Shown here piece after piece: positions 1 through 64,000 of a stretch of 64,000 nucleotides of DNA. A program made the translations under genes and the position numbers. Under the pieces are notes generated by a model, which was not told the DNA's origin, did not search any database, and was given only the letters and a program-made list of their open reading frames with translations. How positions within the stretch are numbered: the stretch's first letter is position 1; each line of letters starts with the position of its first letter. This stretch comes from Amycolatopsis sp. FBCC-B4732 (GTDB lineage: Bacteria > Actinomycetota > Actinomycetes > Mycobacteriales > Pseudonocardiaceae): positions 830,001 to 894,000 of the forward strand of contig NZ_CP095376.1 in the NCBI RefSeq assembly GCF_023008405.1, in the 5' to 3' direction.

Positions 1-367
1 CTTTGTGGAAACGCGCTTCCTGCATCAGAGCAACGAAGGCGCCCCGCCGGGCGCCGACGACCTCGACCTCGCGCTGGCGGGCGGGCTCCCCGGCGAGGCA
101 CCGTGGCGCGTGCACTTCCACGTGCCGCTGCACGCCGACCCGGCGCCGCCGCTGACGTCGACCCGGCCGGTGCTGGCCGCGACGCTGGCCGAGCTGTTCG
201 GCGGCGCCACCGCGCGCACCGACCACGTCGAGGTCGAGACCTACACCTGGCAGGTGCTCCCGGACGCACCCGCCGACGACGCCGGGCTGGTCGCGGGCAT
301 CGCGGCCGAGCTGGAGTGGACCCGGCGCTCCCTGAACGAACTAGGCTTGGAAGAGGTTTCGGAATGA
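1..367 (+). CDS. eboE: EboE-like metabolite-traffic protein, C-terminal end (partial)
   Basis: Only the last 121 or so codons are present; the frame is open to the left edge, so the true start lies outside the window and the GTG at 5 is internal. The visible part carries the WRVHFHVPLH stretch and, further on, HVEVETYTWQVLP, which I recognise as the closing strands of the EboE xylose-isomerase-like TIM barrel. Ebo proteins form a conserved cluster linked to moving a metabolite precursor out of the cytoplasm; the exact chemistry of EboE is not known. The stop overlaps the next start as ATGA, so the two genes are translationally coupled. The family call rests on short sequence memory and would gain from the upstream genes. 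Confidence 0.72.
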   Translation, partial: FVETRFLHQSNEGAPPGADDLDLALAGGLPGEAPWRVHFHVPLHADPAPPLTSTRPVLAATLAELFGGATARTDHVEVETYTWQVLPDAPADDAGLVAGIAAELEWTRRSLNELGLEEVSE

Positions 368-1731
368 GTTTGCTCGTCCTCGACGTCGTCGGGCTGACCC
401 CGCGGCTGCTGCCGCACATGCCCAACCTGCGCAAGATGGCCGAGCCCGGCTTCACCGCGCAGCTGGACACCGTCTTCCCGGCGGTGACGTGCTCGGTGCA
501 GTCGACGTTCCTCACCGGCCTGCAGCCCGCCGAACACGGGATCGTCGGCAACGGCTGGTACTTCCGCGACCTCGGCGAGATCTTCCTCTGGCGCCAGCAC
601 AACAAACTGGTCCGGGGCGACAAGTTCTGGGACGCCGCCCGCCGCGCGCAGGCCGGACATCGCGTGGCGAACGTGTGCTGGTGGTACGCGATGGGCATGG
701 ACGTCGACCTGACGGTGACCCCGCGGCCGATCTACCACGCCGACGGCAAGAAGTCCCCAGACGCCTACACCCACCCGCCGCAGCTGCACGACCGCCTGGT
801 CGGCGCGCTCGGTGAGTTCCCGCTGTTCACCTACTGGGGCCCGACGGCCGCGATCACGTCGTCGAAGTGGATCATCGCCGCCGCGCGGAAGATCATGGCG
901 GAGGACAAGCCCGACACCACGCTCGTCTACCTCCCGCACCTGGACTACGACCTCCAGCGCTTCGGCCCGGACGCGCCCCAGGCCGCGGCGGCCGCGCGAG
1001 AGATCGACGACGCCTTGAAGCCGCTGCTGGACCAGGCGGCCGCGGGCGGCCACACCGTCGTCGCGCTCTCGGAGTACGGCATCACGAACGCGAGCCGGCC
1101 GGTCGACATCAACCGGGCGCTGCGTCGTGAGGGCCTGCTCAACGTGTACGTCCAGGCCGGGATGGAGTACCTCGACCCGTGGACGTCCCGCGCGTTCGCG
1201 GTGGCCGACCACCAGGTCGCGCACGTCTACGTCGCCGACCCCGCCGACATCCCGCGGGTGCGGGACATCGTGGCCGGACTGTCCGGTGTGGACGTCGTGC
1301 TGGATCGCGCGGGACAGGCGGGGATCGGGATCGACCATGAACGGGCCGGCGAGCTGGTCGCGATCGCCGAGCCGGACGCGTGGTTCACGTACTACTACTG
1401 GCTGAGCGACGACCGCGCGCCGGACTTCGCGAAGACGGTCGAGATCCACCGCAAGCCCGGGTACGACCCGGCCGAGCTGTTCTTCGACCCGAACGACCCG
1501 GCGGTGAAGCTGAAGGCGGCGTCGGCGCTGGCCCGCAAGAAGCTCGGCCTGCGGTACTCGATGCAGGTCGTCCCGCTCGACCCGGCGCCGGTGAAGGGCA
1601 GCCACGGGCGGCTGCCCGACGCCCCCGAGGACGGGCCCGTGCTGCTGTGCTCGGATCCCTCGCTCGCCCGCGAAAAGATCCACGCCACCGAAGTCAAGGA
1701 TCTGCTGCTCACGGCTATCCGCACCGAATAG
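364..1731 (+). CDS. Alkaline phosphatase superfamily / nucleotide pyrophosphatase-phosphodiesterase-like protein
   Basis: 455 residues, ATG chosen because it overlaps the eboE stop. The protein has the alkaline-phosphatase superfamily layout: Asp7 in LLVLDVVG as a first metal ligand, Thr42 in VFPAVTCS as the likely nucleophile, His58 in [11 protein letters not shown], a central YLPHLDYD metal-binding segment near residue 195, SEYGI, and a late GSHGR. No signal peptide, so it should act in the cytoplasm. Families of this type cleave phosphodiester or pyrophosphate bonds. In actinomycetes a member often sits directly behind eboE, so it probably acts on the metabolite handled by the Ebo cluster. 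The natural substrate is unknown. Confidence 0.85.
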
Positions 1732-1751
1732 ACGCACCCTGGAGGTCAGAC

Positions 1752-2753
1752 ATGGCACGACCGTTGACCCTGTTCACCGGGCAGTGGGCCGACCTGCCGT
1801 TCGAGGAGGTGTGCGAGCTGGCGAGCGGCTGGGGCTACGAAGGACTCGAGATCGCCTGCTGGGGCGACCACTTCGAAGTGGACAAGGCGCTCGCCGACGA
1901 CGGCTACGTCCCGGCGAAGCTCGAGACGCTGGCCAAGTACGACCTCAAGGTGTGGGCGATTTCGAACCACCTGGTGGGCCAGGCCGTCTGCGACCACCCG
2001 ATCGACGAGCGGCACGAGGCCATCCTGCCCGCGCGGATCTGGGGCGACGGCGAACCCGAAGGCGTCCGGCAGCGGGCGGCGGCCGAGATGCAGGCCACCG
2101 CCCGCGCCGCGGCGAAGCTCGGGGTGTCCACCGTGGTCGGGTTCACCGGCTCGTCGATCTGGCACACGGTGGCGATGTTCCCGCCGGTGCCGCCGTCGAT
2201 GATCGAGCGCGGATACGCCGACTTCGCCACCCGCTGGAACCCGATCCTGGACGTCTTCGACGAGGTCGGCGTCCGGTTCGCCCACGAGGTGCACCCGAGC
2301 GAAATCGCCTACGACTACTGGAGCACCGTCCGGACGCTGGAGGCGATCGGCCACCGCGAGGCGTTCGGGCTCAACTTCGACCCGTCGCACTTCGTCTGGC
2401 AGGACCTCGACCCGGCCGGGTTCCTGTGGGACTTCAAGGACCGCATCTACCACGTCGACTGCAAGGAGGCCCGCAAACAGCTCAACGGCCGCAACGGGCG
2501 GATGGGATCGCACCTGCCGTGGGCCGATCCCCGCCGCGGCTGGGACTTCGTCTCGACGGGCCACGGCGACGTCCCCTGGGAAGACGTCTTCCGCATGCTC
2601 AACGCCATCGGCTACGACGGCCCGATCTCCATCGAGTGGGAGGACGCGGGCATGGACCGGCTCATCGGCGCGCCCGAAGCGCTCGAGTTCGTCCGCAAGC
2701 TCAACTTCACCCCACCCACGGCGGCCTTCGACGCCGCGTTCTCCTCGAAGTAG
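1752..2753 (+). CDS. Sugar phosphate isomerase/epimerase-type TIM-barrel protein
   Basis: 333 residues. ATG at 1752 follows a GGAGG (1741-1745) at good spacing, 20 bases after the phosphatase stop, so it is probably in the same operon. It is an AP-endonuclease-2/xylose-isomerase-like barrel: metal-binding positions appear as the acidic residue in [12 protein letters not shown], the AHEVHPSE segment, the [10 protein letters not shown] segment (Asp-x-x-His) and the IEWEDAG segment near the end. Members isomerise or epimerise sugars or inositol-type compounds in the cytoplasm. The position between the Ebo genes and a secreted sugar-oxidising/ThuA protein suggests a keto-sugar or cyclitol substrate, but that is inference. 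Confidence 0.88.
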
Positions 2754-2856
2754 CGCTTCTGTTCAACGGGTGACCGCCAGCCCCGTCGGAAGGTGATCGA
2801 AACCGGCTTCGCGCCGCACCGGGGCGAAGCACGCTCAAAATCAGGAAGGATCCCGC

Positions 2857-5800
2857 ATGTCTCCGTCCCCACCGAAGTGGGCGAGGCTGTTCGGCACCGC
2901 GCTCCTGGGCGCCGGCCTCCTGCTCACCCTCGACACCCCGGCCCGCGCGGACATCCCACCCGCGGACTACCAGCAGGTCGCGCTCGCCACCGGCGCGGCC
3001 GAACTCGGCGGTGAGGCGATGTCGCTCGCCGTGCTCCCGGACCGCTCGGTCGTGCACACCTCCCGCGACGGCACCGTCCGCGTCACCACCGCGGCGGGGG
3101 CCACCTCCGTCGCGGCCAAGCTGAACGTCTACACCCACGACGAGGAAGGGCTCCAAGGCGTCGCCGCCGATCCCGGCTTCGCCACGAACCGGTTCATCTG
3201 GCTGTACTTCTCGCCGCGGCTGTCCACACCGGACGGTGACGCGCCGACCGACGGCACCGAGGCGGACTTCGCGCCGTTCAAGGGCGAGCTGCACCTGTCC
3301 CGGTTCGTGCTGAAGACCGACAACACGCTCGACCTGGCCAGCGAGAAGGTCGTTCTCAAGGTGGCCAACGACCGCGGCCAGTGCTGCCACGTCGGCGGCG
3401 ACATCGACTTCGACGCCGCCGGGAACCTGTACCTGACCACCGGCGACGACACCAACCCGTTCTCCTCCGACAGCTACTCGCCGATCGACGAGCGGACCAC
3501 GCGCAACCCGCAGTTCGACGCCCAGCGCTCGTCCGGCAACACGAACGACCTGCGCGGCAAGCTGCTGCGGATCCACCCGCAGGCCGACGGGACGTACACC
3601 GTGCCGTCCGGCAACCTCTTCGCACCGGGGACCGCGAACACCCGCGCGGAGATCTACGCGATGGGCTTCCGGAACCCGTTCCGGATGAGTGTCGACAAGC
3701 CGACCGGCGTCGTCTACCTCGGCGACTACGGCCCGGACGCGGGCGTCACCAACCCCGACCGCGGACCGCAGGGGCAGGTCGAGTTCGACCGGATCACCGG
3801 GCCGGGCAACTTCGGCTGGCCGTACTGCACGGGATCGAACACCACGACCGAGACGTACAACCACTACACGTTCCCGAGCGGCCCGTCCGGTGCGAAGTAC
3901 GACTGCGCGGGCGGCCCGACGAACTCCTCGTTCCGCAACACCGGGCTCGCCAAGCTGCCGGTGCCGAAGCCCGCGTGGATCAAGTACGCGGGTGACGAAG
4001 GCTCGCCGCCGGAGTTCGGCAGCGGCTCGGAGTCGCCGATGGGCGGGCCGGTCTACCGGTACGACGCCACCTCGACGTCCACGGTCAAGTTCCCGCAATC
4101 CCTGGACGGCAAGTACTTCGCGGGGGAGTACGGTCGCAAGTGGATCAAGGCGGTCACCGTCAACGGCGACGGCACGCGCGGCCCGATCGAGAACTTCCCG
4201 TGGACCGGAACGCAGGTCATGGACATGGCGTTCGGCCCGGACGGCGCGCTGTACGTCCTCGACTACGGCACCGGCAGCGACAACCAGGCGCTGTACCGGA
4301 TCGAGTACCTCGCGGGCACGAACCGCAACCCGGTCGCGAAGGCCGCGGCCGACAAGACGTCCGGGCCGAACCCGTTGACGGTGAACTTCTCGTCCGCGGG
4401 CAGCGCGGACCCCGAGGGTGGCGCGCTGAGCTACCGCTGGGACTTCGGCGACGGCTCGTCGTCGACCTCGGCGAACCCGGCGCACACCTACACGACGAAC
4501 GGCACGTACTCGCCGACGCTCACCGTTTCCGATCCGGCGGGGCTGACCGGCACGGCGAGCCTGGTGGTGACGGTGGGGAACACCGCGCCCGCGGTTTCGT
4601 TGGGTACGCCGGTGGACGGGCAGCTGTTCTCGTTCGGTGACACCGTGCCGTTCCAGGTGGCCGGCAGCGATCCGGAGGACGGGCCGCTGGACTGCTCGAA
4701 GGTCAAGGTGACGTACTTGCTCGGCCACGACAGCCACGAGCACCAGATCACCCAGCAGACCGGGTGTTCGGGCTCGATCGCGGTCCCGGTCGACGGTGAG
4801 CACGACGCCGCGGCGAACATCTACGGCGTCTTCGACGCGCAGTACACCGACAAGGGCGGGCTGACGTCGCACAGCGTCCGAAAGCTGCAGCCGCGGCACC
4901 GGCAGGGGGAGCACTTCTCGGCGCAGTCGGGGATCCAGCTCGCCGACCACGGCGCGGCGGAGGGCGGCCGGACGGTCGGGTACACCGACGACGGCGACTG
5001 GATCTCGTTCACGCCGTACGCGCTGGGCAACGCCACCTCGATCAGCGCTCGCGTGTCGTCCGGCGGCCCGGGCGGCACCTTGGAGGTTCGCGCGGGTTCG
5101 CCGACCGGGACGCTGCTCGGATCGGCGGCCGTCGCCAACACCGGTGACTGGGACACGTTCGCCGACGTCACGGCGAACCTCGCCGACCGGCCGGCCGGGA
5201 CGACGTCGCTGTACCTGGTGTTCAAGGGCGTGACCGGCCAGGGCAACCTGTTCGACCTCGACGCGTTCACGTTCACGACGGCTTCGCCGGCGGTCGAGGG
5301 CGAGTCGTTCACGTCCGGGTCCGGCGTGCAGATCGCCCCGCACGCGGCGGCGAGCGGCGGCAACACCCTGGGCTACATCGAAAACGGCGACTGGGCCGGC
5401 TACGCATCGGTGAGCACGGCGGGCGCGCGGTCCTTCACGGCGCGGATTTCATCGGCCGGCGCGGGCGGGACGATCGAAATCCGCTCCGGTTCGGCGACGG
5501 GGACGCTGCTGGGTTCGGTGGCCGTGCCGTCGACGGGCGGCTGGGAGACGTTCCAGAACGTGACGACGTCGGTGTCGGGTGGCTCGGGATCGCTGTTCCT
5601 GGTGTTCCGCGGCGGTTCCGGTTCCCTGTTCGACGTGGATTCCTTTACGCTGAGCGGTATGCCGACCCAGGTGGATCCCTCGTACGAGGTACTGGTGTTC
5701 TCCAAGACAGCGGGCTTCCGCCACGACGCGATCCCGGCGGGCATCCAGGCCATTCGTGAACTGGGCGCGGCCAACGGTTTCGGCGTGACGGCGACCGAGG

Positions 5801-6729
5801 ATGCTTCGGTGTTCACCTCGGCTTCGCTGTCGTCCTATGCGGCGGTGGTCTTCCTCTCGACGACCGGCGACGTGCTGGACGCCGCGCAGCAGACGGCGTT
5901 CCAGTCCTATGTGGAAGGTGGCGGCGGCTACCTCGGCGTCCACGCCGCGGCGGACACGGAGTACGACTGGCCGTGGTACGGGCAGCTGGTCGGGGCGTGG
6001 TTCAAGAGCCACCCGGCCATCCAGCAGGCCCGGTTCGTGACGGAGGACGGCACCCATCCGGCGACGGCCGGCCTGCCGGCGGTGTGGACCCGGACCGATG
6101 AGCTGTACAACTACCGGACGAACCCGCGGGGCAGCGTGCACGTGCTGCAGACCCTGGACGAGTCCAGCTACACGGGCGGCGAGATGGGTGCCGACCACCC
6201 GATCACGTGGTGCCACCCGCAGGGCGCCGGCCGCGCGTTCTACACGGGACTCGGCCACACGATCGAGTCCTATTCGGACCCGGTGTTCCGGTCTTCCCTG
6301 CTGGGCGCGGTTCGTTATGCGGCCGGGGTCGCCCCTGCTGCTTGCGGGTCTTCGTCGTCCACTGTGGAGGGTGAGTCGTTCACGTCGGGCTCGGGGGTGC
6401 AGATCGCATCCCACGCCCCGGCCAGCGGCGGCCAGACCCTGGGCTACATCGAGAACGGCGACTGGGCCGGGTACGCGTCGGTGAGCACCGCGGGCATCAC
6501 GCGCTTCAGCGCGGTGGTGTCCTCGGCGGGCGCGGGCGGCACGATCGAGATCCGCGCGGGTTCGGCGACGGGAACGCTGCTGGGCACGGTGCCGGTCCCG
6601 AACACGGGCAGCTGGGAGACGTTCCAGACGGTGTCGACCACGGTAACGCCCGGAACGGGCCCCCTCCACCTGGTCTTCCGGGGTGGCGCGGGTTCGCTGT
6701 TCGACATCGACACGTTGACGGTGTCTTAG
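2857..6729 (+). CDS. Secreted multidomain protein: PQQ-type sugar dehydrogenase, PKD, CBM6-like x3, ThuA
   Basis: 1290 residues. ATG after AGGAAGGA. Residues 1-31 are a Sec signal peptide ending at ARAD. Domains in order: a glucose/sorbosone dehydrogenase-like beta propeller at about 35-480 (EGLQGVAADPGF, GEYGRKW, LDYGTG); a PKD domain at about 488-572 (YRWDFGDGS, HTYTTNGTY); an Ig-like linker; CBM6-like modules at about 684-806 and 812-935 (YIENGDWAGYASV); a ThuA domain at about 942-1162 (FSKTAGFRH, YLGVHAA, PITWCHPQGAGRAFYTGLGH); and a third CBM6-like module at about 1168-1290, close to the second. ThuA and the dehydrogenase propeller are both linked to oxidation and keto-sugar handling, so this is probably an extracellular enzyme bound to polysaccharide. 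It ends just before a strong hairpin. Confidence 0.93.
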   Translation: MSPSPPKWARLFGTALLGAGLLLTLDTPARADIPPADYQQVALATGAAELGGEAMSLAVLPDRSVVHTSRDGTVRVTTAAGATSVAAKLNVYTHDEEGLQGVAADPGFATNRFIWLYFSPRLSTPDGDAPTDGTEADFAPFKGELHLSRFVLKTDNTLDLASEKVVLKVANDRGQCCHVGGDIDFDAAGNLYLTTGDDTNPFSSDSYSPIDERTTRNPQFDAQRSSGNTNDLRGKLLRIHPQADGTYTVPSGNLFAPGTANTRAEIYAMGFRNPFRMSVDKPTGVVYLGDYGPDAGVTNPDRGPQGQVEFDRITGPGNFGWPYCTGSNTTTETYNHYTFPSGPSGAKYDCAGGPTNSSFRNTGLAKLPVPKPAWIKYAGDEGSPPEFGSGSESPMGGPVYRYDATSTSTVKFPQSLDGKYFAGEYGRKWIKAVTVNGDGTRGPIENFPWTGTQVMDMAFGPDGALYVLDYGTGSDNQALYRIEYLAGTNRNPVAKAAADKTSGPNPLTVNFSSAGSADPEGGALSYRWDFGDGSSSTSANPAHTYTTNGTYSPTLTVSDPAGLTGTASLVVTVGNTAPAVSLGTPVDGQLFSFGDTVPFQVAGSDPEDGPLDCSKVKVTYLLGHDSHEHQITQQTGCSGSIAVPVDGEHDAAANIYGVFDAQYTDKGGLTSHSVRKLQPRHRQGEHFSAQSGIQLADHGAAEGGRTVGYTDDGDWISFTPYALGNATSISARVSSGGPGGTLEVRAGSPTGTLLGSAAVANTGDWDTFADVTANLADRPAGTTSLYLVFKGVTGQGNLFDLDAFTFTTASPAVEGESFTSGSGVQIAPHAAASGGNTLGYIENGDWAGYASVSTAGARSFTARISSAGAGGTIEIRSGSATGTLLGSVAVPSTGGWETFQNVTTSVSGGSGSLFLVFRGGSGSLFDVDSFTLSGMPTQVDPSYEVLVFSKTAGFRHDAIPAGIQAIRELGAANGFGVTATEDASVFTSASLSSYAAVVFLSTTGDVLDAAQQTAFQSYVEGGGGYLGVHAAADTEYDWPWYGQLVGAWFKSHPAIQQARFVTEDGTHPATAGLPAVWTRTDELYNYRTNPRGSVHVLQTLDESSYTGGEMGADHPITWCHPQGAGRAFYTGLGHTIESYSDPVFRSSLLGAVRYAAGVAPAACGSSSSTVEGESFTSGSGVQIASHAPASGGQTLGYIENGDWAGYASVSTAGITRFSAVVSSAGAGGTIEIRAGSATGTLLGTVPVPNTGSWETFQTVSTTVTPGTGPLHLVFRGGAGSLFDIDTLTVS
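5290..5660 (+). repeat. CBM6-like module, copy 1 of an internal duplication
   Basis: Encodes the module starting VEGESFTSGSGVQIAPH. It matches the module at 6358-6726 at DNA and protein level, including an unbroken shared YIENGDWAGYASVSTAG. Point differences are scattered throughout, so the duplication is not very recent. A third, more diverged module lies at about 4908-5280. Confidence 0.8.
6358..6726 (+). repeat. CBM6-like module, copy 2 of an internal duplication
   Basis: C-terminal module starting VEGESFTSGSGVQIASH, the duplicate of the one at 5290-5660. The ThuA domain lies between the two copies, so the duplication brackets that domain rather than being tandem. Confidence 0.8.
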
Positions 6730-6739
6730 AAGTTCGTGG

Positions 6740-6778
6740 AGGCCACCTTGAGGAGCGTTGCGTTCCTCGAGGTGGCCT
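6740..6778. terminator. Long bidirectional hairpin terminator
   Basis: An 18-bp stem (AGGCCACCTTGAGGAGCG against its complement, two G-T wobbles) with a TTG loop fills the gap between two convergent genes. It starts 10 bases after the multidomain gene stop and abuts the stop of the gene on the other strand, so it can end transcripts from both sides. Confidence 0.85.
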
Positions 6779-7162
6779 TCACGGCTGTTCAGGGAAGGTG
6801 ACCCGCGGTTCGGCGGGCGAGTGGACCCGGACGTGGCCCCAGTCACCGGCGATCTCGTAGCGGCCGTCGTGGTACTGGAAGCTGTCGATGTTGCCGAGGT
6901 CTTCCTCGCCGGTGGCGTCCCGGTAGGTCTGCGTGGACCGACTGAGCCACTCGATCTTCCGGACACCCGCGATGGTCAGCACGGCGGCGGCGTAGCGGTG
7001 TTGTTCACCCACACGTGGCTCGTGGTAGCGGGGGTGCGCGCCGGTGAAGACGAGGTCCAGCGTGAAGGACAGGGAGTCCGGAGTCTCTTCGATGCCGAGG
7101 ACGAAGCTGTCCTCCAGGTAGACGTGCGCCAAGTCGGTGAAGTGCTCCACCCGCGCAAGCAT
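6779..7162 (-). CDS. Hypothetical small cytoplasmic protein
   Basis: 127 residues from the ATG at 7162; upstream GTG and TTG codons in frame could extend it and no clear ribosome binding site settles the start. No signal peptide or membrane segment. The sequence is mixed alpha/beta with charged and aromatic residues (HVYLEDSFVLGIEETPDS near the start, an IEWLSRS segment in the middle). I do not recognise the family. It lies downstream of xylA on the same strand with a 56-base gap, so it may be read with it. It ends directly at the shared hairpin. Confidence 0.7.
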   Translation of the reverse strand: MLARVEHFTDLAHVYLEDSFVLGIEETPDSLSFTLDLVFTGAHPRYHEPRVGEQHRYAAAVLTIAGVRKIEWLSRSTQTYRDATGEEDLGNIDSFQYHDGRYEIAGDWGHVRVHSPAEPRVTFPEQP

Positions 7163-7218
7163 GCCGGTGAGGGCCACCGCCGAGGCAGGGGATGCCCCGA
7201 TGGTGGCCCTCAGCAACG

Positions 7219-8367
7219 TCAGCGGACGCCGAGCAGGTGCTCCAGCGCCAGCTGGTTCAACCGCGTGAAGTGGTACCCGCGCGCGGCCGCCGCGTCCAGG
7301 TCGAAGTCGTCCTTCAGCACGTCGTCGAACGTCTCGCCCGGGGCGAGCGTCGGCGTCGCCAGGTCCGGCACGCGCGACGCGGCCAGGGCCTCCACGACCT
7401 CCGGGTCCGAACGGAACTTCGCCGCCTTCTCCTTCAGGATCAGGTAGGTCCGCATGTTCGCCGCCGCGGACACCCACACGTCCGAAGCGTCCTCCGTGCG
7501 CAACGGCTTGTAGTCGAAGTGCCGCGGACCCTCGTAGCCGCCGTTCTCCAGCAGGTCCACCAGGAAGAACGCGCTCTTCACGTCGCCGTGGCCGAAGACC
7601 AGGTCCTGGTCGTACTTCGGGCCGTGCTGGCCGTTCAGGTCGATGTGGAACAGCTTGCCCTGCCACAGCGCCTGCGAAATCCCGTGCACGAAGTTGAGCC
7701 CGGCCATCTGCTCGTGGCCGACCTCGGGGTTGAGGCCGAACATCTCGGACCGTTCCAGCTGCGAGATGAAGCCCAGCGCGTGGCCGATCGTCGGGAGCAG
7801 GATGTCGCCGCGGGGCTCGTTCGGCTTCGGCTCCAGGGCGAAGCGCAGTGAGTAGCCCTTCTCCACGACGTAGTCCGCGAGGAGGTCGAGGCCCTCCTTG
7901 TAGCGGGCCAGCGCCGCGCGGACGTCCTTCGCGCCGTCGGACTCCGCGCCCTCGCGGCCGCCCCACACCACGTACGTCTCCGCGCCCAGCTCGGCCGCCA
8001 GGTCGATGTTGCGGCGGACCTTGCGCAGCGCGTACCGCCGGACGTCGCGGTCGTTGCTGGTCAGGCCGCCGTCCTTGAACACCGGGTGGGTGAACAGGTT
8101 GGTCGTCGCCATGGGGACCCGGAGGCCCGTCTCGGCGAGGGCCTTCTTGAACGCCTCGATCGCCTTGTCGCGGTCGGGCTCGGTGGCCAGCAGGTCGTCG
8201 TCGTGGAAGGTCACGCCGTAGGCGCCCAGCTCCGCCAGCCGGTGGACGCTCTCCACCGGGTCCAGCGGCGCCCGCGTCGCGACCCCGAACGGGTCGTTCG
8301 CGGGCCAGCCCACGGTCCAGAGGCCGAAGGTGAACTTGTCGGCCGGCCGGGGGGCGTAGTCGCTCAT
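7219..8367 (-). CDS. xylA: Xylose isomerase
   Basis: 382 residues, close to the 385-390 typical of the actinobacterial class. Converts D-xylose to D-xylulose in the cytoplasm. Catalytic signatures are all present: His55 in VTFHDDDL, the [10 protein letters not shown] segment with metal-binding Glu and the catalytic Lys, [11 protein letters not shown], and [15 protein letters not shown] with the remaining metal ligands. ATG at 8367 follows AAGGGA. Divergent from the ROK regulator with an inverted repeat between them, the usual xylose regulon layout. No xylulokinase gene is next to it in this window. Confidence 0.97.
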
Positions 8368-8381
8368 GACTGTCCCTTCAA

Positions 8382-8402
8382 TTAGTTCACGTTGTAGACT
8401 AA
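8382..8402. promoter_or_regulatory. Likely xylose-regulon operator between xylA and the ROK gene
   Basis: TTAGT (8382-8386) and ACTAA (8398-8402) form an inverted repeat centred on 8392, with inner AC/GT bases also paired. It stands out as AT-rich against the GC-rich surroundings and lies about 15 bases upstream of the xylA start, within reach of both promoters. ROK repressors commonly bind such sites and release them when sugar binds. Confidence 0.65.
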
Positions 8403-8466
8403 ATATGCGCCGCGGGGTCCCGGGCGTCAAGGGGCCCGGTTAAAGTGCACAGCAGGAGGGGACGAG

Positions 8467-9627
8467 ATGACCCAGGCCGTGCGGCACGAGGAGATGCGCG
8501 CCCGCAACCTCGAGGTCGTGCTGGGCGCGGTCCACCGCGGCGGCGCGCTCACCCGCGCCGCGCTCGCCGAGGTCACCGGCCTGACCAAGTCCACCGTGAG
8601 CAAGCTCGTCGGTGACCTGGTCGACGCGGGCCTGCTCGCCGAGACCGGGCCCGCCCGCGCGGGCGAACGCGGCCGGCCGGGCGTGGACGTCGTGCTCAGC
8701 GGGGCCCGCGTGGCGTCGCTCGGGCTCGAAATCAACGTCGACTACCTCGCCGTGCGCGTGCTCGACCTCACCGGCGGCGTCCGGTTCGCCGCCCGCCGCG
8801 AGCGCGACAACCGCGGTTCGCGCCCGAAGAAGGTCCTGGGGGAGCTGCAGGCGCTAGCCACCGAGGCGCTCACCGAAACCCACCGGCTCGGCCTGGAGGT
8901 GGCGGGCGCGGTGCTCGCGGTGTCCGGCCCGGTCGGCGACGGCGTCCTCTTCAGCGCCCCCAACCTCGGCTGGCAGGACGTCCGCCCGGCCGACCTGCAC
9001 CTGCCGGTCCCGGTCGAACTGGACAACGAAGCGAACCTCGCGGCGCTGGGCGAGCTCTGGTACGGCGACGGCGAGCGCGACTTCCTCTACGTCTCCGGCG
9101 AAGTCGGCATCGGCGCCGGCCTGGTCGTGAACGGCGCGCTGTTCGCCGGCGCCCGCGGCCTGGCCGGCGAGCTCGGTCACGTCGTGGTCGCGCCCCAGGG
9201 CCCGCTATGCCGGTGCGGCGGAAGCGGCTGCCTGGAGACCTTCGCGGGCCAAGAAGCGTTGCTGGCGGCGGGAAACGCGCCGACGCTGCCCGCGTTCCTG
9301 GCCGCGCTGGCGGACGGCGACCGCGCGGCGCGGGCAGCGTGTGCGGCCGCCGGGGAAGCCCTCGGTGTCGCCCTGACGTCGGCGGTGAACCTCCTGGACC
9401 TCGACCGCATCGTGCTGGGCGGGGTGTTCACGCAGCTGTACCCGTGGCTGTCCGGCCCGGTGACGGACGTCCTGACCACCCGCTTGGGCGGCCTCCGCGG
9501 CGCACCCCCGGTGCTGACGGCCTCACGCCTGGGTGGCGACGCGGCGACGCTGGGGGCCGCGGGCCGGGTGGTGCACCGGGTGCTGGCGGATCCGGCGCCG
9601 TTCGTGAGCCGGGCTCAGGAGGCGTAA
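8467..9627 (+). CDS. xylR: ROK-family transcriptional repressor, XylR type
   Basis: 386 residues. An N-terminal winged helix-turn-helix at about 10-70 (LTRAALAEVTGLTKSTVSKL) is followed by a ROK sugar-kinase-like domain with an ELDNEANLAALGE segment, GVGIGAG-like SGEVGIGAGLV, the GELGH motif and the zinc-binding CRCGGSGCLE. It should repress xylA and bind xylose or a xyloside. The name is based on its place next to xylA. The start follows GGAGGGG. The stop lies in a short hairpin shared with the convergent GH99 gene, and the two coding regions overlap by 13 bases. Confidence 0.88.
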   Translation: MTQAVRHEEMRARNLEVVLGAVHRGGALTRAALAEVTGLTKSTVSKLVGDLVDAGLLAETGPARAGERGRPGVDVVLSGARVASLGLEINVDYLAVRVLDLTGGVRFAARRERDNRGSRPKKVLGELQALATEALTETHRLGLEVAGAVLAVSGPVGDGVLFSAPNLGWQDVRPADLHLPVPVELDNEANLAALGELWYGDGERDFLYVSGEVGIGAGLVVNGALFAGARGLAGELGHVVVAPQGPLCRCGGSGCLETFAGQEALLAAGNAPTLPAFLAALADGDRAARAACAAAGEALGVALTSAVNLLDLDRIVLGGVFTQLYPWLSGPVTDVLTTRLGGLRGAPPVLTASRLGGDAATLGAAGRVVHRVLADPAPFVSRAQEA

Positions 9628-11006
9628 GCCTCCACTTCGGACACCTGACCCGCCGGCCACCCGGTGTTCCCCGTGAAAGTCAGCCGCAGGTACCGATCCG
9701 CCGCGGACACCGGGATCGTCACCGCGTTCCCGGTCGCCGGGTCGAACGCGTACCCGGTCGGACTCCCGCCGTTCACGGCTATCGTCTGCGTCCGGCGACC
9801 CCACGACGCCGGCAGTTTCAGCACCACCCGGCCGACCGCGGCCGGCGCGCCCAAGTCCACCGTCAACGTCTGCGGGAACGCGTTGTTCGCGCTCTCCCAA
9901 TAACTCGAAGCATTCCCGTCCACGGCGTTCCCCGCCGGATACCCGCCCTGCGCCCCGCTGGCGGTCACCGGCCGCCCCTGAGCCAGGTTGACCGACGCAG
10001 GTTGCCCGCCGAGCTGAGCGGCCCAGTACCGAGTCCGGTCCAGGTAAGCGGTTTCCGAAGCCGCGCCGGAAGTCCCATAGGCCCCTGAGAAAGTCTCGTA
10101 AGCCCCCGAAGGTGGCGAGGACGAAGCCGGTTCGATGACCGACCCCTCGTGCCACTCGTTGAACGACGTCACCGAAACCCAGTCCGCCTGCGAAGAAAGC
10201 GCGTTCTGCCACTCGCGGTCGTAGGTCGCGCCGTTGTCCCGCGCCAACGTCGGAGTCGTGTTGCCCGGCACCGCCCGATCGTCGACGTACCCCGGACCCA
10301 CCGAAGGTGCCCACACGAGCCCGTTCGCTTCGCAGTAAGCCCCCGCCTCACGCCAGCCCGGCGCGGTGGCCCCGGCGATCGCGTCGTAGGTGTACATCCC
10401 GCCGAAGTGCGCGACCTTGCTCGTGTCCGTCGTCTGCGCCAGCACGATCGCCGACGACCGCACCTGGTCCAGCGCCGTCCAGTCGCCGATCCGCAGGCTC
10501 TCGAAGACGTAGAACGCGCCACGGCCGCCTTCGCGGTAGAACGCGGGACTCGAACCGTACCGGCCCAGGATGTAGTTCACGTCGGCCACGGTGGACGCCG
10601 CCGTCCGTCCGCTGTAGGGCTCGAGGTGCCATGCGACCCGGATCCCGTGCCGGGCCGCGGCTTCGAGCACGCCGGCCGCCAGACCGTCCTCGTAGGACCC
10701 CTGACCCCACCAGCTGTACACGAGCACCCCGGCGCCGGACTGCTCGATCCAGCGCATGTGCTGCTCGACGGCCCCCGCGAAATCACCGGAGTCGTACGGG
10801 CCCAGCACCGGGTAGAAGTTGGCGCCGACGTCGGCCGGCGGTGTGTGGCCGCCCTGCTGCCAGTGCCGGTAACCGGTCGAACTGCCACCGTACCAGGGGT
10901 AGTAGAACAAGTGGGTCCGGCTCGAGAGCGCCGCCGCGTGGGCGACACCCGGCAAAGTGGCCGCCAGCAAGAGAAGTGCGGCGAGGAACGTCGAAATCCG
11001 GCGCAT
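9615..11006 (-). CDS. Secreted GH99-type endo-alpha-mannosidase/mannanase with discoidin-like domain
   Basis: 463 residues from ATG 11006 (GAGGGG upstream). A signal peptide covers about residues 1-25 (ending AHAA). The catalytic barrel follows: FYYPWYGG at the start, VYSWWGQGS, WHLEPYSGR and the SFNEWHEGS segment with the acidic residues typical of GH99. Residues from about 335 on form an F5/8 type C (discoidin, CBM32-like) domain (NLAQGRPVTASG, VDGNASSYWES). GH99 enzymes cut alpha-1,2-mannosyl links inside mannan or N-glycan branches. With the GH92 gene at 20395 it suggests use of fungal or yeast mannan. Confidence 0.88.
   Translation of the reverse strand: MRRISTFLAALLLLAATLPGVAHAAALSSRTHLFYYPWYGGSSTGYRHWQQGGHTPPADVGANFYPVLGPYDSGDFAGAVEQHMRWIEQSGAGVLVYSWWGQGSYEDGLAAGVLEAAARHGIRVAWHLEPYSGRTAASTVADVNYILGRYGSSPAFYREGGRGAFYVFESLRIGDWTALDQVRSSAIVLAQTTDTSKVAHFGGMYTYDAIAGATAPGWREAGAYCEANGLVWAPSVGPGYVDDRAVPGNTTPTLARDNGATYDREWQNALSSQADWVSVTSFNEWHEGSVIEPASSSPPSGAYETFSGAYGTSGAASETAYLDRTRYWAAQLGGQPASVNLAQGRPVTASGAQGGYPAGNAVDGNASSYWESANNAFPQTLTVDLGAPAAVGRVVLKLPASWGRRTQTIAVNGGSPTGYAFDPATGNAVTIPVSAADRYLRLTFTGNTGWPAGQVSEVEAYAS
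9618..9633. terminator. Small hairpin covering the ends of two convergent genes
   Basis: GGAGGC-GTAA-GCCTCC: a 6-bp stem with a GNRA-type loop. The loop contains the TAA stop of the ROK gene, and the GH99 stop lies just outside the stem. It may act as a bidirectional terminator, though it lacks a T run. Confidence 0.5.
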
Positions 11007-11083
11007 GGGGACCCCTCGGTGGATGCGGAGTGTTCCAGACCATACGGACACGCGCCGAACCAGGGCAACACTTCACCGGACAT

Positions 11084-11097
11084 ACGCAAACTTGCGT
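11084..11097. promoter_or_regulatory. Inverted repeat upstream of the GH99 gene
   Basis: ACGCAA-AC-TTGCGT is a perfect 6-bp inverted repeat about 80 bases upstream of the GH99 start. It is a candidate operator. Related CGCAA/TTGCG half-sites, but with a 4-base spacer, occur upstream of the subtilase at 14482-14495. Confidence 0.35.
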
Positions 11098-11120
11098 CGG
11101 AAACCCACCAGGAAAAGCGA

Positions 11121-11150
11121 AAACCGCCCCGGGCGAACCCGGGGCGGTTT
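11121..11150. terminator. Strong terminator behind the subtilase gene
   Basis: A perfect 13-bp stem, AAACCGCCCCGGG with its complement, and a CGAA loop, 14 bases beyond the subtilase stop. Read on the minus strand, the stem is followed by a T-rich stretch, as in an intrinsic terminator. Confidence 0.9.
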
Positions 11151-11163
11151 CCGTTGAGCGGGA

Positions 11164-14100
11164 CTAGCTCACGGCGTTGATCAGCACCAGCGAGGAGCCG
11201 ACCGTGACACCGGTGTCGGTCTGCACGGTCAGCTGACCGCGCAGGGTGCGGCCCGCGGCCGGGGCGGTCGTGACCGTCACCGTCGCCGGCACCGTCCACG
11301 AGCTGCCCGACGCGTGCGCCGCGACGGTGTCGTTCACCGCGACCGACCCGAAGGCCGGGTTGGTGAAGACGTCGAGGTAGTCGTACTCGGTGGTGCCGGA
11401 AGGCACCGCGTACCCGTCGACCAGCGCGACCCAGACACCCGCGGCCGGGTTGGGCACGGTCACCGACTCCTCGGAGTCACCGTCCGCGCTGACCCCCGCC
11501 TGCACGCAGGTGCCGGTCGTGCAGTTGTACAGCACCAGGTCCAGGTCGGCGCCCGTGTCGGACGTCTTGCCGATCGTGGCCGTCAGCGACGTCGAACCCG
11601 GCGTCACCGCGATCTGGTACTGCTGCTGCGCACCTTCGGCGATCGAGGGCCGCGCCACCTTTGCGCTGCCCAGCGTGGCGCCATTCAGCTTGCCGGTGAA
11701 CGCGCCCAGCGTGTTCGTCACGGTGTAGGACCGCGCGATCGGCGTGCCCAGCGTGGCCGAGGCGATGGTGTCCGGGTTCGGCGAGATCGCCGTGCCCAGC
11801 ACCGAAGCCGTCAGCTTGTACGCCGCGTCGGCCACATCGGACGTCCGGCGCGCCTCGACGACGATCTCCCACACGCCCGGGAGCGGGTTGGCGATCGTGC
11901 GGCTGGTCGGCGTGCCACCGGGGCAGCCGGCACCCGCGTCGGGGAGGTAGCAGTACGTCGTCGACGTGCTGGCCTCGGCCGGGACGCCGGTCGGGTCGTA
12001 GCGCAGGAACCGCACCTGGCCCTTGCCCGGGGCACCGGCACCCGCGTCCAGGTCCACCTTCAGCGCGCTGGCACCCTGGGGCACCCGCACGAAGTAGCTG
12101 GTCGCCTGGTTGCGGGCGATCTTGCCGGAGACGTCGACCTGGTAACCCTTGGCGGCGGTGAACTCCTGCGGCGCGAAGACCGTGTTGAGGGTCTGCACGT
12201 CGACGCCGATGGTCAGCGGGTTGTCCAGGTTCAGCACCGCCGAGTGGGCGCCCGCCTTCTTCGGGTCGACCTTGACGTCGAACTTCACCGGCGTGTTCAG
12301 CGGCAGGACCACCGTGGACTTCGACGAGAACGTCCCGTCGTTGCCCGTCCACCGCGCGAAGTACGGCACCGGCTGCGCCGAACCCGTGGTGCGGGTGATC
12401 GTGTACGTCCGGGTGTAGGCCGTGCCCGTGGTCACGCCTTCGCGGTCGTGGATGCCCACGCCCGTGTTCGGCGTCGCCAGCTGCTGCGACAGCGCCGTGT
12501 GCACCTCGACCGACGTCGAAACGGCGTCCGGCTTCGGGTTCAGCGACAGCGCGACGAACGCGGCCGGGACGTTGAACAGGCCCGCACCCTGGGCGTAGGC
12601 GTCGATGCCCGGCACGAACCGCGCGGTCGACTTGATGGCCGAGCGCAGCTGCGCGACCGGCGGCCGCTGGCCCTTGTGCGTCGCCTTGTACGCGCTCACC
12701 AGCAGTGCCGCCGCGCCGGTCGCCTGCGGCGACGCCATCGACGTGCCCTGCAGCATCGCGTAGCCCGCGGGCAGGCCGTACGTGCCGGCCACCGGGCCTC
12801 CCGCTTCCCAGCGCGGGATGGTCGCGATCGCCGCGCCGGGCGCGATGATGTCCGGCTTGAAGCCGCCGTCTTCACGCGGGCCGCGCGAGGAGAACGGGTG
12901 CAGCGACTCGGCGTTCTTGGTGACCGAGCCGTAGTTCGACAGCCAGGTCTCCTTGGTGATGTACGAGCCGACCGAGATCGCGTCCGTGGCCACCGACGGG
13001 TCGCCGACGGTGTTCGCCCCGGCGCCGCTGTTGCCGGCCGAGATGAAGATCTGGACGTTGTACTCGGCGATCGTGCGGTTGTAGAGCTCCGCACGGGCGT
13101 TGTTGCCGTCGTTGAGCGCGGGCAGGCCGCCGATCGAGATGTTGATGACGTCGGCGCCGTGGCTGGCCGCGTAGACGACACCGTCGATCAGGCCCGACGA
13201 CGTGCAGGCGGTGCCGGTGAGGCAGACCTTGACCGCCAGGAGCTTCGCGCCCGGGGCCGCGCCGTCCATCTTGCCGCCGAAGAGGTCGTTGCCGGCGGCG
13301 ATGCCCGCGACGTGCGAGCCGTGCTCGGCCCCGGCGATGCCGATGCCGACGTAGCCCGGCTTGTCGGTCTGGACCACGAATGCCATCCGCTCGGCGACGT
13401 CGGTCGCCGGGTTGTCCGTGCCGAAGAAGCCGTAGTCGTACTTCTTGGCGTAGTCGGTCATCGGCTTCTCGTCGGTGAAGTCGCCGTTGCCGTTGAGGTC
13501 GACCCGGACCTCCTTGGTCGCCGGGTCGAGCAGCACGCCCCACGAGTCGGCGCGGTCGCCGTCGCGGTTGACGTCACCGCCGGTCTCGCTGTCCGCGCCG
13601 CCCAGGTCGCCGGCGGTCTCGCTGAAGACGCCGAAGGTGTACGGGCCGCCGGTGGCGGGCGCCGTCCAGGTCTTGGCGTTCGCGGTGAACGTGCCGGTGT
13701 AGGTCTGGGTCGACTGCTTGACCCAGGTGCCGTCGCCCGAGTTGGTGGCGTTGGCGTTGTACCAGTCGACGATCTTGCGTTCGCCGTGGCTGGTGGTGGC
13801 CAGCGCGGGGGAGTCGAGGTCGACGCCGGAGTCGAGCACCGCGACCGTGGTGTCCTTGCCGTCCCAGTTGGGCAGGACCTGGCCGAACTGCGCCGCGTAG
13901 GTGTCCCCGGTCGGCAGGTACGGGTTGACGCGCGGGGTGTTCTTGCCCGGGGCCGGCTGCGGCAGCGGGGTGGTCGCGCCGTCGGGCTTGGGGTCGTCGC
14001 GCTGGATGAGGCCGTCGACGTCGACGGCGTTGACGGACTTGAGCTTGGCGGCCTTCTCGGCCTTGTCCGTCGGGATGCTGACCTTGACGTAGTCGAGCTT

Positions 14101-14397
14101 GGTGTCGGTGGACTGGACGACGCCGCCGAGCGCCTTGAGCTCGTTCACGGCGGTGCCGGTCTGGCCCTTTTCCGCCGCGATCAGCAGCGTGACGTCCGGT
14201 TTCCCGGCCTTTTCGGCTTCGGCGACGAGCGCGCGGTCGTGCTCGTCGAGGGTCTTGCCGTCGGTCGCGCCGGTCGAGGGCGGGGCCTGCTGGGCGGACG
14301 CCACGGGAACGGCGACGCCGAGGACGGAGGCGCCGAGAGCGGTGGCGAGGACGGTGATCCCGGCCCGCCGTCTCCAGCGCGATCTGTGCTGTGTCAC
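11164..14397 (-). CDS. Secreted subtilisin-like serine protease (S8 family)
   Basis: 1077 residues from the GTG at 14397, chosen because GAAGGG lies 8 bases upstream and it gives a proper signal peptide (WRRRAGITVL to ASAQ, about 1-35). An inhibitor-I9-like propeptide covers about 65-125. The catalytic triad is visible: Asp189 in VAVLDSGVD, His362 in EHGSHVAG and Ser553 in QGTSMASPQ, with the oxyanion Asn in SAGNSG. About 370 residues of beta-sandwich domains follow, including a pre-peptidase-like stretch. Between Asp and His there is a long insert with an EF-hand-like DVNRDGDRADS. It probably digests proteins outside the cell. Monocistronic, with a strong terminator. Confidence 0.95.
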   Translation of the reverse strand: MTQHRSRWRRRAGITVLATALGASVLGVAVPVASAQQAPPSTGATDGKTLDEHDRALVAEAEKAGKPDVTLLIAAEKGQTGTAVNELKALGGVVQSTDTKLDYVKVSIPTDKAEKAAKLKSVNAVDVDGLIQRDDPKPDGATTPLPQPAPGKNTPRVNPYLPTGDTYAAQFGQVLPNWDGKDTTVAVLDSGVDLDSPALATTSHGERKIVDWYNANATNSGDGTWVKQSTQTYTGTFTANAKTWTAPATGGPYTFGVFSETAGDLGGADSETGGDVNRDGDRADSWGVLLDPATKEVRVDLNGNGDFTDEKPMTDYAKKYDYGFFGTDNPATDVAERMAFVVQTDKPGYVGIGIAGAEHGSHVAGIAAGNDLFGGKMDGAAPGAKLLAVKVCLTGTACTSSGLIDGVVYAASHGADVINISIGGLPALNDGNNARAELYNRTIAEYNVQIFISAGNSGAGANTVGDPSVATDAISVGSYITKETWLSNYGSVTKNAESLHPFSSRGPREDGGFKPDIIAPGAAIATIPRWEAGGPVAGTYGLPAGYAMLQGTSMASPQATGAAALLVSAYKATHKGQRPPVAQLRSAIKSTARFVPGIDAYAQGAGLFNVPAAFVALSLNPKPDAVSTSVEVHTALSQQLATPNTGVGIHDREGVTTGTAYTRTYTITRTTGSAQPVPYFARWTGNDGTFSSKSTVVLPLNTPVKFDVKVDPKKAGAHSAVLNLDNPLTIGVDVQTLNTVFAPQEFTAAKGYQVDVSGKIARNQATSYFVRVPQGASALKVDLDAGAGAPGKGQVRFLRYDPTGVPAEASTSTTYCYLPDAGAGCPGGTPTSRTIANPLPGVWEIVVEARRTSDVADAAYKLTASVLGTAISPNPDTIASATLGTPIARSYTVTNTLGAFTGKLNGATLGSAKVARPSIAEGAQQQYQIAVTPGSTSLTATIGKTSDTGADLDLVLYNCTTGTCVQAGVSADGDSEESVTVPNPAAGVWVALVDGYAVPSGTTEYDYLDVFTNPAFGSVAVNDTVAAHASGSSWTVPATVTVTTAPAAGRTLRGQLTVQTDTGVTVGSSLVLINAVS

Positions 14398-14481
14398 TGA
14401 AACGACCCTTCGTGAAGATGTGCGTCCGTGCAGTACACAGCGTGGGATCTTCGTCAGCAATAAGACAGTTAGCCCAAAGAC

Positions 14482-14495
14482 CGCAATTGGTTGCG
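14482..14495. promoter_or_regulatory. CGCAA/TTGCG inverted repeat upstream of the subtilase
   Basis: CGCAA-TTGG-TTGCG, about 85 bases upstream of the protease start. A candidate operator, placed much like the ACGCAA/TTGCGT repeat upstream of the GH99 gene. Confidence 0.3.
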
Positions 14496-14570
14496 AGCCG
14501 AATGGCCTAATGGGCTGACCGGTTAGGCGGCAACCCGAAGCTGTGCTTTCCGGTGAAAGGAACGCTCTTG

Positions 14571-14586
14571 CTATATGCGCGTATAG
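14571..14586. promoter_or_regulatory. Near-perfect palindrome upstream of the TetR gene
   Basis: CTATATGCGCGTATAG pairs at all but one position pair. It lies 28 bases before the 20-bp palindrome of the same intergenic region and may be a second operator or overlap the promoter. Confidence 0.4.
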
Positions 14587-14598
14587 GCGGCTACGTTG

Positions 14599-14618
14599 AC
14601 GTGTAGTCGACTACACGT
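14599..14618. promoter_or_regulatory. Perfect 20-bp palindrome, probable TetR operator
   Basis: ACGTGTAGTCGACTACACGT is a perfect palindrome 15 bases before the ATG of the TetR gene, which heads the exporter operon. It is placed where an autorepressor would block the promoter or early leader. Confidence 0.75.
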
Positions 14619-14633
14619 ACGTATAGGACGAGC

Positions 14634-15248
14634 ATGAGCACCGAAGACCTCACCGCGCGGGCCCGGATCCGCGACGCCGCCATCCGGCTGTTCACCGAAC
14701 GCGGCATGGAGAAGACGTCGATCCTGGACATCGCCGAGGAAGCCGGGGTGTCGGGCGGGCTCATCCGCCACCACTTCGGCTCGAAGGACGGGCTGCGCGA
14801 GGCGTGCGACGCGCACGTCTTCGACGAGCTGGTGAAGTTCAAGGAGGAAGTGCTGGCGAAGGGGGCCGCGAACCCGGGGTTCCTCCCGACGTTCGACGCC
14901 CGCCAGCTGCTGTTCCGGCGGTACATGGGCCGCGCGATGATCGACGGCTCCGAAGCCGCGGCCGCGCAGTTCGTCGAGATCGTCGACGGCACCGAGAGCT
15001 ACTTCCGCGAGCAGGGCATGGACATGCCCGACCCGCGGGGTGTCGCCGCCGCCCTCGCCGCGATGACCGGCGGGCTGATGATCCTGCAGGACCACGTCGC
15101 CCGCGCGCTCGGCGAGGAACCGGGCACGAACGAGGCGATGCTGCGGATGTCGGCCGCCGCCGGCCACCTGTTCCTGAACCCGCTCGCCACCACCGAAGTC
15201 CTCGAAAAGGCCCGCGAAGCGCTGGCCGCGTACCGGAGGAAGGAATGA
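14634..15248 (+). CDS. TetR-family repressor of the adjacent ABC exporter
   Basis: 204 residues. N-terminal helix-turn-helix at about 10-60 ([14 protein letters not shown], then [15 protein letters not shown]), followed by an all-helical ligand-binding domain. It heads an operon with an ABC ATPase and a permease: its stop overlaps the ATPase start as ATGA. A perfect palindrome just upstream indicates autoregulation, relieved when the exported compound binds. The ligand cannot be deduced. Confidence 0.92.
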
Positions 15249-16150
15249 CGATGGCCGAAGCGATCACCGCCGATGGCCTCACCAAGGCGTTCGGCACGGC
15301 GAAAGCCCTCGACGGGCTCGACCTGACCGTGCACACCGGCGAGGTGCACGGCTTCCTCGGACCCAACGGCGCGGGCAAGACCACCACGATCCGCGTCCTG
15401 CTGGGGCTGATGCGGGCCGACGGCGGCCGCGCCACCCTGCTCGGCGGCGACCCCTGGACGGACGCGACGCGGCTGCACCGGCGGCTCGCGTACGTCCCCG
15501 GTGACGTCACGCTGTGGCCCAACCTCACCGGCGGCGAGGTCATCGACCTGCTCGGCCGGCTGCGCGGCGGGCTCGACGTCAAGCGGCGCGCGGAACTCGT
15601 CGAGCGGTTCGACCTCGACCCGCGCAAGAAGGGCCGGACGTACTCGAAGGGCAACCGGCAGAAGGTCGCGCTCGTCGCGGCGCTGGCGTCCGATGTGGAG
15701 CTGCTGGTGTTCGACGAGCCGACGTCCGGGCTCGACCCGCTGATGGAAGAGGTCTTCCGGCAGGTCGTCGAGGAGGAGCGCGGACGCGGCGACCGGACGG
15801 TGCTGCTCTCGTCGCACATCCTGTCCGAGGTCGAGGCGCTGTGCGACCGCGTCACGATCATCCGCGCCGGCCGCACCGTCGAGTCGGGGACCCTGGACGA
15901 GCTGCGGCACCTGGGCCGGATCACGATCGACGCGTCGCTCGTGCGCGTGCCGGCGGACCTCGGGTCGCTGCCGGGGGTGCACGACCTGAGCTCGTACGGC
16001 TCGCACGTCCACCTCTCGGTCGACCAGGCGGCGCTGGACGACGTCATGCGGCACCTGGCCGGGGCCGGGCTGCGGAACCTCGTCAGCCGCCCGCCGACGC
16101 TCGAGGAGCTGTTCCTGCGCCACTACGAGCCGGTCGGAGCGGCGCGATGA
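15245..16150 (+). CDS. ABC transporter ATP-binding protein
   Basis: 301 residues from ATG 15245 (GGAGG a few bases upstream); a second ATG two codons later is also possible. Walker A is GPNGAGKTT at about 39-47, the signature is the variant YSKGNRQKV, Walker B is [12 protein letters not shown] and the switch His is in SSHILSE. The C-terminal 80 residues are the extension typical of drug and antibiotic exporter ATPases (DrrA-like). It forms a complex with the permease that starts within its stop codon. Confidence 0.95.
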
Positions 16151-17709
16151 CCGGGACCTGGGCGCTGCTGCGGGTGGTGCTGCGCCGCGACCGGCTGCTC
16201 ATGCCGTTGTGGATCGTCTGCCTCGCGGCCGCGCCGATGGGCTACCTGTCCTCGATCGAGGCGGCGTACCCGGACGCGGCGTCGCGGCAGCACTTCTACG
16301 ACCTCAACGCGTCCAGCGCGACGTTCGTGGTCCGCAACGGCCCGCTCTACGGCTCGTCGGCCGGGAACCTGCTGGCCTGGCAGTGCGGGTTCGTCCCGGT
16401 CGTGGTCGGGCTGGTCGCGCTGCTCACCGTCGTCCGGCACACCCGGGCCGAAGAGGAGGCCGGGCGCCGCGAGCTGACCGGCGCGACCGCCGTCGGGAGG
16501 CACGCCGGGCTGGCGGCGGCGGTGCTCGCGGCCTGCGGCGCGTGCCTGGTGTACGGCCTGGTCGTGGGGGCCGGTCTGGCCGCGCAGGGGGTTCCCGTCG
16601 CCGGCGCGCTGGCGCTGGGACTCGGGTTCACCTTGTCCGGCTGGGTGTTCGCCGGCGTCGGGGCGGTCGCGGCGCAGCTCACCTGGGGTGCGAGCGGCGC
16701 GCGGGGTATCGGGATCGGCGGGCTCGTCCTGGCGTTCCTGCTGCGCGCGGCGGGCGACAGCAGCGGCTCGGCGTCCTGGCTCGCGTGGCTGTCGCCGATC
16801 GGCTGGGCGCATCGGCTGCGGCCGTTCGCGGGGGAACAGTGGTGGGTGCTCGCGGTGGGCGTCCTCGCGACCGCCGTGTTCTTCGGGACCGCGGTCCTGC
16901 TGTCGGCTCGCCGTGATCTCGGCGCGGCACTGCTTCCGGCGCGGCCCGGGCGGGCGACGGCGAAGGCGTCGCTGCGCTCGCCGTGGGCGCTGGCCTGGCG
17001 GCTGCAGCGGGGGACGCTCGTGGTCTGGACCGGCTGCCTCGCGCTGATCGGGCTGCTGATGGGCGGGGTCGCGCAGAACGTCGCGGACATGATGCGCGAC
17101 AACCGGGCCGTCGCGGACGTGCTCTCCCGCATGGGCGGCGGGGGCGCGGTGACCGACGCGTACCTGGCGGGCACGATGACGCTGTTCGGCCTCGCGGCGG
17201 CGGGTTACGCGGTGCAGGCGACGCTGAAGCCGCGTGCCGAGGAGGCGGCGGGCCGCGCGGAACCGGTGCTGGCGACGGCGGTCGGACGGCTCGGCTGGGC
17301 GTCGGCGCACTGGCTGATCGCCCTGGCCGGCTCGGCGGTCCTGCTGGCGGTCACGGGACTGGCTACCGGGTTGGCGTACGGAACGGGCGCGTCACTGGTT
17401 CCGGCGGCGCTGGCGCAGCTGCCGGCGGTGTGGGTGCTCGCGGGTCTGGCCGCGGCGTTGATCGGCTTCGTCCCGCGCTTCGCGGCGGCGGCGTGGGGGC
17501 TGCTGGGCGCGTTCCTGCTGCTGTCGCTGGTGGGGACGGCGTTGCGGTGGAACGACGTCGTGCTGGGGATTTCGCCGTTCCAGCACCTGGCCCGGTTGCC
17601 GGGTGGGACGTTCTCCGCGGCCCCGGTCCTATGGCTGGTCCTGATCACGGCGGCGGCCGGCGCGCTCGGGCTGATCGCGTTGCGGCGCCGGGACATCCCG
17701 GTGGGCTGA
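16147..17709 (+). CDS. ABC transporter permease, polyketide-antibiotic-exporter type
   Basis: 520 residues, ATGA overlap with the ATPase. About 12 hydrophobic segments form two six-helix halves joined near residue 265-290, where a charged linker ([17 protein letters not shown]) lies. Full-length fused permeases of this size are usual for the actinobacterial exporters annotated for polyketide antibiotics. With the TetR gene it forms a self-contained efflux unit. No biosynthetic genes lie next to it, so it may serve self-protection or export of an unknown compound. Confidence 0.93.
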
Positions 17710-17740
17710 GGAGCACACGCGAACCCCCGGTAGAACCGAG

Positions 17741-17826
17741 CGGCAACCGAGGGAGTCGAACCCTGCGCGGCTTGTGAAGGCGGCGCCCATGGACCGGCCC
17801 TGACCCTTCGGCGGGCGACGGCTGCC
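17741..17826 (-). other. tRNA-like remnant (8-bp acceptor and T-arm, degenerate body)
   Basis: On the minus strand GGCAGCCG (17819-17826) can pair with CGGTTGCC (one G-T), and just inside the 3' strand is a T-arm, AGGGTTCGACTCCCT. The intervening part does not fold into a normal D-arm. The best anticodon loop, TTCACAA, sits on a stem with two of five pairs broken. I read it as a decayed tRNA or a chance likeness, not a working gene. It lies in the 204-base gap between the ABC permease and the amidohydrolase. Confidence 0.25.
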
Positions 17827-17913
17827 ATCTGTGTCAACGGTAGCTGGTACCCGGATATTTCCCATCTCAAGCCGTGCTTCACCCGGACGGGTCCGGCTGG
17901 CAAGGTAAGCGGC

Positions 17914-19362
17914 ATGGATGATCTCCTGCTGCGCCGCGTGCGCCCCGGACTCGGCGGCGAGCTCGCGGACGTCCGGGTGAACGACGGCCGCGTCACGGCG
18001 ATCACCGAGCCGGGGGCGCCCGGGTTCGCCGCGCGGGTGGTCGACGGCCACGGCGGCACGCTGCTGCCGGGTCTGGTGGACGCGCACGTCCACGTCGTGC
18101 AGTGGGCGACGTCCCGCCGTCGCATCCCCTTGGGCGCGGCCCGATCGGCGGCGGAGGCGATCGAGCTGCTGCTGGCGCACCTGCTGGCGACGCCGGCCGC
18201 GCAGTCGGAGCTGGTGGTGGGCGCGGGCTTCCGCGACGGGCTGTGGCCGGACCTGCCGCACAAGGACATGCTGCAGCGCGCACTGCCCGGCCGCGCGGTC
18301 GCGTTGTTCAGCGCGGACCTCCACACGCTGTGGCTGAGCCCGGCGGCGCTGAAGCTGATCGGCCGCGACCACCCGACGGGCGTCCTGCTGGAAGCCGACT
18401 GCATGAGCGCGACGGCCCAGCTCCCGACGGCGGCGATCGACACCCAGGACGAGTGGGTGGCGGAAGCCCTCGCCGCGGCGGCCGCCCGCGGGGTGACGCA
18501 GATCGTCGACTACGAGTTCGCGGACACGGTGGCGGACTGGACCCGCCGGGCCACGCCGTCGACCCGGATCTCGTGCGTGATCGCGAAGCACCTGCTGGAC
18601 CAGACCATCGAGCGCGGCCACCGCACGGGCGACGTCCTCCCGGACTCCGGCGGGCTCCTCACGGTCGGCCCGTTCAAGCTCTTCGTGGACGGTTCCCTCA
18701 ACACGCGCACGGCCTACTGCCACGAACCGTACCCGGGCAGCGATTCCCCGGGCTCGCTGGAACTGCCGCCGGATTCGCTGGTCCCGTTGATGCAGCGCGC
18801 TTTCGACCACGGTTTGCTGCCGGCGGTCCACGCGATCGGCGACCACGCGAACACGATCGCGCTCGACGCGTTCGAGGAGGTCGGCTGCCCGGGCCGCATC
18901 GAGCACGCCCAGCTGCTCTCGCCGGCCGACGTCCCCCGGTTCGCGGCTTTGGGCCTGGTGGCGTCGATCCAGCCCGCCCACCAGCCGGACGACCGGGACG
19001 TGGCGGACCGCCATTGGCACGGCCGGACTTCGCGCGCGTACCCGTACCGTTCCCTGCTGGAATCGGGCGCCCGCTTGGAGTTCGGCTCGGACGCCCCGGT
19101 GGCGCCCCTCGACCCGTGGGACGGAATAGCTTCGGCGGTCGCCCGCACGGACGACGACAGGCCACCGTGGCACCCGGAACAGTCGATCCCGTTCGCCGAG
19201 GCCCTGGCTTCCTCGTCCGGCGGCCGGCGCGGCGTGGCGGTGGGCGACCTCGCGGACCTGATGGTGACGGCGACGGACCCGTCGACGCTGTCGCCGTCCG
19301 ACTTGAGAAACCTCCCGGTGACGGCCACCATCCTCGGCGGCCACGTGACGCACCAGATCTGA
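17914..19362 (+). CDS. Amidohydrolase family 3 metal-dependent hydrolase
   Basis: 482 residues. Amidohydrolase layout: a small beta-sandwich start with LLPGLVDAHVHVV (metal ligands) at about 50-62, a lid and barrel, DGSLNTRTAYCHEPY, HAIGDHAN, EHAQLL and SGARLEFGSDAPVAPLDPW near the end. This matches the YtcJ-like family-3 group, which hydrolyses N-acyl or imide bonds in unidentified substrates. Cytoplasmic. It stands alone between the exporter operon and a membrane protein; the substrate cannot be told. Confidence 0.9.
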   Translation: MDDLLLRRVRPGLGGELADVRVNDGRVTAITEPGAPGFAARVVDGHGGTLLPGLVDAHVHVVQWATSRRRIPLGAARSAAEAIELLLAHLLATPAAQSELVVGAGFRDGLWPDLPHKDMLQRALPGRAVALFSADLHTLWLSPAALKLIGRDHPTGVLLEADCMSATAQLPTAAIDTQDEWVAEALAAAAARGVTQIVDYEFADTVADWTRRATPSTRISCVIAKHLLDQTIERGHRTGDVLPDSGGLLTVGPFKLFVDGSLNTRTAYCHEPYPGSDSPGSLELPPDSLVPLMQRAFDHGLLPAVHAIGDHANTIALDAFEEVGCPGRIEHAQLLSPADVPRFAALGLVASIQPAHQPDDRDVADRHWHGRTSRAYPYRSLLESGARLEFGSDAPVAPLDPWDGIASAVARTDDDRPPWHPEQSIPFAEALASSSGGRRGVAVGDLADLMVTATDPSTLSPSDLRNLPVTATILGGHVTHQI

Positions 19363-19538
19363 GCGAGGAACGAATAGGAGGCACGGCGGGAATTTCCCGG
19401 ACCGGCGTAGTGCGGCGTAGGCAAATCCCGGCCGAAATTCCGGTCGGGTGAAGAAATCGATCCGATTCGGCAGTCCGTCCGCGCGCAGCCCCTTTTCGGT
19501 CGCACCATTTGTGTCTCGTTTCGAGAACAGGTGGTGGG

Positions 19539-20330
19539 ATGATGGCGCATTTCAGGGAGAGTCTGCACCTCGTGCCGGCGCAGACCACGCCGCCGGCTTC
19601 CGTTTCGAAGCCGGCCACCGGCTTGATCTCCGTCTCGGGTACGACCGCGGTGTGGCTGGTGGGGGTACTCGTCGTCATCATCCTCGTCGCGGCTTTCGTT
19701 CCCCTGTGCTACGACCTCGTCAAGGCCGTCAAATGGCGGAAGGAGCTCACCGACTGGCTGAAGAGCGGCAAAATCCGCCGCGAAGACCTGATCGCCGTCC
19801 TGCGGTTGATCGCCCGCCCGCGGGGCACCGTGAACTCCGCCCGTACGACGATCGCCTACCTCATAGTCGCGCTGGTCGCCGCCGCGCTCGGCGTCACCGT
19901 CTTCTCGGCCGCCGATGACGCGCCGGACCTGCGCAAGACGATCGTCGCCTCGGTGCTGACCGTGCTGAGCCTGGTCATCGGGTTCTACTTCGGGTCCCGC
20001 ACCGCGCAGACCGCGATCGATGCGCAGAACCTGCCGGGCACCGGGCCGGATGGTGGTCCCGGCGCCCCGGCGGCACCGGTCGTCAGCGGCATCGACCCCG
20101 GTACCTCGGCGAGTGGCGCGGTGACGGTGACCGGAACCGGGCTCATGGACGCGACCATCCTCTTCGGGACCTTGCCCGCGACGCGGATCGGGCCGCCGAG
20201 CACGACGCAGGCCGTCGTGGCCGTGCCGACCCGGCCGGCCGGGTACCCCGGGCTCGTCGACGTCGTGGCCGAAACCGCCGCGGGGACCTCTGAACGGACG
20301 GACAAGACGAAGTTCACCTTCGGGGGTTGA
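19539..20330 (+). CDS. Membrane protein with an IPT/TIG-like C-terminal domain
   Basis: 263 residues; ATG 19539 is preceded by a G-rich AGGTGGTGGG, and the ATG at 19542 is equally possible. Three hydrophobic segments are visible (about 28-52, 106-126 and 133-150), with a basic cytoplasmic loop (KWRKELTDWLKSGKIRRED). Residues from about 180 form a beta-sandwich resembling an IPT/TIG domain (PVVSGIDPGTSASGAVTVTG). The function is unknown; IPT folds usually bind proteins or sugars. It ends 64 bases before the GH92 gene, with an inverted repeat directly behind it. Confidence 0.75.
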   Translation: MMAHFRESLHLVPAQTTPPASVSKPATGLISVSGTTAVWLVGVLVVIILVAAFVPLCYDLVKAVKWRKELTDWLKSGKIRREDLIAVLRLIARPRGTVNSARTTIAYLIVALVAAALGVTVFSAADDAPDLRKTIVASVLTVLSLVIGFYFGSRTAQTAIDAQNLPGTGPDGGPGAPAAPVVSGIDPGTSASGAVTVTGTGLMDATILFGTLPATRIGPPSTTQAVVAVPTRPAGYPGLVDVVAETAAGTSERTDKTKFTFGG

Positions 20331-20331
20331 T

Positions 20332-20346
20332 TTGTCCACCGGACAA
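20332..20346. promoter_or_regulatory. TTGTCC/GGACAA inverted repeat
   Basis: TTGTCC-ACC-GGACAA, 24 bases upstream of the LacI-type operator of the GH92 gene. A second operator or part of the promoter is possible. It is too short for a convincing terminator of the preceding gene. Confidence 0.4.
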
Positions 20347-20369
20347 CGGAAAAGATCACACGGTGTATG

Positions 20370-20383
20370 TGACAACGTTGTCA
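20370..20383. promoter_or_regulatory. LacI-family operator upstream of the GH92 gene
   Basis: TGACAACGTTGTCA is a perfect 14-bp palindrome with the central CG typical of LacI/GalR-family sites. It ends 11 bases before the GH92 ATG, overlapping the leader and touching the ribosome binding site, so bound repressor would block expression. No LacI gene lies in this window. Confidence 0.8.
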
Positions 20384-20394
20384 GGAGGAAACGG

Positions 20395-22743
20395 ATGAGA
20401 CGTGGCATCCCAAAGCGGGGGACGCGCGTCCTCGCCACCCTGCTCGCCGGCGCCACCACGGTGGCCCTCGCGACCCCCGCCGGCGCCCAAGGCGGGCCCC
20501 GGTTCGCCGACGATCCCACCACGCTCGTCGACACCTCGATCGGCAACAACGGGGACGGCACCACCTTCCCGGGCGCCACCACCCCCTTCGGGATGGTGCA
20601 GCTCAGCCCGGACACCCAGCTCAAGAAGTACGCGTCCTACGACTACGCCCAGGACACCACCCTCGGCTTCAGCCACACCCACCTCTCCGGCGTCGGCTGC
20701 CAGACGATGGGCAACTTCCGCTTCATGCCCACCACCGGGGCCGTGACCAGCAGCGATCCCGCGCAGTACGGCGCCAAGTTCAGCCACGCGGACGAAACCC
20801 GCAGCCCCGGGTACTACGGCGTCAAGCTCGGCAACGGCGTCGAAGCCGAGCTGACCGCCACCCAGCGCACCGGTCAGCACCGCTACACCTTCCCTTCCGG
20901 CGCGAGCCAGAACGTCCTCATCGAGGTCGGCGAGAGCAACGGCTACACCTACGCCGGTGACGTCCACGTCGTCGGCGACGACACCGTCGAGGGCTGGCTG
21001 CAGGGCGGCAACTTCTGCTGGGAGACCCAGAAAGAGCGCTACAAGGTCTTCTTCAGCGCCAAGTTCGACCGCGGGTTCACGAGCTTCGGCACCTGGACCG
21101 ACGGCAAGCTGACGCCGAACCGGCGCGACGCGAAGCTGGGCAGCCAGCGCACCGGCGCCTGGCTCACCTTCGGCACCGAAAAGAACCAGGTCGGCGCCTC
21201 CGTCGGGCTCTCGTACACCTCGATCGACGGCGCCCGGCTGAACCGCAAGACCGAGCAGCCCAAGTCGTTCGACAAGGCCGAAAAGCAAGCTCACGACACC
21301 TGGGCCGGCGAGCTGAACCGGATGCGCGTCGCCGGTGGGACGACCGCCGACCAGCGCACCTACTACAGCGCGCTGTACCGGTCGCTGCTGCACCCGTCCG
21401 TCGGGTCCGATGTGGACGGTTTCTACCGCGGCTTCGACGACCAGGTGCACCGCAGCCGCGACACGTACTACCAGATGTTCTCGCTCTGGGACACCTACCG
21501 CTCGCAGAACCAGCTCGTCGCGCTCCTGCACCCGGACAAGGCCGCGGACATGACCAAGTCCGTCCTCAAGGTCTACCAGGACGGCGGCTGGGTCCCGCGC
21601 TGGGCGCTGGGCGGCGGCGAGACGAACGTGATGAGCGGTGACCCCGTCACGCCGTGGGTGGTCGACAACTACCGCCGCGGCATCCTCGACGACAAGACCG
21701 CGCGGCAGCTCTTCGACGCTTTGTGGCGCAACGCCAACGAAGTGCCGGAGGACCAGTCGATCTTCCGTGGTCGCGACGGTAATCCGTCCTACGTGAAGAA
21801 CGGCTGGATCGGTTACCAGGACCTCCCGGGCTACACCTACGGCGACACCCGCCAGGCCGGTTCGGCGACCCTCGAATACGCCCTCGCCGACTGCGCACTG
21901 TCCACAATGGCGCAAGGACTCGGGTACGGGGACAAGGCCGAGACGCTCAAGAACCGCTGCGGCAACTTCGCCAAGCTCTGGGACGCCGGCGTCGAATCCC
22001 GCGGCTTCACCGGCTTCCCCCGCACCAAGGCCGCGGACGGCACCGGCGTCGGCAACCCCGACCCGGCGCAGTCGACCGGCTTCCACGAGGGCACGCCGTG
22101 GCAGTACCAGTGGCTCGCGCAGCAGGACCCGGCGAAGCTGTTCGGCCTGATGGGCGGCCCGGCGCAGGCGGAGAAGCGGCTCGACACCTTCTTCGACATC
22201 CCGCTGCTGCTGGCCGACCCGGCGAAGGCCGCCAAGGACTCCTGGGTCCACGGTGCGTACGACTACCACAACAACTTCGCCTTCAACCCGAACAACGAGC
22301 CCGACCTGCACGCCCCCTGGATGTACAGCTGGACGGGCGCGCCGTGGAAGACGTCGGCCGTGCTGCGCGCGGCGCGAACGCTCTTCACCGACACGCCGTA
22401 CGGCATGCCCGGCAACGACGACCTCGGCACCATCTCGTCGTGGCTCGTCTTCGGCATGACCGGCGTCTTCGAAGCCCAGCCCGGCTCCGGGACGTACCTG
22501 CTCAGCACGCCGATGTTCGAGAAGGTCGAGATCCGCCCGGCCGGCGGCCGCAAGATCGAGATCGAGGCGCCCGGCGCGAGTGCGGCGAAGCTGCAGTACA
22601 CAAAGGACGTCCGGATCGGGGCGCGCGGTTACGACCGCGCCTGGATCTCCCACGCTGACCTGCTCCGCGCGGGCAAGATCCGGTTCTCGCTGAGCGACAC
22701 CCCGGCCACCTGGGGCACGGCGTCCGTTCCGCCCGCCTTGTGA
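20395..22743 (+). CDS. Secreted GH92 alpha-mannosidase
   Basis: 782 residues from ATG 20395 after AGGAGGAAACGG. Signal peptide at about 1-32 (ending AGAQGG). GH92 landmarks in order: SIGNNGDGTTFPGATTPFGM, GFSHTHLSG, SLWDTYRSQ, GGETNVMSGDP, NNEPDLHAPWMYSWTGAPW and MPGNDDLGTISSW. Members are calcium-dependent inverting exo-alpha-mannosidases that trim fungal mannan and N-glycans outside the cell. A LacI-type operator sits over its leader, so it is probably induced by a mannose-containing sugar. The GH99 enzyme at 9615 would supply matching activity. Confidence 0.95.
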   Translation: MRRGIPKRGTRVLATLLAGATTVALATPAGAQGGPRFADDPTTLVDTSIGNNGDGTTFPGATTPFGMVQLSPDTQLKKYASYDYAQDTTLGFSHTHLSGVGCQTMGNFRFMPTTGAVTSSDPAQYGAKFSHADETRSPGYYGVKLGNGVEAELTATQRTGQHRYTFPSGASQNVLIEVGESNGYTYAGDVHVVGDDTVEGWLQGGNFCWETQKERYKVFFSAKFDRGFTSFGTWTDGKLTPNRRDAKLGSQRTGAWLTFGTEKNQVGASVGLSYTSIDGARLNRKTEQPKSFDKAEKQAHDTWAGELNRMRVAGGTTADQRTYYSALYRSLLHPSVGSDVDGFYRGFDDQVHRSRDTYYQMFSLWDTYRSQNQLVALLHPDKAADMTKSVLKVYQDGGWVPRWALGGGETNVMSGDPVTPWVVDNYRRGILDDKTARQLFDALWRNANEVPEDQSIFRGRDGNPSYVKNGWIGYQDLPGYTYGDTRQAGSATLEYALADCALSTMAQGLGYGDKAETLKNRCGNFAKLWDAGVESRGFTGFPRTKAADGTGVGNPDPAQSTGFHEGTPWQYQWLAQQDPAKLFGLMGGPAQAEKRLDTFFDIPLLLADPAKAAKDSWVHGAYDYHNNFAFNPNNEPDLHAPWMYSWTGAPWKTSAVLRAARTLFTDTPYGMPGNDDLGTISSWLVFGMTGVFEAQPGSGTYLLSTPMFEKVEIRPAGGRKIEIEAPGASAAKLQYTKDVRIGARGYDRAWISHADLLRAGKIRFSLSDTPATWGTASVPPAL

Positions 22744-22790
22744 GGCTCGTCCCAGGTGCGGTGACCTGCGGTTTGTGCTGAGCTGGGAGC

Positions 22791-23270
22791 ATGACGGAAG
22801 CGAAGACCACGGCGACCGAGAAGTTCTTCCGGGTCGCCATCGCGATCAAGGGCCTCGACGGCGCTCTGCAGGTCGTCGGGGCCCTGGTCCTCGCCTTCAT
22901 CCCGGCGTCGGCCGTCAGCGGGTTCACCCACGCCGTGATCACGCGGGACCTGCTCGGCGACCCGTCGGGCACGCTCGCGCGGCACCTCGAGTCGGCGACG
23001 GAGAACTTCCTCAACGGCGACACCAAGACGTTCGCCGTCGCCTACCTGCTCGCCCACGGCCTCATCAAGCTCGGCCTCGTGTGGGCGCTGGCCCGGAAGA
23101 TCGTCCGCGCGTACCCGGTGGCCGCGGTCATCCTCGCCGCCTTCGTGGTCTACGAGATCTTCCGGGCCGTGCACACCCACTCGATCGCGCTCCCGTTCTT
23201 CGCCGCGCTCGACGTCGTGATCATCGTCCTGGTGCTGCGCGAGTACCGGCAGTTGAAGCGGGCTGAGTAG
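22791..23270 (+). CDS. DUF2127 family membrane protein
   Basis: 159 residues with four hydrophobic segments and conserved-looking KGLDGALQVVGAL at the start, AHGLIKLGLVWAL in the middle and VYEIFRAVHTHS. This pattern matches the DUF2127 inner-membrane family of unknown function. Its stop lies 2 bases from that of the convergent phosphatase. Confidence 0.85.
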   Translation: MTEAKTTATEKFFRVAIAIKGLDGALQVVGALVLAFIPASAVSGFTHAVITRDLLGDPSGTLARHLESATENFLNGDTKTFAVAYLLAHGLIKLGLVWALARKIVRAYPVAAVILAAFVVYEIFRAVHTHSIALPFFAALDVVIIVLVLREYRQLKRAE

Positions 23271-23272
23271 CG

Positions 23273-23983
23273 TCACGCGGCGACGGGAAATCGCACCGTC
23301 GTGCTGTCGGCCTCCAGTGGCTCGACGTAGATGGCGGTGGCGTTGTCCGAGCCGCCGTGGGCCAGCGCCGCCTCGACGAGTTCGGTGGCGCCCGTGCCCG
23401 GCCGGGCCAGCACGGCGCGGATGCCGGCGCCGGCGAGCGGCTTGTGGATGCCGTCGCTGGTCAGCAGCAGGCCCGCGCTCGTGGTCTCGGCCGTGCCGAT
23501 TTCGTGCGGTTCGGCGGTGCGGACGCTGGTCGTGACCACGTGCTCCATCCGCGGGGTCACCGGCTGGTGGCGGGCGCGGAAGTACTCGGCGAGCGTGTGG
23601 TCGGTGGTCAGCCGCGAGAGCGTGGTGCCGTCCCAGGCGTACGCGCGGGTGTCGCCGACCCAGGCGATGCGGTAGCCGCCGTGCGCGGCGGGCATCGCGA
23701 CGACGAGCACGGCGTCCCCGCCGGTCTGCTCGCGCACGGCGCGCTGCGCGGCGAGCACGGCCTCGACGGGTCCTTTGTGGACGGGAGTCCGCGCGGCGGC
23801 CGCGGCGGCGGCGCGGGCCGCGCGTGCGGCGGCGGGATCGTCACCGACCCCGTCGGCGAGCGCGAAGACGACGCCGGGCCCGCCGGCGGCGGCGTACGCC
23901 CCGATGGCGTCGGCGTTGAGCGAGCGGGGGCCTTGCGCGCTCGCGGTGTGCCAGCGCGGGTACCCCGGACGTGTGGTGATCAT
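23273..23983 (-). CDS. PP2C-like serine/threonine protein phosphatase
   Basis: 236 residues; ATG 23983 follows GAGGAGG. PP2C elements appear in order: SLNADAIGAY in place of the usual RxxNED motif, FALADGVGDD, RIAWVGDTRAYAW, LLTSDGIHK and GGSDNATAIYV. The metal-binding aspartates are kept. It would remove phosphates from proteins in the cytoplasm, opposing Ser/Thr kinases. Divergent from the broken SARP gene, so the 114 bases between them hold both promoters. Confidence 0.85.
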   Translation of the reverse strand: MITTRPGYPRWHTASAQGPRSLNADAIGAYAAAGGPGVVFALADGVGDDPAAARAARAAAAAAARTPVHKGPVEAVLAAQRAVREQTGGDAVLVVAMPAAHGGYRIAWVGDTRAYAWDGTTLSRLTTDHTLAEYFRARHQPVTPRMEHVVTTSVRTAEPHEIGTAETTSAGLLLTSDGIHKPLAGAGIRAVLARPGTGATELVEAALAHGGSDNATAIYVEPLEADSTTVRFPVAA

Positions 23984-24097
23984 CGCGGCCTCCTCATCCC
24001 CTCTGACCACCATGATCCGCGCCGAACCTGTGGGCCGTCTGAGACTTTCCTGTGCTCGCGGTGTAGGTCCGCGTACCGTGGGGAACGGGCTGGGGGC

Positions 24098-24894
24098 ATG
24101 GAGTTCCGGATACTCGGGCCGCTGGCGCTGTCGCGCGCCGACGGCCGCCCGGCGGTGCTCGGCGGGCGCAAGCCGCGGACGCTGCCGGCGGCGTTGCTGC
24201 TGGCGCGCGGCCGGGTGGTGCCCGACGAACGGCTGATTTCGCTGCTGTGGGAAGCCGAGCGGCCCTCGACGGTGGACGCGCAGGTGTGCACGTACGTCTC
24301 CCGGCTGCGGAACGCGCTCGGCCGGCCCGCCGGGCTCGTCCGCACGGGCGGCGGCTACCTGCTCACCCCGGGCGGCACGCTCGACGCCGAGGAGTTCGCA
24401 CGGCTGGCCGACGCCGGCCACGGCGACCTGCGCGCGGGCCGGCCGGTCCGCGCGGCGAAGGCGTTTCGCACCGCGCTGGAGCTCTGGCGCGGCCCGGTGC
24501 TCGCCGCGCCATCCGGGGCTTCGCCCCGGGCCGGGGGCTCCGCCACCCGGAACCCCCGCAAGCATGTGGCGTCGCCGCACCGTTGCGCGCGGGGGAGTCG
24601 GCGCGTTTCGAAGAGCTGCGCCTGGCGGTCCTGGAGGGCCGGATCGACGCGGAAGTGGCGTCGGGCGACCACCTGCGGGCGGTCCCCGACGCCACCGCGC
24701 TCGTCGTCGAGCACCCGCTGCGCGAACGCGCCAGTGCCCTGCTCATGGCCGGGCTCTGCGCGAGCGGCCGCCAGGCGGACGCGATCGAGGTCTACCACCG
24801 CGGCCGCCGGCTGCTGGCCGAGCGCCTCGGCATCGAGCCGGGCCCGGCGCTGCGGGCGGCCTACCAGCGGGTGCTCGACGTTCAGGCGGGGTAG
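24098..24894 (+). pseudogene. SARP/AfsR-type regulator (wHTH plus BTAD), frameshifted near a repeat
   Basis: The first part reads from ATG 24098 in one frame: the trans_reg_C winged helix (MEFRILGPLALSRADGRPAV to GYLLTPGG) and the start of the bacterial transcriptional activator domain up to LELWRGPVLAAP at about 24510. Homology resumes in another frame as ARFEELRLAVLEGRIDAEV and runs to the TAG at 24892. Between them lies the 49-bp element found again at 39758-39806. Small SARP proteins are activators of specialised metabolism. Without the insert the two halves would make a standard protein of about 250 residues, so I call it inactivated. The first frame stays open to 24991 with no sensible homology. 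Confidence 0.75.
24510..24558 (+). repeat. 49-bp palindromic element, copy A (inside the SARP gene)
   Basis: Two consecutive hairpins: CCGGGGC-TTC-GCCCCGG, then a longer stem with CGGGGG/CCCCCG outside and TCCG/CGGA inside. All 49 bases are identical to copy B at 39758-39806 read on the minus strand. It lies at the point where the SARP reading frame breaks. Confidence 0.9.
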
Positions 24895-25616
24895 GGCGCC
24901 GACCGGAAGTCCAGGTCGAGCTGCCGCGGCGAGCGCGGCAGCCAGTAGCGCGCCAGTGCGCGGACCTGGTCACGGGGCAGCCCGGGGTTGACGTGCCGGT
25001 GGTCGGGTTTCGCGATCGACTGCAGCGCCCAGGCGAACCCGAGCAGCGGATCGAGCGCGGCCCACCGCCGCCGGTCGATGTCGAGGACCATCTGCGCCCG
25101 CTGCACGGCGTGCCAGAAGTGGTACCCGTTCGGCGGATCGCCGTCCATGGTGTGCACCTCCGACTCGACGGGCGTCCGCCGCGGGTCGAAGAGCACCCCC
25201 TGCCCGAAGGCGGCGAAGGCGCGGGTGAGGCCCTCACCGTCGCCGCGGTAGAAGCGGTCGAAGTTGCCGAGCTGGAGTTTCGAGAGCGTCCGCAGCGGCT
25301 GTTCGACGGGCTTGACTGATTCGGCGTAGTTGCCGGGGTAGCCGGGTTCCAAGCTCAGCGTCCGCCACTTTTCGTACAGGCCTTCGGGCGCGTTCTGCTG
25401 GATGAACGGGAAGAGGACGGCGTAGGCGTCCTGGACGTCCTGTGCCGGGTGGTACAGCGCGATTTCGTCGAGCTGGTACCAGAGTTCGTTGGCCCGCCGG
25501 TCCCCGAGCATGCCCGGCACCGGCGGAAGCCCGGTGTCCGCGGCCGCGGTTCCGTGCAGCAGCGTGGCCCCGGCAACGGTGGCAACGCCGATCTTGAGCA
25601 GCCTTCGTCGGTCCAT
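24882..25616 (-). CDS. Tat-exported protein of unknown function
   Basis: 244 residues from ATG 25616. The N-terminus DRRRLLKIGVATVAGATLL is a twin-arginine-type signal with cleavage near residue 25 (AAADTG), so the mature protein is exported folded. The rest is helical and rich in aromatic and charged residues (NELWYQLDEIALYHPAQDV, YHFWHAVQRAQM, HRHVNPGLP), with several His that could hold a metal. I do not recognise the family. It is convergent with the broken SARP gene, overlapping its tail by 13 bases. Confidence 0.75.
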   Translation of the reverse strand: MDRRRLLKIGVATVAGATLLHGTAAADTGLPPVPGMLGDRRANELWYQLDEIALYHPAQDVQDAYAVLFPFIQQNAPEGLYEKWRTLSLEPGYPGNYAESVKPVEQPLRTLSKLQLGNFDRFYRGDGEGLTRAFAAFGQGVLFDPRRTPVESEVHTMDGDPPNGYHFWHAVQRAQMVLDIDRRRWAALDPLLGFAWALQSIAKPDHRHVNPGLPRDQVRALARYWLPRSPRQLDLDFRSAPYPA

Positions 25617-25705
25617 GTGGTGCACCCCCTGCCCGGCGGCCCCCTGTCGCCGTTCACCGGCCAAGCTACGGAAGGTTTCCATACTTTCTCTGTAAGATCG
25701 TTCCC

Positions 25706-26131
25706 GTGGACGACTACCGGGCGCTTGCGAACTTGATCTTTTCGTACGCGGCCCTGGTCGACGCAGGCGATTTCACCGCGGTGGGCGAGCTGTTCTCCTC
25801 AGGGGAGTTCACGGGCAGCGGCGGCGCGTTGCGAGGCGCGGCGGCGGTGGAGCGCATGCTGCGCGAGACGGTGATCGTGTACGACGACGGGACGCCGCGG
25901 ACCAAGCACGTGACCACGAACGTGGCTTTGGAAGTGACCGGCTCGACAGCTTCGTCGAGCGCGTACTTCACGGTGCTGCAGGCGGTTCCGGGGTTACCGC
26001 TGCAGACGATCGCGGCCGGGCGTTATACGGACCGGTTCACGAGGAGCGACACCGGCTGGCGATTCACCGAGCGCCGCGCGGCGGTGGACCTGGTCGGCGA
26101 CATCAGCCACCACCTGCGGCCGATTCTTTGA
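25706..26131 (+). CDS. NTF2-like (SnoaL) domain protein
   Basis: 141 residues from a GTG at 25706. The pattern is that of the cone-shaped NTF2/SnoaL fold: an N-terminal helix (DYRALANLIFSYAALVDAGD), VGELFSS, TKHVTTNVALEV, and C-terminal strands AAGRYTDRFTRSDTGWRFTERR. Such proteins are small-molecule hydratases, isomerases or binding proteins. Divergent from the Tat-exported protein with a 90-base gap. The substrate is unknown. Confidence 0.82.
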   Translation: MDDYRALANLIFSYAALVDAGDFTAVGELFSSGEFTGSGGALRGAAAVERMLRETVIVYDDGTPRTKHVTTNVALEVTGSTASSSAYFTVLQAVPGLPLQTIAAGRYTDRFTRSDTGWRFTERRAAVDLVGDISHHLRPIL

Positions 26132-26282
26132 TCGCGGATTCGTCAATCCGCCGTTCGTGGCGGGATTCGACCGGGCGCGGGTAACGGATCGTCGACCGGG
26201 CGCGAGCCGCCGGATAAGTCCCGCACCGCCGGGTAGGGTGGTCGCTCACGGCGTCGACGGCCGGGTGAGGGGTGGTCGCGGA

Positions 26283-27062
26283 ATGGTGCTGACGCCAGCG
26301 AGTTTCGGCGGCGTGGTCCTCGGCGCCTTCCCCGACGTCTCGCTCAACCTGATCGCCGCGGCGATCGGTGGCACGGCGGTGTGGCTGGCCACGAAAGCGG
26401 GCCGGCGGCTCAGGTTGCTGCGGGCCCGCCGGTTCTGGAAAGCGATGGGCAGCCGGAAGCCGCTCCTCGTCCTCGGCGCGCCCGATTTCGAGCCGATCAC
26501 CCGCTACGAGCCGACCGGAATGGTGGGCAAGGGGGACATCCTCGCCCTCGTCGAAATCGAATCCCAGCTGCGCGAACTGGGTTTCAAGGGGCGGATCGTC
26601 GAATCCAAGGAGCTGAATTCCCAGGACATGCGCTCCGACCTCGTCCTGATCGGCGGGCCTGACGGGAATTCCGTGACCGCCACGATGATGGGGAACCTCG
26701 GCGGAGCGATCTCCTACGAGTTCAAGTGGGAACCGGGGATCGGCCCGGCTGTGCACGACCGGCTGTCCGGGACCGCCGCAGCGGTCCCACGGTACGACAA
26801 GGCCGGCGATCCGGCCAGCGACTTCGGCCTGATCATCCGGACGGTGAACCCGCTCGCGCCGGAGACGGCGGAAATCGTCATCCTCGCCGGGTGCTGGGGT
26901 TACGGCACGGCGGCCGCGGCGGAGAAGCTGCGCGATCGGAAGTTCCTCCGCAAGCAGCGCAAGTCGAGGCACTTCGAGGCGCTGGTGGAGACGACCGTGG
27001 TGCGCCGTGCGCACTACAACGCCAAGGTCCGCGACACCCGGGAAATCACCCCGGCGGACTGA
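26283..27062 (+). CDS. Membrane-anchored hypothetical protein
   Basis: 259 residues from ATG 26283. One N-terminal hydrophobic segment (FPDVSLNLIAAAIGGTAVW) is followed by basic residues, placing the rest in the cytoplasm. The soluble domain has an alpha/beta look, with PLLVLGAPDFEPI, LVLIGGPDGNSVTATMMG, FGLIIRTVNPLAPETAEIV and ILAGCWGYGTAAAAEKL. The GGPxxN and AGxxGYGT pieces look like a nucleotide- or ligand-binding core I have seen in unassigned proteins, but I cannot name the family. It ends in a hairpin shared with the convergent mannosyltransferase gene. Confidence 0.7.
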   Translation: MVLTPASFGGVVLGAFPDVSLNLIAAAIGGTAVWLATKAGRRLRLLRARRFWKAMGSRKPLLVLGAPDFEPITRYEPTGMVGKGDILALVEIESQLRELGFKGRIVESKELNSQDMRSDLVLIGGPDGNSVTATMMGNLGGAISYEFKWEPGIGPAVHDRLSGTAAAVPRYDKAGDPASDFGLIIRTVNPLAPETAEIVILAGCWGYGTAAAAEKLRDRKFLRKQRKSRHFEALVETTVVRRAHYNAKVRDTREITPAD

Positions 27063-27095
27063 GGCCCGGACCCCCTGAAAGGGAACCCGGGCCTC
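27061..27095. terminator. Bidirectional terminator hairpin
   Basis: GAGGCCCGG (27061-27069) pairs with CCGGGCCTC (27087-27095), with an inner CCC/GGG pairing. It lies between two convergent genes and overlaps the stop codon of the gene on the plus strand. Confidence 0.75.
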
Positions 27096-27111
27096 GCACC
27101 CGTCAGCTCGG

Positions 27112-28941
27112 TCAGCTCTGCAGGTCGTACACCGCCTGGCCGTCGACCGTGGTGGCGGTGAAGTTCGCCGTCACCCAGTTCGTGATCTCCGACGAACCCC
27201 CACCGGGTCCGCCGCCCCGACCACCCTCGATGTAGTACTTGATCTCGCCCGCCGCCACGTACGCCTTGAACTCGGCTAGCGTCGGGGCCGGGTCCGAGCC
27301 GCTCCAGCCGCCGATGCCGATCACCGCCTTGCCGCTGGCCAGTTCCAACGACGCCGCGCTCTGCGAACCGGTCGTCGCCGCCGCCCACTTGGTCATCGTC
27401 TGGGAGAGCAGAGAACCGATCGTGCTCGACGAAGAGTCCTCGCCGCCGCCGAAGCCGCTCGACGTCGGGCCGGACGTCGGGATCGAACCGGTGTGGGCCA
27501 CCGACGCCGTTTCGACGCCGTACGCCGCCGACGACACCCCGATGGTCAGGACCAGCGCCGCGGCCACGACGGTGACCAGCCGGCGCGACGCGGGCGCGCC
27601 CATCACCAGCACCGTGCCGACCACCACGCCCAGCACCGCGACGACCCACTTCAGCGCCGGGAACCAGTCCGGCGTCCGGTCGAGCAGGATGAACGACCAC
27701 ACCGCCGTCGCGACGACCATGCCGGCGAGCGTCGCCCGCGGGCCCAGGTTGGCCCGGCCCTGCCACAGCGCGCGGCCCGAGATCGCGACCAGTCCGGCGA
27801 TCGCCGGCGCGAGCGCCACCGAGTAGTACGGGTGGACCGTGCCGCTCATGAAGCTGAACACCAGCGCCGTCACGACCAGCCAGCCGCCCCACAAGACCAG
27901 CGCCAGCCGCGTCCGGTCGGTGCGCGGCGCGCGCCGGGTGAACCACAGCCCCGCAACCAGGCCGATCAGCGCCGCGGGCAGCAGCCACGAGATTTCCGTG
28001 CCGAAGCTGGCGCCGAACATCCGGAACAGGCCCGTCGACCCGCCGAACCCGGTGTTGCCGCCCATCCCGCCGCCGCCCATGCCACCGTTGCCCTCGCCGC
28101 CGAAGATGCGGCCCAACCCGTTGTAGCCCAACGCGAGTTCGAGGAGACTGTCCCCTTCGGACCCGCCGATGTACGGCCGTGACGACGCCGGCCACAGCTC
28201 GACCAGCGCGACGAACCAGCCCGCCGAGACGACCAGCGCGACGACCGCGCCGCCCAGGTGCAGCAGCCGCTTGCCGAGCGACGTCGGCGCCGCGAGCAGG
28301 TACGCCAGCCCGAACGCCGGCAGCACCAGGAACGCCTGCATCATCTTCGTCAGGAAGCCGCACCCGATCGCGGTACCGGCCAGCGCGAGCCACACCGGGC
28401 TCGCCTTTTCCGTGGCGCGCACGACGAAGTAGGCGCCCGCGACCATGAGCAGGACGAGCAGCGCGTCCGGGTTGTTGAACCGGAACATCAGCGCCGCCAC
28501 CGGCGTCACCGCGAGCACCGCGCCCGCCAGCAGCCCGGCGACCGGGCCCGCGGTCCGCTTCACCGCGAGGTACAGGATCCCGACGGACGCGACGCCCATC
28601 AGGGCCTGCGGCGCCAGCACGGTGAAGCTCGAGAACCCGAAGATCCGCGCGAACGCCGTGCCGACCCACAACGCGGCCGGCGGCTTGTCGACGGTCAGCA
28701 CGTTGCCCGAGTCGAGCGACCCGAACAGCCACGCCTTCCAGCTCTGCGTCCCGGACTGCACGGCCGCCGCGTAGAAGGAGTTGCCGTAGCCGGACGCGGT
28801 CAGGTTCCAGAAGTACAGCACCGCGGTCGCGGCCAGCAGCCCGAACACCGCCGGGCGGACCCAGCGCGGTGGCGCCTGCGCCGCGGAGTCCTTGCGGTGG
28901 CGCGGTTCCCGCGTCACGGGGTCGGACAGGACGGCGGTCAT
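27112..28941 (-). CDS. Polytopic mannosyltransferase-like protein (PMT/ArnT family), paralogue 1
   Basis: 609 residues. About a dozen membrane helices, beginning PAVFGLLAATAVLYFWNL; the periplasmic loop has YGNSFYAAAVQSG and VDKPPAALWV, the loop pattern of GT-C enzymes that move a sugar from a polyprenyl phosphate. A Gly-rich loop (GGEGNGGMGGGGMGG) and a soluble C-terminal domain (VIGIGGWSGSDPAPTLAEF, YYIEGGRGGGPGG) follow. Its start overlaps the stop of the GT2/GtrA gene as ATGA, fitting a pair in which one makes the lipid-linked sugar and the other transfers it. Paralogue 2 is at 37900. Confidence 0.9.
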   Translation of the reverse strand: MTAVLSDPVTREPRHRKDSAAQAPPRWVRPAVFGLLAATAVLYFWNLTASGYGNSFYAAAVQSGTQSWKAWLFGSLDSGNVLTVDKPPAALWVGTAFARIFGFSSFTVLAPQALMGVASVGILYLAVKRTAGPVAGLLAGAVLAVTPVAALMFRFNNPDALLVLLMVAGAYFVVRATEKASPVWLALAGTAIGCGFLTKMMQAFLVLPAFGLAYLLAAPTSLGKRLLHLGGAVVALVVSAGWFVALVELWPASSRPYIGGSEGDSLLELALGYNGLGRIFGGEGNGGMGGGGMGGNTGFGGSTGLFRMFGASFGTEISWLLPAALIGLVAGLWFTRRAPRTDRTRLALVLWGGWLVVTALVFSFMSGTVHPYYSVALAPAIAGLVAISGRALWQGRANLGPRATLAGMVVATAVWSFILLDRTPDWFPALKWVVAVLGVVVGTVLVMGAPASRRLVTVVAAALVLTIGVSSAAYGVETASVAHTGSIPTSGPTSSGFGGGEDSSSSTIGSLLSQTMTKWAAATTGSQSAASLELASGKAVIGIGGWSGSDPAPTLAEFKAYVAAGEIKYYIEGGRGGGPGGGSSEITNWVTANFTATTVDGQAVYDLQS

Positions 28942-30197
28942 CAGAACTCCTTCTGGGCGGCGGCCTGGCGGCGCGGGTTGAAGACCCAGCCGCGCAGGAG
29001 CAGGAAGCGGAGCACCGTGGCGGCGAGGTTCGCCAGCACGAGCACGGTGATCTCCAGGACGAGGCCGGGTGTGGTGGAGCCGTTGAGCAGGGCCAGCGCC
29101 CCGCTCGTCAGCGCCAGGCCCAAGCCGAACACGATCAGCCCTTCGAACTGGTGGCGCCCGGCGCCGGTGCGGCCGCGGATGCCGAACGTGAGGCGCCGGT
29201 TCAGCGCGGTGTTGCCGATCGCCGTCACCAGCAGCGAGGCGAAGTTCGCGGCCTGCGCGCCGACGACGGTCCGCAGCACCAGGAACAGCACGAGGTAGGC
29301 GAGCGTGCTGCTGACGCCGATCGCGGCGAACCGCACGAGCTGCGTCACCAGCCGTGGCGGCACGCCGGGCGCGTCGACGCCGATCGGCTGGCGGCCGAGT
29401 TGCTCGCGCAGCTTGCTGATCGGGATCTCGCCGGTGAAGGTGGCCTTCGTGACGCGGGCGATGCCCTTGAGGTCCTCGGTGGCGGTCTTGACGATGTTGA
29501 CCGACGAGTCCGGGTCGTCGACCCAGTCGACCGGCACCTCGTGGATCCGCAGCCCGGCGCGCTGCGCCAGGACGAGCAGCTCGGTGTCGAAGAACCAGCC
29601 GGTGTCGACGACGTGCGGCAGCAGCTCGTGGGCGACGTCGGCGCGGATCGCCTTGAACCCGCACTGCGCGTCGCTGAACTTCGCGGCCAGCGTCGAGCGG
29701 AGGATCAGGTTGTAGCAGCGGGAAATGAACTCGCGCTTCGGCCCGCGCACCACTCGCGCCCCCCGGGCGAGCCTGCTGCCGATGGCGAGGTCCGAGTGCC
29801 CGGAGAGCAGGGGCGCGACGAGCGGCCCGAGCGCGGCGAGATCGGTGGAGAGGTCGACGTCCATGTAGGCGAGGACAGCGGCGTCGGAAGCCCGCCAGAC
29901 GGCGTTGAGCGCGCGGCCGCGGCCCTTCTCGTCGAGGTGGTGGACGGCCACCTCGGGGAACTCGCGGGCCAGTCGTTCGGCCACCTGCAGCGTCGCGTCG
30001 GTGCTCGCGTTGTCGGCGACGGTGATCCGGTACGGGTAGGAGACGTGTTCGGCCAGGTGCGCGTGCAACCGTCGGATGCACGGTTCGAGGTCGGCCTCTT
30101 CGTTGTAGACCGGGATGACGACGTCGAGAACGGGCTGCGGACCGGCCAGATCGACCGGCACGGTCCCGGGCCGCGGTGCGGGGGCGGTGGCTGTCAT
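28941..30197 (-). CDS. GT2 polyprenyl-phosphate glycosyltransferase fused to a GtrA membrane domain
   Basis: 418 residues from ATG 30197. The N-terminal GT2 domain (LDVVIPVYNEEADL, TVADNASTDATL, AYMDVDLSTDLAAL, SRLARGARVVRGPKRE) is that of dolichyl/undecaprenyl-phosphate mannosyl- or glucosyltransferases. A linker leads to four membrane helices of the GtrA family from about residue 290 (QLVRFAAIGVSSTLAYL). It should make a polyprenyl-phosphate sugar on the inner leaflet and help move or present it. Coupled by ATGA to the downstream GT-C gene. Confidence 0.93.
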   Translation of the reverse strand: MTATAPAPRPGTVPVDLAGPQPVLDVVIPVYNEEADLEPCIRRLHAHLAEHVSYPYRITVADNASTDATLQVAERLAREFPEVAVHHLDEKGRGRALNAVWRASDAAVLAYMDVDLSTDLAALGPLVAPLLSGHSDLAIGSRLARGARVVRGPKREFISRCYNLILRSTLAAKFSDAQCGFKAIRADVAHELLPHVVDTGWFFDTELLVLAQRAGLRIHEVPVDWVDDPDSSVNIVKTATEDLKGIARVTKATFTGEIPISKLREQLGRQPIGVDAPGVPPRLVTQLVRFAAIGVSSTLAYLVLFLVLRTVVGAQAANFASLLVTAIGNTALNRRLTFGIRGRTGAGRHQFEGLIVFGLGLALTSGALALLNGSTTPGLVLEITVLVLANLAATVLRFLLLRGWVFNPRRQAAAQKEF

Positions 30198-30300
30198 GCC
30201 CCTACGGTCGCGGCCGCCGCTTTGGTGACCGTGTGATCTCTCTGTGCGGTTGCTGTGCGCCGCGCCCGGTGTCCGAAGGGCGGACACCGGGCCGTGAGGG

Positions 30301-30807
30301 TCAGCTGTGGACGCGCAGCGGCACCACGTTGCTCGGCAGGGACGCCCGGCCGGGCTCGTGCTTCGGTGCCGTGAAGCTGATCGTCAGCGTCACCAGGCTC
30401 GCGTAGCGCGGGTGGCGGTCGACGTACACCTCCGGCACCGCGCACGCCGCCGCCAGTACCGAACGGTGGCGGTGCAGGTGGTCGAAGGCTTCGCGCCCGT
30501 ACAGCGACACGACGACGTCACCGCCGCGCGGGCGGCTCCACAGGATCGTCGGCCGGCCGCCGGGGAGGCGCAGCTGCGGGAACGCCGCCCGCAAGCGGTG
30601 TTGCAGCGCGACCGCGCGGATCCGGGCGCGGACCTGGTGACGGCGCAGCACCGCCCAGCCGAGCGCGGCGGCGAGGATGACCGAGGCCCACAGCGGGCCC
30701 GCCCACAGCGCGAACGTCACGACGGCGTAGGGGAGCAGCGTCAGGCCCAGGATCTCCCACCGCCAGTGGTAGATCCGCAGCGGGAAGGACGGCTGCCTGG
30801 TGGTCAT
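30301..30807 (-). CDS. Small membrane protein, resembling integrative-element transfer-region proteins
   Basis: 168 residues from ATG 30807, chosen for the strong AAAGGAG 7 bases upstream. An in-frame ATG at 30921, coupled to the upstream gene by ATGA, would give 206 residues. After RIYHWRWEILGL come two hydrophobic segments (LTLLPYAVVTFALWAG and LWASVILAAALGWAVL). A soluble tail follows with PTILWSRPRGGDVVVSLYG and DRHPRYASLVTLTISF. Tails like RHPRYA-x-LVTL are familiar to me from proteins encoded before the FtsK-like translocase in actinomycete integrative conjugative elements. No translocase, integrase or replication gene is present here, so it looks like a remnant. Confidence 0.65.
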   Translation of the reverse strand: MTTRQPSFPLRIYHWRWEILGLTLLPYAVVTFALWAGPLWASVILAAALGWAVLRRHQVRARIRAVALQHRLRAAFPQLRLPGGRPTILWSRPRGGDVVVSLYGREAFDHLHRHRSVLAAACAVPEVYVDRHPRYASLVTLTISFTAPKHEPGRASLPSNVVPLRVHS

Positions 30808-30917
30808 GTCCGTGCTCCTTTCGGTCGGGTGGCGGCGGAAGAAGCCGCCGAGGTGGCGCAGCAGGCGTCCGGCTCCGGTGGCGGCCACGATGGCCGCGAC
30901 GATCGCCGGCGCGGAGG

Positions 30918-31187
30918 TCATGTCGGGATCCGGGTCTTGGGGGCGGGCTGGAGGTCCTTGTCCTTGCCGAGCCGCCAGGTCCACCGCCACCCGGCCCAGA
31001 CCGCGGCGACGGATCCCAGCAGGACGAGCACGACGGCCTGCCCCACGAGGCCCTCGAGCGGCGCGAGCCGGAGCAGCACCAGCAGCGCCCACAGCTGGGA
31101 CGCGGTGAAGGGGATGACGAGCCCGGCGGCGTAGACGCCACGACGCCAGCGGCTGCCGCGCGGTGCGGCGGTGGTGTAGGGGTCCAT
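30918..31187 (-). CDS. Small two-helix membrane protein
   Basis: 89 residues, ATG 31187 with GAGGAGGAGGG upstream. Two hydrophobic segments (YAAGLVIPFTASQLWALLVLL and VGQAVVLVLLGSVAAVWAGW) are followed by a basic tail (WRLGKDKDLQ). Its stop overlaps the ATG at 30921 of the next reading frame. Together with the following gene it resembles the small membrane proteins of conjugative-element spread regions. The function is unknown. Confidence 0.65.
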   Translation of the reverse strand: MDPYTTAAPRGSRWRRGVYAAGLVIPFTASQLWALLVLLRLAPLEGLVGQAVVLVLLGSVAAVWAGWRWTWRLGKDKDLQPAPKTRIPT

Positions 31188-31635
31188 GAGTTGCCCTCCT
31201 CCTCGGTGGATCCAGAAAACCTCCGGAACGCCGCGCCTTGTGTGTCAGGTGACTCAGAAGGCGGGATTCAGCTCGCGATTCGTCGAAGTTCGGCCAGGCG
31301 GGTGGTGCGACGTTGGCCGGATGTAGGAGGGGGGCGACTCGGCTTTTGATACCCCCGTGGCCGCGTCCGGCTGCGGACGGGCAGTCCGATCAGGCGCCTC
31401 GGCGGCGTCTCCGGGCACTCTCCGTGAAGGCCTGGGAGCGGCCGGTCGTCGAGGTGTACGGCGAAAAGGTGGCGTTTGAGCTGCGCGCACAACCCTTTCG
31501 GCGGAGTCCGATCGAGTCGGCGGCGTCATTGGCCCGTGGATGGGATAAGGTGCGCTCTGTGTCCACGAACTGTCACCTCCCTACGTTCGCCTACCTGGGT
31601 AGGTAAGCCCAGTGGCCGGTGCCTACCTACATTCT
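31188..31635. other. Intergenic stretch of 448 bases between divergent transcripts
   Basis: It should contain the promoter of the small membrane-protein pair (near 31200) and that of the XRE-led operon (near 31560-31630). A short open frame from a GTG at 31425 to 31606 on the plus strand (VKAWERPVVEVYGEKVAF onward) has no ribosome binding site I would trust and no family I know. The last 50 bases carry the CCTACC/GGTAGG repeats listed separately. I see no RNA gene or mobile-element end. Confidence 0.5.
31590..31630. promoter_or_regulatory. CCTACC/GGTAGG operator-like repeats upstream of the XRE gene
   Basis: CCTACC-TG-GGTAGG (31590-31603) is a perfect 6-bp inverted repeat. GCCTACCTAC (31621-31630) repeats one arm 31 bases further on, just before the ATG at 31636. 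Clustered half-sites at the promoter of a regulator gene suggest autoregulation by the XRE protein. Confidence 0.6.
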
Positions 31636-32892
31636 ATGTCGGCGGCGGGGCCGCCGATAGGTACTGATGTGGTAACGCTGACCGTCGAAGCGGTGGGCAC
31701 GGAGTTGCGCCGCTTGCGCAAGGCAGCCGGCCTGACCCAGGCCGACGTCGCCAGGATCATCGGCGTGAGCCGGGCGAACCTGACGCAGTGGGAAACCGGC
31801 CGCTACCTCCCTTCGGTGGAGAACGCCAGGTTGCTCGACGATCACTTCCGGGCGGCGAACGCACTGGTCCAGATGGTCGAAGCGGCTCGGTCGCCCGCTC
31901 CTGCGGCCGCCGCGCTCCTGTCGACGCGCGGCTCGCTGCTCGAGGTCTTCAGGCGGGCGGGACAGAGCCTTGTCGGGCACTTGATCCGCGACGAGAACGG
32001 CCGTGCGGTCGGCTGGCGGCACAACCTCCAGCAGGACAACGAGCAGACCACGCTCGCCACCGCGTACGGGATCAGTGCGTTGGCCGTGTTGAGCTCCGCC
32101 TACATCGACCTACGTCCGGTCGTCGAGCGTCTCTACGCCAAGCGGTCCGACTTCGGCTGGCAAGGTCGGTCCGCCGGACGGCGCCCCGAGGTCACCGCCG
32201 CGGTGGTGGACGCGCTGTGCCGGGCCAGCACCGTCCTGTCCGCCGAAGAGGGTCTGCAGCACCTCGAGAACTCGCTCGACGACTACAGCCGCACCCGGCC
32301 CTTCCTGCTCGCCACCGCGTTGCGCACGTCGGCCCGGATCGGCCCCGGCGCTCCGCTGACCCGCCGGCTGACGGACGACCTCCTCACCGCCCGGCTGGAC
32401 TTCGACGGCGTCCTCCTGTGGGGCGAGAAGAAAGAACCCGGGCTGGTGGCCCCGGAACCGTCCACAGCGCACACCGCGCGCGCCGTCGTGGCGTTGCGTG
32501 ACCTGCTGCGCACGGGGGAAGACCGCGCCGACGTCCGGGACGCGGTCGAAGTGGCGACGCAGTGGCTCGTCGACCGGACGCACCCGGACGACGGCATCAT
32601 GGAAGACCTGGCGTTGCCGCAACCCGGCCGGGAAGCCGTCCGGGTCAACATCAAGCACTTCACGTCCGCGTGGGTCGTGCAAGCGCTGGCCGAGGCGCCC
32701 CGGGTCCCGGCCGTCCGGCTGAACCAAGCGCTCGATTCGCTCTGGGAACGCTACGAACCCGGTATCGGCCTCTGGGCCTGGGGCAGCGGCGATCTCCCGA
32801 TCTGGATGACCCTCGACGCCGTCACCGCCCTGCGGGCGGCCGCGCTGGCGTTCACCGCACCACCTTTTCTTCCACCCGCAGCCGTAGAATAG
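31636..32892 (+). CDS. XRE-family regulator with a terpene-cyclase-like helical toroid sensor domain
   Basis: 418 residues from ATG 31636; GTG at 31612 or 31669 are alternatives, and the lack of a ribosome binding site may mean a leaderless transcript. Residues about 20-75 are a clear XRE helix-turn-helix (LRRLRKAAGLTQADVARIIG, then SRANLTQWETGRYLPS). From about residue 120 to the end the protein is helical, with repeats of the alpha/alpha-toroid kind (PFLLATALRTSARIG, HTARAVVALRDLL, FTSAWVVQALAEAP, MTLDAVTALRAAALA), as in prenyltransferase or terpene-cyclase toroids. This part probably senses a ligand. It heads the operon that runs to 37353. Confidence 0.85.
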   Translation: MSAAGPPIGTDVVTLTVEAVGTELRRLRKAAGLTQADVARIIGVSRANLTQWETGRYLPSVENARLLDDHFRAANALVQMVEAARSPAPAAAALLSTRGSLLEVFRRAGQSLVGHLIRDENGRAVGWRHNLQQDNEQTTLATAYGISALAVLSSAYIDLRPVVERLYAKRSDFGWQGRSAGRRPEVTAAVVDALCRASTVLSAEEGLQHLENSLDDYSRTRPFLLATALRTSARIGPGAPLTRRLTDDLLTARLDFDGVLLWGEKKEPGLVAPEPSTAHTARAVVALRDLLRTGEDRADVRDAVEVATQWLVDRTHPDDGIMEDLALPQPGREAVRVNIKHFTSAWVVQALAEAPRVPAVRLNQALDSLWERYEPGIGLWAWGSGDLPIWMTLDAVTALRAAALAFTAPPFLPPAAVE

Positions 32893-32906
32893 AGAACCCC
32901 CGCACC

Positions 32907-33668
32907 ATGAGCACGACTCCTTTCGTCGTTGCCGCCGACCCCTTGGCCGGCCACGCTTTCCCGCGCCGCATCGCGGACGCGCTGGGCAACGACGATCCCC
33001 CCACCGGCCTGGCCCAGCTCGAAACAGCGGCCAAGCAGATCCGCGCCGACCGGCTCGGTTTCGCCGCCTGGCTACGGGATCTGGTCGCCGACGAAGCGGC
33101 GGTCGCCGATGTGGCGAAGCGTTCGTACTGGCACCCCAACGGTTTCGCGAAGATCGTCCTCCACACGGGACTCGAACCGGAGTTCCGCGTGCGCCTGCAC
33201 GTCTGGCCCCGCGGCGAGACGCCGTCGCGCGGCGAATCCAACCCGCACAGCCACCGGTGGGAGTTCGCCTCTTACGTGCTCACCGGAACCGGCATGCACA
33301 TGGTGGACTTCGCGGAGACCACCGAGGGCGGGAAGCTCTACCGGCGGTACCGCTACGGAACCGATCCGGCGAACCCGGCGGCGCTCGTCGCCGACGGCGA
33401 GGTCCGGCTGAAACGCCGCGGGGCACTGCACGTCCACGGCGGTGACGTCTACACGTGCGACACCTCGGTGGTGCACACGGTGCGCCCGATCGACGCCGGG
33501 CTCACGGCGACCGTCGTGGTCCAGGGGCCGCGCCGGACGCCGACGACGGTCGTCTACTGCGAACCCGGCGAAAGCGACGACCAGCCCAATGCCGAACTTT
33601 CAGGTGAGGACTTCGTCCGGCTCGTGAGCGAAGTCCTTTCGACCCTCGAGAACGAGGTCGCACCATGA
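32907..33668 (+). CDS. Cupin-fold protein
   Basis: 253 residues, ATG 14 bases after the XRE stop. The central part has the double-psi beta-helix pattern: FRVRLHVWPRG, then NPHSHRWEFASYVLTG (first metal-binding motif, His-x-His and Glu) and DTSVVHTVRPIDAG (second motif His). It resembles cysteine-dioxygenase-like cupins in length and layout. It could be a metal-dependent oxygenase, isomerase or sugar-binding protein. The stop overlaps the next start (ATGA), so it is co-translated with the dCTP-deaminase-like protein. Confidence 0.8.
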   Translation: MSTTPFVVAADPLAGHAFPRRIADALGNDDPPTGLAQLETAAKQIRADRLGFAAWLRDLVADEAAVADVAKRSYWHPNGFAKIVLHTGLEPEFRVRLHVWPRGETPSRGESNPHSHRWEFASYVLTGTGMHMVDFAETTEGGKLYRRYRYGTDPANPAALVADGEVRLKRRGALHVHGGDVYTCDTSVVHTVRPIDAGLTATVVVQGPRRTPTTVVYCEPGESDDQPNAELSGEDFVRLVSEVLSTLENEVAP

Positions 33669-34294
33669 CACTCGTGGAGTGGAAAGCCCAGGTCAAAAAG
33701 CGCCGGATGCCGGTGCGGCGCCGGCGCGGGGTGCTGACCGACCGGGCCATCCGGCGGGCCCAGGCGGCGGGCGAACTGCGGGTCGAGCCGTTCGACGCCG
33801 CCCTCGTGCGCCCGGCTGCGCTCAGCCTGCGGCTCGGGCGGGAGGCGTTCACGCTGGTGACGACCGGTCCGGTCGACGTCGCGGACCGCTCGACCCACCC
33901 GCAACTGGTCCCCAAGGAGCTCGACGACCGCGGACGGCTGGCCGTGGACCCCGGCGAAGTGGTGCTCGCGCCGACCTTGGAGAAGATCGGCCTCCCGGAA
34001 CACCTGGTCGGCCTCGTCGACGGGACCAGCGACTACGCGCGGCTGGGGATCGGTGTCGTGCTGTGCGGTCAGGTCAGCCCCGGCTTCGGCCGGGGGACGG
34101 GCGCCGTGCTGACGCTGGAGATCGTCAACCACCTGCGGCACCCGGTCCTGTTGTATCCAGGGGCGCGGATCTGCAACTTGATGCTGTTCGCTTCGACCGG
34201 GAGCGAGCTGCCCTACGGCGAAATGCCGCACAACTACTCGAGCGACCACGCGGTCGTCGCGTCCCGATTGGCGGACCATGTCCGGCAGCTCTGA
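33665..34294 (+). CDS. dCTP deaminase/dUTPase-fold protein with an altered active-site motif
   Basis: 209 residues. The trimeric dUTPase/Dcd fold is recognisable: RPAALSLRLG, a DGTSDYARLGIGV segment at 119-131, SPGFGRGTGAVLTLEIVN at 138-155 and LLYPGARICNLMLF at 162-175. True dCTP deaminases have GRSSxxR at the first site; here it reads GTSDYAR, so the binding Arg is lost while Ser122 and Arg126 remain. The catalytic-type Glu152 in TLEIVN is kept. It may deaminate or hydrolyse a modified nucleotide, or only bind one. It is preceded and followed by overlapping genes of the same operon. Confidence 0.85.
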   Translation: MTLVEWKAQVKKRRMPVRRRRGVLTDRAIRRAQAAGELRVEPFDAALVRPAALSLRLGREAFTLVTTGPVDVADRSTHPQLVPKELDDRGRLAVDPGEVVLAPTLEKIGLPEHLVGLVDGTSDYARLGIGVVLCGQVSPGFGRGTGAVLTLEIVNHLRHPVLLYPGARICNLMLFASTGSELPYGEMPHNYSSDHAVVASRLADHVRQL

Positions 34295-35324
34295 GCTCCT
34301 CCTCGGCGATCTGGGCGAGCGGGGCATCCAGGAACACGTGTTGCGGCCGCGCTACGGCCGCACGGAAGGCTTCGGCGACGACAGCGCTCTGCTCGGCGAG
34401 GTGGCCGCGCGGAGCGAGCTCGTCGCGACGACCGACAGCTGCCCGACGCCGGTGGTGAACATCCTGGCCGAGCCGGACCTGTTCCACGCGGGCTGGCTGC
34501 TGGCCACGATCAACCTGTCGGACCTGGCCGCGGCCGGCGCCACGCCGTTGGGGCTCGTCGTGAACTACACGCTCCCCAAGACGACCACGGTCGCGCAGTT
34601 CGAGCGGCTACTCGACGGCGTAGACGCCTGTTGTCGCGAGCACCGCACGAAGGTCGCCGGCGGCGACATCCAAGACGGCGCGACGATGCAGCTGACGGCT
34701 ACCGCGATCGGCCGGTGCGTGCCGGGCAGCAGGCTCCGGCGCTCCGGCGCGAAGGAAGGCGACCGCCTGCTGCTGGTCGGCTCGCCGGGGTACCTCTGGG
34801 CAGCGGCTCTGGTGAAGACGGGCCGGGCTTCGGTGCCGCGGCGGGTGGAAAACGAACTCTGGGACCGCGCCTGCCGCCCGAAGGCCCAGCTCAAGGCCGG
34901 CCAGGTCCTGGCGGCCCGCAGCTTCGCCAGAGCGGCGATGGACGTCTCCGACGGCCTGTTCGCGACCGTCCGCACGCTGTGCGAGGCGAACGCCCTCGGC
35001 GCGGAGATCAGCGAGGAGTTCGACTTGGCCGACGGCGTGGCCCAGGTCGCGGCTCAGTGCGACCTCCGGCCCTTCGAGCTCGCCCAGACGTGGGGCGACT
35101 GGGGACTCGTCGTCGTCACCAGGGCGGAAGACGTCGAGCTGGCCATCAAGACACTGGATGAAGAGGGCGTGCCGGCACAGGAAATCGGGACGTTGACGGC
35201 GGGGCCGGAGCTGACGCTGGGAGCCGCGCGGTGGGAGGGCATTGCACAGGAGCGGTTCTCACCGAGCTCCTGGCACGGCGGTGAGCCCGCGACGCTCGTG
35301 GAGGCCGTGCTGGGCAGGCGATAA
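34278..35324 (+). CDS. ThiL/PurM-superfamily kinase-like protein
   Basis: 348 residues, overlapping the previous gene by 17 bases. Landmarks of the ThiL/AIR-synthase superfamily are present: GFGDDSALL near 32-40, an ATTDSCPTPVV segment, INLSDLAAAGATPLGL, GGDIQDGATM and AMDVSDGLFATVRTL. The C-terminal ThiL motif GGEDYELL reads WGDWGLVVV here, and the first Asp pair is spaced differently. It probably uses ATP to phosphorylate or cyclise a small molecule that is not thiamine phosphate. No thiamine genes are near. Confidence 0.85.
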   Translation: MSGSSELLLGDLGERGIQEHVLRPRYGRTEGFGDDSALLGEVAARSELVATTDSCPTPVVNILAEPDLFHAGWLLATINLSDLAAAGATPLGLVVNYTLPKTTTVAQFERLLDGVDACCREHRTKVAGGDIQDGATMQLTATAIGRCVPGSRLRRSGAKEGDRLLLVGSPGYLWAAALVKTGRASVPRRVENELWDRACRPKAQLKAGQVLAARSFARAAMDVSDGLFATVRTLCEANALGAEISEEFDLADGVAQVAAQCDLRPFELAQTWGDWGLVVVTRAEDVELAIKTLDEEGVPAQEIGTLTAGPELTLGAARWEGIAQERFSPSSWHGGEPATLVEAVLGRR

Positions 35325-35348
35325 GCCGTTGAACGGTGTCGCGGTGGG

Positions 35349-35354
35349 TACAAT
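35349..35354 (+). promoter_or_regulatory. Possible internal promoter -10 box
   Basis: TACAAT stands out in the 152-base gap after the ThiL-like gene. TTGAAC 14 bases upstream could serve as a short-spaced -35. If real, the last genes of the operon can be read separately. Confidence 0.35.
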
Positions 35355-35402
35355 CGAGCTTCTTGCTCGCGCCACTGCGGACCACTGGAGGACGGCGGAG
35401 TG

Positions 35403-35480
35403 ATGCCACCACGAACGCCTCGGCCCGCGCTCGCCCGGGCTTTCGGCAGGGGCCCGTCGATCGAGCGGCTCGAGGCATGA
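35403..35480 (+). CDS. Possible 25-residue leader ORF
   Basis: ATG 35403 lies after GGAGG and encodes a 25-residue basic peptide beginning MPPRTPRPALARAFGRG. Its TGA overlaps the ATG of the next gene at 35477 as ATGA, like the other junctions in this operon. It may be a coupling leader. There is no homology evidence. Confidence 0.35.
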   Translation: MPPRTPRPALARAFGRGPSIERLEA

Positions 35481-36190
35481 CGCCGGCCAGGGATTTCTGG
35501 ACCTTCGAGCAGGACCAGGACATCACCATCGTGTGCCCACCGCTGCCGGAGGAATACCGGCGGTATCTCGCCTACGCCGATCCGGAGAGCGCCGACTTCG
35601 TTTCGTTGTACACCTATGCCGACCCTGATGCGCTGATCGAGCTGTTCGGCCACATCCGGGCCCGCAATCCCGAAGCCTTGGTCACTTTCCACACGGCCGA
35701 CGAGTTGAGCTCCCACCACTACACCGCCCACCTCATCGTGCTAGGCGGCGTCGATTGGAACTCGGTGACCCGGGACGTGCTCGAACGGGTCGATCTCCCC
35801 GTAGAGCAAGTCAGCAGAGACGACGACGCCGAACAAGGCGGCTTCCGGGTGCGGCAGAACGGCCGGTCGATCCTGGTGGAACCGCAGTTCGACGGTGGCC
35901 GCCTGGTGGAGGACGTTGCCCAGTTCTACCGCGGGATCAGCCCCTTCAACCGGAAACGGACCGTGACCGTGTGCAACGGCATGTACGGCCGCGGCACGCT
36001 CGGAGCGGTTCGCGCGCTGACGGACGTGCGGTTCCGCGACCGGAACGAGGCGTACGTGCGCGAGCGCTTCGGCGAAGCGGAGTCGTTCAGCATCATCAGC
36101 CGGGTGCCGGTCGTCGGCGGGCAGGGTCTGACGCCCGACTGGACGATCGAGGAGAACCGGCTGCACGAGTGGCCCGAGGCCGCCGGATGA
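35477..36190 (+). CDS. Regulator-family C-terminal domain without a DNA-binding part
   Basis: 237 residues from ATG 35477. FWTFEQDQDITIVCPPLPEE, then YADPESADFVSLYTYADPDALIEL and AHLIVLGGVDWNSVTRDVL, is a pattern I know from actinomycete proteins annotated as XRE-type regulators, where it follows a helix-turn-helix. No such motif exists upstream here. The later NGMYGRGTLGAVRALTDVRFRDRNEAYV suggests a nucleotide- or ligand-binding fold. It may work with the XRE protein at 31636 or be an enzyme in its own right. Its stop overlaps the glycosyltransferase start. Confidence 0.65.
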   Translation: MTPARDFWTFEQDQDITIVCPPLPEEYRRYLAYADPESADFVSLYTYADPDALIELFGHIRARNPEALVTFHTADELSSHHYTAHLIVLGGVDWNSVTRDVLERVDLPVEQVSRDDDAEQGGFRVRQNGRSILVEPQFDGGRLVEDVAQFYRGISPFNRKRTVTVCNGMYGRGTLGAVRALTDVRFRDRNEAYVRERFGEAESFSIISRVPVVGGQGLTPDWTIEENRLHEWPEAAG

Positions 36191-37353
36191 CCGCCCGGCA
36201 ATACCGGTCTCACCGGGGTCTGCTGGCCGCTTTCGACACCTTCGACGCGCCCCGTGCGGAGTTCGACGCGATCATCGTGCCCACCGGCCGCCCGGCCCCC
36301 TACCTGCGTCAGGCGATCGCCGCGGCCAGGGAACACGACGTCTTCCTGCTCCTGTTGTGCAGCAGGCGGTCCACCATCGCCAGCGCTGCGCTGGAGGCGA
36401 AGGGGGCGGGCGTCCGCGCGCTCGCCATCGACATCGACGAGGTGGACCCCGGGCTCGTGCCGCCGTTCGCCACGGATCAGCTCCTGCGGGAGACCCGGTT
36501 CCAGAGGCCGACCGACACCAGCTTCAAGCGGAACCTCGGCCTGCTCATCGCGGCGCTGGCCGGCTGGCAGCGGATCCTCTTCCTCGACGACGACATCGAC
36601 CTGCCGGACACCGCGGATCTCGGCGTCGCGGCCGGCCTGCTCGGCGAGTTCCCGGTCGTCGGGCTCGCCAACGCGGGAATGCCGGACAACTCCGTCGTGT
36701 GCCACGCGATCCGCGACGTCGGGCAAGCGCAAGACACCTTCATCGGTGGGGGCGCGCTCGCGGTCGGGGAAGCCGCGTTCGGCTCGTTCTTCCCCAACAT
36801 CTACAACGAAGACTGGTTCTTCCTGCTCGACGGCAGGGATCTGCGGCCGTCGGCGGTCACGGGGCTGGCGGTCCAGAAGCGCTACGATCCCTACCGGGAC
36901 GCCCGTCGCGCCCGTGGTGAAGAGCTGGGGGACACCCTGGCCGAGGGCGTGTTCGGGCTGTTCGACAGCCACCTCGGCCTCATGCACGCCGACGAGCGGT
37001 ACTGGCGGGAGTTCTTCGCCGACCGCCGCCGGATCATCCGCGAAACGATCGCACTGGTCCAGCGGTCGAAGATCGAAGCGGGCCTGCGCGCGCGGATGGT
37101 CGACTCGCTCAGAGCGGCGATCGGGCGCAGCGAGTTGATCACGCCGGAACTGTGCACGCGGTACCTCCGTGCCTGGCAAGCCGACTGCGTGCGCTGGCGG
37201 CGGCGGATCACCGAGCTTCGTCGGTACCACGGGGGTTCGGGCGTCGAGCAGGCCGTCGGGGTGCTCGACCTTCCTTCGTTCGCCCAGGCCGGTGTCGATG
37301 TCCGGGTCAGTACCGGGCGGCGCCGATCGGCGGCACCGGTGGCGCGGGTGTGA
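36187..37353 (+). CDS. GT-A-like glycosyltransferase
   Basis: 388 residues, ATGA overlap with the previous gene. The N-terminal half fits a nucleotide-diphospho-sugar transferase fold: FDAIIVPTGRPAPYLRQAI, a RILFLDDDIDLPD segment with an acidic metal-binding triplet near residue 140, and FIGGGALAVGEAAFGSFFPN, then NEDWFFLLDG, where the acceptor site would be. The C-terminal part is helical and Arg-rich. No membrane segments, so it is cytoplasmic. It could glycosylate the product of the other operon enzymes. Its end overlaps the convergent GNAT gene by 47 bases. Confidence 0.75.
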   Translation: MTARQYRSHRGLLAAFDTFDAPRAEFDAIIVPTGRPAPYLRQAIAAAREHDVFLLLLCSRRSTIASAALEAKGAGVRALAIDIDEVDPGLVPPFATDQLLRETRFQRPTDTSFKRNLGLLIAALAGWQRILFLDDDIDLPDTADLGVAAGLLGEFPVVGLANAGMPDNSVVCHAIRDVGQAQDTFIGGGALAVGEAAFGSFFPNIYNEDWFFLLDGRDLRPSAVTGLAVQKRYDPYRDARRARGEELGDTLAEGVFGLFDSHLGLMHADERYWREFFADRRRIIRETIALVQRSKIEAGLRARMVDSLRAAIGRSELITPELCTRYLRAWQADCVRWRRRITELRRYHGGSGVEQAVGVLDLPSFAQAGVDVRVSTGRRRSAAPVARV

Positions 37354-37855
37354 CCGGCACGAGGTCCTTGACCAGCACGTGACACCGTTCCGGCTCGTCC
37401 CGGAAACTGCCGTCCGGCAACACCGTGAGCGCGTAACAGGTCACTTCGTCGTGGCCCCAATCCCGGTAATCCAAGCGGCGGTAGAGGTGGGCCGCGGCCG
37501 TGTTGTCGGTGCGGACCGCCAGGGCCACCCGGTGGTGGCCGCTGCCGAAGAGGTACTCCTCCGCCGCGGCGACCAGGGCCCGGCCGATGCCGCGGTTGCG
37601 CAGCTCCGGCCGGACCTCGAGGTGGGTGAGCAGGGCGACCTCGGAGAGGTGCTGGCGGATCGGCGGTTCTTCGGCGGTTTCCAGCCACACGTACACGTGG
37701 CCTGCCGGGTGGCTGTCCAGCCACGCGAGGAGAAGCACACCGCGCCTTTGCCGCTGGCGCCTCAGCCGATCGGCGAAGTACCAGCCGGTGCCGAAGGCCG
37801 CGACGAACGATTCCAAGTTCGCGGAACGCGCCGGTCGGACCTGGGGTTCGGTCAT
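37307..37855 (-). CDS. GNAT-family N-acetyltransferase
   Basis: 182 residues. The acetyl-CoA-binding core is visible: VALLTHLEVRPELRNRGIGRALV (R-x-x-x-G-I-G) at about 73-95, then NTAAAHLYRRLDYRDWG. It would acetylate a small amine or a protein N-terminus. The Pro-rich C-terminal tail runs 47 bases into the 3' end of the convergent glycosyltransferase gene. Confidence 0.9.
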   Translation of the reverse strand: MTEPQVRPARSANLESFVAAFGTGWYFADRLRRQRQRRGVLLLAWLDSHPAGHVYVWLETAEEPPIRQHLSEVALLTHLEVRPELRNRGIGRALVAAAEEYLFGSGHHRVALAVRTDNTAAAHLYRRLDYRDWGHDEVTCYALTVLPDGSFRDEPERCHVLVKDLVPVTPAPPVPPIGAARY

Positions 37856-37899
37856 GGCTCCTCCCGTCCGCCCGGGCGCAAACCCGCTACCCGGGAACT

Positions 37900-39819
37900 C
37901 TACGCGGTCGCGGTCAGGTCGTAGACCGTTACACCGTCCACAGTGGACGCCTCATAGTGGTCGGCCACCCACTCCGCGATCTGCTGGGCCGCGTCCGAAC
38001 CCGTGCTGCCCTGCATCGTCATGCCCTCACCCAGGAAGTAGTGGATCCGGCCGGCAGCCACGTACTGCTGGAACTGCGCCAGCGTCGGATAAGGGTCGGT
38101 CCCGTTGAACCCACCCACCGCCATCACCGGCGCTCCGCTCGCCAGCTGGTAACCCGCCGCCGCGTTCGACAACACCGTTGCCGCTGTCCACGTGTACTGG
38201 GAGGCGTCCTTCTGCAGCAACGCCGTCAGGGAAGCGCCCGGCATCGTCGTGCTCAGCAGTGAGCCCGGGCCGCCGCCGCGGAAGCCGCCCGGGCCGCGGC
38301 CGCCGAAGCCCGATGAGGGGCCTGCCGACGGGATTGCGCCGCTGTGTGTCACCGATGCCGTGGCCAGGGTGTACGCGCCCGTTCCGGTCAATGTCGCGAC
38401 GAGGGCCAGGACGGCGACCGCGGACGCCGCCCAGCGGGTCAGGTGGGCTGCGAAGAACAGGGCCACCGCCGCCAGCAGGCCGCCCACCAGGATCGTCGGG
38501 GCCAGCCATGGCTGCCACGTCGAGCTCGACAGAACCAGGTACGCCGTGAGCGCTGTCAGGGCCATGCCGCCGCTGAGCAGGCCCGATGCCGTCGGGCGGG
38601 AACGCAGGCGCCACAGCTGGACCGCCGCCGTGCCGACCAGCGCCGCGATCGGCGGGGCCAGTGCGACCGTGTAGTACGGGTGGATGATGCCGCCCATGTA
38701 GCTGAACACCAGCGCCGTCACCAGGAGCCAGCCGCCCCAGAGGACCAGGGCCGTGCGGGAGCGGTCCGTGCGCGGGGCGTGGCGGGTGAACCACAGGCCC
38801 GCGCCCAGCGCCAGCACGGCCGCCGGCAGCAGCCACGCGATGCCGCCCGCCATTTCGCTGCCGAACAGCCTGGTCAGGCCGGTCGAGCCCCAGCCGCGGC
38901 CGGCGCCGCCGCCGACGCTGCCCACCTCGTCGCCCGTGATGCGGCCGAAGCCGTTGTAGCCGAAGACCAGTTCCCACAGGGAGTTCGTCTGGGAGCCGCC
39001 GATGAACGGGCGCTCGGCGGCCGGCCAGAGCGCGACCACCACCAGGTACCAGCCGGCCGCCGCGACCGTGGCAAGCAACGCGCCCAGCAGGTGCAGCAGC
39101 CGCTTGCCCAGCGACACCGGCGCCGCGATCAGGTAGGCGAGCGCGAACGCCGGGAGCACCAGGAACGCCTGCAGCATCTTCGCCAGGAAGCCGAACCCCA
39201 CCGCGACGCCGGCCAGCGCGAGCCAGCGCGGGCTCGCCTTCTCGGCGGCGCGGACCACACAGTACGCGGCGGCGACCAGGAGCAGCACCAGCAGCGCGTC
39301 GGGGTTGTCGAAGCGGAACATCAGCGCGGCGGCCGGGGTCAGCGCCAGCACGAGCCCGGCGAGCAGGCCCGCGGCCGGGCCGGACGTGCGGCGGACCGCC
39401 GCGTGCAGCAGCCAGACCGAGCCCACGCCCATCAGCGCCTGCGGTACCAGGATGCTCCACGCGTTGACGCCGAACACCCGCGCCGAGAGCCCCATGACCC
39501 ACAGCGCCGCCGGGGTCTTGTCGACCGTGATCGCGTTCGCCGCGTCGCTGGAGCCGAAGAACAGCGCCTTCCAGCTCTCCGAACCCGCCTGGGCGGCCGC
39601 CGAGTAGAAGGCGTTCGCCCAGCCGGACGCGCCGAGGCCCCAGAGGTACAGCACCGCTGTGCCGAGCAGGAGGACGGCCAGCGCGGGCCGGTGCCAGGTC
39701 GAGCGGGCGGGCACAAGAGGGGCCACTGCGGTTTCGCGTGACGCTACACCGGCTTTTCGGGGGTTCCGGGTGGCGGAGCCCCCGGCCCGGGGCGAAGCCC
39801 CGGATGTCACAGCGGTCAT
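37900..39819 (-). CDS. Polytopic mannosyltransferase-like protein (PMT/ArnT family), paralogue 2
   Basis: 639 residues, the same architecture as the protein at 27112: about a dozen helices, WANAFYSAAAQAG and VDKTPAALWVMG in the first loop, a Gly-rich loop (GSVGGGAGRGWG) and a soluble C-terminal domain with MAVGGFNGTDPYPTLAQF. The ATG lies 4 bases after the sensor-kinase stop, so it is co-transcribed with it. Codons 5-21 come from the 49-bp palindromic element, giving an odd SGASPRAGGSATRNPR leader not seen in paralogue 1. The element is in frame here and the protein is intact. Confidence 0.9.
   Translation of the reverse strand: MTAVTSGASPRAGGSATRNPRKAGVASRETAVAPLVPARSTWHRPALAVLLLGTAVLYLWGLGASGWANAFYSAAAQAGSESWKALFFGSSDAANAITVDKTPAALWVMGLSARVFGVNAWSILVPQALMGVGSVWLLHAAVRRTSGPAAGLLAGLVLALTPAAALMFRFDNPDALLVLLLVAAAYCVVRAAEKASPRWLALAGVAVGFGFLAKMLQAFLVLPAFALAYLIAAPVSLGKRLLHLLGALLATVAAAGWYLVVVALWPAAERPFIGGSQTNSLWELVFGYNGFGRITGDEVGSVGGGAGRGWGSTGLTRLFGSEMAGGIAWLLPAAVLALGAGLWFTRHAPRTDRSRTALVLWGGWLLVTALVFSYMGGIIHPYYTVALAPPIAALVGTAAVQLWRLRSRPTASGLLSGGMALTALTAYLVLSSSTWQPWLAPTILVGGLLAAVALFFAAHLTRWAASAVAVLALVATLTGTGAYTLATASVTHSGAIPSAGPSSGFGGRGPGGFRGGGPGSLLSTTMPGASLTALLQKDASQYTWTAATVLSNAAAGYQLASGAPVMAVGGFNGTDPYPTLAQFQQYVAAGRIHYFLGEGMTMQGSTGSDAAQQIAEWVADHYEASTVDGVTVYDLTATA
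39758..39806 (-). repeat. 49-bp palindromic element, copy B (inside the N-terminus of paralogue 2)
   Basis: Identical over all 49 bases to copy A at 24510-24558, in the opposite orientation on the chromosome. It is read in the same frame as the first half of the SARP gene, so both proteins carry the same short SGASPRAGGSATRNPR segment despite having nothing else in common. Confidence 0.9.
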
Positions 39820-39823
39820 GAGG

Positions 39824-41359
39824 TCAGCTTCCGGTGCCGAGCTGGGGCCGGGTTGTGCCGATGCTGTGCACTCGCTGTGCGGGCACGGCCACGGGGAGGC
39901 GCACCGCGAACTCCGTCCGCCCGGGACGGCTGTGCACCTCGATGCTGCCGTGGTGGGCGAGCACGACCGCGGACGCGATCGCCATGCCGAGCCCCGTGCT
40001 GCCGGCGTTGCGGGAGCGCGACGAATCGCCGCGTGCGAACCGTTCGAAGACTTCGGGGAGCAGGTCCGGGTCGATGCCGGGGCCGTTGTCGGTCACCGTG
40101 AGCACCGCGCTGCCGTCGACCGAGCGGGCCAGGGCCGTCACCACCGTGGTGCCGGGCGGCGTGTGCGTGCGGGCGTTGGCCAGCAGGTTCGCCAGGACCT
40201 GGTGCAGGCGCTGGACGTCGCCGTGCACGAGGACCGGGTCCGGGGGCAGCTCCAGGAGCCAGCGGTGGCCGCGGCCGGCGACCTGGGCGTCGCCGACCGC
40301 GTCGGCGACCAGCCGGGTGAGGTCGACTTCGCGGACGTCGAGCGGGCGGCCCGCGTCGAGCCGTGCGAGCAGGAGGAGGTCCTCGACGAGCGCCGACATC
40401 CGGACGGCCTCGGACTGGATCCGGCCCATCGAGTGCGCGACATCGGGCGGCACCAGCGCGCTGCCGCGGGCGGCCAGCTCGGCGTACCCGCGGATGGCGG
40501 CCAGCGGCGTCCGCAGCTCGTGGCTGGCGTCGGCGACGAACTGGCGGACGCGGATCTCGCTGTCCTGGCGGGCTTCGAGGGCCTGGGCGACGTGGCCCAG
40601 CATCAGGTTGAGCGCCGAGCCGACCTGCCCGACCTCGGTGCGCGGGTCGGTGTCGGCCTCCGGGACGCGGATGGACAGCGCGACCTGGCCGCGGTCGAGC
40701 GGCAGCTCGGTCACGCGCCCCGCGGTGGCCGCGACGCGGTCGAGGGGGCGCAGCGTGCGGCGGACCGCGAACGCGCCGAGGAAGGCCGCGCCGAGGACGC
40801 CCGCGGCGGCGACGCCGAAGAGGATCAGCCCGACGGTGACGAGCGTGGCGGTGACCGGCGCCATCGGCAGGCCGGTGACCACGACTTCGCCGGTCCCGGT
40901 GACCGGCAGCGCCATCAGCCGGTACTCGCCGAGGTCGTCGAACGACACCGTGTGCGGCCTGCCGTCGGCGGGCACCGAGAGCATGACGGCCTGCTGGGCC
41001 GCCGAAAGCCGCAGGCGGTCGCCGTGCTCGGAGATGCTGTCGTCGTGGACGAGCCGCCGCTGCGCGTCGAAGGTGCCGCTGACCGTGCCCACGTTCTGCC
41101 CGAGCGGGTGCTGGCCCTGGTCCTCGGGTGGCCCGGCGTCCTGCGGGCGGGCGTTGCTCGCGAAGACGAGGGAGCGGGTCGCGGCGGCGGACAGCTGCTG
41201 GTCGACTTGGCGGGTGAGGAAGACGTCGAGCGCGAATTCGCTGACGACGCCGACGATCAGGCACACCACGGTGAGCAGCACGACCATCGACCCGGTCAGC
41301 TTCGCGCGCAGCGAAAGCCGCCCCCGGCGGGGGCGTGACGAGACGGTTCGCGCGGCCAT
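39824..41359 (-). CDS. Two-component sensor histidine kinase without an adjacent response regulator
   Basis: 511 residues. One membrane helix at about 20-45 (LTGSMVVLLTVVCLIVGVV), an extracytoplasmic sensor region to about 168, a second helix (VTVGLILFGVAAAGVLGAAFL), and a HAMP segment at about 197-265. The phospho-acceptor is His280 in DASHELRTPLAAIRGY. The ATPase has NLLANARTH, VTDNGPGIDPDLL and GSTGLGMAIA. A response regulator gene usually precedes such kinases, but here only 177 bases and then a gene on the other strand are found. It is co-transcribed with the mannosyltransferase. Confidence 0.93.
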   Translation of the reverse strand: MAARTVSSRPRRGRLSLRAKLTGSMVVLLTVVCLIVGVVSEFALDVFLTRQVDQQLSAAATRSLVFASNARPQDAGPPEDQGQHPLGQNVGTVSGTFDAQRRLVHDDSISEHGDRLRLSAAQQAVMLSVPADGRPHTVSFDDLGEYRLMALPVTGTGEVVVTGLPMAPVTATLVTVGLILFGVAAAGVLGAAFLGAFAVRRTLRPLDRVAATAGRVTELPLDRGQVALSIRVPEADTDPRTEVGQVGSALNLMLGHVAQALEARQDSEIRVRQFVADASHELRTPLAAIRGYAELAARGSALVPPDVAHSMGRIQSEAVRMSALVEDLLLLARLDAGRPLDVREVDLTRLVADAVGDAQVAGRGHRWLLELPPDPVLVHGDVQRLHQVLANLLANARTHTPPGTTVVTALARSVDGSAVLTVTDNGPGIDPDLLPEVFERFARGDSSRSRNAGSTGLGMAIASAVVLAHHGSIEVHSRPGRTEFAVRLPVAVPAQRVHSIGTTRPQLGTGS

Positions 41360-41536
41360 GGGTCCAGCGTCCGGCCGGGCCGTGTGTGCGGCTTGTGTGC
41401 TGCCTGTGAGGCGGCTGTGCGGTGGCGGCCGCGGCGATTCCGCCGGTCACAGGAACGGCTGACGGCGGGCACAGTCCGCGCACAGCGTGGGGCCGCACCG
41501 TGGATCGCACCGAAGGATCTCGTTAGGAGCACCACG

Positions 41537-42079
41537 ATGACCACACCGCAGGCACCGTCCACACCGGACCGGACGTGGGGCGCCGCGCCCGCACCGGGCA
41601 CGCCGCCGCGGGCGGGCTGGTCCCCGGGCAAGAAGATCGCGGCGGGCGCCGTCGCGGCCGTGATCGTGGCCGGCGGGGGAGCGGCGGTCTGGGCCGCTTC
41701 GTCGTCCTCGGCGGCCACCGGCACGGCCGCGGGGCCGGGCGGCATGAACGGCGGTCCGGGCGGCAGCGGCGGCCTGGGTTCGGCCCTGCACGGCGAGTAC
41801 GTGTCCTCGGACGGGAACGGCGGCTACGTCACGAAGCTCATGCAGACGGGCGAGGTGACGGAGCTGAGCGCGACGTCGCTGACGGCGAAGAGCGACGACG
41901 GCTTCTCGAAGACGTACACGATCACGTCGGCGCAGGCGACGGGACTGGCGACGGGCGACACGATCACGGTGGTGGCCACGGAGTCGGGCACCACGGCGAC
42001 GGCGACGTCGGTGACCGAAGGCCAGACGGGCGCCCAGCCCGGCGGTGGTCAGGGAACCCCGCCCACCCGGACCGGCTGA
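41537..42079 (+). CDS. Membrane-anchored protein with a small beta-rich outer domain
   Basis: 180 residues from ATG 41537 (TAGGAGC upstream). A Pro/Ala-rich cytoplasmic start, one membrane helix (KIAAGAVAAVIVAGGGAAVWAA) and a Gly-rich linker lead to a compact domain (GGYVTKLMQTGEVTELS, TGLATGDTITVVATESG) that resembles the small beta-barrel DUF5666-like repeats. Divergent from the sensor kinase gene. It may be an accessory or target of that kinase, which is only inferred from position. Confidence 0.7.
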   Translation: MTTPQAPSTPDRTWGAAPAPGTPPRAGWSPGKKIAAGAVAAVIVAGGGAAVWAASSSSAATGTAAGPGGMNGGPGGSGGLGSALHGEYVSSDGNGGYVTKLMQTGEVTELSATSLTAKSDDGFSKTYTITSAQATGLATGDTITVVATESGTTATATSVTEGQTGAQPGGGQGTPPTRTG

Positions 42080-42100
42080 CGGCGTGGCGGCGCCGGGGGG

Positions 42101-44197
42101 TCAGCGGCGGTCGTAGTCGACCGCGACCTCCGGGGTCGTCGCCCTCGACCGGCACGTCAGGATCCGGTTCGCCGCCGCGTCGTCCTCCGTCAGGGCGTAG
42201 CGGACGTCCATCTCGACCTGGCCGTGCAGCAGCGTCGCCTGGCACGTCCCGCACGCGCCGCCCGTGCACGAGTACGGGACCTCGAAGCCCGCGCGCAGGG
42301 CCGCGTCCAGGACCGTTTCCCCGGCGGCCGCCGGAATGGACGTCGTCCGGCCGCCCAGGGTCACCGCCACCGCGGCCGGGGCGCCCGCCGGGTCGCGCAG
42401 CGGGGCCGCGCCGCGGAACAGTTCGAAGTGGACGTTCTCCTCCGGGACGTCCGCGTCCGCCAGCGTGCGGCGGGCCAGATCCGTGAGGCCCCGCGGGCCG
42501 CACAGGAACCACTCGTCGACCTTCGCCGGGTGCAGGCGGTTCTGCAGGAGCGCGCGCAGCCGCGTGCCGTCGAGGCGGCCGCGCTGGTAGCGCTCGTGGG
42601 AAATGGCCAGTGCTTCGCCGACGACGTCGAACTGGCGGGGCCGGTGCGCGTGCAGGTCCGGGTCGCGCTCGTCGGTGCGGTAGTGCACGACGTGCAGGCG
42701 GCCGCCGAAGCCCTCGGCCAGTGCGCTCAGCTCCCGCGCGAACATCGTGGTCGCGCCGGAGGTGTTGACGTACAGCAGCGTCGCCTTGCTGTGCGGCTCC
42801 GCCGACAGCGTGCTGACCAGGATGGACAGCACCGGCGTGATGCCGCTGCCCGCGGCCAGCGCCACGTAGTGCGCGGTCCGCGCAGGGTCCGGGGTGTGCG
42901 TGAACCCGCCCGACGGCGGCAGGACGTCGAGGAAGTCGCCCTCGGCCAGCGCCGTGGTCGCGTGGCTCGAGAACGCGCCGCCGGGACGCCGCTTCACCGC
43001 GATCCGCAGCTCACCGGACGTCGCGGGCGCGCAGATCGAGTACGTCCGCCGCACCGGCAGCCCGTCGAGCACCGCGCGGACCGCCACGTGCTGGCCGGGT
43101 GTGAACCGGAACTCGTCCTTGAGCTGCGGCGGGACGTAGAACGTGAGCGCGACGGCGTCCGCGGTCAGCTGCCGGACTTCGCGCACCCGCAGCCGGTGGA
43201 AGCGGCTCGGGCCGAGCGGCGGCGAGGCCGGAGCGGGCACCACGACCTCGGGTTCGGTTTCGAGCCCGGCCGCCGCCAGGTACTCCGCCGCGGTCAGCTC
43301 GCGGCCCCACGCGGTGCTCAGCGGGACGTCCCTGGTCAAGTAGGCCTCGCGGTTCTCCAGCCAGACCCGCCGGTACCGGTGGAACGGGACGGCGGGGTGC
43401 AGGTGGTGCACCAGGTGCAGGTTCTGGGCGAGCAGCACCGGGGTCAGCAGCCGGTCGAGCCCGACGCGCACCCGGGTGGTGCCGAAGCGGCCCTCCGGTC
43501 CCGCGGCGGGCAGGCCGTGGTGCGGCAGCCAGCCGAACGACCACGCGAGCAGGCCCAGCCCGAGCCGCTGCGGCAGCAGGTACACCAGCACCAGTTCGAC
43601 GCCGTGGCCGCTCGTGACCAGTGCCGCCGCGGCCGTCAGCGCCGTGGCCAGCACCACCAGCGTCTCGGCCAGCTCGTGCGGTGGCCGCGACCGCAGCCGG
43701 GCGAAGTAGCAGCGCGCGTAGGAGATGTCGAGGGTCAGCCAGCGCAGCGGCAGCTGCCAGCGCGGGCCCCGCGAGGTCCACGCGTCCGGGTCGGCGTGCG
43801 CCGAAGCGTTGGTGTGGCGGTGGTGCAGCCCGTGGACGAACCGCAGCGAGGGGAAGGAGGCGTAGGCCGCGACGAACGGGACCGCCAGCCGCCCGAGCAC
43901 CTCGTTGACCCAGGTCAGCTTCCCCGCCGAGTGGTGGGCCGATTCGTGGACCACGGTGTACATCGCGAAGGTGACCACGGTGTTCAGCAGCACGGTCACC
44001 ACCGCCGGCACGAGTCCCGCCAGCAGCAGCCACGTCGCGGTGGCCCACACCGCCGCGCCGCCGGCGAACAGCAGCAGCGCCGGCACCGAGACGGCGGGCA
44101 GGCAGACGCGGGGCGCGGGCACGACGGCGCGGGCCGTCCACTCCCCGGTCGGCGCCACGGCGACCCGGCCGTGCTGCTGGGTGAGGGCGACGGGCAT
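42101..44197 (-). CDS. Fatty-acid-desaturase-like domain fused to a ferredoxin reductase and a 2Fe-2S ferredoxin
   Basis: 698 residues. Residues 1-320 are a membrane di-iron desaturase/hydroxylase domain with histidine boxes HESAHH (84-89), HGLHHRHTN (122-130) and HLVHHLHP (near 267). From about 335 follows a flavin reductase (PGQHVAVRAVL, RRTYSICAP, AAGSGITPVLSIL, EWFLCGPRGL). Last is a plant-type 2Fe-2S domain (YSCTGGACGTCQATL, ILTCRSRA). So electrons from NAD(P)H pass inside one chain to the di-iron site. It should desaturate or hydroxylate a lipid at the membrane. Divergent from a TetR gene that probably controls it. Confidence 0.92.
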   Translation of the reverse strand: MPVALTQQHGRVAVAPTGEWTARAVVPAPRVCLPAVSVPALLLFAGGAAVWATATWLLLAGLVPAVVTVLLNTVVTFAMYTVVHESAHHSAGKLTWVNEVLGRLAVPFVAAYASFPSLRFVHGLHHRHTNASAHADPDAWTSRGPRWQLPLRWLTLDISYARCYFARLRSRPPHELAETLVVLATALTAAAALVTSGHGVELVLVYLLPQRLGLGLLAWSFGWLPHHGLPAAGPEGRFGTTRVRVGLDRLLTPVLLAQNLHLVHHLHPAVPFHRYRRVWLENREAYLTRDVPLSTAWGRELTAAEYLAAAGLETEPEVVVPAPASPPLGPSRFHRLRVREVRQLTADAVALTFYVPPQLKDEFRFTPGQHVAVRAVLDGLPVRRTYSICAPATSGELRIAVKRRPGGAFSSHATTALAEGDFLDVLPPSGGFTHTPDPARTAHYVALAAGSGITPVLSILVSTLSAEPHSKATLLYVNTSGATTMFARELSALAEGFGGRLHVVHYRTDERDPDLHAHRPRQFDVVGEALAISHERYQRGRLDGTRLRALLQNRLHPAKVDEWFLCGPRGLTDLARRTLADADVPEENVHFELFRGAAPLRDPAGAPAAVAVTLGGRTTSIPAAAGETVLDAALRAGFEVPYSCTGGACGTCQATLLHGQVEMDVRYALTEDDAAANRILTCRSRATTPEVAVDYDRR

Positions 44198-44261
44198 CGA
44201 GTGGTCTCCTCGGTCGAGAAGCTCCTGGCGAGGCGGGAGTCACCGTAGACAACCCTGACCG

Positions 44262-44271
44262 GTTTGTAAAC
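44262..44271. promoter_or_regulatory. Possible TetR operator
   Basis: GTTTGTAAAC (GTTT-GT-AAAC), an AT-rich inverted repeat in the 138-base region between the desaturase and TetR genes. It is short, so only a candidate. Confidence 0.4.
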
Positions 44272-44335
44272 GTTCTGGCAGGCTCCGAAAAAAGGGGCCC
44301 GCCAGCGGAACGTTAGCGGTGGGTAAGCTCGCCCT

Positions 44336-44926
44336 GTGAAGGCCGTCACCCCCGTCGCCCCGGCGCGCACCCGCGAGCGGCTGCTGGCCGCGGCCGCGGC
44401 CGTCATCGCCGCGGACGGCTGGGCCGCCGTGACGATGGGGAAACTGGCCGCGCGGGTCGGGGTGAGCAGGCAGACCGTCTACAACGAACTAGGCTCGAAG
44501 GCCGAGCTCGCCGAGGCGCTGATGCTCGACGAGACCGACCGCTTCGTCGAGCGCGTGCACGCCGACGTCGCCGCGCACCCGGACGACCCGATCGACGGCG
44601 TCACCGAGGCCTTCCGGCACACCCTCGAAGCCGCCCGCGCCAACCCGCTGATCGAGATCGCGCTCGGCGGCGCGCAGGGCGGCCGCGACGACTTCCTCCC
44701 GCTGCTCACGTCCCAGCCCGAGGCGGTGCTGGGCCGGGCCGTCGACGCCGTCGCCGCGGTGTTCGCGGGCGCCTACCCCCAGGTGCGGCTGACCCCGTCG
44801 GAGTGGGCGGTCGCGGTCGAAGCCTTCGTCCGGCTGCTGCTCTCCCACCTGGTGCAGCCCAGCGGCTCGGCCGAGCACGCGAGCGGCCAGATGCGCTGGG
44901 TGATCGGCCGGATGCTCGGGTCGTGA
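44336..44926 (+). CDS. TetR-family transcriptional regulator
   Basis: 196 residues from GTG 44336. Helix-turn-helix at about 10-57 (TRERLLAAAAAVIAADGWAA, then SRQTVYNELGSKAELAEAL), then the helical regulatory domain. Divergent from the desaturase fusion, which it probably represses, with an acyl compound as a likely ligand. The gene is followed by the trigger factor promoter region. Confidence 0.9.
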   Translation: MKAVTPVAPARTRERLLAAAAAVIAADGWAAVTMGKLAARVGVSRQTVYNELGSKAELAEALMLDETDRFVERVHADVAAHPDDPIDGVTEAFRHTLEAARANPLIEIALGGAQGGRDDFLPLLTSQPEAVLGRAVDAVAAVFAGAYPQVRLTPSEWAVAVEAFVRLLLSHLVQPSGSAEHASGQMRWVIGRMLGS

Positions 44927-45054
44927 CGCCGCAGGTGGCCCCCGCCCCGGCGGCGCGGGCCACTGGCCTAGACTCGGACCTCCCGGTCTGCAGGTGACCG
45001 GGGCCATTTCCGCAGGATTGTCCTACACAATCGTTACCGCTCGAGGAGAAGACC

Positions 45055-46446
45055 TTGAAGAGCACCGTCGAGCAGCTGAGCCCGACGCGAGTCAAGATCA
45101 ATGTCGAGGTGCCGTTCGACGAGCTGAAGCCGAACTTCGACCGCGCCTACCGCAAGATCGCCCAGCAGGTGCGCATCCCGGGCTTCCGGCCCGGCAAGGC
45201 GCCCGCTCGCGTCCTGGAAAGCCGGATCGGGCGCGGCCCGGTGCTCGACGAGGTCGTCAACGAGGCCATCCCGGCCAAGTACATCGAGGCCGTTCGCGAG
45301 AACGAGGTCCGCACGCTCGGGAACCCCGAGTTCGACGTGACCAAGCTCGAAGACCGCGACGTCCTCGAGTTCACCGCCGAGGTCGACGTGCGCCCGGAGA
45401 TCGAGCTCCCCGACCTCGAAGGCTTCGCGGTCACCGTCGACGACGTCGAGCTGACCGACGCCGAGGTCGACGAGCAGCTCGACGAGCTGCGCGCCCGCTT
45501 CGGCACGCTGACCGGCGTCGAGCGCCCGGCCGAGACCGGCGACTTCGTTTCGATCGATCTGGCCGCGACCGTCGACGGCGAGGCCGTCGAGGAGGCGAGC
45601 ACCACCGGGCTGTCCTACGAAATCGGCTCCGGCCAGCTCGTCGACGGCATCGACGAGGCCATCGTGGGCGCGAACGCCGGCGAGACCAAGACGTTCACCA
45701 CCCAGCTCGTCGCCGGTGAGCACGCCGGCAAGGACGCCGAGGTGACCGTGACGGTCCAGTCGGTCAAGCAGCGCGAGCTGCCCGAGGCCGACGACGAGTT
45801 CGCCCAGATGGCGAGCGAGTTCGACACCATCGAGGAGCTCAAGGGCGACCTCCGCGAGCGCCTCGGCCGCGTCAAGAAGATGCAGCAGGGTGTCCAGGCC
45901 CGCGACAAGGTGCTCGACGAGCTCCTGGAGCGCACCGAGGTGCCGATCCCGGAGAAGGTCCTCGACGCCGAGATCGAGAACCGCAAGCACGACGCGATCC
46001 ACCCGTTCGATCACGACGAGGCCCAGTTCGCCCAGGCCCTCGAGGCCGAAGGCCGCACCCTCGAAGAGTTCGACGCGGAGACCCGCACCGAGTCGGAGAA
46101 GGCCGTCCGCACGCAGCTGCTGCTGGACACCATCGCCGACAAGGAAGAGGTCTCGGTCAACGACGGCGAGCTCACCGAGCGGATCATCTACCAGGCCCAG
46201 CGCTTCGGGATCAGCCCGGACGAGTACGTCCAGCGCGCCCAGCAGTCGGGCCAGCTGACCGCGATCTACGCCGACGTCCGGCGCGGCAAGGCCCTCGCCT
46301 CGGTGGTCCGCAAGGCCGCCGTGACCGACGGCTCCGGCGCCGAGGTCGACCTCACCGAGCTGTTCGGCTCGGACGAGCCGGCCGCCGACGAGGCAACCCA
46401 GGAGACGCAGGTCACCGACGAAACGGCGAAGACTCCGGCGGAGTGA
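45055..46446 (+). CDS. tig: Trigger factor, ribosome-associated chaperone and prolyl isomerase
   Basis: 463 residues from a TTG at 45055 (GAGGAG 7 bases upstream; the sequence [15 protein letters not shown] begins exactly here). The ribosome-binding loop is GFRPGKAP at 43-50. The FKBP-type isomerase domain follows at about 150-245 ([17 protein letters not shown]), then the helical chaperone arms. The last 40 residues are acidic and Thr/Glu-rich, as is common in actinobacteria. Followed by a strong hairpin and then the clpP genes, a conserved neighbourhood. Confidence 0.98.
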
Positions 46447-46455
46447 AGCTGTGAG

Positions 46456-46497
46456 CGAACTTGGGCGGTGTCAGGCATTCTGCACCGCCCAAGTTCG
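46456..46497 (+). terminator. Strong hairpin behind tig
   Basis: A perfect 15-bp stem, CGAACTTGGGCGGTG (46456-46470) with its complement (46483-46497), and a 12-base loop, starting 10 bases after the tig stop. It separates tig from the clp operon, so clpP1 needs its own promoter after about 46500. Confidence 0.9.
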
Positions 46498-46584
46498 TTA
46501 GGGTCGGATACAAGATCTCAAGCATCTGAAACGACAGCGGTGGCCGTCAGCACCGGGCCGCCGCCGGCGAAAAGGCAGGCAGAC

Positions 46585-47190
46585 GTGACGCAGCACACGC
46601 CCGAGGCGCGGTCCGGCACCGCAGGGCTCACCCTCACCGACTCGGTGTTCGAGCGGTTGCTCCAGGAGCGCATCGTCGTCCTCGGTTCCGAGGTGAACGA
46701 CGAAGTCGCCAACCGGATCACCGCGCAGCTGTTGCTGCTCGACGCCGACGACGCCGAATCCGACATCCGCTTCTACATCAACTCGCCGGGTGGCTCGGTC
46801 ACGGCAGGGTTCGCCATCTACGACACCATGCAGCTGATCCGCCCGGACGTCGCGACGTACGCGATGGGCATGGCGGCCTCGATGGGGCAGTTCCTGCTGT
46901 CCTCGGGCACACCCGGCAAGCGCTACTCGCTGCCGCACGCGCGGATCCTGATGCACCAGCCCTCGGCCGGTGTCGGCGGTACCGCCTCGGACATCGCGAT
47001 CCAGGCGGACCTGTTCAACAAGTGGAAGCGCGAGCTGGCCCAGATCACCGCGGACCAGACCGGGCAGACGGTCGAGCAGATCATCGCGGACGGCGACCGC
47101 GACCGCTGGTTCACCGCGCAGGAGGCGAAGGACTACGGGTTCGTCGATCACGTCCTCACCCGCGACATCGCCCGTCCGGCCTCGAACTGA
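46585..47190 (+). CDS. clpP1: ATP-dependent Clp protease proteolytic subunit 1
   Basis: 201 residues from GTG 46585, the start that aligns best with known actinobacterial ClpP1; the reading frame is open further upstream. Catalytic Ser99 in GMAASMGQ, His124 in LMHQPS and Asp173 in GDRDRW. Also [12 protein letters not shown] for substrate binding. It forms the mixed two-ring ClpP1-ClpP2 complex that works with ClpX or ClpC in the cytoplasm. The next gene begins 28 bases on. Confidence 0.96.
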
Positions 47191-47218
47191 GCGCGAAGTA
47201 CACACAGGAGAGTCGATC

Positions 47219-47872
47219 ATGAGCAACTTCAGGCTCCCGGGTGACTTCCGGGCACCGGCCGTCCCCCAGTCGCGGTACATCCTCCCGTCGTACGTCGAGC
47301 GCACCAGCTACGGCGTCAAGGAGTCGAACCCGTACAACAAGCTGTACGAAGAGCGCGTCATCTTCCTCGGCGTGCAGGTGGACGACGCGTCGGCCAACGA
47401 CGTGATGGCCCAGCTGCTGCACCTCGAGCACGAGGACCCGGACCGCGACATCCTGATCTACATCAACTCGCCGGGTGGCTCGTTCACCTCGCTGATGGCG
47501 ATCTACGACACCATGCAGTTCGTCCGCCCGGACATCCAGACGTACTGCCTCGGCCAGGCCGCCTCCGCGGCCGCCGTGCTGCTGGCGGCCGGCACCCCGG
47601 GCAAGCGCTACGCGCTGCCCAACTCGCGGGTGCTGATCCACCAGCCGGCCACCGAGGGCACCTACGGCCAGGTCTCCGACCTGGAGATCCAGGCGAACGA
47701 GATCCAGCGGGTGCGGCGCCAGATGGAGGTCATCCTGGCCAAGCACACCGGCAAGGACGCGGACCAGATCCGCAAGGACATCGAGCGCGACAAGATCCTG
47801 ACGGCCGACGAGGCCAAGTCCTACGGCATCATCGACGAGGTCTTGCCGTACCGGAAGGCGTCGGCGCTGTAG
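47219..47872 (+). CDS. clpP2: ATP-dependent Clp protease proteolytic subunit 2
   Basis: 217 residues; AGGAGAG precedes the ATG. Ser116 in GQAASAAAV, His141 in LIHQPA and the Asp in IERDKIL make up the triad. The N-terminal extension ([22 protein letters not shown]) is typical of actinobacterial ClpP2. Operon with clpP1 and ended by a strong hairpin before clpX. Confidence 0.97.
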
Positions 47873-47881
47873 ATCCGCCAG

Positions 47882-47915
47882 GCCGGTGTGTGTCGAGAAG
47901 ACGACACACACCGGC
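47882..47915 (+). terminator. Terminator between clpP2 and clpX
   Basis: A perfect 14-bp stem (GCCGGTGTGTGTCG and complement) with a 6-base loop, 10 bases after the clpP2 stop. clpX therefore has its own promoter in the 184 bases that follow. Confidence 0.9.
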
Positions 47916-48099
47916 ATCCTGGTTTAGGGTCGTCCTCTGACGTGCTCCCGGAGCTCGTGGGTGTTCCCGCTCGCGGCATCGGACGGGTACCGTCAGTGGC
48001 AATGCGTGCGGCTCCGCTCGTTCACGGGTGGCCGGGGCCGCACCGTCGCAACACAGTCAGGCGCGGAAACCCGCGCCGGAGGGGACGAGGTCACAGGCC

Positions 48100-49395
48100 A
48101 TGGCACGGATCGGTGACGGCGGAGACCTGCTGAAGTGTTCTTTCTGCGGGAAGAGCCAGAAGCAGGTGAAGAAGCTCATTGCCGGCCCCGGGGTCTACAT
48201 CTGCGATGAGTGCATCGACCTCTGCAATGAGATCATCGAGGAGGAGCTGGCCGAGGCCGGCGACGTCAAGCTCGACGAGCTGCCCAAGCCCGCCGACATC
48301 CACGAGTTCCTCGAGCAGTACATCATCGGTCAGGAAGACGCCAAGCGGACGCTCGCGGTAGCGGTCTACAACCACTACAAGCGGATCCAGGCGGACGACA
48401 AGGCCGGCCCGAAGGACTCCAAGGAGGAGTCGGTCGAGCTCGCGAAGTCGAACATCCTGATGCTCGGCCCCACCGGGTGCGGCAAGACCTACCTCGCGCA
48501 GACACTGGCGAAGCTGCTGAACGTCCCGTTCGCGATCGCGGACGCCACGGCGCTGACCGAGGCCGGGTACGTCGGCGAAGACGTCGAAAACATCCTGCTC
48601 AAGCTCATCCAGGCGGCGGACTACGACGTCAAGCGGGCCGAGACCGGGATCATCTACATCGACGAGGTCGACAAGATCGCCCGCAAGAGCGAGAACCCGT
48701 CGATCACCCGTGACGTGTCCGGCGAGGGTGTCCAGCAGGCGCTGCTGAAGATCCTCGAGGGCACCACCGCGTCGGTCCCGCCGCAGGGCGGCCGCAAGCA
48801 CCCGCACCAGGAGTTCATCCAGATCGACACGACGAACGTGCTGTTCATCGTGGCCGGCGCGTTCGCCGGGCTGGAAAAGATCATCAACGAGCGGGTCGGC
48901 AAGCGTGGCCTCGGCTTCGGCGCGGAGATCCGCACGAAGTCCGAGATCGAGGAGAGCGACGTCTTCTCCGACACCATGCCCGAGGACCTGATCAAGTTCG
49001 GGCTGATCCCGGAGTTCATCGGCCGGCTCCCGGTCGTGGCGACGGTGAACCACCTGGACAAGGACTCGCTGGTCAACATCCTGACCCAGCCGCGCAACGC
49101 CCTGGTGAAGCAGTACAAGAAGCTCTTCGAGATGGACAACGTCGAGCTCGAGTTCACCAAGACCGCGCTCGAGGCCATCGCCGACCAGGCGGTCCTCCGG
49201 GGTACGGGTGCCCGAGGGCTGCGCGCCATCATGGAAGAGGTGCTGCAGCCGGTCATGTACGACATCCCGAGCCGCGACGACGTGGCGAAGGTCGTCATCA
49301 CCGAGCAGACCGTCCGGGAGAACGTGAACCCGACGATCGTCGCCCGGCAGCCGACTCGGCGCGCGCGCAGCGAGCGCGGCGAAAAGTCGGCCTGA
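48100..49395 (+). CDS. clpX: ATP-dependent Clp protease ATP-binding subunit ClpX
   Basis: 431 residues from ATG 48100. Zinc-binding domain with Cys13, Cys16, Cys35 and Cys38 (CSFC and CDEC). Then an AAA+ module: [12 protein letters not shown] (Walker A), the pore loop [25 protein letters not shown] (Walker B), the RKHPHQEF pore loop, the [10 protein letters not shown] segment and the [13 protein letters not shown]-like tripeptide region, LIPEFIGR. It unfolds tagged proteins and feeds them to ClpP1P2. Confidence 0.98.
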
Positions 49396-49403
49396 CGCCG
49401 GCC

Positions 49404-49431
49404 GTCTCCGGGCCCGCACGGGCCCGGAGAC
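49404..49431 (+). terminator. Terminator behind clpX
   Basis: A 12-bp perfect stem, GTCTCCGGGCCC with complement, and a GCAC loop, 8 bases beyond the clpX stop. The next gene starts 16 bases later, so its promoter must overlap the hairpin or readthrough must occur. Confidence 0.85.
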
Positions 49432-49447
49432 CGACAGGAAAAGCTGA

Positions 49448-49858
49448 ATGACTGCTGATTCTTTCCCGGGTACCGGGGGCACTGCCCCGGGCGGTGGCGT
49501 GCAAGCGCCGCCGCCACCGGCCCCGGCCACCGAACCGGTGGCCGCCGGGCCGGTCCTCGGGTTCCGCGAGCTGAGCGAGCGCGTGATCGCGTCCGTGTTC
49601 GAGCGGTACCCGTGGCTCAACCGCGTGCTGATGGGCGTGCTGGCCGTGTGCACCGGCACCTGCGTCGTGGCCGTGGTGTCCCGGCTGTCGCCGTTGCCGC
49701 TCCTCCCGGTGCCGTTGTTCCTCGTGGGCGGTTACGGGCTGTGGCAGGCCCGCGGCGCGACCGAACGACGTCAGCTGGTCAACTGGGTGGTTCTGTTCGC
49801 GCTCGCGACCATGGTCGGCTTCTGGCTGATTTCGGTCGTCGGCCGCTGGGTGGAGTGA
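49448..49858 (+). CDS. Small membrane protein of unknown function
   Basis: 136 residues. A Pro/Gly-rich cytoplasmic start of about 50 residues, then hydrophobic segments at about 60-80, 84-96 and 112-130 (NWVVLFALATMVGFWLISVVG). A basic loop (ARGATERRQ) separates the last two. No known domain. It follows clpX closely, but a terminator lies between. Confidence 0.75.
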   Translation: MTADSFPGTGGTAPGGGVQAPPPPAPATEPVAAGPVLGFRELSERVIASVFERYPWLNRVLMGVLAVCTGTCVVAVVSRLSPLPLLPVPLFLVGGYGLWQARGATERRQLVNWVVLFALATMVGFWLISVVGRWVE

Positions 49859-49911
49859 AAACCCGCCGACCGGATCGTTTGACGCCGTGAGCGCGTGGGT
49901 ATGCAGCCCCC

Positions 49912-50835
49912 GTGGTAGATGCCCTCAGACCGTTCCGGCATCCGGCACTTCTCTACCGTGGTGACGCTGAGTACCTCGATGGTGTCATTCCGTTCCTGCT
50001 CGAAGGTATCGACCGCGGCGAGCCCGTGGTCGTCGCGGTTCCCTCGCGCAACCTCCTGCTGGTCGAGAAGGCTTTGGATCGCCGGGCGGGCGAAGTCCGG
50101 CTGATCGACTTGAGCCGCGCGGGCCGCAACCCCGGCGCCATCCTGCCTTCCATGCTGCGCGCCCTCGCCGCCGAGCACGAGGGCCCGGTGCGGATCGTCG
50201 GCGAGCCGGTCTGGGCCGGCCGCACGGACGCCGAATACCCGGCGTGCGTGGAGCACGAGGCCCTGATGAACCACGCTTTCGCCGGCCGTGACACGGCGGT
50301 GCTGTGCCCGTACGACGTCGAGGCGCTGACCCCGTCGATGCTGGCCGACGCCGAGCGCACCCACTCCGAGCTGTGGGGCCTGGCCGGCCCGTTCGTGAGC
50401 CCGCGCTTCGACCCCGACGCCGTCCGGGCGGAGCTGAGCCGCCCGCTGGAGCCGCCACCCGGCGCGGCGGAGCGCACGTTCGACATCGCCCAGCTGGCCG
50501 CACTGCGGGGCTACGCGGAGCTCTGGGCGGCCCGCCACGGCCTGCGCCGCCCGCGCCGCGACGACTTCACGCTGGCGATCGCGGAGCTGACGACGAACAG
50601 CGTCCTCTACGGCGGTGGCACCGGCGTCCTGCGGCTCTGGGCGGCGGGGGACGAGGTGGTCGGCGAGGTGACCGACGCGGGCACGATCACCGACCCGCTG
50701 GCCGGCCGCATCCCACCCCCGGCGTCGACCCTGGGCGGCCGCGGGCTGCTGCTGGTGAACCGGCTGGCCGACCTGGTCCGCACGTACTGGATCCCGGGCC
50801 GCACGACGACCCGGGTCCACTTCCGTTGCGGCTGA
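49912..50835 (+). CDS. MEDS-domain protein with an anti-sigma-type ATPase domain
   Basis: 307 residues from GTG 49912. The first 170 residues match the MEDS sensor domain (HPALLYRGDAEYLDGVIPFLLEGIDRGEPVVVAVP), thought to respond to small carbon compounds. The C-terminal part is an HATPase_c domain of the anti-sigma serine-kinase type (FTLAIAELTTNSVLYGGGTG, GRGLLLVNRLAD). Such proteins bind an anti-sigma-factor antagonist or sigma factor. No partner gene lies adjacent. Ends in a hairpin shared with the convergent hydrolase. Confidence 0.88.
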   Translation: MVDALRPFRHPALLYRGDAEYLDGVIPFLLEGIDRGEPVVVAVPSRNLLLVEKALDRRAGEVRLIDLSRAGRNPGAILPSMLRALAAEHEGPVRIVGEPVWAGRTDAEYPACVEHEALMNHAFAGRDTAVLCPYDVEALTPSMLADAERTHSELWGLAGPFVSPRFDPDAVRAELSRPLEPPPGAAERTFDIAQLAALRGYAELWAARHGLRRPRRDDFTLAIAELTTNSVLYGGGTGVLRLWAAGDEVVGEVTDAGTITDPLAGRIPPPASTLGGRGLLLVNRLADLVRTYWIPGRTTTRVHFRCG

Positions 50836-50866
50836 CACCGGACCCTGCCGGGGCGGCCTGTGTCAG
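50832..50866. terminator. Hairpin between convergent genes
   Basis: CTGACAC (50832-50838) pairs with GTGTCAG (50860-50866), with partial pairing further inside. Both convergent stop codons lie within the stems. Probably a bidirectional terminator. Confidence 0.55.
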
Positions 50867-51846
50867 TCCGCGCGGGGGACGTGCTTGCCGAGGAAGCTGA
50901 TCAGGCTCGGGACCACCGTCCGGTTGAACGGGTCGCCGTGCTTGCCGTGCGCGGTGTGGGCGACCGCCGGGCGGGCCGCGTCGATGTAGCGGCGGACGCC
51001 GGTGATGAACGAGTCCTCCGTGCCGCACCAGATGCCGTTGGCGACGCCCTTGGTCTCGTCGATGTGGCGCAGCGGGTCCAGCGCCGTCCAGTCCTGTACG
51101 TCGGGGAAGATGTGGCGCTTGGCCATCTCCGGCCACGACGTGATCAGCGCCGGGGCCAGCGTCGCCACCGCGGCCGGCGGCTGGCGCCGTTCGACGCGGC
51201 GACGGGTGTAGACCAGGGCGCCGAAGCCGCCCATCGAGACGCCCGTGCACGCGAACGGCAGGCCGGCCGGGCCGGCGAAGCCGCGGGCCCGCAGCCACTG
51301 CGGGACCTCCTCCAGCAGCATCGCCATCGGGTCGTCGCCCGGGTGGACCTGGTGCCAGTAGTTGTCGCCGCCGTCGACGGCCACGAAGCCGAACGACGGG
51401 ACCGCCTTGCGGGCGACGTCGCTGGCGAGCTGCTTGAGCGTGCCGGTCGGGGCCGCGCTGCGGGCGTTGCCGTGCAGGCCGTGCAGCACGAGCGACATCG
51501 GCAGCCCCTTCGGCGGGGTCTTCGACGGCAGGATGAACACCAGGTCGACCATCCGGCCGCGCGCGGCGGAGTAGACGCGCTCCACGCGGGTGCTGCCCAG
51601 TTGGGTCGTCGGGTTCGACGACGTCACGCCCAGCGTGCGCTGCAGGGCCTGGCTGAACGGCAGCTTGCCGGTCGCCGTGCCCACGGCCAGCCCGGTCACG
51701 GCCAGCCCCGACGCACCCGCGATCAGCACCGAGCGGCGGCTCAGCCAGCGCCGCGCGCCCTGGACCGCCGCCTCCGCGACCGCCTTCGCGGGCTGCGGCT
51801 GGTCCCCACCTGCCGCGCGCTCCGCGTCCCCGTTTTCCTCGTTCAC
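50863..51846 (-). CDS. Exported alpha/beta hydrolase, esterase-D-like
   Basis: 327 residues from a GTG at 51846. The N-terminus has WLSRRSVLIAGASGLAVTGLAVG, a twin-arginine-type or anchoring signal at about 34-57. The hydrolase core shows LPMSLVLHGLHGNAR (oxyanion hole region) and the nucleophile elbow TGVSMGGFGALV; a His in AHGKHGDPF is a plausible third triad member. It resembles esterase D / antigen-85-like proteins. Substrate unknown, possibly an envelope ester. Confidence 0.85.
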   Translation of the reverse strand: MNEENGDAERAAGGDQPQPAKAVAEAAVQGARRWLSRRSVLIAGASGLAVTGLAVGTATGKLPFSQALQRTLGVTSSNPTTQLGSTRVERVYSAARGRMVDLVFILPSKTPPKGLPMSLVLHGLHGNARSAAPTGTLKQLASDVARKAVPSFGFVAVDGGDNYWHQVHPGDDPMAMLLEEVPQWLRARGFAGPAGLPFACTGVSMGGFGALVYTRRRVERRQPPAAVATLAPALITSWPEMAKRHIFPDVQDWTALDPLRHIDETKGVANGIWCGTEDSFITGVRRYIDAARPAVAHTAHGKHGDPFNRTVVPSLISFLGKHVPRAD

Positions 51847-51923
51847 CTGTCTCCGTCCCCCGCCTGCTGCTCATAGGACGCCGCGCACCCGCTCCGCGTT
51901 CCCCTCGCGTCCCGCTCGCCGGG

Positions 51924-52631
51924 TTAGTCGTTCCCACCCTGCCCGGCGTTTCCGGTCCGCGCACGCCAAGCCGCCTTCGCGGCATCGGTCGAGTGCTCGG
52001 CCCGGTCCACAGTGTCCCCGAGACCCACCGCGAGGGTGATGCCGAGGGGTATCAAAATGTGGTCTATGCCCTGTTCGCCGGGCCCGAAGTGCCCGGACGC
52101 CTCCAGGGTGACGAAGCCGTGCAGCGCGCTCCACAGCTGGGCGGCCGCCTGGTACTTGTCCGCGGGCCGGAAGCGGCCGGCCTCGATGGCCCGTTCGGTG
52201 GCCCGGACGATGTGCTCGAAGGCCTCCAGGCCCTCCGGAGCGGCTTCCCGGCCTTCTTCGGTGGTGAGGTCGGACAGCGTCGCCCGCTTGCCGCCCGGGG
52301 CGGACTGGCCGAACGTGACCGCGAACAGCTGGGGCTGCTCGGCGACCGCCTGCCGGTAGGTGCGGGCGAGGCTGAAGATGTCCGCCACCGGGTCGTCGGT
52401 CTCGCCGACCCCGGCCAGCCACTCCGAAAGCCGCAGGAAGCCGGCGCGCGCGACCTCGTCGACCAGCGCGGCCATGCCGCCGAAGTGCGTGTACACCGCC
52501 ATCGTCGAGACGCCGACCTCCGCCGCCAGCTTGCGGGCCTGCAGGGTCTCCGGGCCGCCGTCGTCGAGCAGCCGGATGGCGGCCTCGACGAGCTTGGCCT
52601 TGACGTCGGACGCACGCGGTTTGGGGCTCAT
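51924..52631 (-). CDS. TetR-family regulator of the carotenoid oxygenase gene
   Basis: 235 residues. Helix-turn-helix at about 10-60 (AAIRLLDDGGPETLQARKLA, then STMAVYTHFGGMAALVDEV), followed by the C-terminal TetR_C-like domain. Divergent from the carotenoid oxygenase, and the 74 bases between them hold two AT-rich inverted repeats, so it almost surely controls both genes. Its ligand may be a carotenoid, an apocarotenoid or a related lipid. Confidence 0.92.
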   Translation of the reverse strand: MSPKPRASDVKAKLVEAAIRLLDDGGPETLQARKLAAEVGVSTMAVYTHFGGMAALVDEVARAGFLRLSEWLAGVGETDDPVADIFSLARTYRQAVAEQPQLFAVTFGQSAPGGKRATLSDLTTEEGREAAPEGLEAFEHIVRATERAIEAGRFRPADKYQAAAQLWSALHGFVTLEASGHFGPGEQGIDHILIPLGITLAVGLGDTVDRAEHSTDAAKAAWRARTGNAGQGGND

Positions 52632-52646
52632 GCTTGCCAGTATCCC

Positions 52647-52659
52647 ATAACCCTGTTAT
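52647..52659. promoter_or_regulatory. TetR operator, site 1
   Basis: ATAAC-CCT-GTTAT, a perfect inverted repeat. It shares the half-site ATAAC and the 3-base spacer with site 2, 23 bases away centre to centre. Confidence 0.75.
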
Positions 52660-52667
52660 ACCTGTAT

Positions 52668-52684
52668 CCATAACCGAGTTATGG
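52668..52684. promoter_or_regulatory. TetR operator, site 2
   Basis: CCATAAC-CGA-GTTATGG, a perfect 7-bp inverted repeat 21 bases before the oxygenase ATG. Same half-site as site 1. Two sites about two helix turns apart suit two TetR dimers on one face of the DNA. Confidence 0.8.
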
Positions 52685-52705
52685 AAGTCGCGGAGGGGTC
52701 ACGCA

Positions 52706-54142
52706 ATGGGCAACAAGTTCCTCGAGGGAAACTTCGCCCCGGTCAGCCGGGAGCACACGATCACCGAGCTCGCCGTCACCGGGCACATCCCCGAGTTCCT
52801 CGACGGCCGCTACCTGCGCAACGGCCCCAACCCGCTGTCCGAAGTGGACCCGGCGGCCTACCACTGGTTCATGGGCGACGGCATGGTCCACGGCGTGCGC
52901 CTGCGCGACGGCAAGGCCGAGTGGTACCGCAACCGCTGGGTCCGCAACGAGTCGGTCAAGGCGACGCTGAACGGCGAGGACGCGAGCCGGTTCTGCGGCC
53001 TGGACGCGCTCGGGGCCAACACCAACGTGATCGGCCACGCCGGCAAGACGCTCGCGCTGGTCGAGGCGGGCGCGCCGATCTACGAGCTGACCGACGAGCT
53101 CGACACCGTCGGCCGCTGCGACTTCGACGGCACGCTCCCCGGCGGCTACACCGCCCACCCCAAGCGCGACCCGGGCACCGGCGAGCTGCACGCCGTCTCG
53201 TACTTCTTCGGCATGGGCAACAAGGTCCAGTACTCGGTGATCGACGCGGCCGGGCGCACCCGCCGCACGGTCGACGTCGAGGTGACCGGGTCACCGATGA
53301 TGCACGACTTCTCGCTGACCGAGAAGTACGTCGTCTTCTACGACCTGCCGGTGACGTTCAACGCCGGGATGGCGGTGGCGACCGGCGTGCCCGGTGCCCT
53401 GCGCACCCCGGCGAAGCTGGTGCTTTCGGCGATGGTCGGCAAGGTCCGCGTGCCGGACCCGGTGTCGGCGATGATGGCGAACAAGATCGGGGCGAACGGC
53501 GGCCTGCCCTACCGCTGGAACGAGAAGTACCCCGCGCGGATCGGCGTCATGCCGCGAGACGGCCAGAGCCGCGACGTCCGCTGGTTCGACGTCGAGCCGT
53601 GCTACGTCTTCCACCCGCTCAACGCCTACGACGACGGCGACAGCGTCGTGCTGGACGTCGTGCGCCACCCGAAGATGTTCGACCAGGAGCTGCACGGCCC
53701 GGGCGAAGGCGGCCCGACGCTCGACCGCTGGACCGTCGACCTCAACGCGGGCAAGGTCCTGGAGGAGCGGCTCGACGACCGGGGCCAGGAGTTCCCGCGC
53801 GTCGACGAGCGGCTCGTCGGCAGGCACCACCGCTACGGCTACGCGATCTCGACCGACGGCGAGGCGAACCCGGGCAATTCCCTGTTCAAGCACGACTTCC
53901 GCACGGGCTCCCGCCAGGAGCGCGCGTTCGGCGGCGGACGGCAGCCCGGCGAGTTCGTGTTCGTCCCGTGCCACGAGGACGCGGCCGAGGACGACGGCGT
54001 GCTGATGGGGTTCGTGTACGACCCGGCGTCCCAGCGCAGCGACCTGACGGTGCTCGACGCGGGAACCCTGGAGACGGTGGCGGCGATCCACCTGCCCGAC
54101 CGCGTGCCCCACGGTTTCCACGGCAACTGGGTCGCCTCCTAG
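52706..54142 (+). CDS. Carotenoid cleavage oxygenase
   Basis: 478 residues from ATG 52706 (GGAGGGG upstream). Seven-bladed propeller family with four iron-binding His expected; visible candidates are GYTAHPKRDP, SPMMHDFSLTEKYVVF, CYVFHPLNAYDDGD and [12 protein letters not shown] at the C-terminus. RYLRNGPNPL near residue 37 and FMGDGMVHGV near 60 are family signatures. It cleaves a double bond in a carotenoid or a stilbene-like compound with O2, in the cytoplasm. Regulated by the divergent TetR. Its last 46 bases are copied at 54292. Confidence 0.96.
   Translation: MGNKFLEGNFAPVSREHTITELAVTGHIPEFLDGRYLRNGPNPLSEVDPAAYHWFMGDGMVHGVRLRDGKAEWYRNRWVRNESVKATLNGEDASRFCGLDALGANTNVIGHAGKTLALVEAGAPIYELTDELDTVGRCDFDGTLPGGYTAHPKRDPGTGELHAVSYFFGMGNKVQYSVIDAAGRTRRTVDVEVTGSPMMHDFSLTEKYVVFYDLPVTFNAGMAVATGVPGALRTPAKLVLSAMVGKVRVPDPVSAMMANKIGANGGLPYRWNEKYPARIGVMPRDGQSRDVRWFDVEPCYVFHPLNAYDDGDSVVLDVVRHPKMFDQELHGPGEGGPTLDRWTVDLNAGKVLEERLDDRGQEFPRVDERLVGRHHRYGYAISTDGEANPGNSLFKHDFRTGSRQERAFGGGRQPGEFVFVPCHEDAAEDDGVLMGFVYDPASQRSDLTVLDAGTLETVAAIHLPDRVPHGFHGNWVAS
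54097..54142 (+). repeat. 3' tail of the carotenoid oxygenase gene, original copy
   Basis: Encodes [14 protein letters not shown] and the stop. Repeated at 54292-54337 with 1 difference in 46 bases (a silent change in an Ala codon). Confidence 0.9.
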
Positions 54143-54291
54143 ATGTGATGTCCAGGGACCGCTTCGCCCACCGAAGACCGCCGCGAAGTGGGCCGACCGT
54201 TACCGCGCCGAAGGCTGCGCGGGCCGCACCGGCCGGGCCCGGCCTGGACCGCCGGCCGGCTCGGCGGCAAGCCGCCGGTCACCCGGCTGAC

Positions 54292-54337
54292 CGACCGCGT
54301 GCCCCACGGTTTCCACGGCAACTGGGTCGCGTCCTAG
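54292..54337 (+). pseudogene. Duplicated tail fragment of the carotenoid oxygenase gene
   Basis: Carries [16 protein letters not shown] and a TAG stop, the C-terminal 14 residues of the oxygenase, 195 bases after the original. The 149 bases between the copies show no oxygenase homology that I can see. The fragment ends exactly over the fdhD stop on the other strand. A leftover of a gene duplication or of recombination between two oxygenase genes is likely. Confidence 0.8.
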
Positions 54338-55158
54338 ACCAGCACCCGGTGGTCGCCGGTGTAGAGGTTCATCGAGTCGCCGCGCAGGAAGCCGATGAGC
54401 GTCATGCCGTTCTCCTCGGCCAGCTCGACCGCCAGTGACGACGGCGCGGACACCGCGGCCAGCAGTCCGATGCCCGCCATCGCGGCCTTCTGCACCAGCT
54501 CGAACGACGCGCGCCCGGACACCAGGAGGCCGTGGCCCGGCGCGGGGATGCGGTCCTCGAGGACGGCCCAGCCGAGCACCTTGTCGACCGCGTTGTGCCG
54601 GCCGACGTCTTCGCGGACGACCGCGAGCTCGCCGTCCGGGGTGAACAGCGCCGCCGCGTGCAGGCCGCCGGTGCTGGCGAACACCTTCTGCCGGGCGCGC
54701 AGCGCGTCCGGCAGGGCGGCCAGCGTCCCGGTCTTCACGGCGAAGGCCGCTTCGGCGGGGGAGAAGCGGGTCTTGAGCTTGACCGCGTCGAGCGCGGCCT
54801 TGCCGCAGACGCCACACGAAGAGGTGGTGTAGAAGTTGCGCTCGACGCCGGTGTCCGGCGGGGCCACCCCGGCGGCCAGCGCGATGTCGAGGACGTTGTA
54901 GGTGTTGCGGCCCTGGTCGTCGACGCCGTCGCAGTAGCGCGCCACCGCGATGTCTTCACGGCCACCGATCACGCCTTCCGACAGCAGGAAGCCGTGGGCC
55001 AGCTCGACGTCGTTGCCCGGGGTGCGCATGGTGACGGCCAGCGCCTTGCCGCCGACCCGCAGCTCGAGGGGCTCTTCGGCGGCGAGCGAGTCGGGACGGC
55101 GCCGGTCCCCGGTCGCGGAAATCCGCCGCACCGGCCTGCGCACGGTCACCCTGCCCAT
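54334..55158 (-). CDS. fdhD: Formate dehydrogenase accessory sulfurtransferase FdhD
   Basis: 274 residues from ATG 55158. FdhD landmarks: [21 protein letters not shown] (with [17 protein letters not shown]) near residues 26-63, [12 protein letters not shown] with the sulfur-carrying Cys pair, [25 protein letters not shown] and [13 protein letters not shown]. It passes sulfur to the molybdenum cofactor so that formate-dehydrogenase-type enzymes become active. The likely client is the FdhF/YdeP-type oxidoreductase at 61134. Confidence 0.96.
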
Positions 55159-55225
55159 CCGTTCACCCTTCTCCGCCCGGAAGTTTGACACTCCACTGGT
55201 GCAACGCCGGGTATTTAGTAATACA

Positions 55226-55258
55226 TTCCCTCCATCATCCCCCAGAGTACGGAGGGAA
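55226..55258 (+). promoter_or_regulatory. Hairpin that would hide the ribosome binding site of the OFA transporter
   Basis: TTCCCTCC (55226-55233) is complementary to GGAGGGAA (55251-55258), which is the ribosome binding site 5 bases before the ATG at 55263. Folding would limit translation. It may be a regulatory leader or incidental. Confidence 0.4.
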
Positions 55259-55262
55259 CAGG

Positions 55263-56612
55263 ATGGCTCTCGGCTTCCTGGACCGTTCCCGGATCGTGGC
55301 ACCCCCGGGCTGGACCCGCTGGCTGGTGCCGCCGGCGGCCCTTTCGGTGCACCTGTCGATCGGGCAGGCCTACGCGTGGAGCGTGTTCAAGACCCCGCTC
55401 GAGAAGACGATGCACCTCAACGGTACGCAGAGCTCGCTGCCGTTCCAGCTCGGCATCGTCATGCTCGGCCTGTCGGCGGCCTTCGGCGGCACGCTCGTCG
55501 AGAAGAACGGCCCGCGCTGGGCGATGTTCGTGTCCATGTGCTGCTTCGCCAGCGGATTTCTCATCTCTGCGCTGGGCGTGGCCACCGGCCAGTTCTGGCT
55601 GGTCGTCCTCGGCTACGGCGGGATCGGCGGCGTCGGGCTCGGCATCGGCTACATCTCGCCGGTGTCGACGCTGATCAAGTGGTTCCCGGACCGCCCGGGC
55701 ATGGCCACCGGCATCGCGATCATGGGCTTCGGCGGCGGCGCGCTGATCGCCTCACCGTGGTCGTCGTCGATGCTCGGCAGCACGCCGACCACCGGCACCA
55801 TCGCGACGGCGTTCCTGGTGCACGGCATCGTCTACGCGCTGTTCATGTCGATGGGCTGGCTGCTCGTGCGGGTGCCCGCCGACGACTGGAAGCCGGCCGG
55901 CTGGGAGCCGAAGACCGACCACGGCAAGGCGATGATCAGCACGGCGAACGTCTCGGCCGCCAACGCGATCAAGACGCCGCAGTTCTGGTGCCTGTGGGTC
56001 GTGCTGTGCTTCAACGTCACCGCGGGCATCGGGATCCTGGAGAAGGCGTCGCCGATGATCGTCGACTTCTTCAAGAACACCTCGACCCCGGTCGGCACGG
56101 CCGCGGCGGCGGGCTTCGTCGCGCTGCTGTCACTGTTCAACATGCTCGGCCGGTTCGTCTGGTCGTCCACTTCGGACCTGGTCGGGCGCAAGAACATCTA
56201 CCGCACCTACCTCGGCGTCGGCGCGGTGCTGTACCTGGTGATCGCGCTCACGGAGAACTCGTCGAAGCTCGTGTTCATCCTGTGCGCGATGGTGATCCTG
56301 TCCTTCTACGGCGGCGGGTTCGCGACGGTCCCGGCGTACCTGAAGGACCTCTTCGGCACCTACCAGGTCGGCGCGATCCACGGCAGGCTGCTCACCGCGT
56401 GGTCGGTGGCCGGCGTGCTCGGCCCGCTGATCGTCAACCGGATCGCCGACAGCCAGAAGGCGGCGGGCAAGTCCGGCCCGGCGCTGTACGAGCTGTCCTT
56501 CTACATCATGATCGGCCTGCTGGTGGTCGGCTTCGTGGCCAACGAGCTGGTCCGGCCGGTCAAGGAGAAGTACCACGAGCCGGTCGCCGCGGCCGCGAGG
56601 AGTGAGGCGTGA
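55263..56612 (+). CDS. MFS transporter of the oxalate/formate antiporter (OFA) family
   Basis: 449 residues with 12 membrane helices. OFA-type features: [27 protein letters not shown] at the start, [41 protein letters not shown] in the fourth and fifth helices, and [19 protein letters not shown] later. It should move formate, oxalate or a similar small acid. Divergent from fdhD. Its stop overlaps the start of the 42-residue small subunit. Confidence 0.92.
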
Positions 56613-56740
56613 TGAGCGAGCCTTCGACGTCGAAGCCCAACCGGACCCCGCTGATCGTGCTGACCTGGGCGTGGGTCGTGCTGCCGTTCGGGTACGGCGT
56701 GTACCAGCTGTTCCTGAAGCTGGTACAGCTCTTCGGATGA
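56612..56740 (+). CDS. MFS transporter small subunit
   Basis: 42 residues: a short polar start (SEPSTSKPNRTPL) and one membrane helix ending VYQLFLKLVQLFG. The ATG at 56612 shares one base with the TGA of the transporter (TGATG), and its own TGA overlaps the SDR start as ATGA. Small single-helix proteins of this type accompany OFA-like transporters in actinomycetes and probably stabilise them. Confidence 0.85.
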   Translation: MSEPSTSKPNRTPLIVLTWAWVVLPFGYGVYQLFLKLVQLFG

Positions 56741-57489
56741 GCAACGGAGTTCTCGTCACCGGCGCTTCCCGCGGCATCGGGCGCGCGGTGGCCACGGCGT
56801 TCGCGGCGCGGGGTGACCGGGTGGCCGTCCACTACGGACACCGCGCCGCGGATGCCGAAGAAACGCTTTCGCACCTGCCCGGCTCGGGGCACCTGCTGAT
56901 CAGCGGCGACCTCGCCGACCCGGAGGCGGCGCGGCGGATCGCCGACGCCGCCGAGGCCGGGCTCGGCGGGGTCGACGTGCTGGTCAACAACGCCGCCGTC
57001 GCGACGTCGGCGGAAACCGCGCACCCGGTCGGCGAAGTGTCCTACGTGGACTGGCAGCGGATCTGGCGGCGCACCCTCGACGTCAACCTCGTGGGCGCCG
57101 CCAACCTGAGCTACTGCGTCGCCCGGCACCTCATCGGGCGCGGCGCGCCCGGCCGGATCGTCAACATCGGGTCGCGCGGGGCGTTCAAGGGCGAGCCCGA
57201 CCACCCGGCGTACGGCGCGAGCAAGGCCGCGCTGCACTCGCTGGGCCAGTCGCTCGCCGTCTCCCTCGCGCCGCACGGCATCTCCGTGACCTCGGTCGCG
57301 CCCGGCTTCACCGCCACCGAGCGGGTGGCGGACCGGATCGACGACGCCCTGCGCGCGCAGAGCCCGTTCGGCCGGGTCGGCACGCCCGAGGAGATCGCCG
57401 CGGCCGTCGTCTACCTGGCCTCCGCCGAGGCGACCTGGGCGTCCGGCGCGATCCTCGACCTCAACGGCGCCTCCCACCTGCGCATGTGA
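56737..57489 (+). CDS. Short-chain dehydrogenase/reductase
   Basis: 250 residues of the classical SDR type. Cofactor motif TGASRGIGRAVA at 8-19, NNAAVA in the second motif, the catalytic Ser in VNIGSRGAF and YGASKAALH with Tyr and Lys. Ends ASGAILDLNGASHLRM. The basic residue after the Gly motif (R-x-x-x, HYGHRAA) suggests NADP(H). Co-translated with the OFA transporter and its small subunit, so it may act on the imported compound. Confidence 0.93.
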   Translation: MSNGVLVTGASRGIGRAVATAFAARGDRVAVHYGHRAADAEETLSHLPGSGHLLISGDLADPEAARRIADAAEAGLGGVDVLVNNAAVATSAETAHPVGEVSYVDWQRIWRRTLDVNLVGAANLSYCVARHLIGRGAPGRIVNIGSRGAFKGEPDHPAYGASKAALHSLGQSLAVSLAPHGISVTSVAPGFTATERVADRIDDALRAQSPFGRVGTPEEIAAAVVYLASAEATWASGAILDLNGASHLRM

Positions 57490-57538
57490 CCTGCCTCACG
57501 CGTGCAGCAGCCGGCGCGCGGGACACGTCGGTAGGGGC

Positions 57539-58951
57539 GTGCACCCACTGGGCAAGATCGTCGTCTCCGGGCTGGCGCTGGTCGTCTTCTGCGGCACCGC
57601 GTACGGCTACGTGAACCTCCAGGCCCTCGACGAGGTCACGCGCGACAGCGTGATCGACGCCGACGGCGGGACCGCCCCCGGGGAGCAGCCCGCCGACGGC
57701 TCGCTCGACGTCCTGCTCGTCGGCCGGGACGCCCGCACCGACCCGCAGGGCAAGCCGCTCTCGCCGGACGTGCTGCGGGAACTGCGGGTCGGCCCCAACG
57801 GCGACGACCTCACCGACACCCTGATCGTGCTGCGGATCCCGAACGGGACGAAGCAGGTGAAAGCGTTTTCCATCCCGCGCGACAGCTTCGTGTCGATGCC
57901 CGGCGGCAAGGGCAAGATCAACGCCGCCTTCGGGCGCGCGAAGGCCGCCGAGGCGCGGCGGCTGCGTACGGCGGGCGAGACCGACAAGGCGAAGATCGAC
58001 CAGGGCGCCCTCACGGCCGCGCGCCGCGCGACGCGGCAGGCCGTCGAGGACCTCACCGGCGTCAAGATCGACCACTTCGCCGAAGTCAACCTGCTCAGCT
58101 TCTCCGAGATCAGCAAGGCGATCGGCGGTGTCGACGTCTGCCTCAACGCGGCCACCCAGGACCGGAACTCGGGCGCGGACTTCCCGGCCGGGCGGCAGCG
58201 GATCTCGGGCGCGGACGCGCTCGCCTTCGTCCGGCAGCGCGACAACCTGCGCGGCGGGGACTTCGACCGCGTCCGGCGCCAGCAGGTCTTCCTCGCCGGG
58301 CTGGCGCGGCAGGTGCTCTCGGCGGGCACGCTGGGCGACCCGGGGAAGCTCTCGGGCCTCATCGACGCGGTGAAGCGTTCGGTGGTGCTCGACTCGTCGT
58401 GGAACCTGCTCGACTTCGTGTCCCAGATGCGCGGGGTCAGCGGCGGCGGCATCCAGTTCGAGACGATCCCCGTCGTCAACCCGGACTACCGCTACGACCC
58501 GGCCGACCGCCGGCTGACGGCGGTGCAGGTCGACCCGGCCGCGGTCAAGGCGTTCGCGGCGAGCCTGATCGGGCCGGTCGCGCCGCCGCCGTCCCGGGGC
58601 CAGGGGCCGGGCCCCACCGTCGACGTCACCAACGCGGGCCCGCGGGAAGGGCTCGCGGCGCGCGTGTCCGGTGTGCTGCGCGACAACGGGTTCACCCCCG
58701 GCGCGACCGGCAACACGGCCACGCGGCGGACGTCGCTGGTGCGGTTCGGCGCCGACCTGAAGGACCGCGGCGACGAGGTGGCGAAGGTGCTGGGTGGGCT
58801 GACGACGCAGGTGTCGACGGACGTGCCCGCCGGGCACATCGAGGTGGTGCTCGGCACGGTGTACGCGGGTCCGGGCGCGGCGGGCGGCGGGGGTGCCCCG
58901 GCGGCCGGCGACGACCCGATCACGTCGAGCGGGGTCGTCTGCGTGAATTGA
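57539..58951 (+). CDS. LytR-CpsA-Psr (LCP) family cell-wall polymer ligase
   Basis: 470 residues from GTG 57539. A short cytoplasmic start and one membrane helix (IVVSGLALVVFCGTAYGYV) are followed by the LCP domain: LDVLLVGRDARTD, DTLIVLRIPNG, SIPRDSFV, KINAAFG, VDVCLNA, ALAFVRQRDNLRGGDFDRVRRQQ (Arg-rich pyrophosphate site). A LytR_C domain follows at about 355-440 (VDVTNAGPREGLAARVSGVL). It would attach a polyprenyl-linked glycopolymer such as arabinogalactan to peptidoglycan outside the membrane. Confidence 0.94.
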   Translation: MHPLGKIVVSGLALVVFCGTAYGYVNLQALDEVTRDSVIDADGGTAPGEQPADGSLDVLLVGRDARTDPQGKPLSPDVLRELRVGPNGDDLTDTLIVLRIPNGTKQVKAFSIPRDSFVSMPGGKGKINAAFGRAKAAEARRLRTAGETDKAKIDQGALTAARRATRQAVEDLTGVKIDHFAEVNLLSFSEISKAIGGVDVCLNAATQDRNSGADFPAGRQRISGADALAFVRQRDNLRGGDFDRVRRQQVFLAGLARQVLSAGTLGDPGKLSGLIDAVKRSVVLDSSWNLLDFVSQMRGVSGGGIQFETIPVVNPDYRYDPADRRLTAVQVDPAAVKAFAASLIGPVAPPPSRGQGPGPTVDVTNAGPREGLAARVSGVLRDNGFTPGATGNTATRRTSLVRFGADLKDRGDEVAKVLGGLTTQVSTDVPAGHIEVVLGTVYAGPGAAGGGGAPAAGDDPITSSGVVCVN

Positions 58952-59061
58952 CGGCACCCGGCGCCGGATTTCGTGAAATTGCGTGAAGATTTTCCGTAAC
59001 GCCCGAAAGGTTGTTTCCCGCCGACCGGACCACGGCGGACCACGGGGGTGACTGGTCTTGA

Positions 59062-59089
59062 CGCACCCTGCCTGGTGAGGCAGGGTGCG
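59062..59089 (+). terminator. Terminator-like hairpin behind the LCP gene
   Basis: CGCACCCTGCCT pairs with AGGCAGGGTGCG (12 bp) around a GGTG loop, 110 bases beyond the LCP stop and 100 before the lipoprotein gene. Confidence 0.65.
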
Positions 59090-59190
59090 GTGACCATCAG
59101 CGGCAACGCCGCGAGACGGACCGGAAAAGATCACCGGACCGGTGGTGAACCGGAAAGTCGATTTCGAGAAATACGGAAAGTCCGGAACTT

Positions 59191-59805
59191 ATGCGCTTCA
59201 GCGTTGCCCGCGGAGGGTGGCTCCTTCCGGTTATCGCTTCTGCCGTTTTGTGTGCCGGGTGCCAGTCGGCGTCCGCCGCGGCGCACTACCCCGAGTCGAT
59301 CGACGCCTGCAAGCTGCCCGGCGCGGACACCCGCGACCGGCTGGCCCCGGGCACCGTCGAAGTCCCGCCGGACTCGGTCAAGACGGCCGACGCCAAGGTC
59401 GTGCCGCAGGACCGCTCGACCGAGGGCAACGAACTCACCGGCTGCAAGCGCCTGTTCGCCCGCGACCTCGGCGGCGGGAAGCCCAACATGCAGGACTACC
59501 GGGTCGTCACGATCGCCGTCGTGCGGTTCACCGACGCCGACACGGCCAACGCCGCGTCCCAGGCCACCCAGCTGATGACCGACGCGCTGGGCGACCACTC
59601 GGGCGTCCGGCTCGCGACCGGCGTCGGCGACGAGGCCGGCTTCTCCGAGCAGTGGGCCGCCGTCCGCTCCGGCAACGTCGTACTGGGCATCGCCATCGCC
59701 GACGGCGGCACGGAGGCGGCGCTGATCCGCCCGGCGGCCCTCGACGACGTCCAGGCCGTGGTCACCGAGATGACCGGCACCCTGCAGCGCGACTACCGCG
59801 GCTGA
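59191..59805 (+). CDS. Lipoprotein of unknown function
   Basis: 204 residues. Signal peptide with lipobox VLCAGC, so Cys24 would be lipidated and the protein held at the outer face of the membrane. The mature domain (HYPESIDACKLPG, ELTGCKRLFARDLGG) has two further Cys that may form a disulfide, then a beta-rich part with VTIAVVRFTDADTAN. This resembles the DUF3558-like actinobacterial lipoproteins. Monocistronic. Confidence 0.82.
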   Translation: MRFSVARGGWLLPVIASAVLCAGCQSASAAAHYPESIDACKLPGADTRDRLAPGTVEVPPDSVKTADAKVVPQDRSTEGNELTGCKRLFARDLGGGKPNMQDYRVVTIAVVRFTDADTANAASQATQLMTDALGDHSGVRLATGVGDEAGFSEQWAAVRSGNVVLGIAIADGGTEAALIRPAALDDVQAVVTEMTGTLQRDYRG

Positions 59806-59883
59806 GGCGTTGCGCCCGCGGCGAAACCCGCTGACGGCGGCGCGCGCCTCCGGCATCCTCCCGAAGGACCGGGAGGGGAGCGA

Positions 59884-61133
59884 GTGGCCGGAACGCGGGG
59901 CGGGTTGTGGCGGCACCGGGACTTCCGGCTGCTGTGGGCGGGCGAGACGACCAGCAAGCTGGGCAGCAACGTCACGACCGTGGCCCTGCCGCTGGTGGCG
60001 GTGCTCGTGCTGCACGCCGGCCCGTTCACGGTGGGCCTGCTCGCGGCCGCGGCCTGGGTGCCGTGGCTGGTGCTCGGCCTGCCGGCCGGCGCGTGGATCG
60101 ACCGGCTCCCGCACCGGCCGGTGATGCTGTGCTGCGACGTCGTTTCGGCCGCGGCGTCGGCCAGCGTCCCGGTCGCGGCCTGGCTCGGCGTGCTGAGCGT
60201 GGGGCAGCTCGGGGTCGTCGCGCTGCTGACCGGGTCGTGCGGCGTCCTGTTCGGCACCGCTTACCGGGTCTACCTGCCGGTCCTCGTCGCCCCGGCGGAC
60301 CTGCCGGAGGGCAACGCGAAGCTGCAGGGCAGCGAGTCCGTCGCACAGATCGCGGGGCGCGGCCTGGCGGGGGTGCTCGCCCAGTGGGCGGGCGCGGTGG
60401 CCGGCCTGCTCGTCGACGCCGTGACGTTCCTGGTCTCCGCGGGGTGCCTGGCGGCGATCTCGGTGCGGGAACCACCCCGGCCGGCGGGGCGGCCGCGGAC
60501 CACCCTGCGCCGGGAGATCGCCGACGGGCTGCGGTGGGTGGCCCGTGACCGGTACCTGCGTTCGCTGGCCGTGTTCAGCGCGGTCGCCAACACCGCGCTG
60601 ACCGGGTACCAGGCGATCAACGTCGTGTTCTTCGTGCAGGTGGCCGGGGTCCCGCCGGGCGCCGTGGGCATCCTGGTGGCGGCACCGGGAGCGGGCGGCG
60701 TGCTGGGCGCGGCCGTCGCGGTCCGCCTCGCGCGGCGCTGGGGGAGTGCGCGGAGCCTGCTCGCGGTGGTGGTCGTGTTGACGCCGTTCGGCCTGCTCAT
60801 CCCGCTGGCCGGCCCGGGACCCGGCCTGGCCCTGCCGGTGGTGGGCGGCGTTGCGATCGGCGCGGCGGTGGTGGCGGCGAACGTCCTCGCGGCGGGCTTC
60901 CGGCAGACGTACCCGCCGCCGTCGGTCCGCGGCCGGGTCATCGCTTCCGGCAGCCTGCTGGCCAACGGCGCGAGCGCGGTGGGCGCGCTACTGGCCGGCG
61001 GTCTCGGTGCGCTGGCCGGACCGCGGACGGCGGTGTGGGCGATGCTGGGCGTGCTCGCGGTGGCGGTGGTGCTCGTCGTCGCCGGTCCATTCCGGACCCG
61101 CCGCGACTTCCCCGCCGCTCCACCGCGAGTGCG

Positions 61134-61143
<10 letters not shown>
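59884..61143 (+). CDS. MFS transporter, enterobactin-exporter (EntS) type
   Basis: 419 residues from a GTG at 59884. The start LWRHRDFRLLWAGETTSKLGSN is typical of the MFS_3 group; about 11-12 hydrophobic segments follow, with loops like DRLPHRPVM after helix 2. Members export siderophores or drugs. No siderophore genes are in the window. The end overlaps the convergent oxidoreductase gene by 10 bases. Confidence 0.88.
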
Positions 61144-63440
<2,297 letters not shown>

Positions 63441-63472
63441 GTGTTCATCGTGCGCTTCGATGACCGTGCGCG

Positions 63473-64000
63473 CTAACGGGGGTCGCGCTGGAGTCCCTTG
63501 TCGGCGACGGTGACGGCGAGCAGCAGCACGCTGATCACGACGAGGGCGATCGCGAGCCGGTGCAGTCCGGCCGAGTCCGCGTGCGGGCCGTAGCAGAGCG
63601 CGATGAGCGTCGAAGCGACGATCGCGCCCAGGTACTGGGCCGTGCGGAACAGGCCGCTCGCGGTGCCCATCTGCTCGGCGGGGGCCTCGCGGTAGAGCGT
63701 CGTCTGGTTCGCGACGCTGGTCAGGCCCTGCGCCAGGCCGAACAACGCGGCCAGCGCGAGCAGCGCACCGATCCACGTGCCGTCGTGGACGAACAGCAGC
63801 AGCGCCGAGCCGCCGGCCAGGGCGACCGCGACGGTGACCAGCCGTGTCTTGAGCCCGGACGCGCGCCCCGAGAACGCCGCCGCGCACACCGCCGTGCCCG
63901 ACATCGGCAGCAGCATCAGCCCGGCGGCCTCCTCGGACAGGTGCCGCGCGGTCTCGAGCCATTGGACGTAGCCGAACATGATCGCGTAGATCGCCATGAA
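63473..64000 (-). CDS. MFS transporter, C-terminal part (cut by the window edge)
   Basis: The frame is open to the right edge; the Met at 63997 is internal. The visible 176 residues contain about five hydrophobic segments (AGLMLLPMSGTAVCAAAF, LVTVAVALAGGSALLLFV, GLFRTAQYLGAIVASTLIALC, HRLAIALVVISVLLLAVTVAD), matching the last helices of a DHA2-type drug exporter. It starts upstream of, and on the same strand as, the FdhF-like gene, 32 bases before it. Confidence 0.85.
   Translation of the reverse strand, partial: FMAIYAIMFGYVQWLETARHLSEEAAGLMLLPMSGTAVCAAAFSGRASGLKTRLVTVAVALAGGSALLLFVHDGTWIGALLALAALFGLAQGLTSVANQTTLYREAPAEQMGTASGLFRTAQYLGAIVASTLIALCYGPHADSAGLHRLAIALVVISVLLLAVTVADKGLQRDPR

Follow-up and report, generated by a model that had tools for sequence, protein, structure and literature searches.

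We found that genes A to D of an Amycolatopsis genome form, as judged from comparative sequence analysis, a conserved and undescribed four-gene operon, and that the two genes following them, E and F, are by the same comparisons an independent pair, partly deleted here, that does not belong to the operon. The window is the whole 64,000-nucleotide stretch analysed from this 10.19-Mb genome; tig and clpX lie on its right-hand side. As anatomy, there is good support for a predicted ligand-switched operon that combines a metal oxidase with two re-purposed enzymes of nucleotide type. That A–D would be self-contained and act on a nucleotide-like small molecule is a tentative reading, to which we assign a probability of roughly 45%. 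A literature search returned no publication on this gene set among the matches listed. According to the open-frame listing, all six open reading frames are genuine and lie on one strand.

30301..31187, minus strand: two small divergent genes (30301–30921 and 30918–31187) with no Pfam family above cut-off.
31580..31630, plus strand: CCTAC/GTAGG array (four CCTAC and one GTAGG) that stops just 5′ of the ATG of A and is its predicted operator.
31636..32892, plus strand: A, XRE helix-turn-helix (HTH) with an (alpha/alpha)6 toroid, terpene-cyclase-like but lacking DxDD/DxDT; predicted ligand-sensing autorepressor.
32907..33668, plus strand: B, cupin of thiol-dioxygenase fold with invariant H114, H116 and H190.
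33665..34294, plus strand: C, Dcd-fold protein; Glu/Ser/Arg retained, other substrate-contact positions changed.
34278..35324, plus strand: D, ThiL/PurM-fold protein; GDD ATP loop and SDG retained, GGED(Y/H) loop replaced by an invariant WGDW.
35332..35475, plus strand: remnant of the E upstream region and E 5′ end, where relatives carry HTH-coding sequence.
35477..36190, plus strand: E, an XRE-type regulator reduced to its C-terminal domain by loss of the HTH; part of E–F, not of A–D.
36187..37353, plus strand: F, predicted glycosyltransferase without a family profile match, named from some relatives; E–F unit.

The preliminary description had read these genes as six tightly packed members of a single operon. 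The six frames are there, with overlaps at B/C (4 bp), C/D (17 bp) and E/F (4 bp) and a 14-bp gap at A/B, but a 152-bp gap separates D from E; packing is therefore tight inside A–D and inside E–F, and not across D/E. The single operon did not survive comparison with relatives. An initial relatives search with F had hits in 14 of 40 genomes, the window's own among them, and in the 13 relative stretches then fetched E adjoins F in 12, E–F stands without A–D in 10, and A–D is also present in 2 (L016 and L018). Among 37 Amycolatopsis genomes with B, the fetched stretch contains E and F in 18 and lacks them in 18; in the remaining one, G710, the contig ends inside D. The full A-B-C-D-E-F order is contiguous in only 2 of the 37, the window and G704, while in G739 A–D is followed by E and then by a rearranged E/F region. 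Consequently, we rejected a six-gene A–F system; what the search for the six-gene order did recover is a conserved A-B-C-D.

Relatives' E proteins are called at 333–365 aa with an N-terminal HTH-type part (Pfam HTH_31 on the L018 copy, 3.2e-05, just below cut-off). Window positions 35332–35437 and 35454–35475 align to positions 8413–8309 and 8178–8157 of the G704 locus (L132), with the intervening sequence skipped. Because the sequence between these two segments is missing from the window, the HTH-coding part of its E has been deleted. E as an intact regulator was rejected, since the window copy starts after the HTH-type part. Neither E nor F matches a Pfam or NCBIfam family over the curated cut-off, and glycosyltransferase is the source name of some F relatives. 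The earlier assignment of E to a regulator family and of F to the glycosyltransferases is thus backed by the relatives' HTH part and by those names, but not by any family match, and E is truncated. Crp-like and cyclase-like genes are both divergent to E–F in 7 of the 13 fetched stretches.

On the other side of the operon, the nearest listed match upstream of A is a relative of one small divergent gene at 33 of 37 Amycolatopsis loci (the exceptions are G017, G003, G713 and G715). Also upstream of A, 31192–31301 aligns in G003 (L018 13527–13418) to sequence adjoining the small divergent gene, together with the terminal bases of a Crp-like gene.

B is present in 37 of 80 Amycolatopsis genomes, and 32 of these 37 carry all four genes (A 36, B 37, C 36 and D 34, with presence defined as 70% coverage and no stops). 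Losses are scattered: G715 is without A, G014 without C, and G007 and G015 without D, and in G710 D is cut by the contig end. In G003, an opposite-strand 2TM-type gene lies between A and B. The A–D order recurs in Lentzea, Pseudonocardia and Labedaea. This conserved order upholds the earlier proposal of an unassigned operon with a toroid-XRE regulator, a cupin, a Dcd fold and a ThiL fold. C is absent from L096, L100 and L101; together with its loss in G014 and that of D in G007 and G015, this indicates that the enzymes are not strictly interdependent. A search of 396 phylum genomes with the D profile recovered, at E ≤ 1e-50, no genome other than that of the window, a sample that missed the relatives existing in Lentzea, Pseudonocardia and Labedaea.

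Within Amycolatopsis, A–D occupies two recurring chromosomal places, one between GT2/GT39 genes and HK, and the other, as assigned by Pfam in L059, between carboxypeptidase/DUF998 and SDR/MaoC/APH genes; other A–D loci are flanked by genes equal in length to the L059 flanks. Median dN/dS is 0.20–0.23 for each gene, and by this sequence-based measure A–D is under purifying selection. Protein distances of A–D correlate at 0.72–0.96 across all genomes, but the division of these genomes into two clades inflates the values. At the window's site (16 genomes), A–D distances correlate at 0.21–0.61 among themselves and at −0.02 to 0.33 with those of the flanking GT2 and GT39 genes, and in the other 16 genomes at 0.84–0.98 in a set that wrongly includes G003 (where the fetched stretch truncates GT2). 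The values at the window's site weaken tight block inheritance, and indicate instead that A–D is partly mosaic there and that its co-inheritance is only moderate. This leaves the odds given here unchanged, since the chief arguments are built on other evidence. In genome G185, a decayed B–C fragment lies beside a recombinase-like gene with a fragment of A nearby.

Aligned upstream regions contain a conserved CCTAC/GTAGG array that overlaps or abuts the start of A, whose start codon is uncertain (31612, 31636 or 31669). At least 4 copies are found in 41 of 45 A loci between −200 and +60, the exceptions being L018, L060 and L099 with 3 and L064 with 1. The mean number of copies is 4.6 compared to 0.55 expected from shuffles that preserved mononucleotide content only. 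A search with the array pattern gave 1 match against 0.02 expected, and the ordered CCTAC-CCTAC-GTAGG array occurs a single time in the whole of the window's own genome (reversed control, 0). The array was found at none of six control toroid genes where a membrane segment, judged by eye, replaces the HTH; the starts of these genes were taken from the output of a simple gene finder. As the array is tied to the HTH form of the toroid gene and is unique in the genome, A probably regulates itself, with the array as its dedicated, private operator.

A matches an XRE HTH profile and also has an (alpha/alpha)6 toroid in a structure model that rests on 9 sequences. The toroid fold resembles that of class II terpene cyclases, but the catalytic acid motif DxDD/DxDT of these enzymes is absent from the window's A and from 12 of the 13 sequences examined, and we rejected an active class II cyclase for this reason. 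In the L100 piece, DPDD occurs at residue 17. At E ≤ 1e-8, the toroid profile matched 7 of 200 genomes of the order and 3 of 296 of the phylum, with the own genome counted in each.

B matches only Cupin_2 in Pfam, under cut-off, and no Pfam thiol-dioxygenase family. Its AlphaFold model, resting on 11 sequences, has a thiol-dioxygenase-type cupin fold, and the solved structures nearest to it are dioxygenases for cysteine, mercaptosuccinate, 3-mercaptopropionate and ergothioneine. B has the fold and three-His site of these thiol (cysteine-type) dioxygenase cupins in common, but at 10–20% identity and without their Pfam family match. The three histidines (H114, H116 and H190; HxH...H) are invariant in 19 of 19 sequences, from which we infer that the site binds a metal. 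Structure prediction, called for earlier and run on A and B, thus bore out the toroid and specified the cupin type.

C and D have familiar folds with altered active sites, and motif comparison confirmed the changes described previously. C matches Pfam Dcd (1.3e-31) and the dCTP deaminase profile TIGR02274 (106.2 bits, above the 92.8 cut-off). It retains the positions aligned to E. coli Glu138 (the general base), Ser111 and Arg115, which we take to be the residues of the Dcd deaminase site. The remaining substrate contacts of Dcd, presumably the Arg/Lys before the Ser, the IDPG Asp and the C-terminal lid, are not retained: Arg/Lys is replaced by Thr (Ile in L016), the IDPG Asp by Ser, and there is a 4-residue insertion and a different lid. 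All 9 homologs compared share that Ser and the residues of the new lid without variation. The passages of PMC10733785 consulted hold no Dcd active-site detail. D matches Pfam AIRS (3.2e-19) and scores 170 bits against the ThiL equivalog TIGR01379, under its 184.15 cut-off. In common with thiamine-phosphate kinase, it has the AIRS fold, the GDD loop, which in ThiL contacts the adenine nucleotide according to the section of PMC6416309 consulted, and the TTD, GGD and SDG positions; unlike it, D has WGDW, invariant in 9 of 9, where the genome's own ThiL has its GGED(Y/H) loop. We rejected C and D as the genome's sole Dcd and ThiL, since a canonical Dcd (210 bits) and a canonical ThiL are encoded elsewhere in it.

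Elsewhere in the actinomycetes, B-type cupins again keep company with a toroid or 2TM protein and an exchangeable phosphate or nucleotide enzyme. In the class sample, 34 of 394 genomes matched, giving 34 places outside the own genome, all of which were fetched. The partners were 2TM proteins (19 places), inositol-phosphatase (16), NUDIX (9), toroid (6, one of them, L192, weak), radical SAM (3), EEP (2) and TIR-containing proteins (2, leaving out profile hits at least 0.6 kb from the cupin). Several cautions apply to this tally: its profiles were built from the same loci, related genomes are included, the loci lack phylogenetic independence, and the distance from partner to cupin reaches 2.2 kb in some cases. 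Three places have no profiled partner (L165, L177 and L191), and L165 has a histidine phosphatase. Pfam backs the NUDIX, inositol-phosphatase, EEP, radical-SAM and TIR types with one member each, and the 2TM protein matches no Pfam family. G437 and G469, of the same class, combine a 2TM-toroid and a B-type cupin with a convergent NUDIX gene, and L076 combines a 2TM-toroid with EEP and a cupin. In loci from the same order, L073 for example, a cupin is accompanied by a 2TM protein and an inositol-phosphatase-like gene. By eye, the L073 2TM protein resembles the 2TM protein beside B in G003 and L095. In L186, the neighbour of radical-SAM type hits the viperin profiles of PADLOC (7.6e-19), which may be generic radical-SAM similarity.

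At a little under even odds, A–D may be the DNA-anchored, Pseudonocardiaceae form of a wider module made of a toroid or 2TM sensor, a B-type cupin and a swappable phosphate or nucleotide enzyme. More tentatively, B-type cupins could mark an undescribed class of small-molecule systems, with a sensor anchored to the membrane (2TM-toroid or 2TM protein) or to DNA (XRE-toroid), a 3-His oxidase and a swappable nucleotide or phosphate enzyme, in which the A–D toroid would read the enzymes' metabolite.

In the operon itself, A would bind the array and repress its own operon until a small molecule in its toroid relieves repression. B, as a 3-His iron-type cupin, would oxidise a substrate. On this compound or a linked one, in either case nucleotide-like, C would act by deamination or hydrolysis and D, which would be ATP-dependent, by phosphorylation. 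The role would most likely be the stress- or conflict-induced making, removal or repair of a nucleotide-derived small molecule. Both the nucleotide-like substrate and this role are suggested by C, D and the neighbours of B. What counts against this explanation is that some B relatives have NRPS-like neighbourhoods.

Those neighbourhoods would suit the biosynthesis of a specialised metabolite or signal, whereby C and D make a compound, nucleoside-like or phosphorylated, for oxidation by B, and A reads the product or an intermediate. NRPS-like or aminotransferase genes surround distant B relatives in L067/L105, L068, L104, L107 and L185 (by eye except L107), and a private autoregulator fits a product-sensing circuit. 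Yet no constant transporter, tailoring or assembly gene adjoins A–D, its downstream neighbours vary, and wider B-family partners are often phosphohydrolases rather than synthetases. We therefore consider biosynthesis unlikely; the secondary-metabolite link raised earlier persists among the distant relatives, while the Amycolatopsis neighbours of A–D are unlike a biosynthetic cluster. The structural neighbours of B would allow it to be a true thiol dioxygenase in a system for a thiol-bearing cofactor or damaged metabolite, with C and D acting on the nucleotide part. Two kinds of neighbour would suit such sulfur/anion metabolism, namely genes of the inositol-phosphatase family close to other B-type cupins and, in L170, a permease of the CitMHS/ArsB type, but B lacks a Pfam thiol-dioxygenase hit and a common fold leaves the substrate unfixed, making this reading improbable.

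Dcd-type enzymes serve in nucleotide-depletion defence, and an anti-phage system acting on nucleotides, for instance one where A senses a phage signal and C and D then deplete or alter a dNTP, would agree with the patchy distribution (37/80), the poor tracking of flanking genes by A–D distances, the decayed G185 fragment adjoining a recombinase-like gene and the TIR-containing proteins beside B-family cupins. Against this, PADLOC gave HTH-region hits to A only, none to B–F and none to seven proteins tested from the wider pattern (cupin, 2TM, toroid, phosphatase and PLD-like); C is dispensable and has lost positions that we take to be substrate contacts; and a scan of flanking genes in L059 and L061 revealed nothing defence-like. 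Plasmids gave no D match at E ≤ 1e-20 and viral contigs no B relative; three phage records with weak B-like matches and two matched PHROG families of unknown function had uninformative contexts. Anti-phage activity is an improbable explanation, and the nucleotide-based defence suggested previously keeps the TIR-containing neighbours at 2 of 34 class-level places as its support. The NTP-dependent conflict systems of multicellular prokaryotes, as far as the consulted part of PMC7159879 describes them, resemble A–D in joining a regulated sensor to nucleotide-handling parts, and two B-family loci adjoin TIR-containing proteins, one of them (L168) carrying both WD40 repeats and a NACHT-associated domain; A–D differs in having no STAND/NACHT NTPase or known effector. 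By term search, cupin and ThiL are absent from the searchable portions of PMC7159879 and PMC8195603.

Under the preferred reading of a ligand-switched operon, the private operator means that the inducing ligand could be found through a reporter screen. Genes with the database name thiamine-phosphate kinase, and others that match the dCTP deaminase profile, are thereby placed in a separate, conserved and probably self-regulated operon, where their function is probably a different one. The combination of a toroid or 2TM protein, a cupin and a hydrolase would offer an entry to an uncharacterised family across actinomycetes.

Two membrane proteins that resemble each other by eye bracket the A–F region of the window, and an acetyltransferase frame is convergent with the predicted glycosyltransferase gene F, overlapping its 3′ end (families assigned by eye):

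27112–28941, GT39-like membrane protein
37900–39819, GT39-like membrane protein
37307–37855, minus strand, GNAT-like acetyltransferase frame

The paired GT39-like genes could be the signature of a recombination hot spot close to tig/clp. A second, distant relative of the cupin B is encoded elsewhere in the same genome, in NRPS-like surroundings that include an EEP-like gene (by eye):

G000:C1:1255675–1256379 (L068), second B-type cupin

In other genomes, B-type cupins have further neighbors. They precede thymidylate-kinase-like and GreA-like genes in a deltaproteobacterial MAG (L106, L112). In L186, L187 and L189 a radical-SAM protein lies next to them together with a NUDIX gene; L186 and L187 also have a P-loop kinase-like gene. 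By profile match, the radical-SAM protein of L186 hits PADLOC viperin profiles. One further TIR-like protein, divergent from a 2TM-cupin-phosphatase locus, is left out of our partner tally:

L179:8315–10255, TIR-like protein (by eye)

Some A–D loci encode a PLD-like protein that contains a membrane segment and takes the place of the ThiL/PurM-fold gene D or separates it from its neighbors:

L063:7947–8939, PLD-like protein with membrane segment
L064, between B and D, PLD-like protein with membrane segment

In G185 (contig C10), a fragment of B is joined to a fragment of the Dcd-fold gene C (L066:5661–6140), forming a decayed second copy that adjoins a site-specific recombinase-like gene (family by eye) and lies close to a fragment of the regulator gene A. 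Together, the decayed copy, the recombinase-like gene and the nearby A fragment are a sign that the A–D unit is capable of moving.
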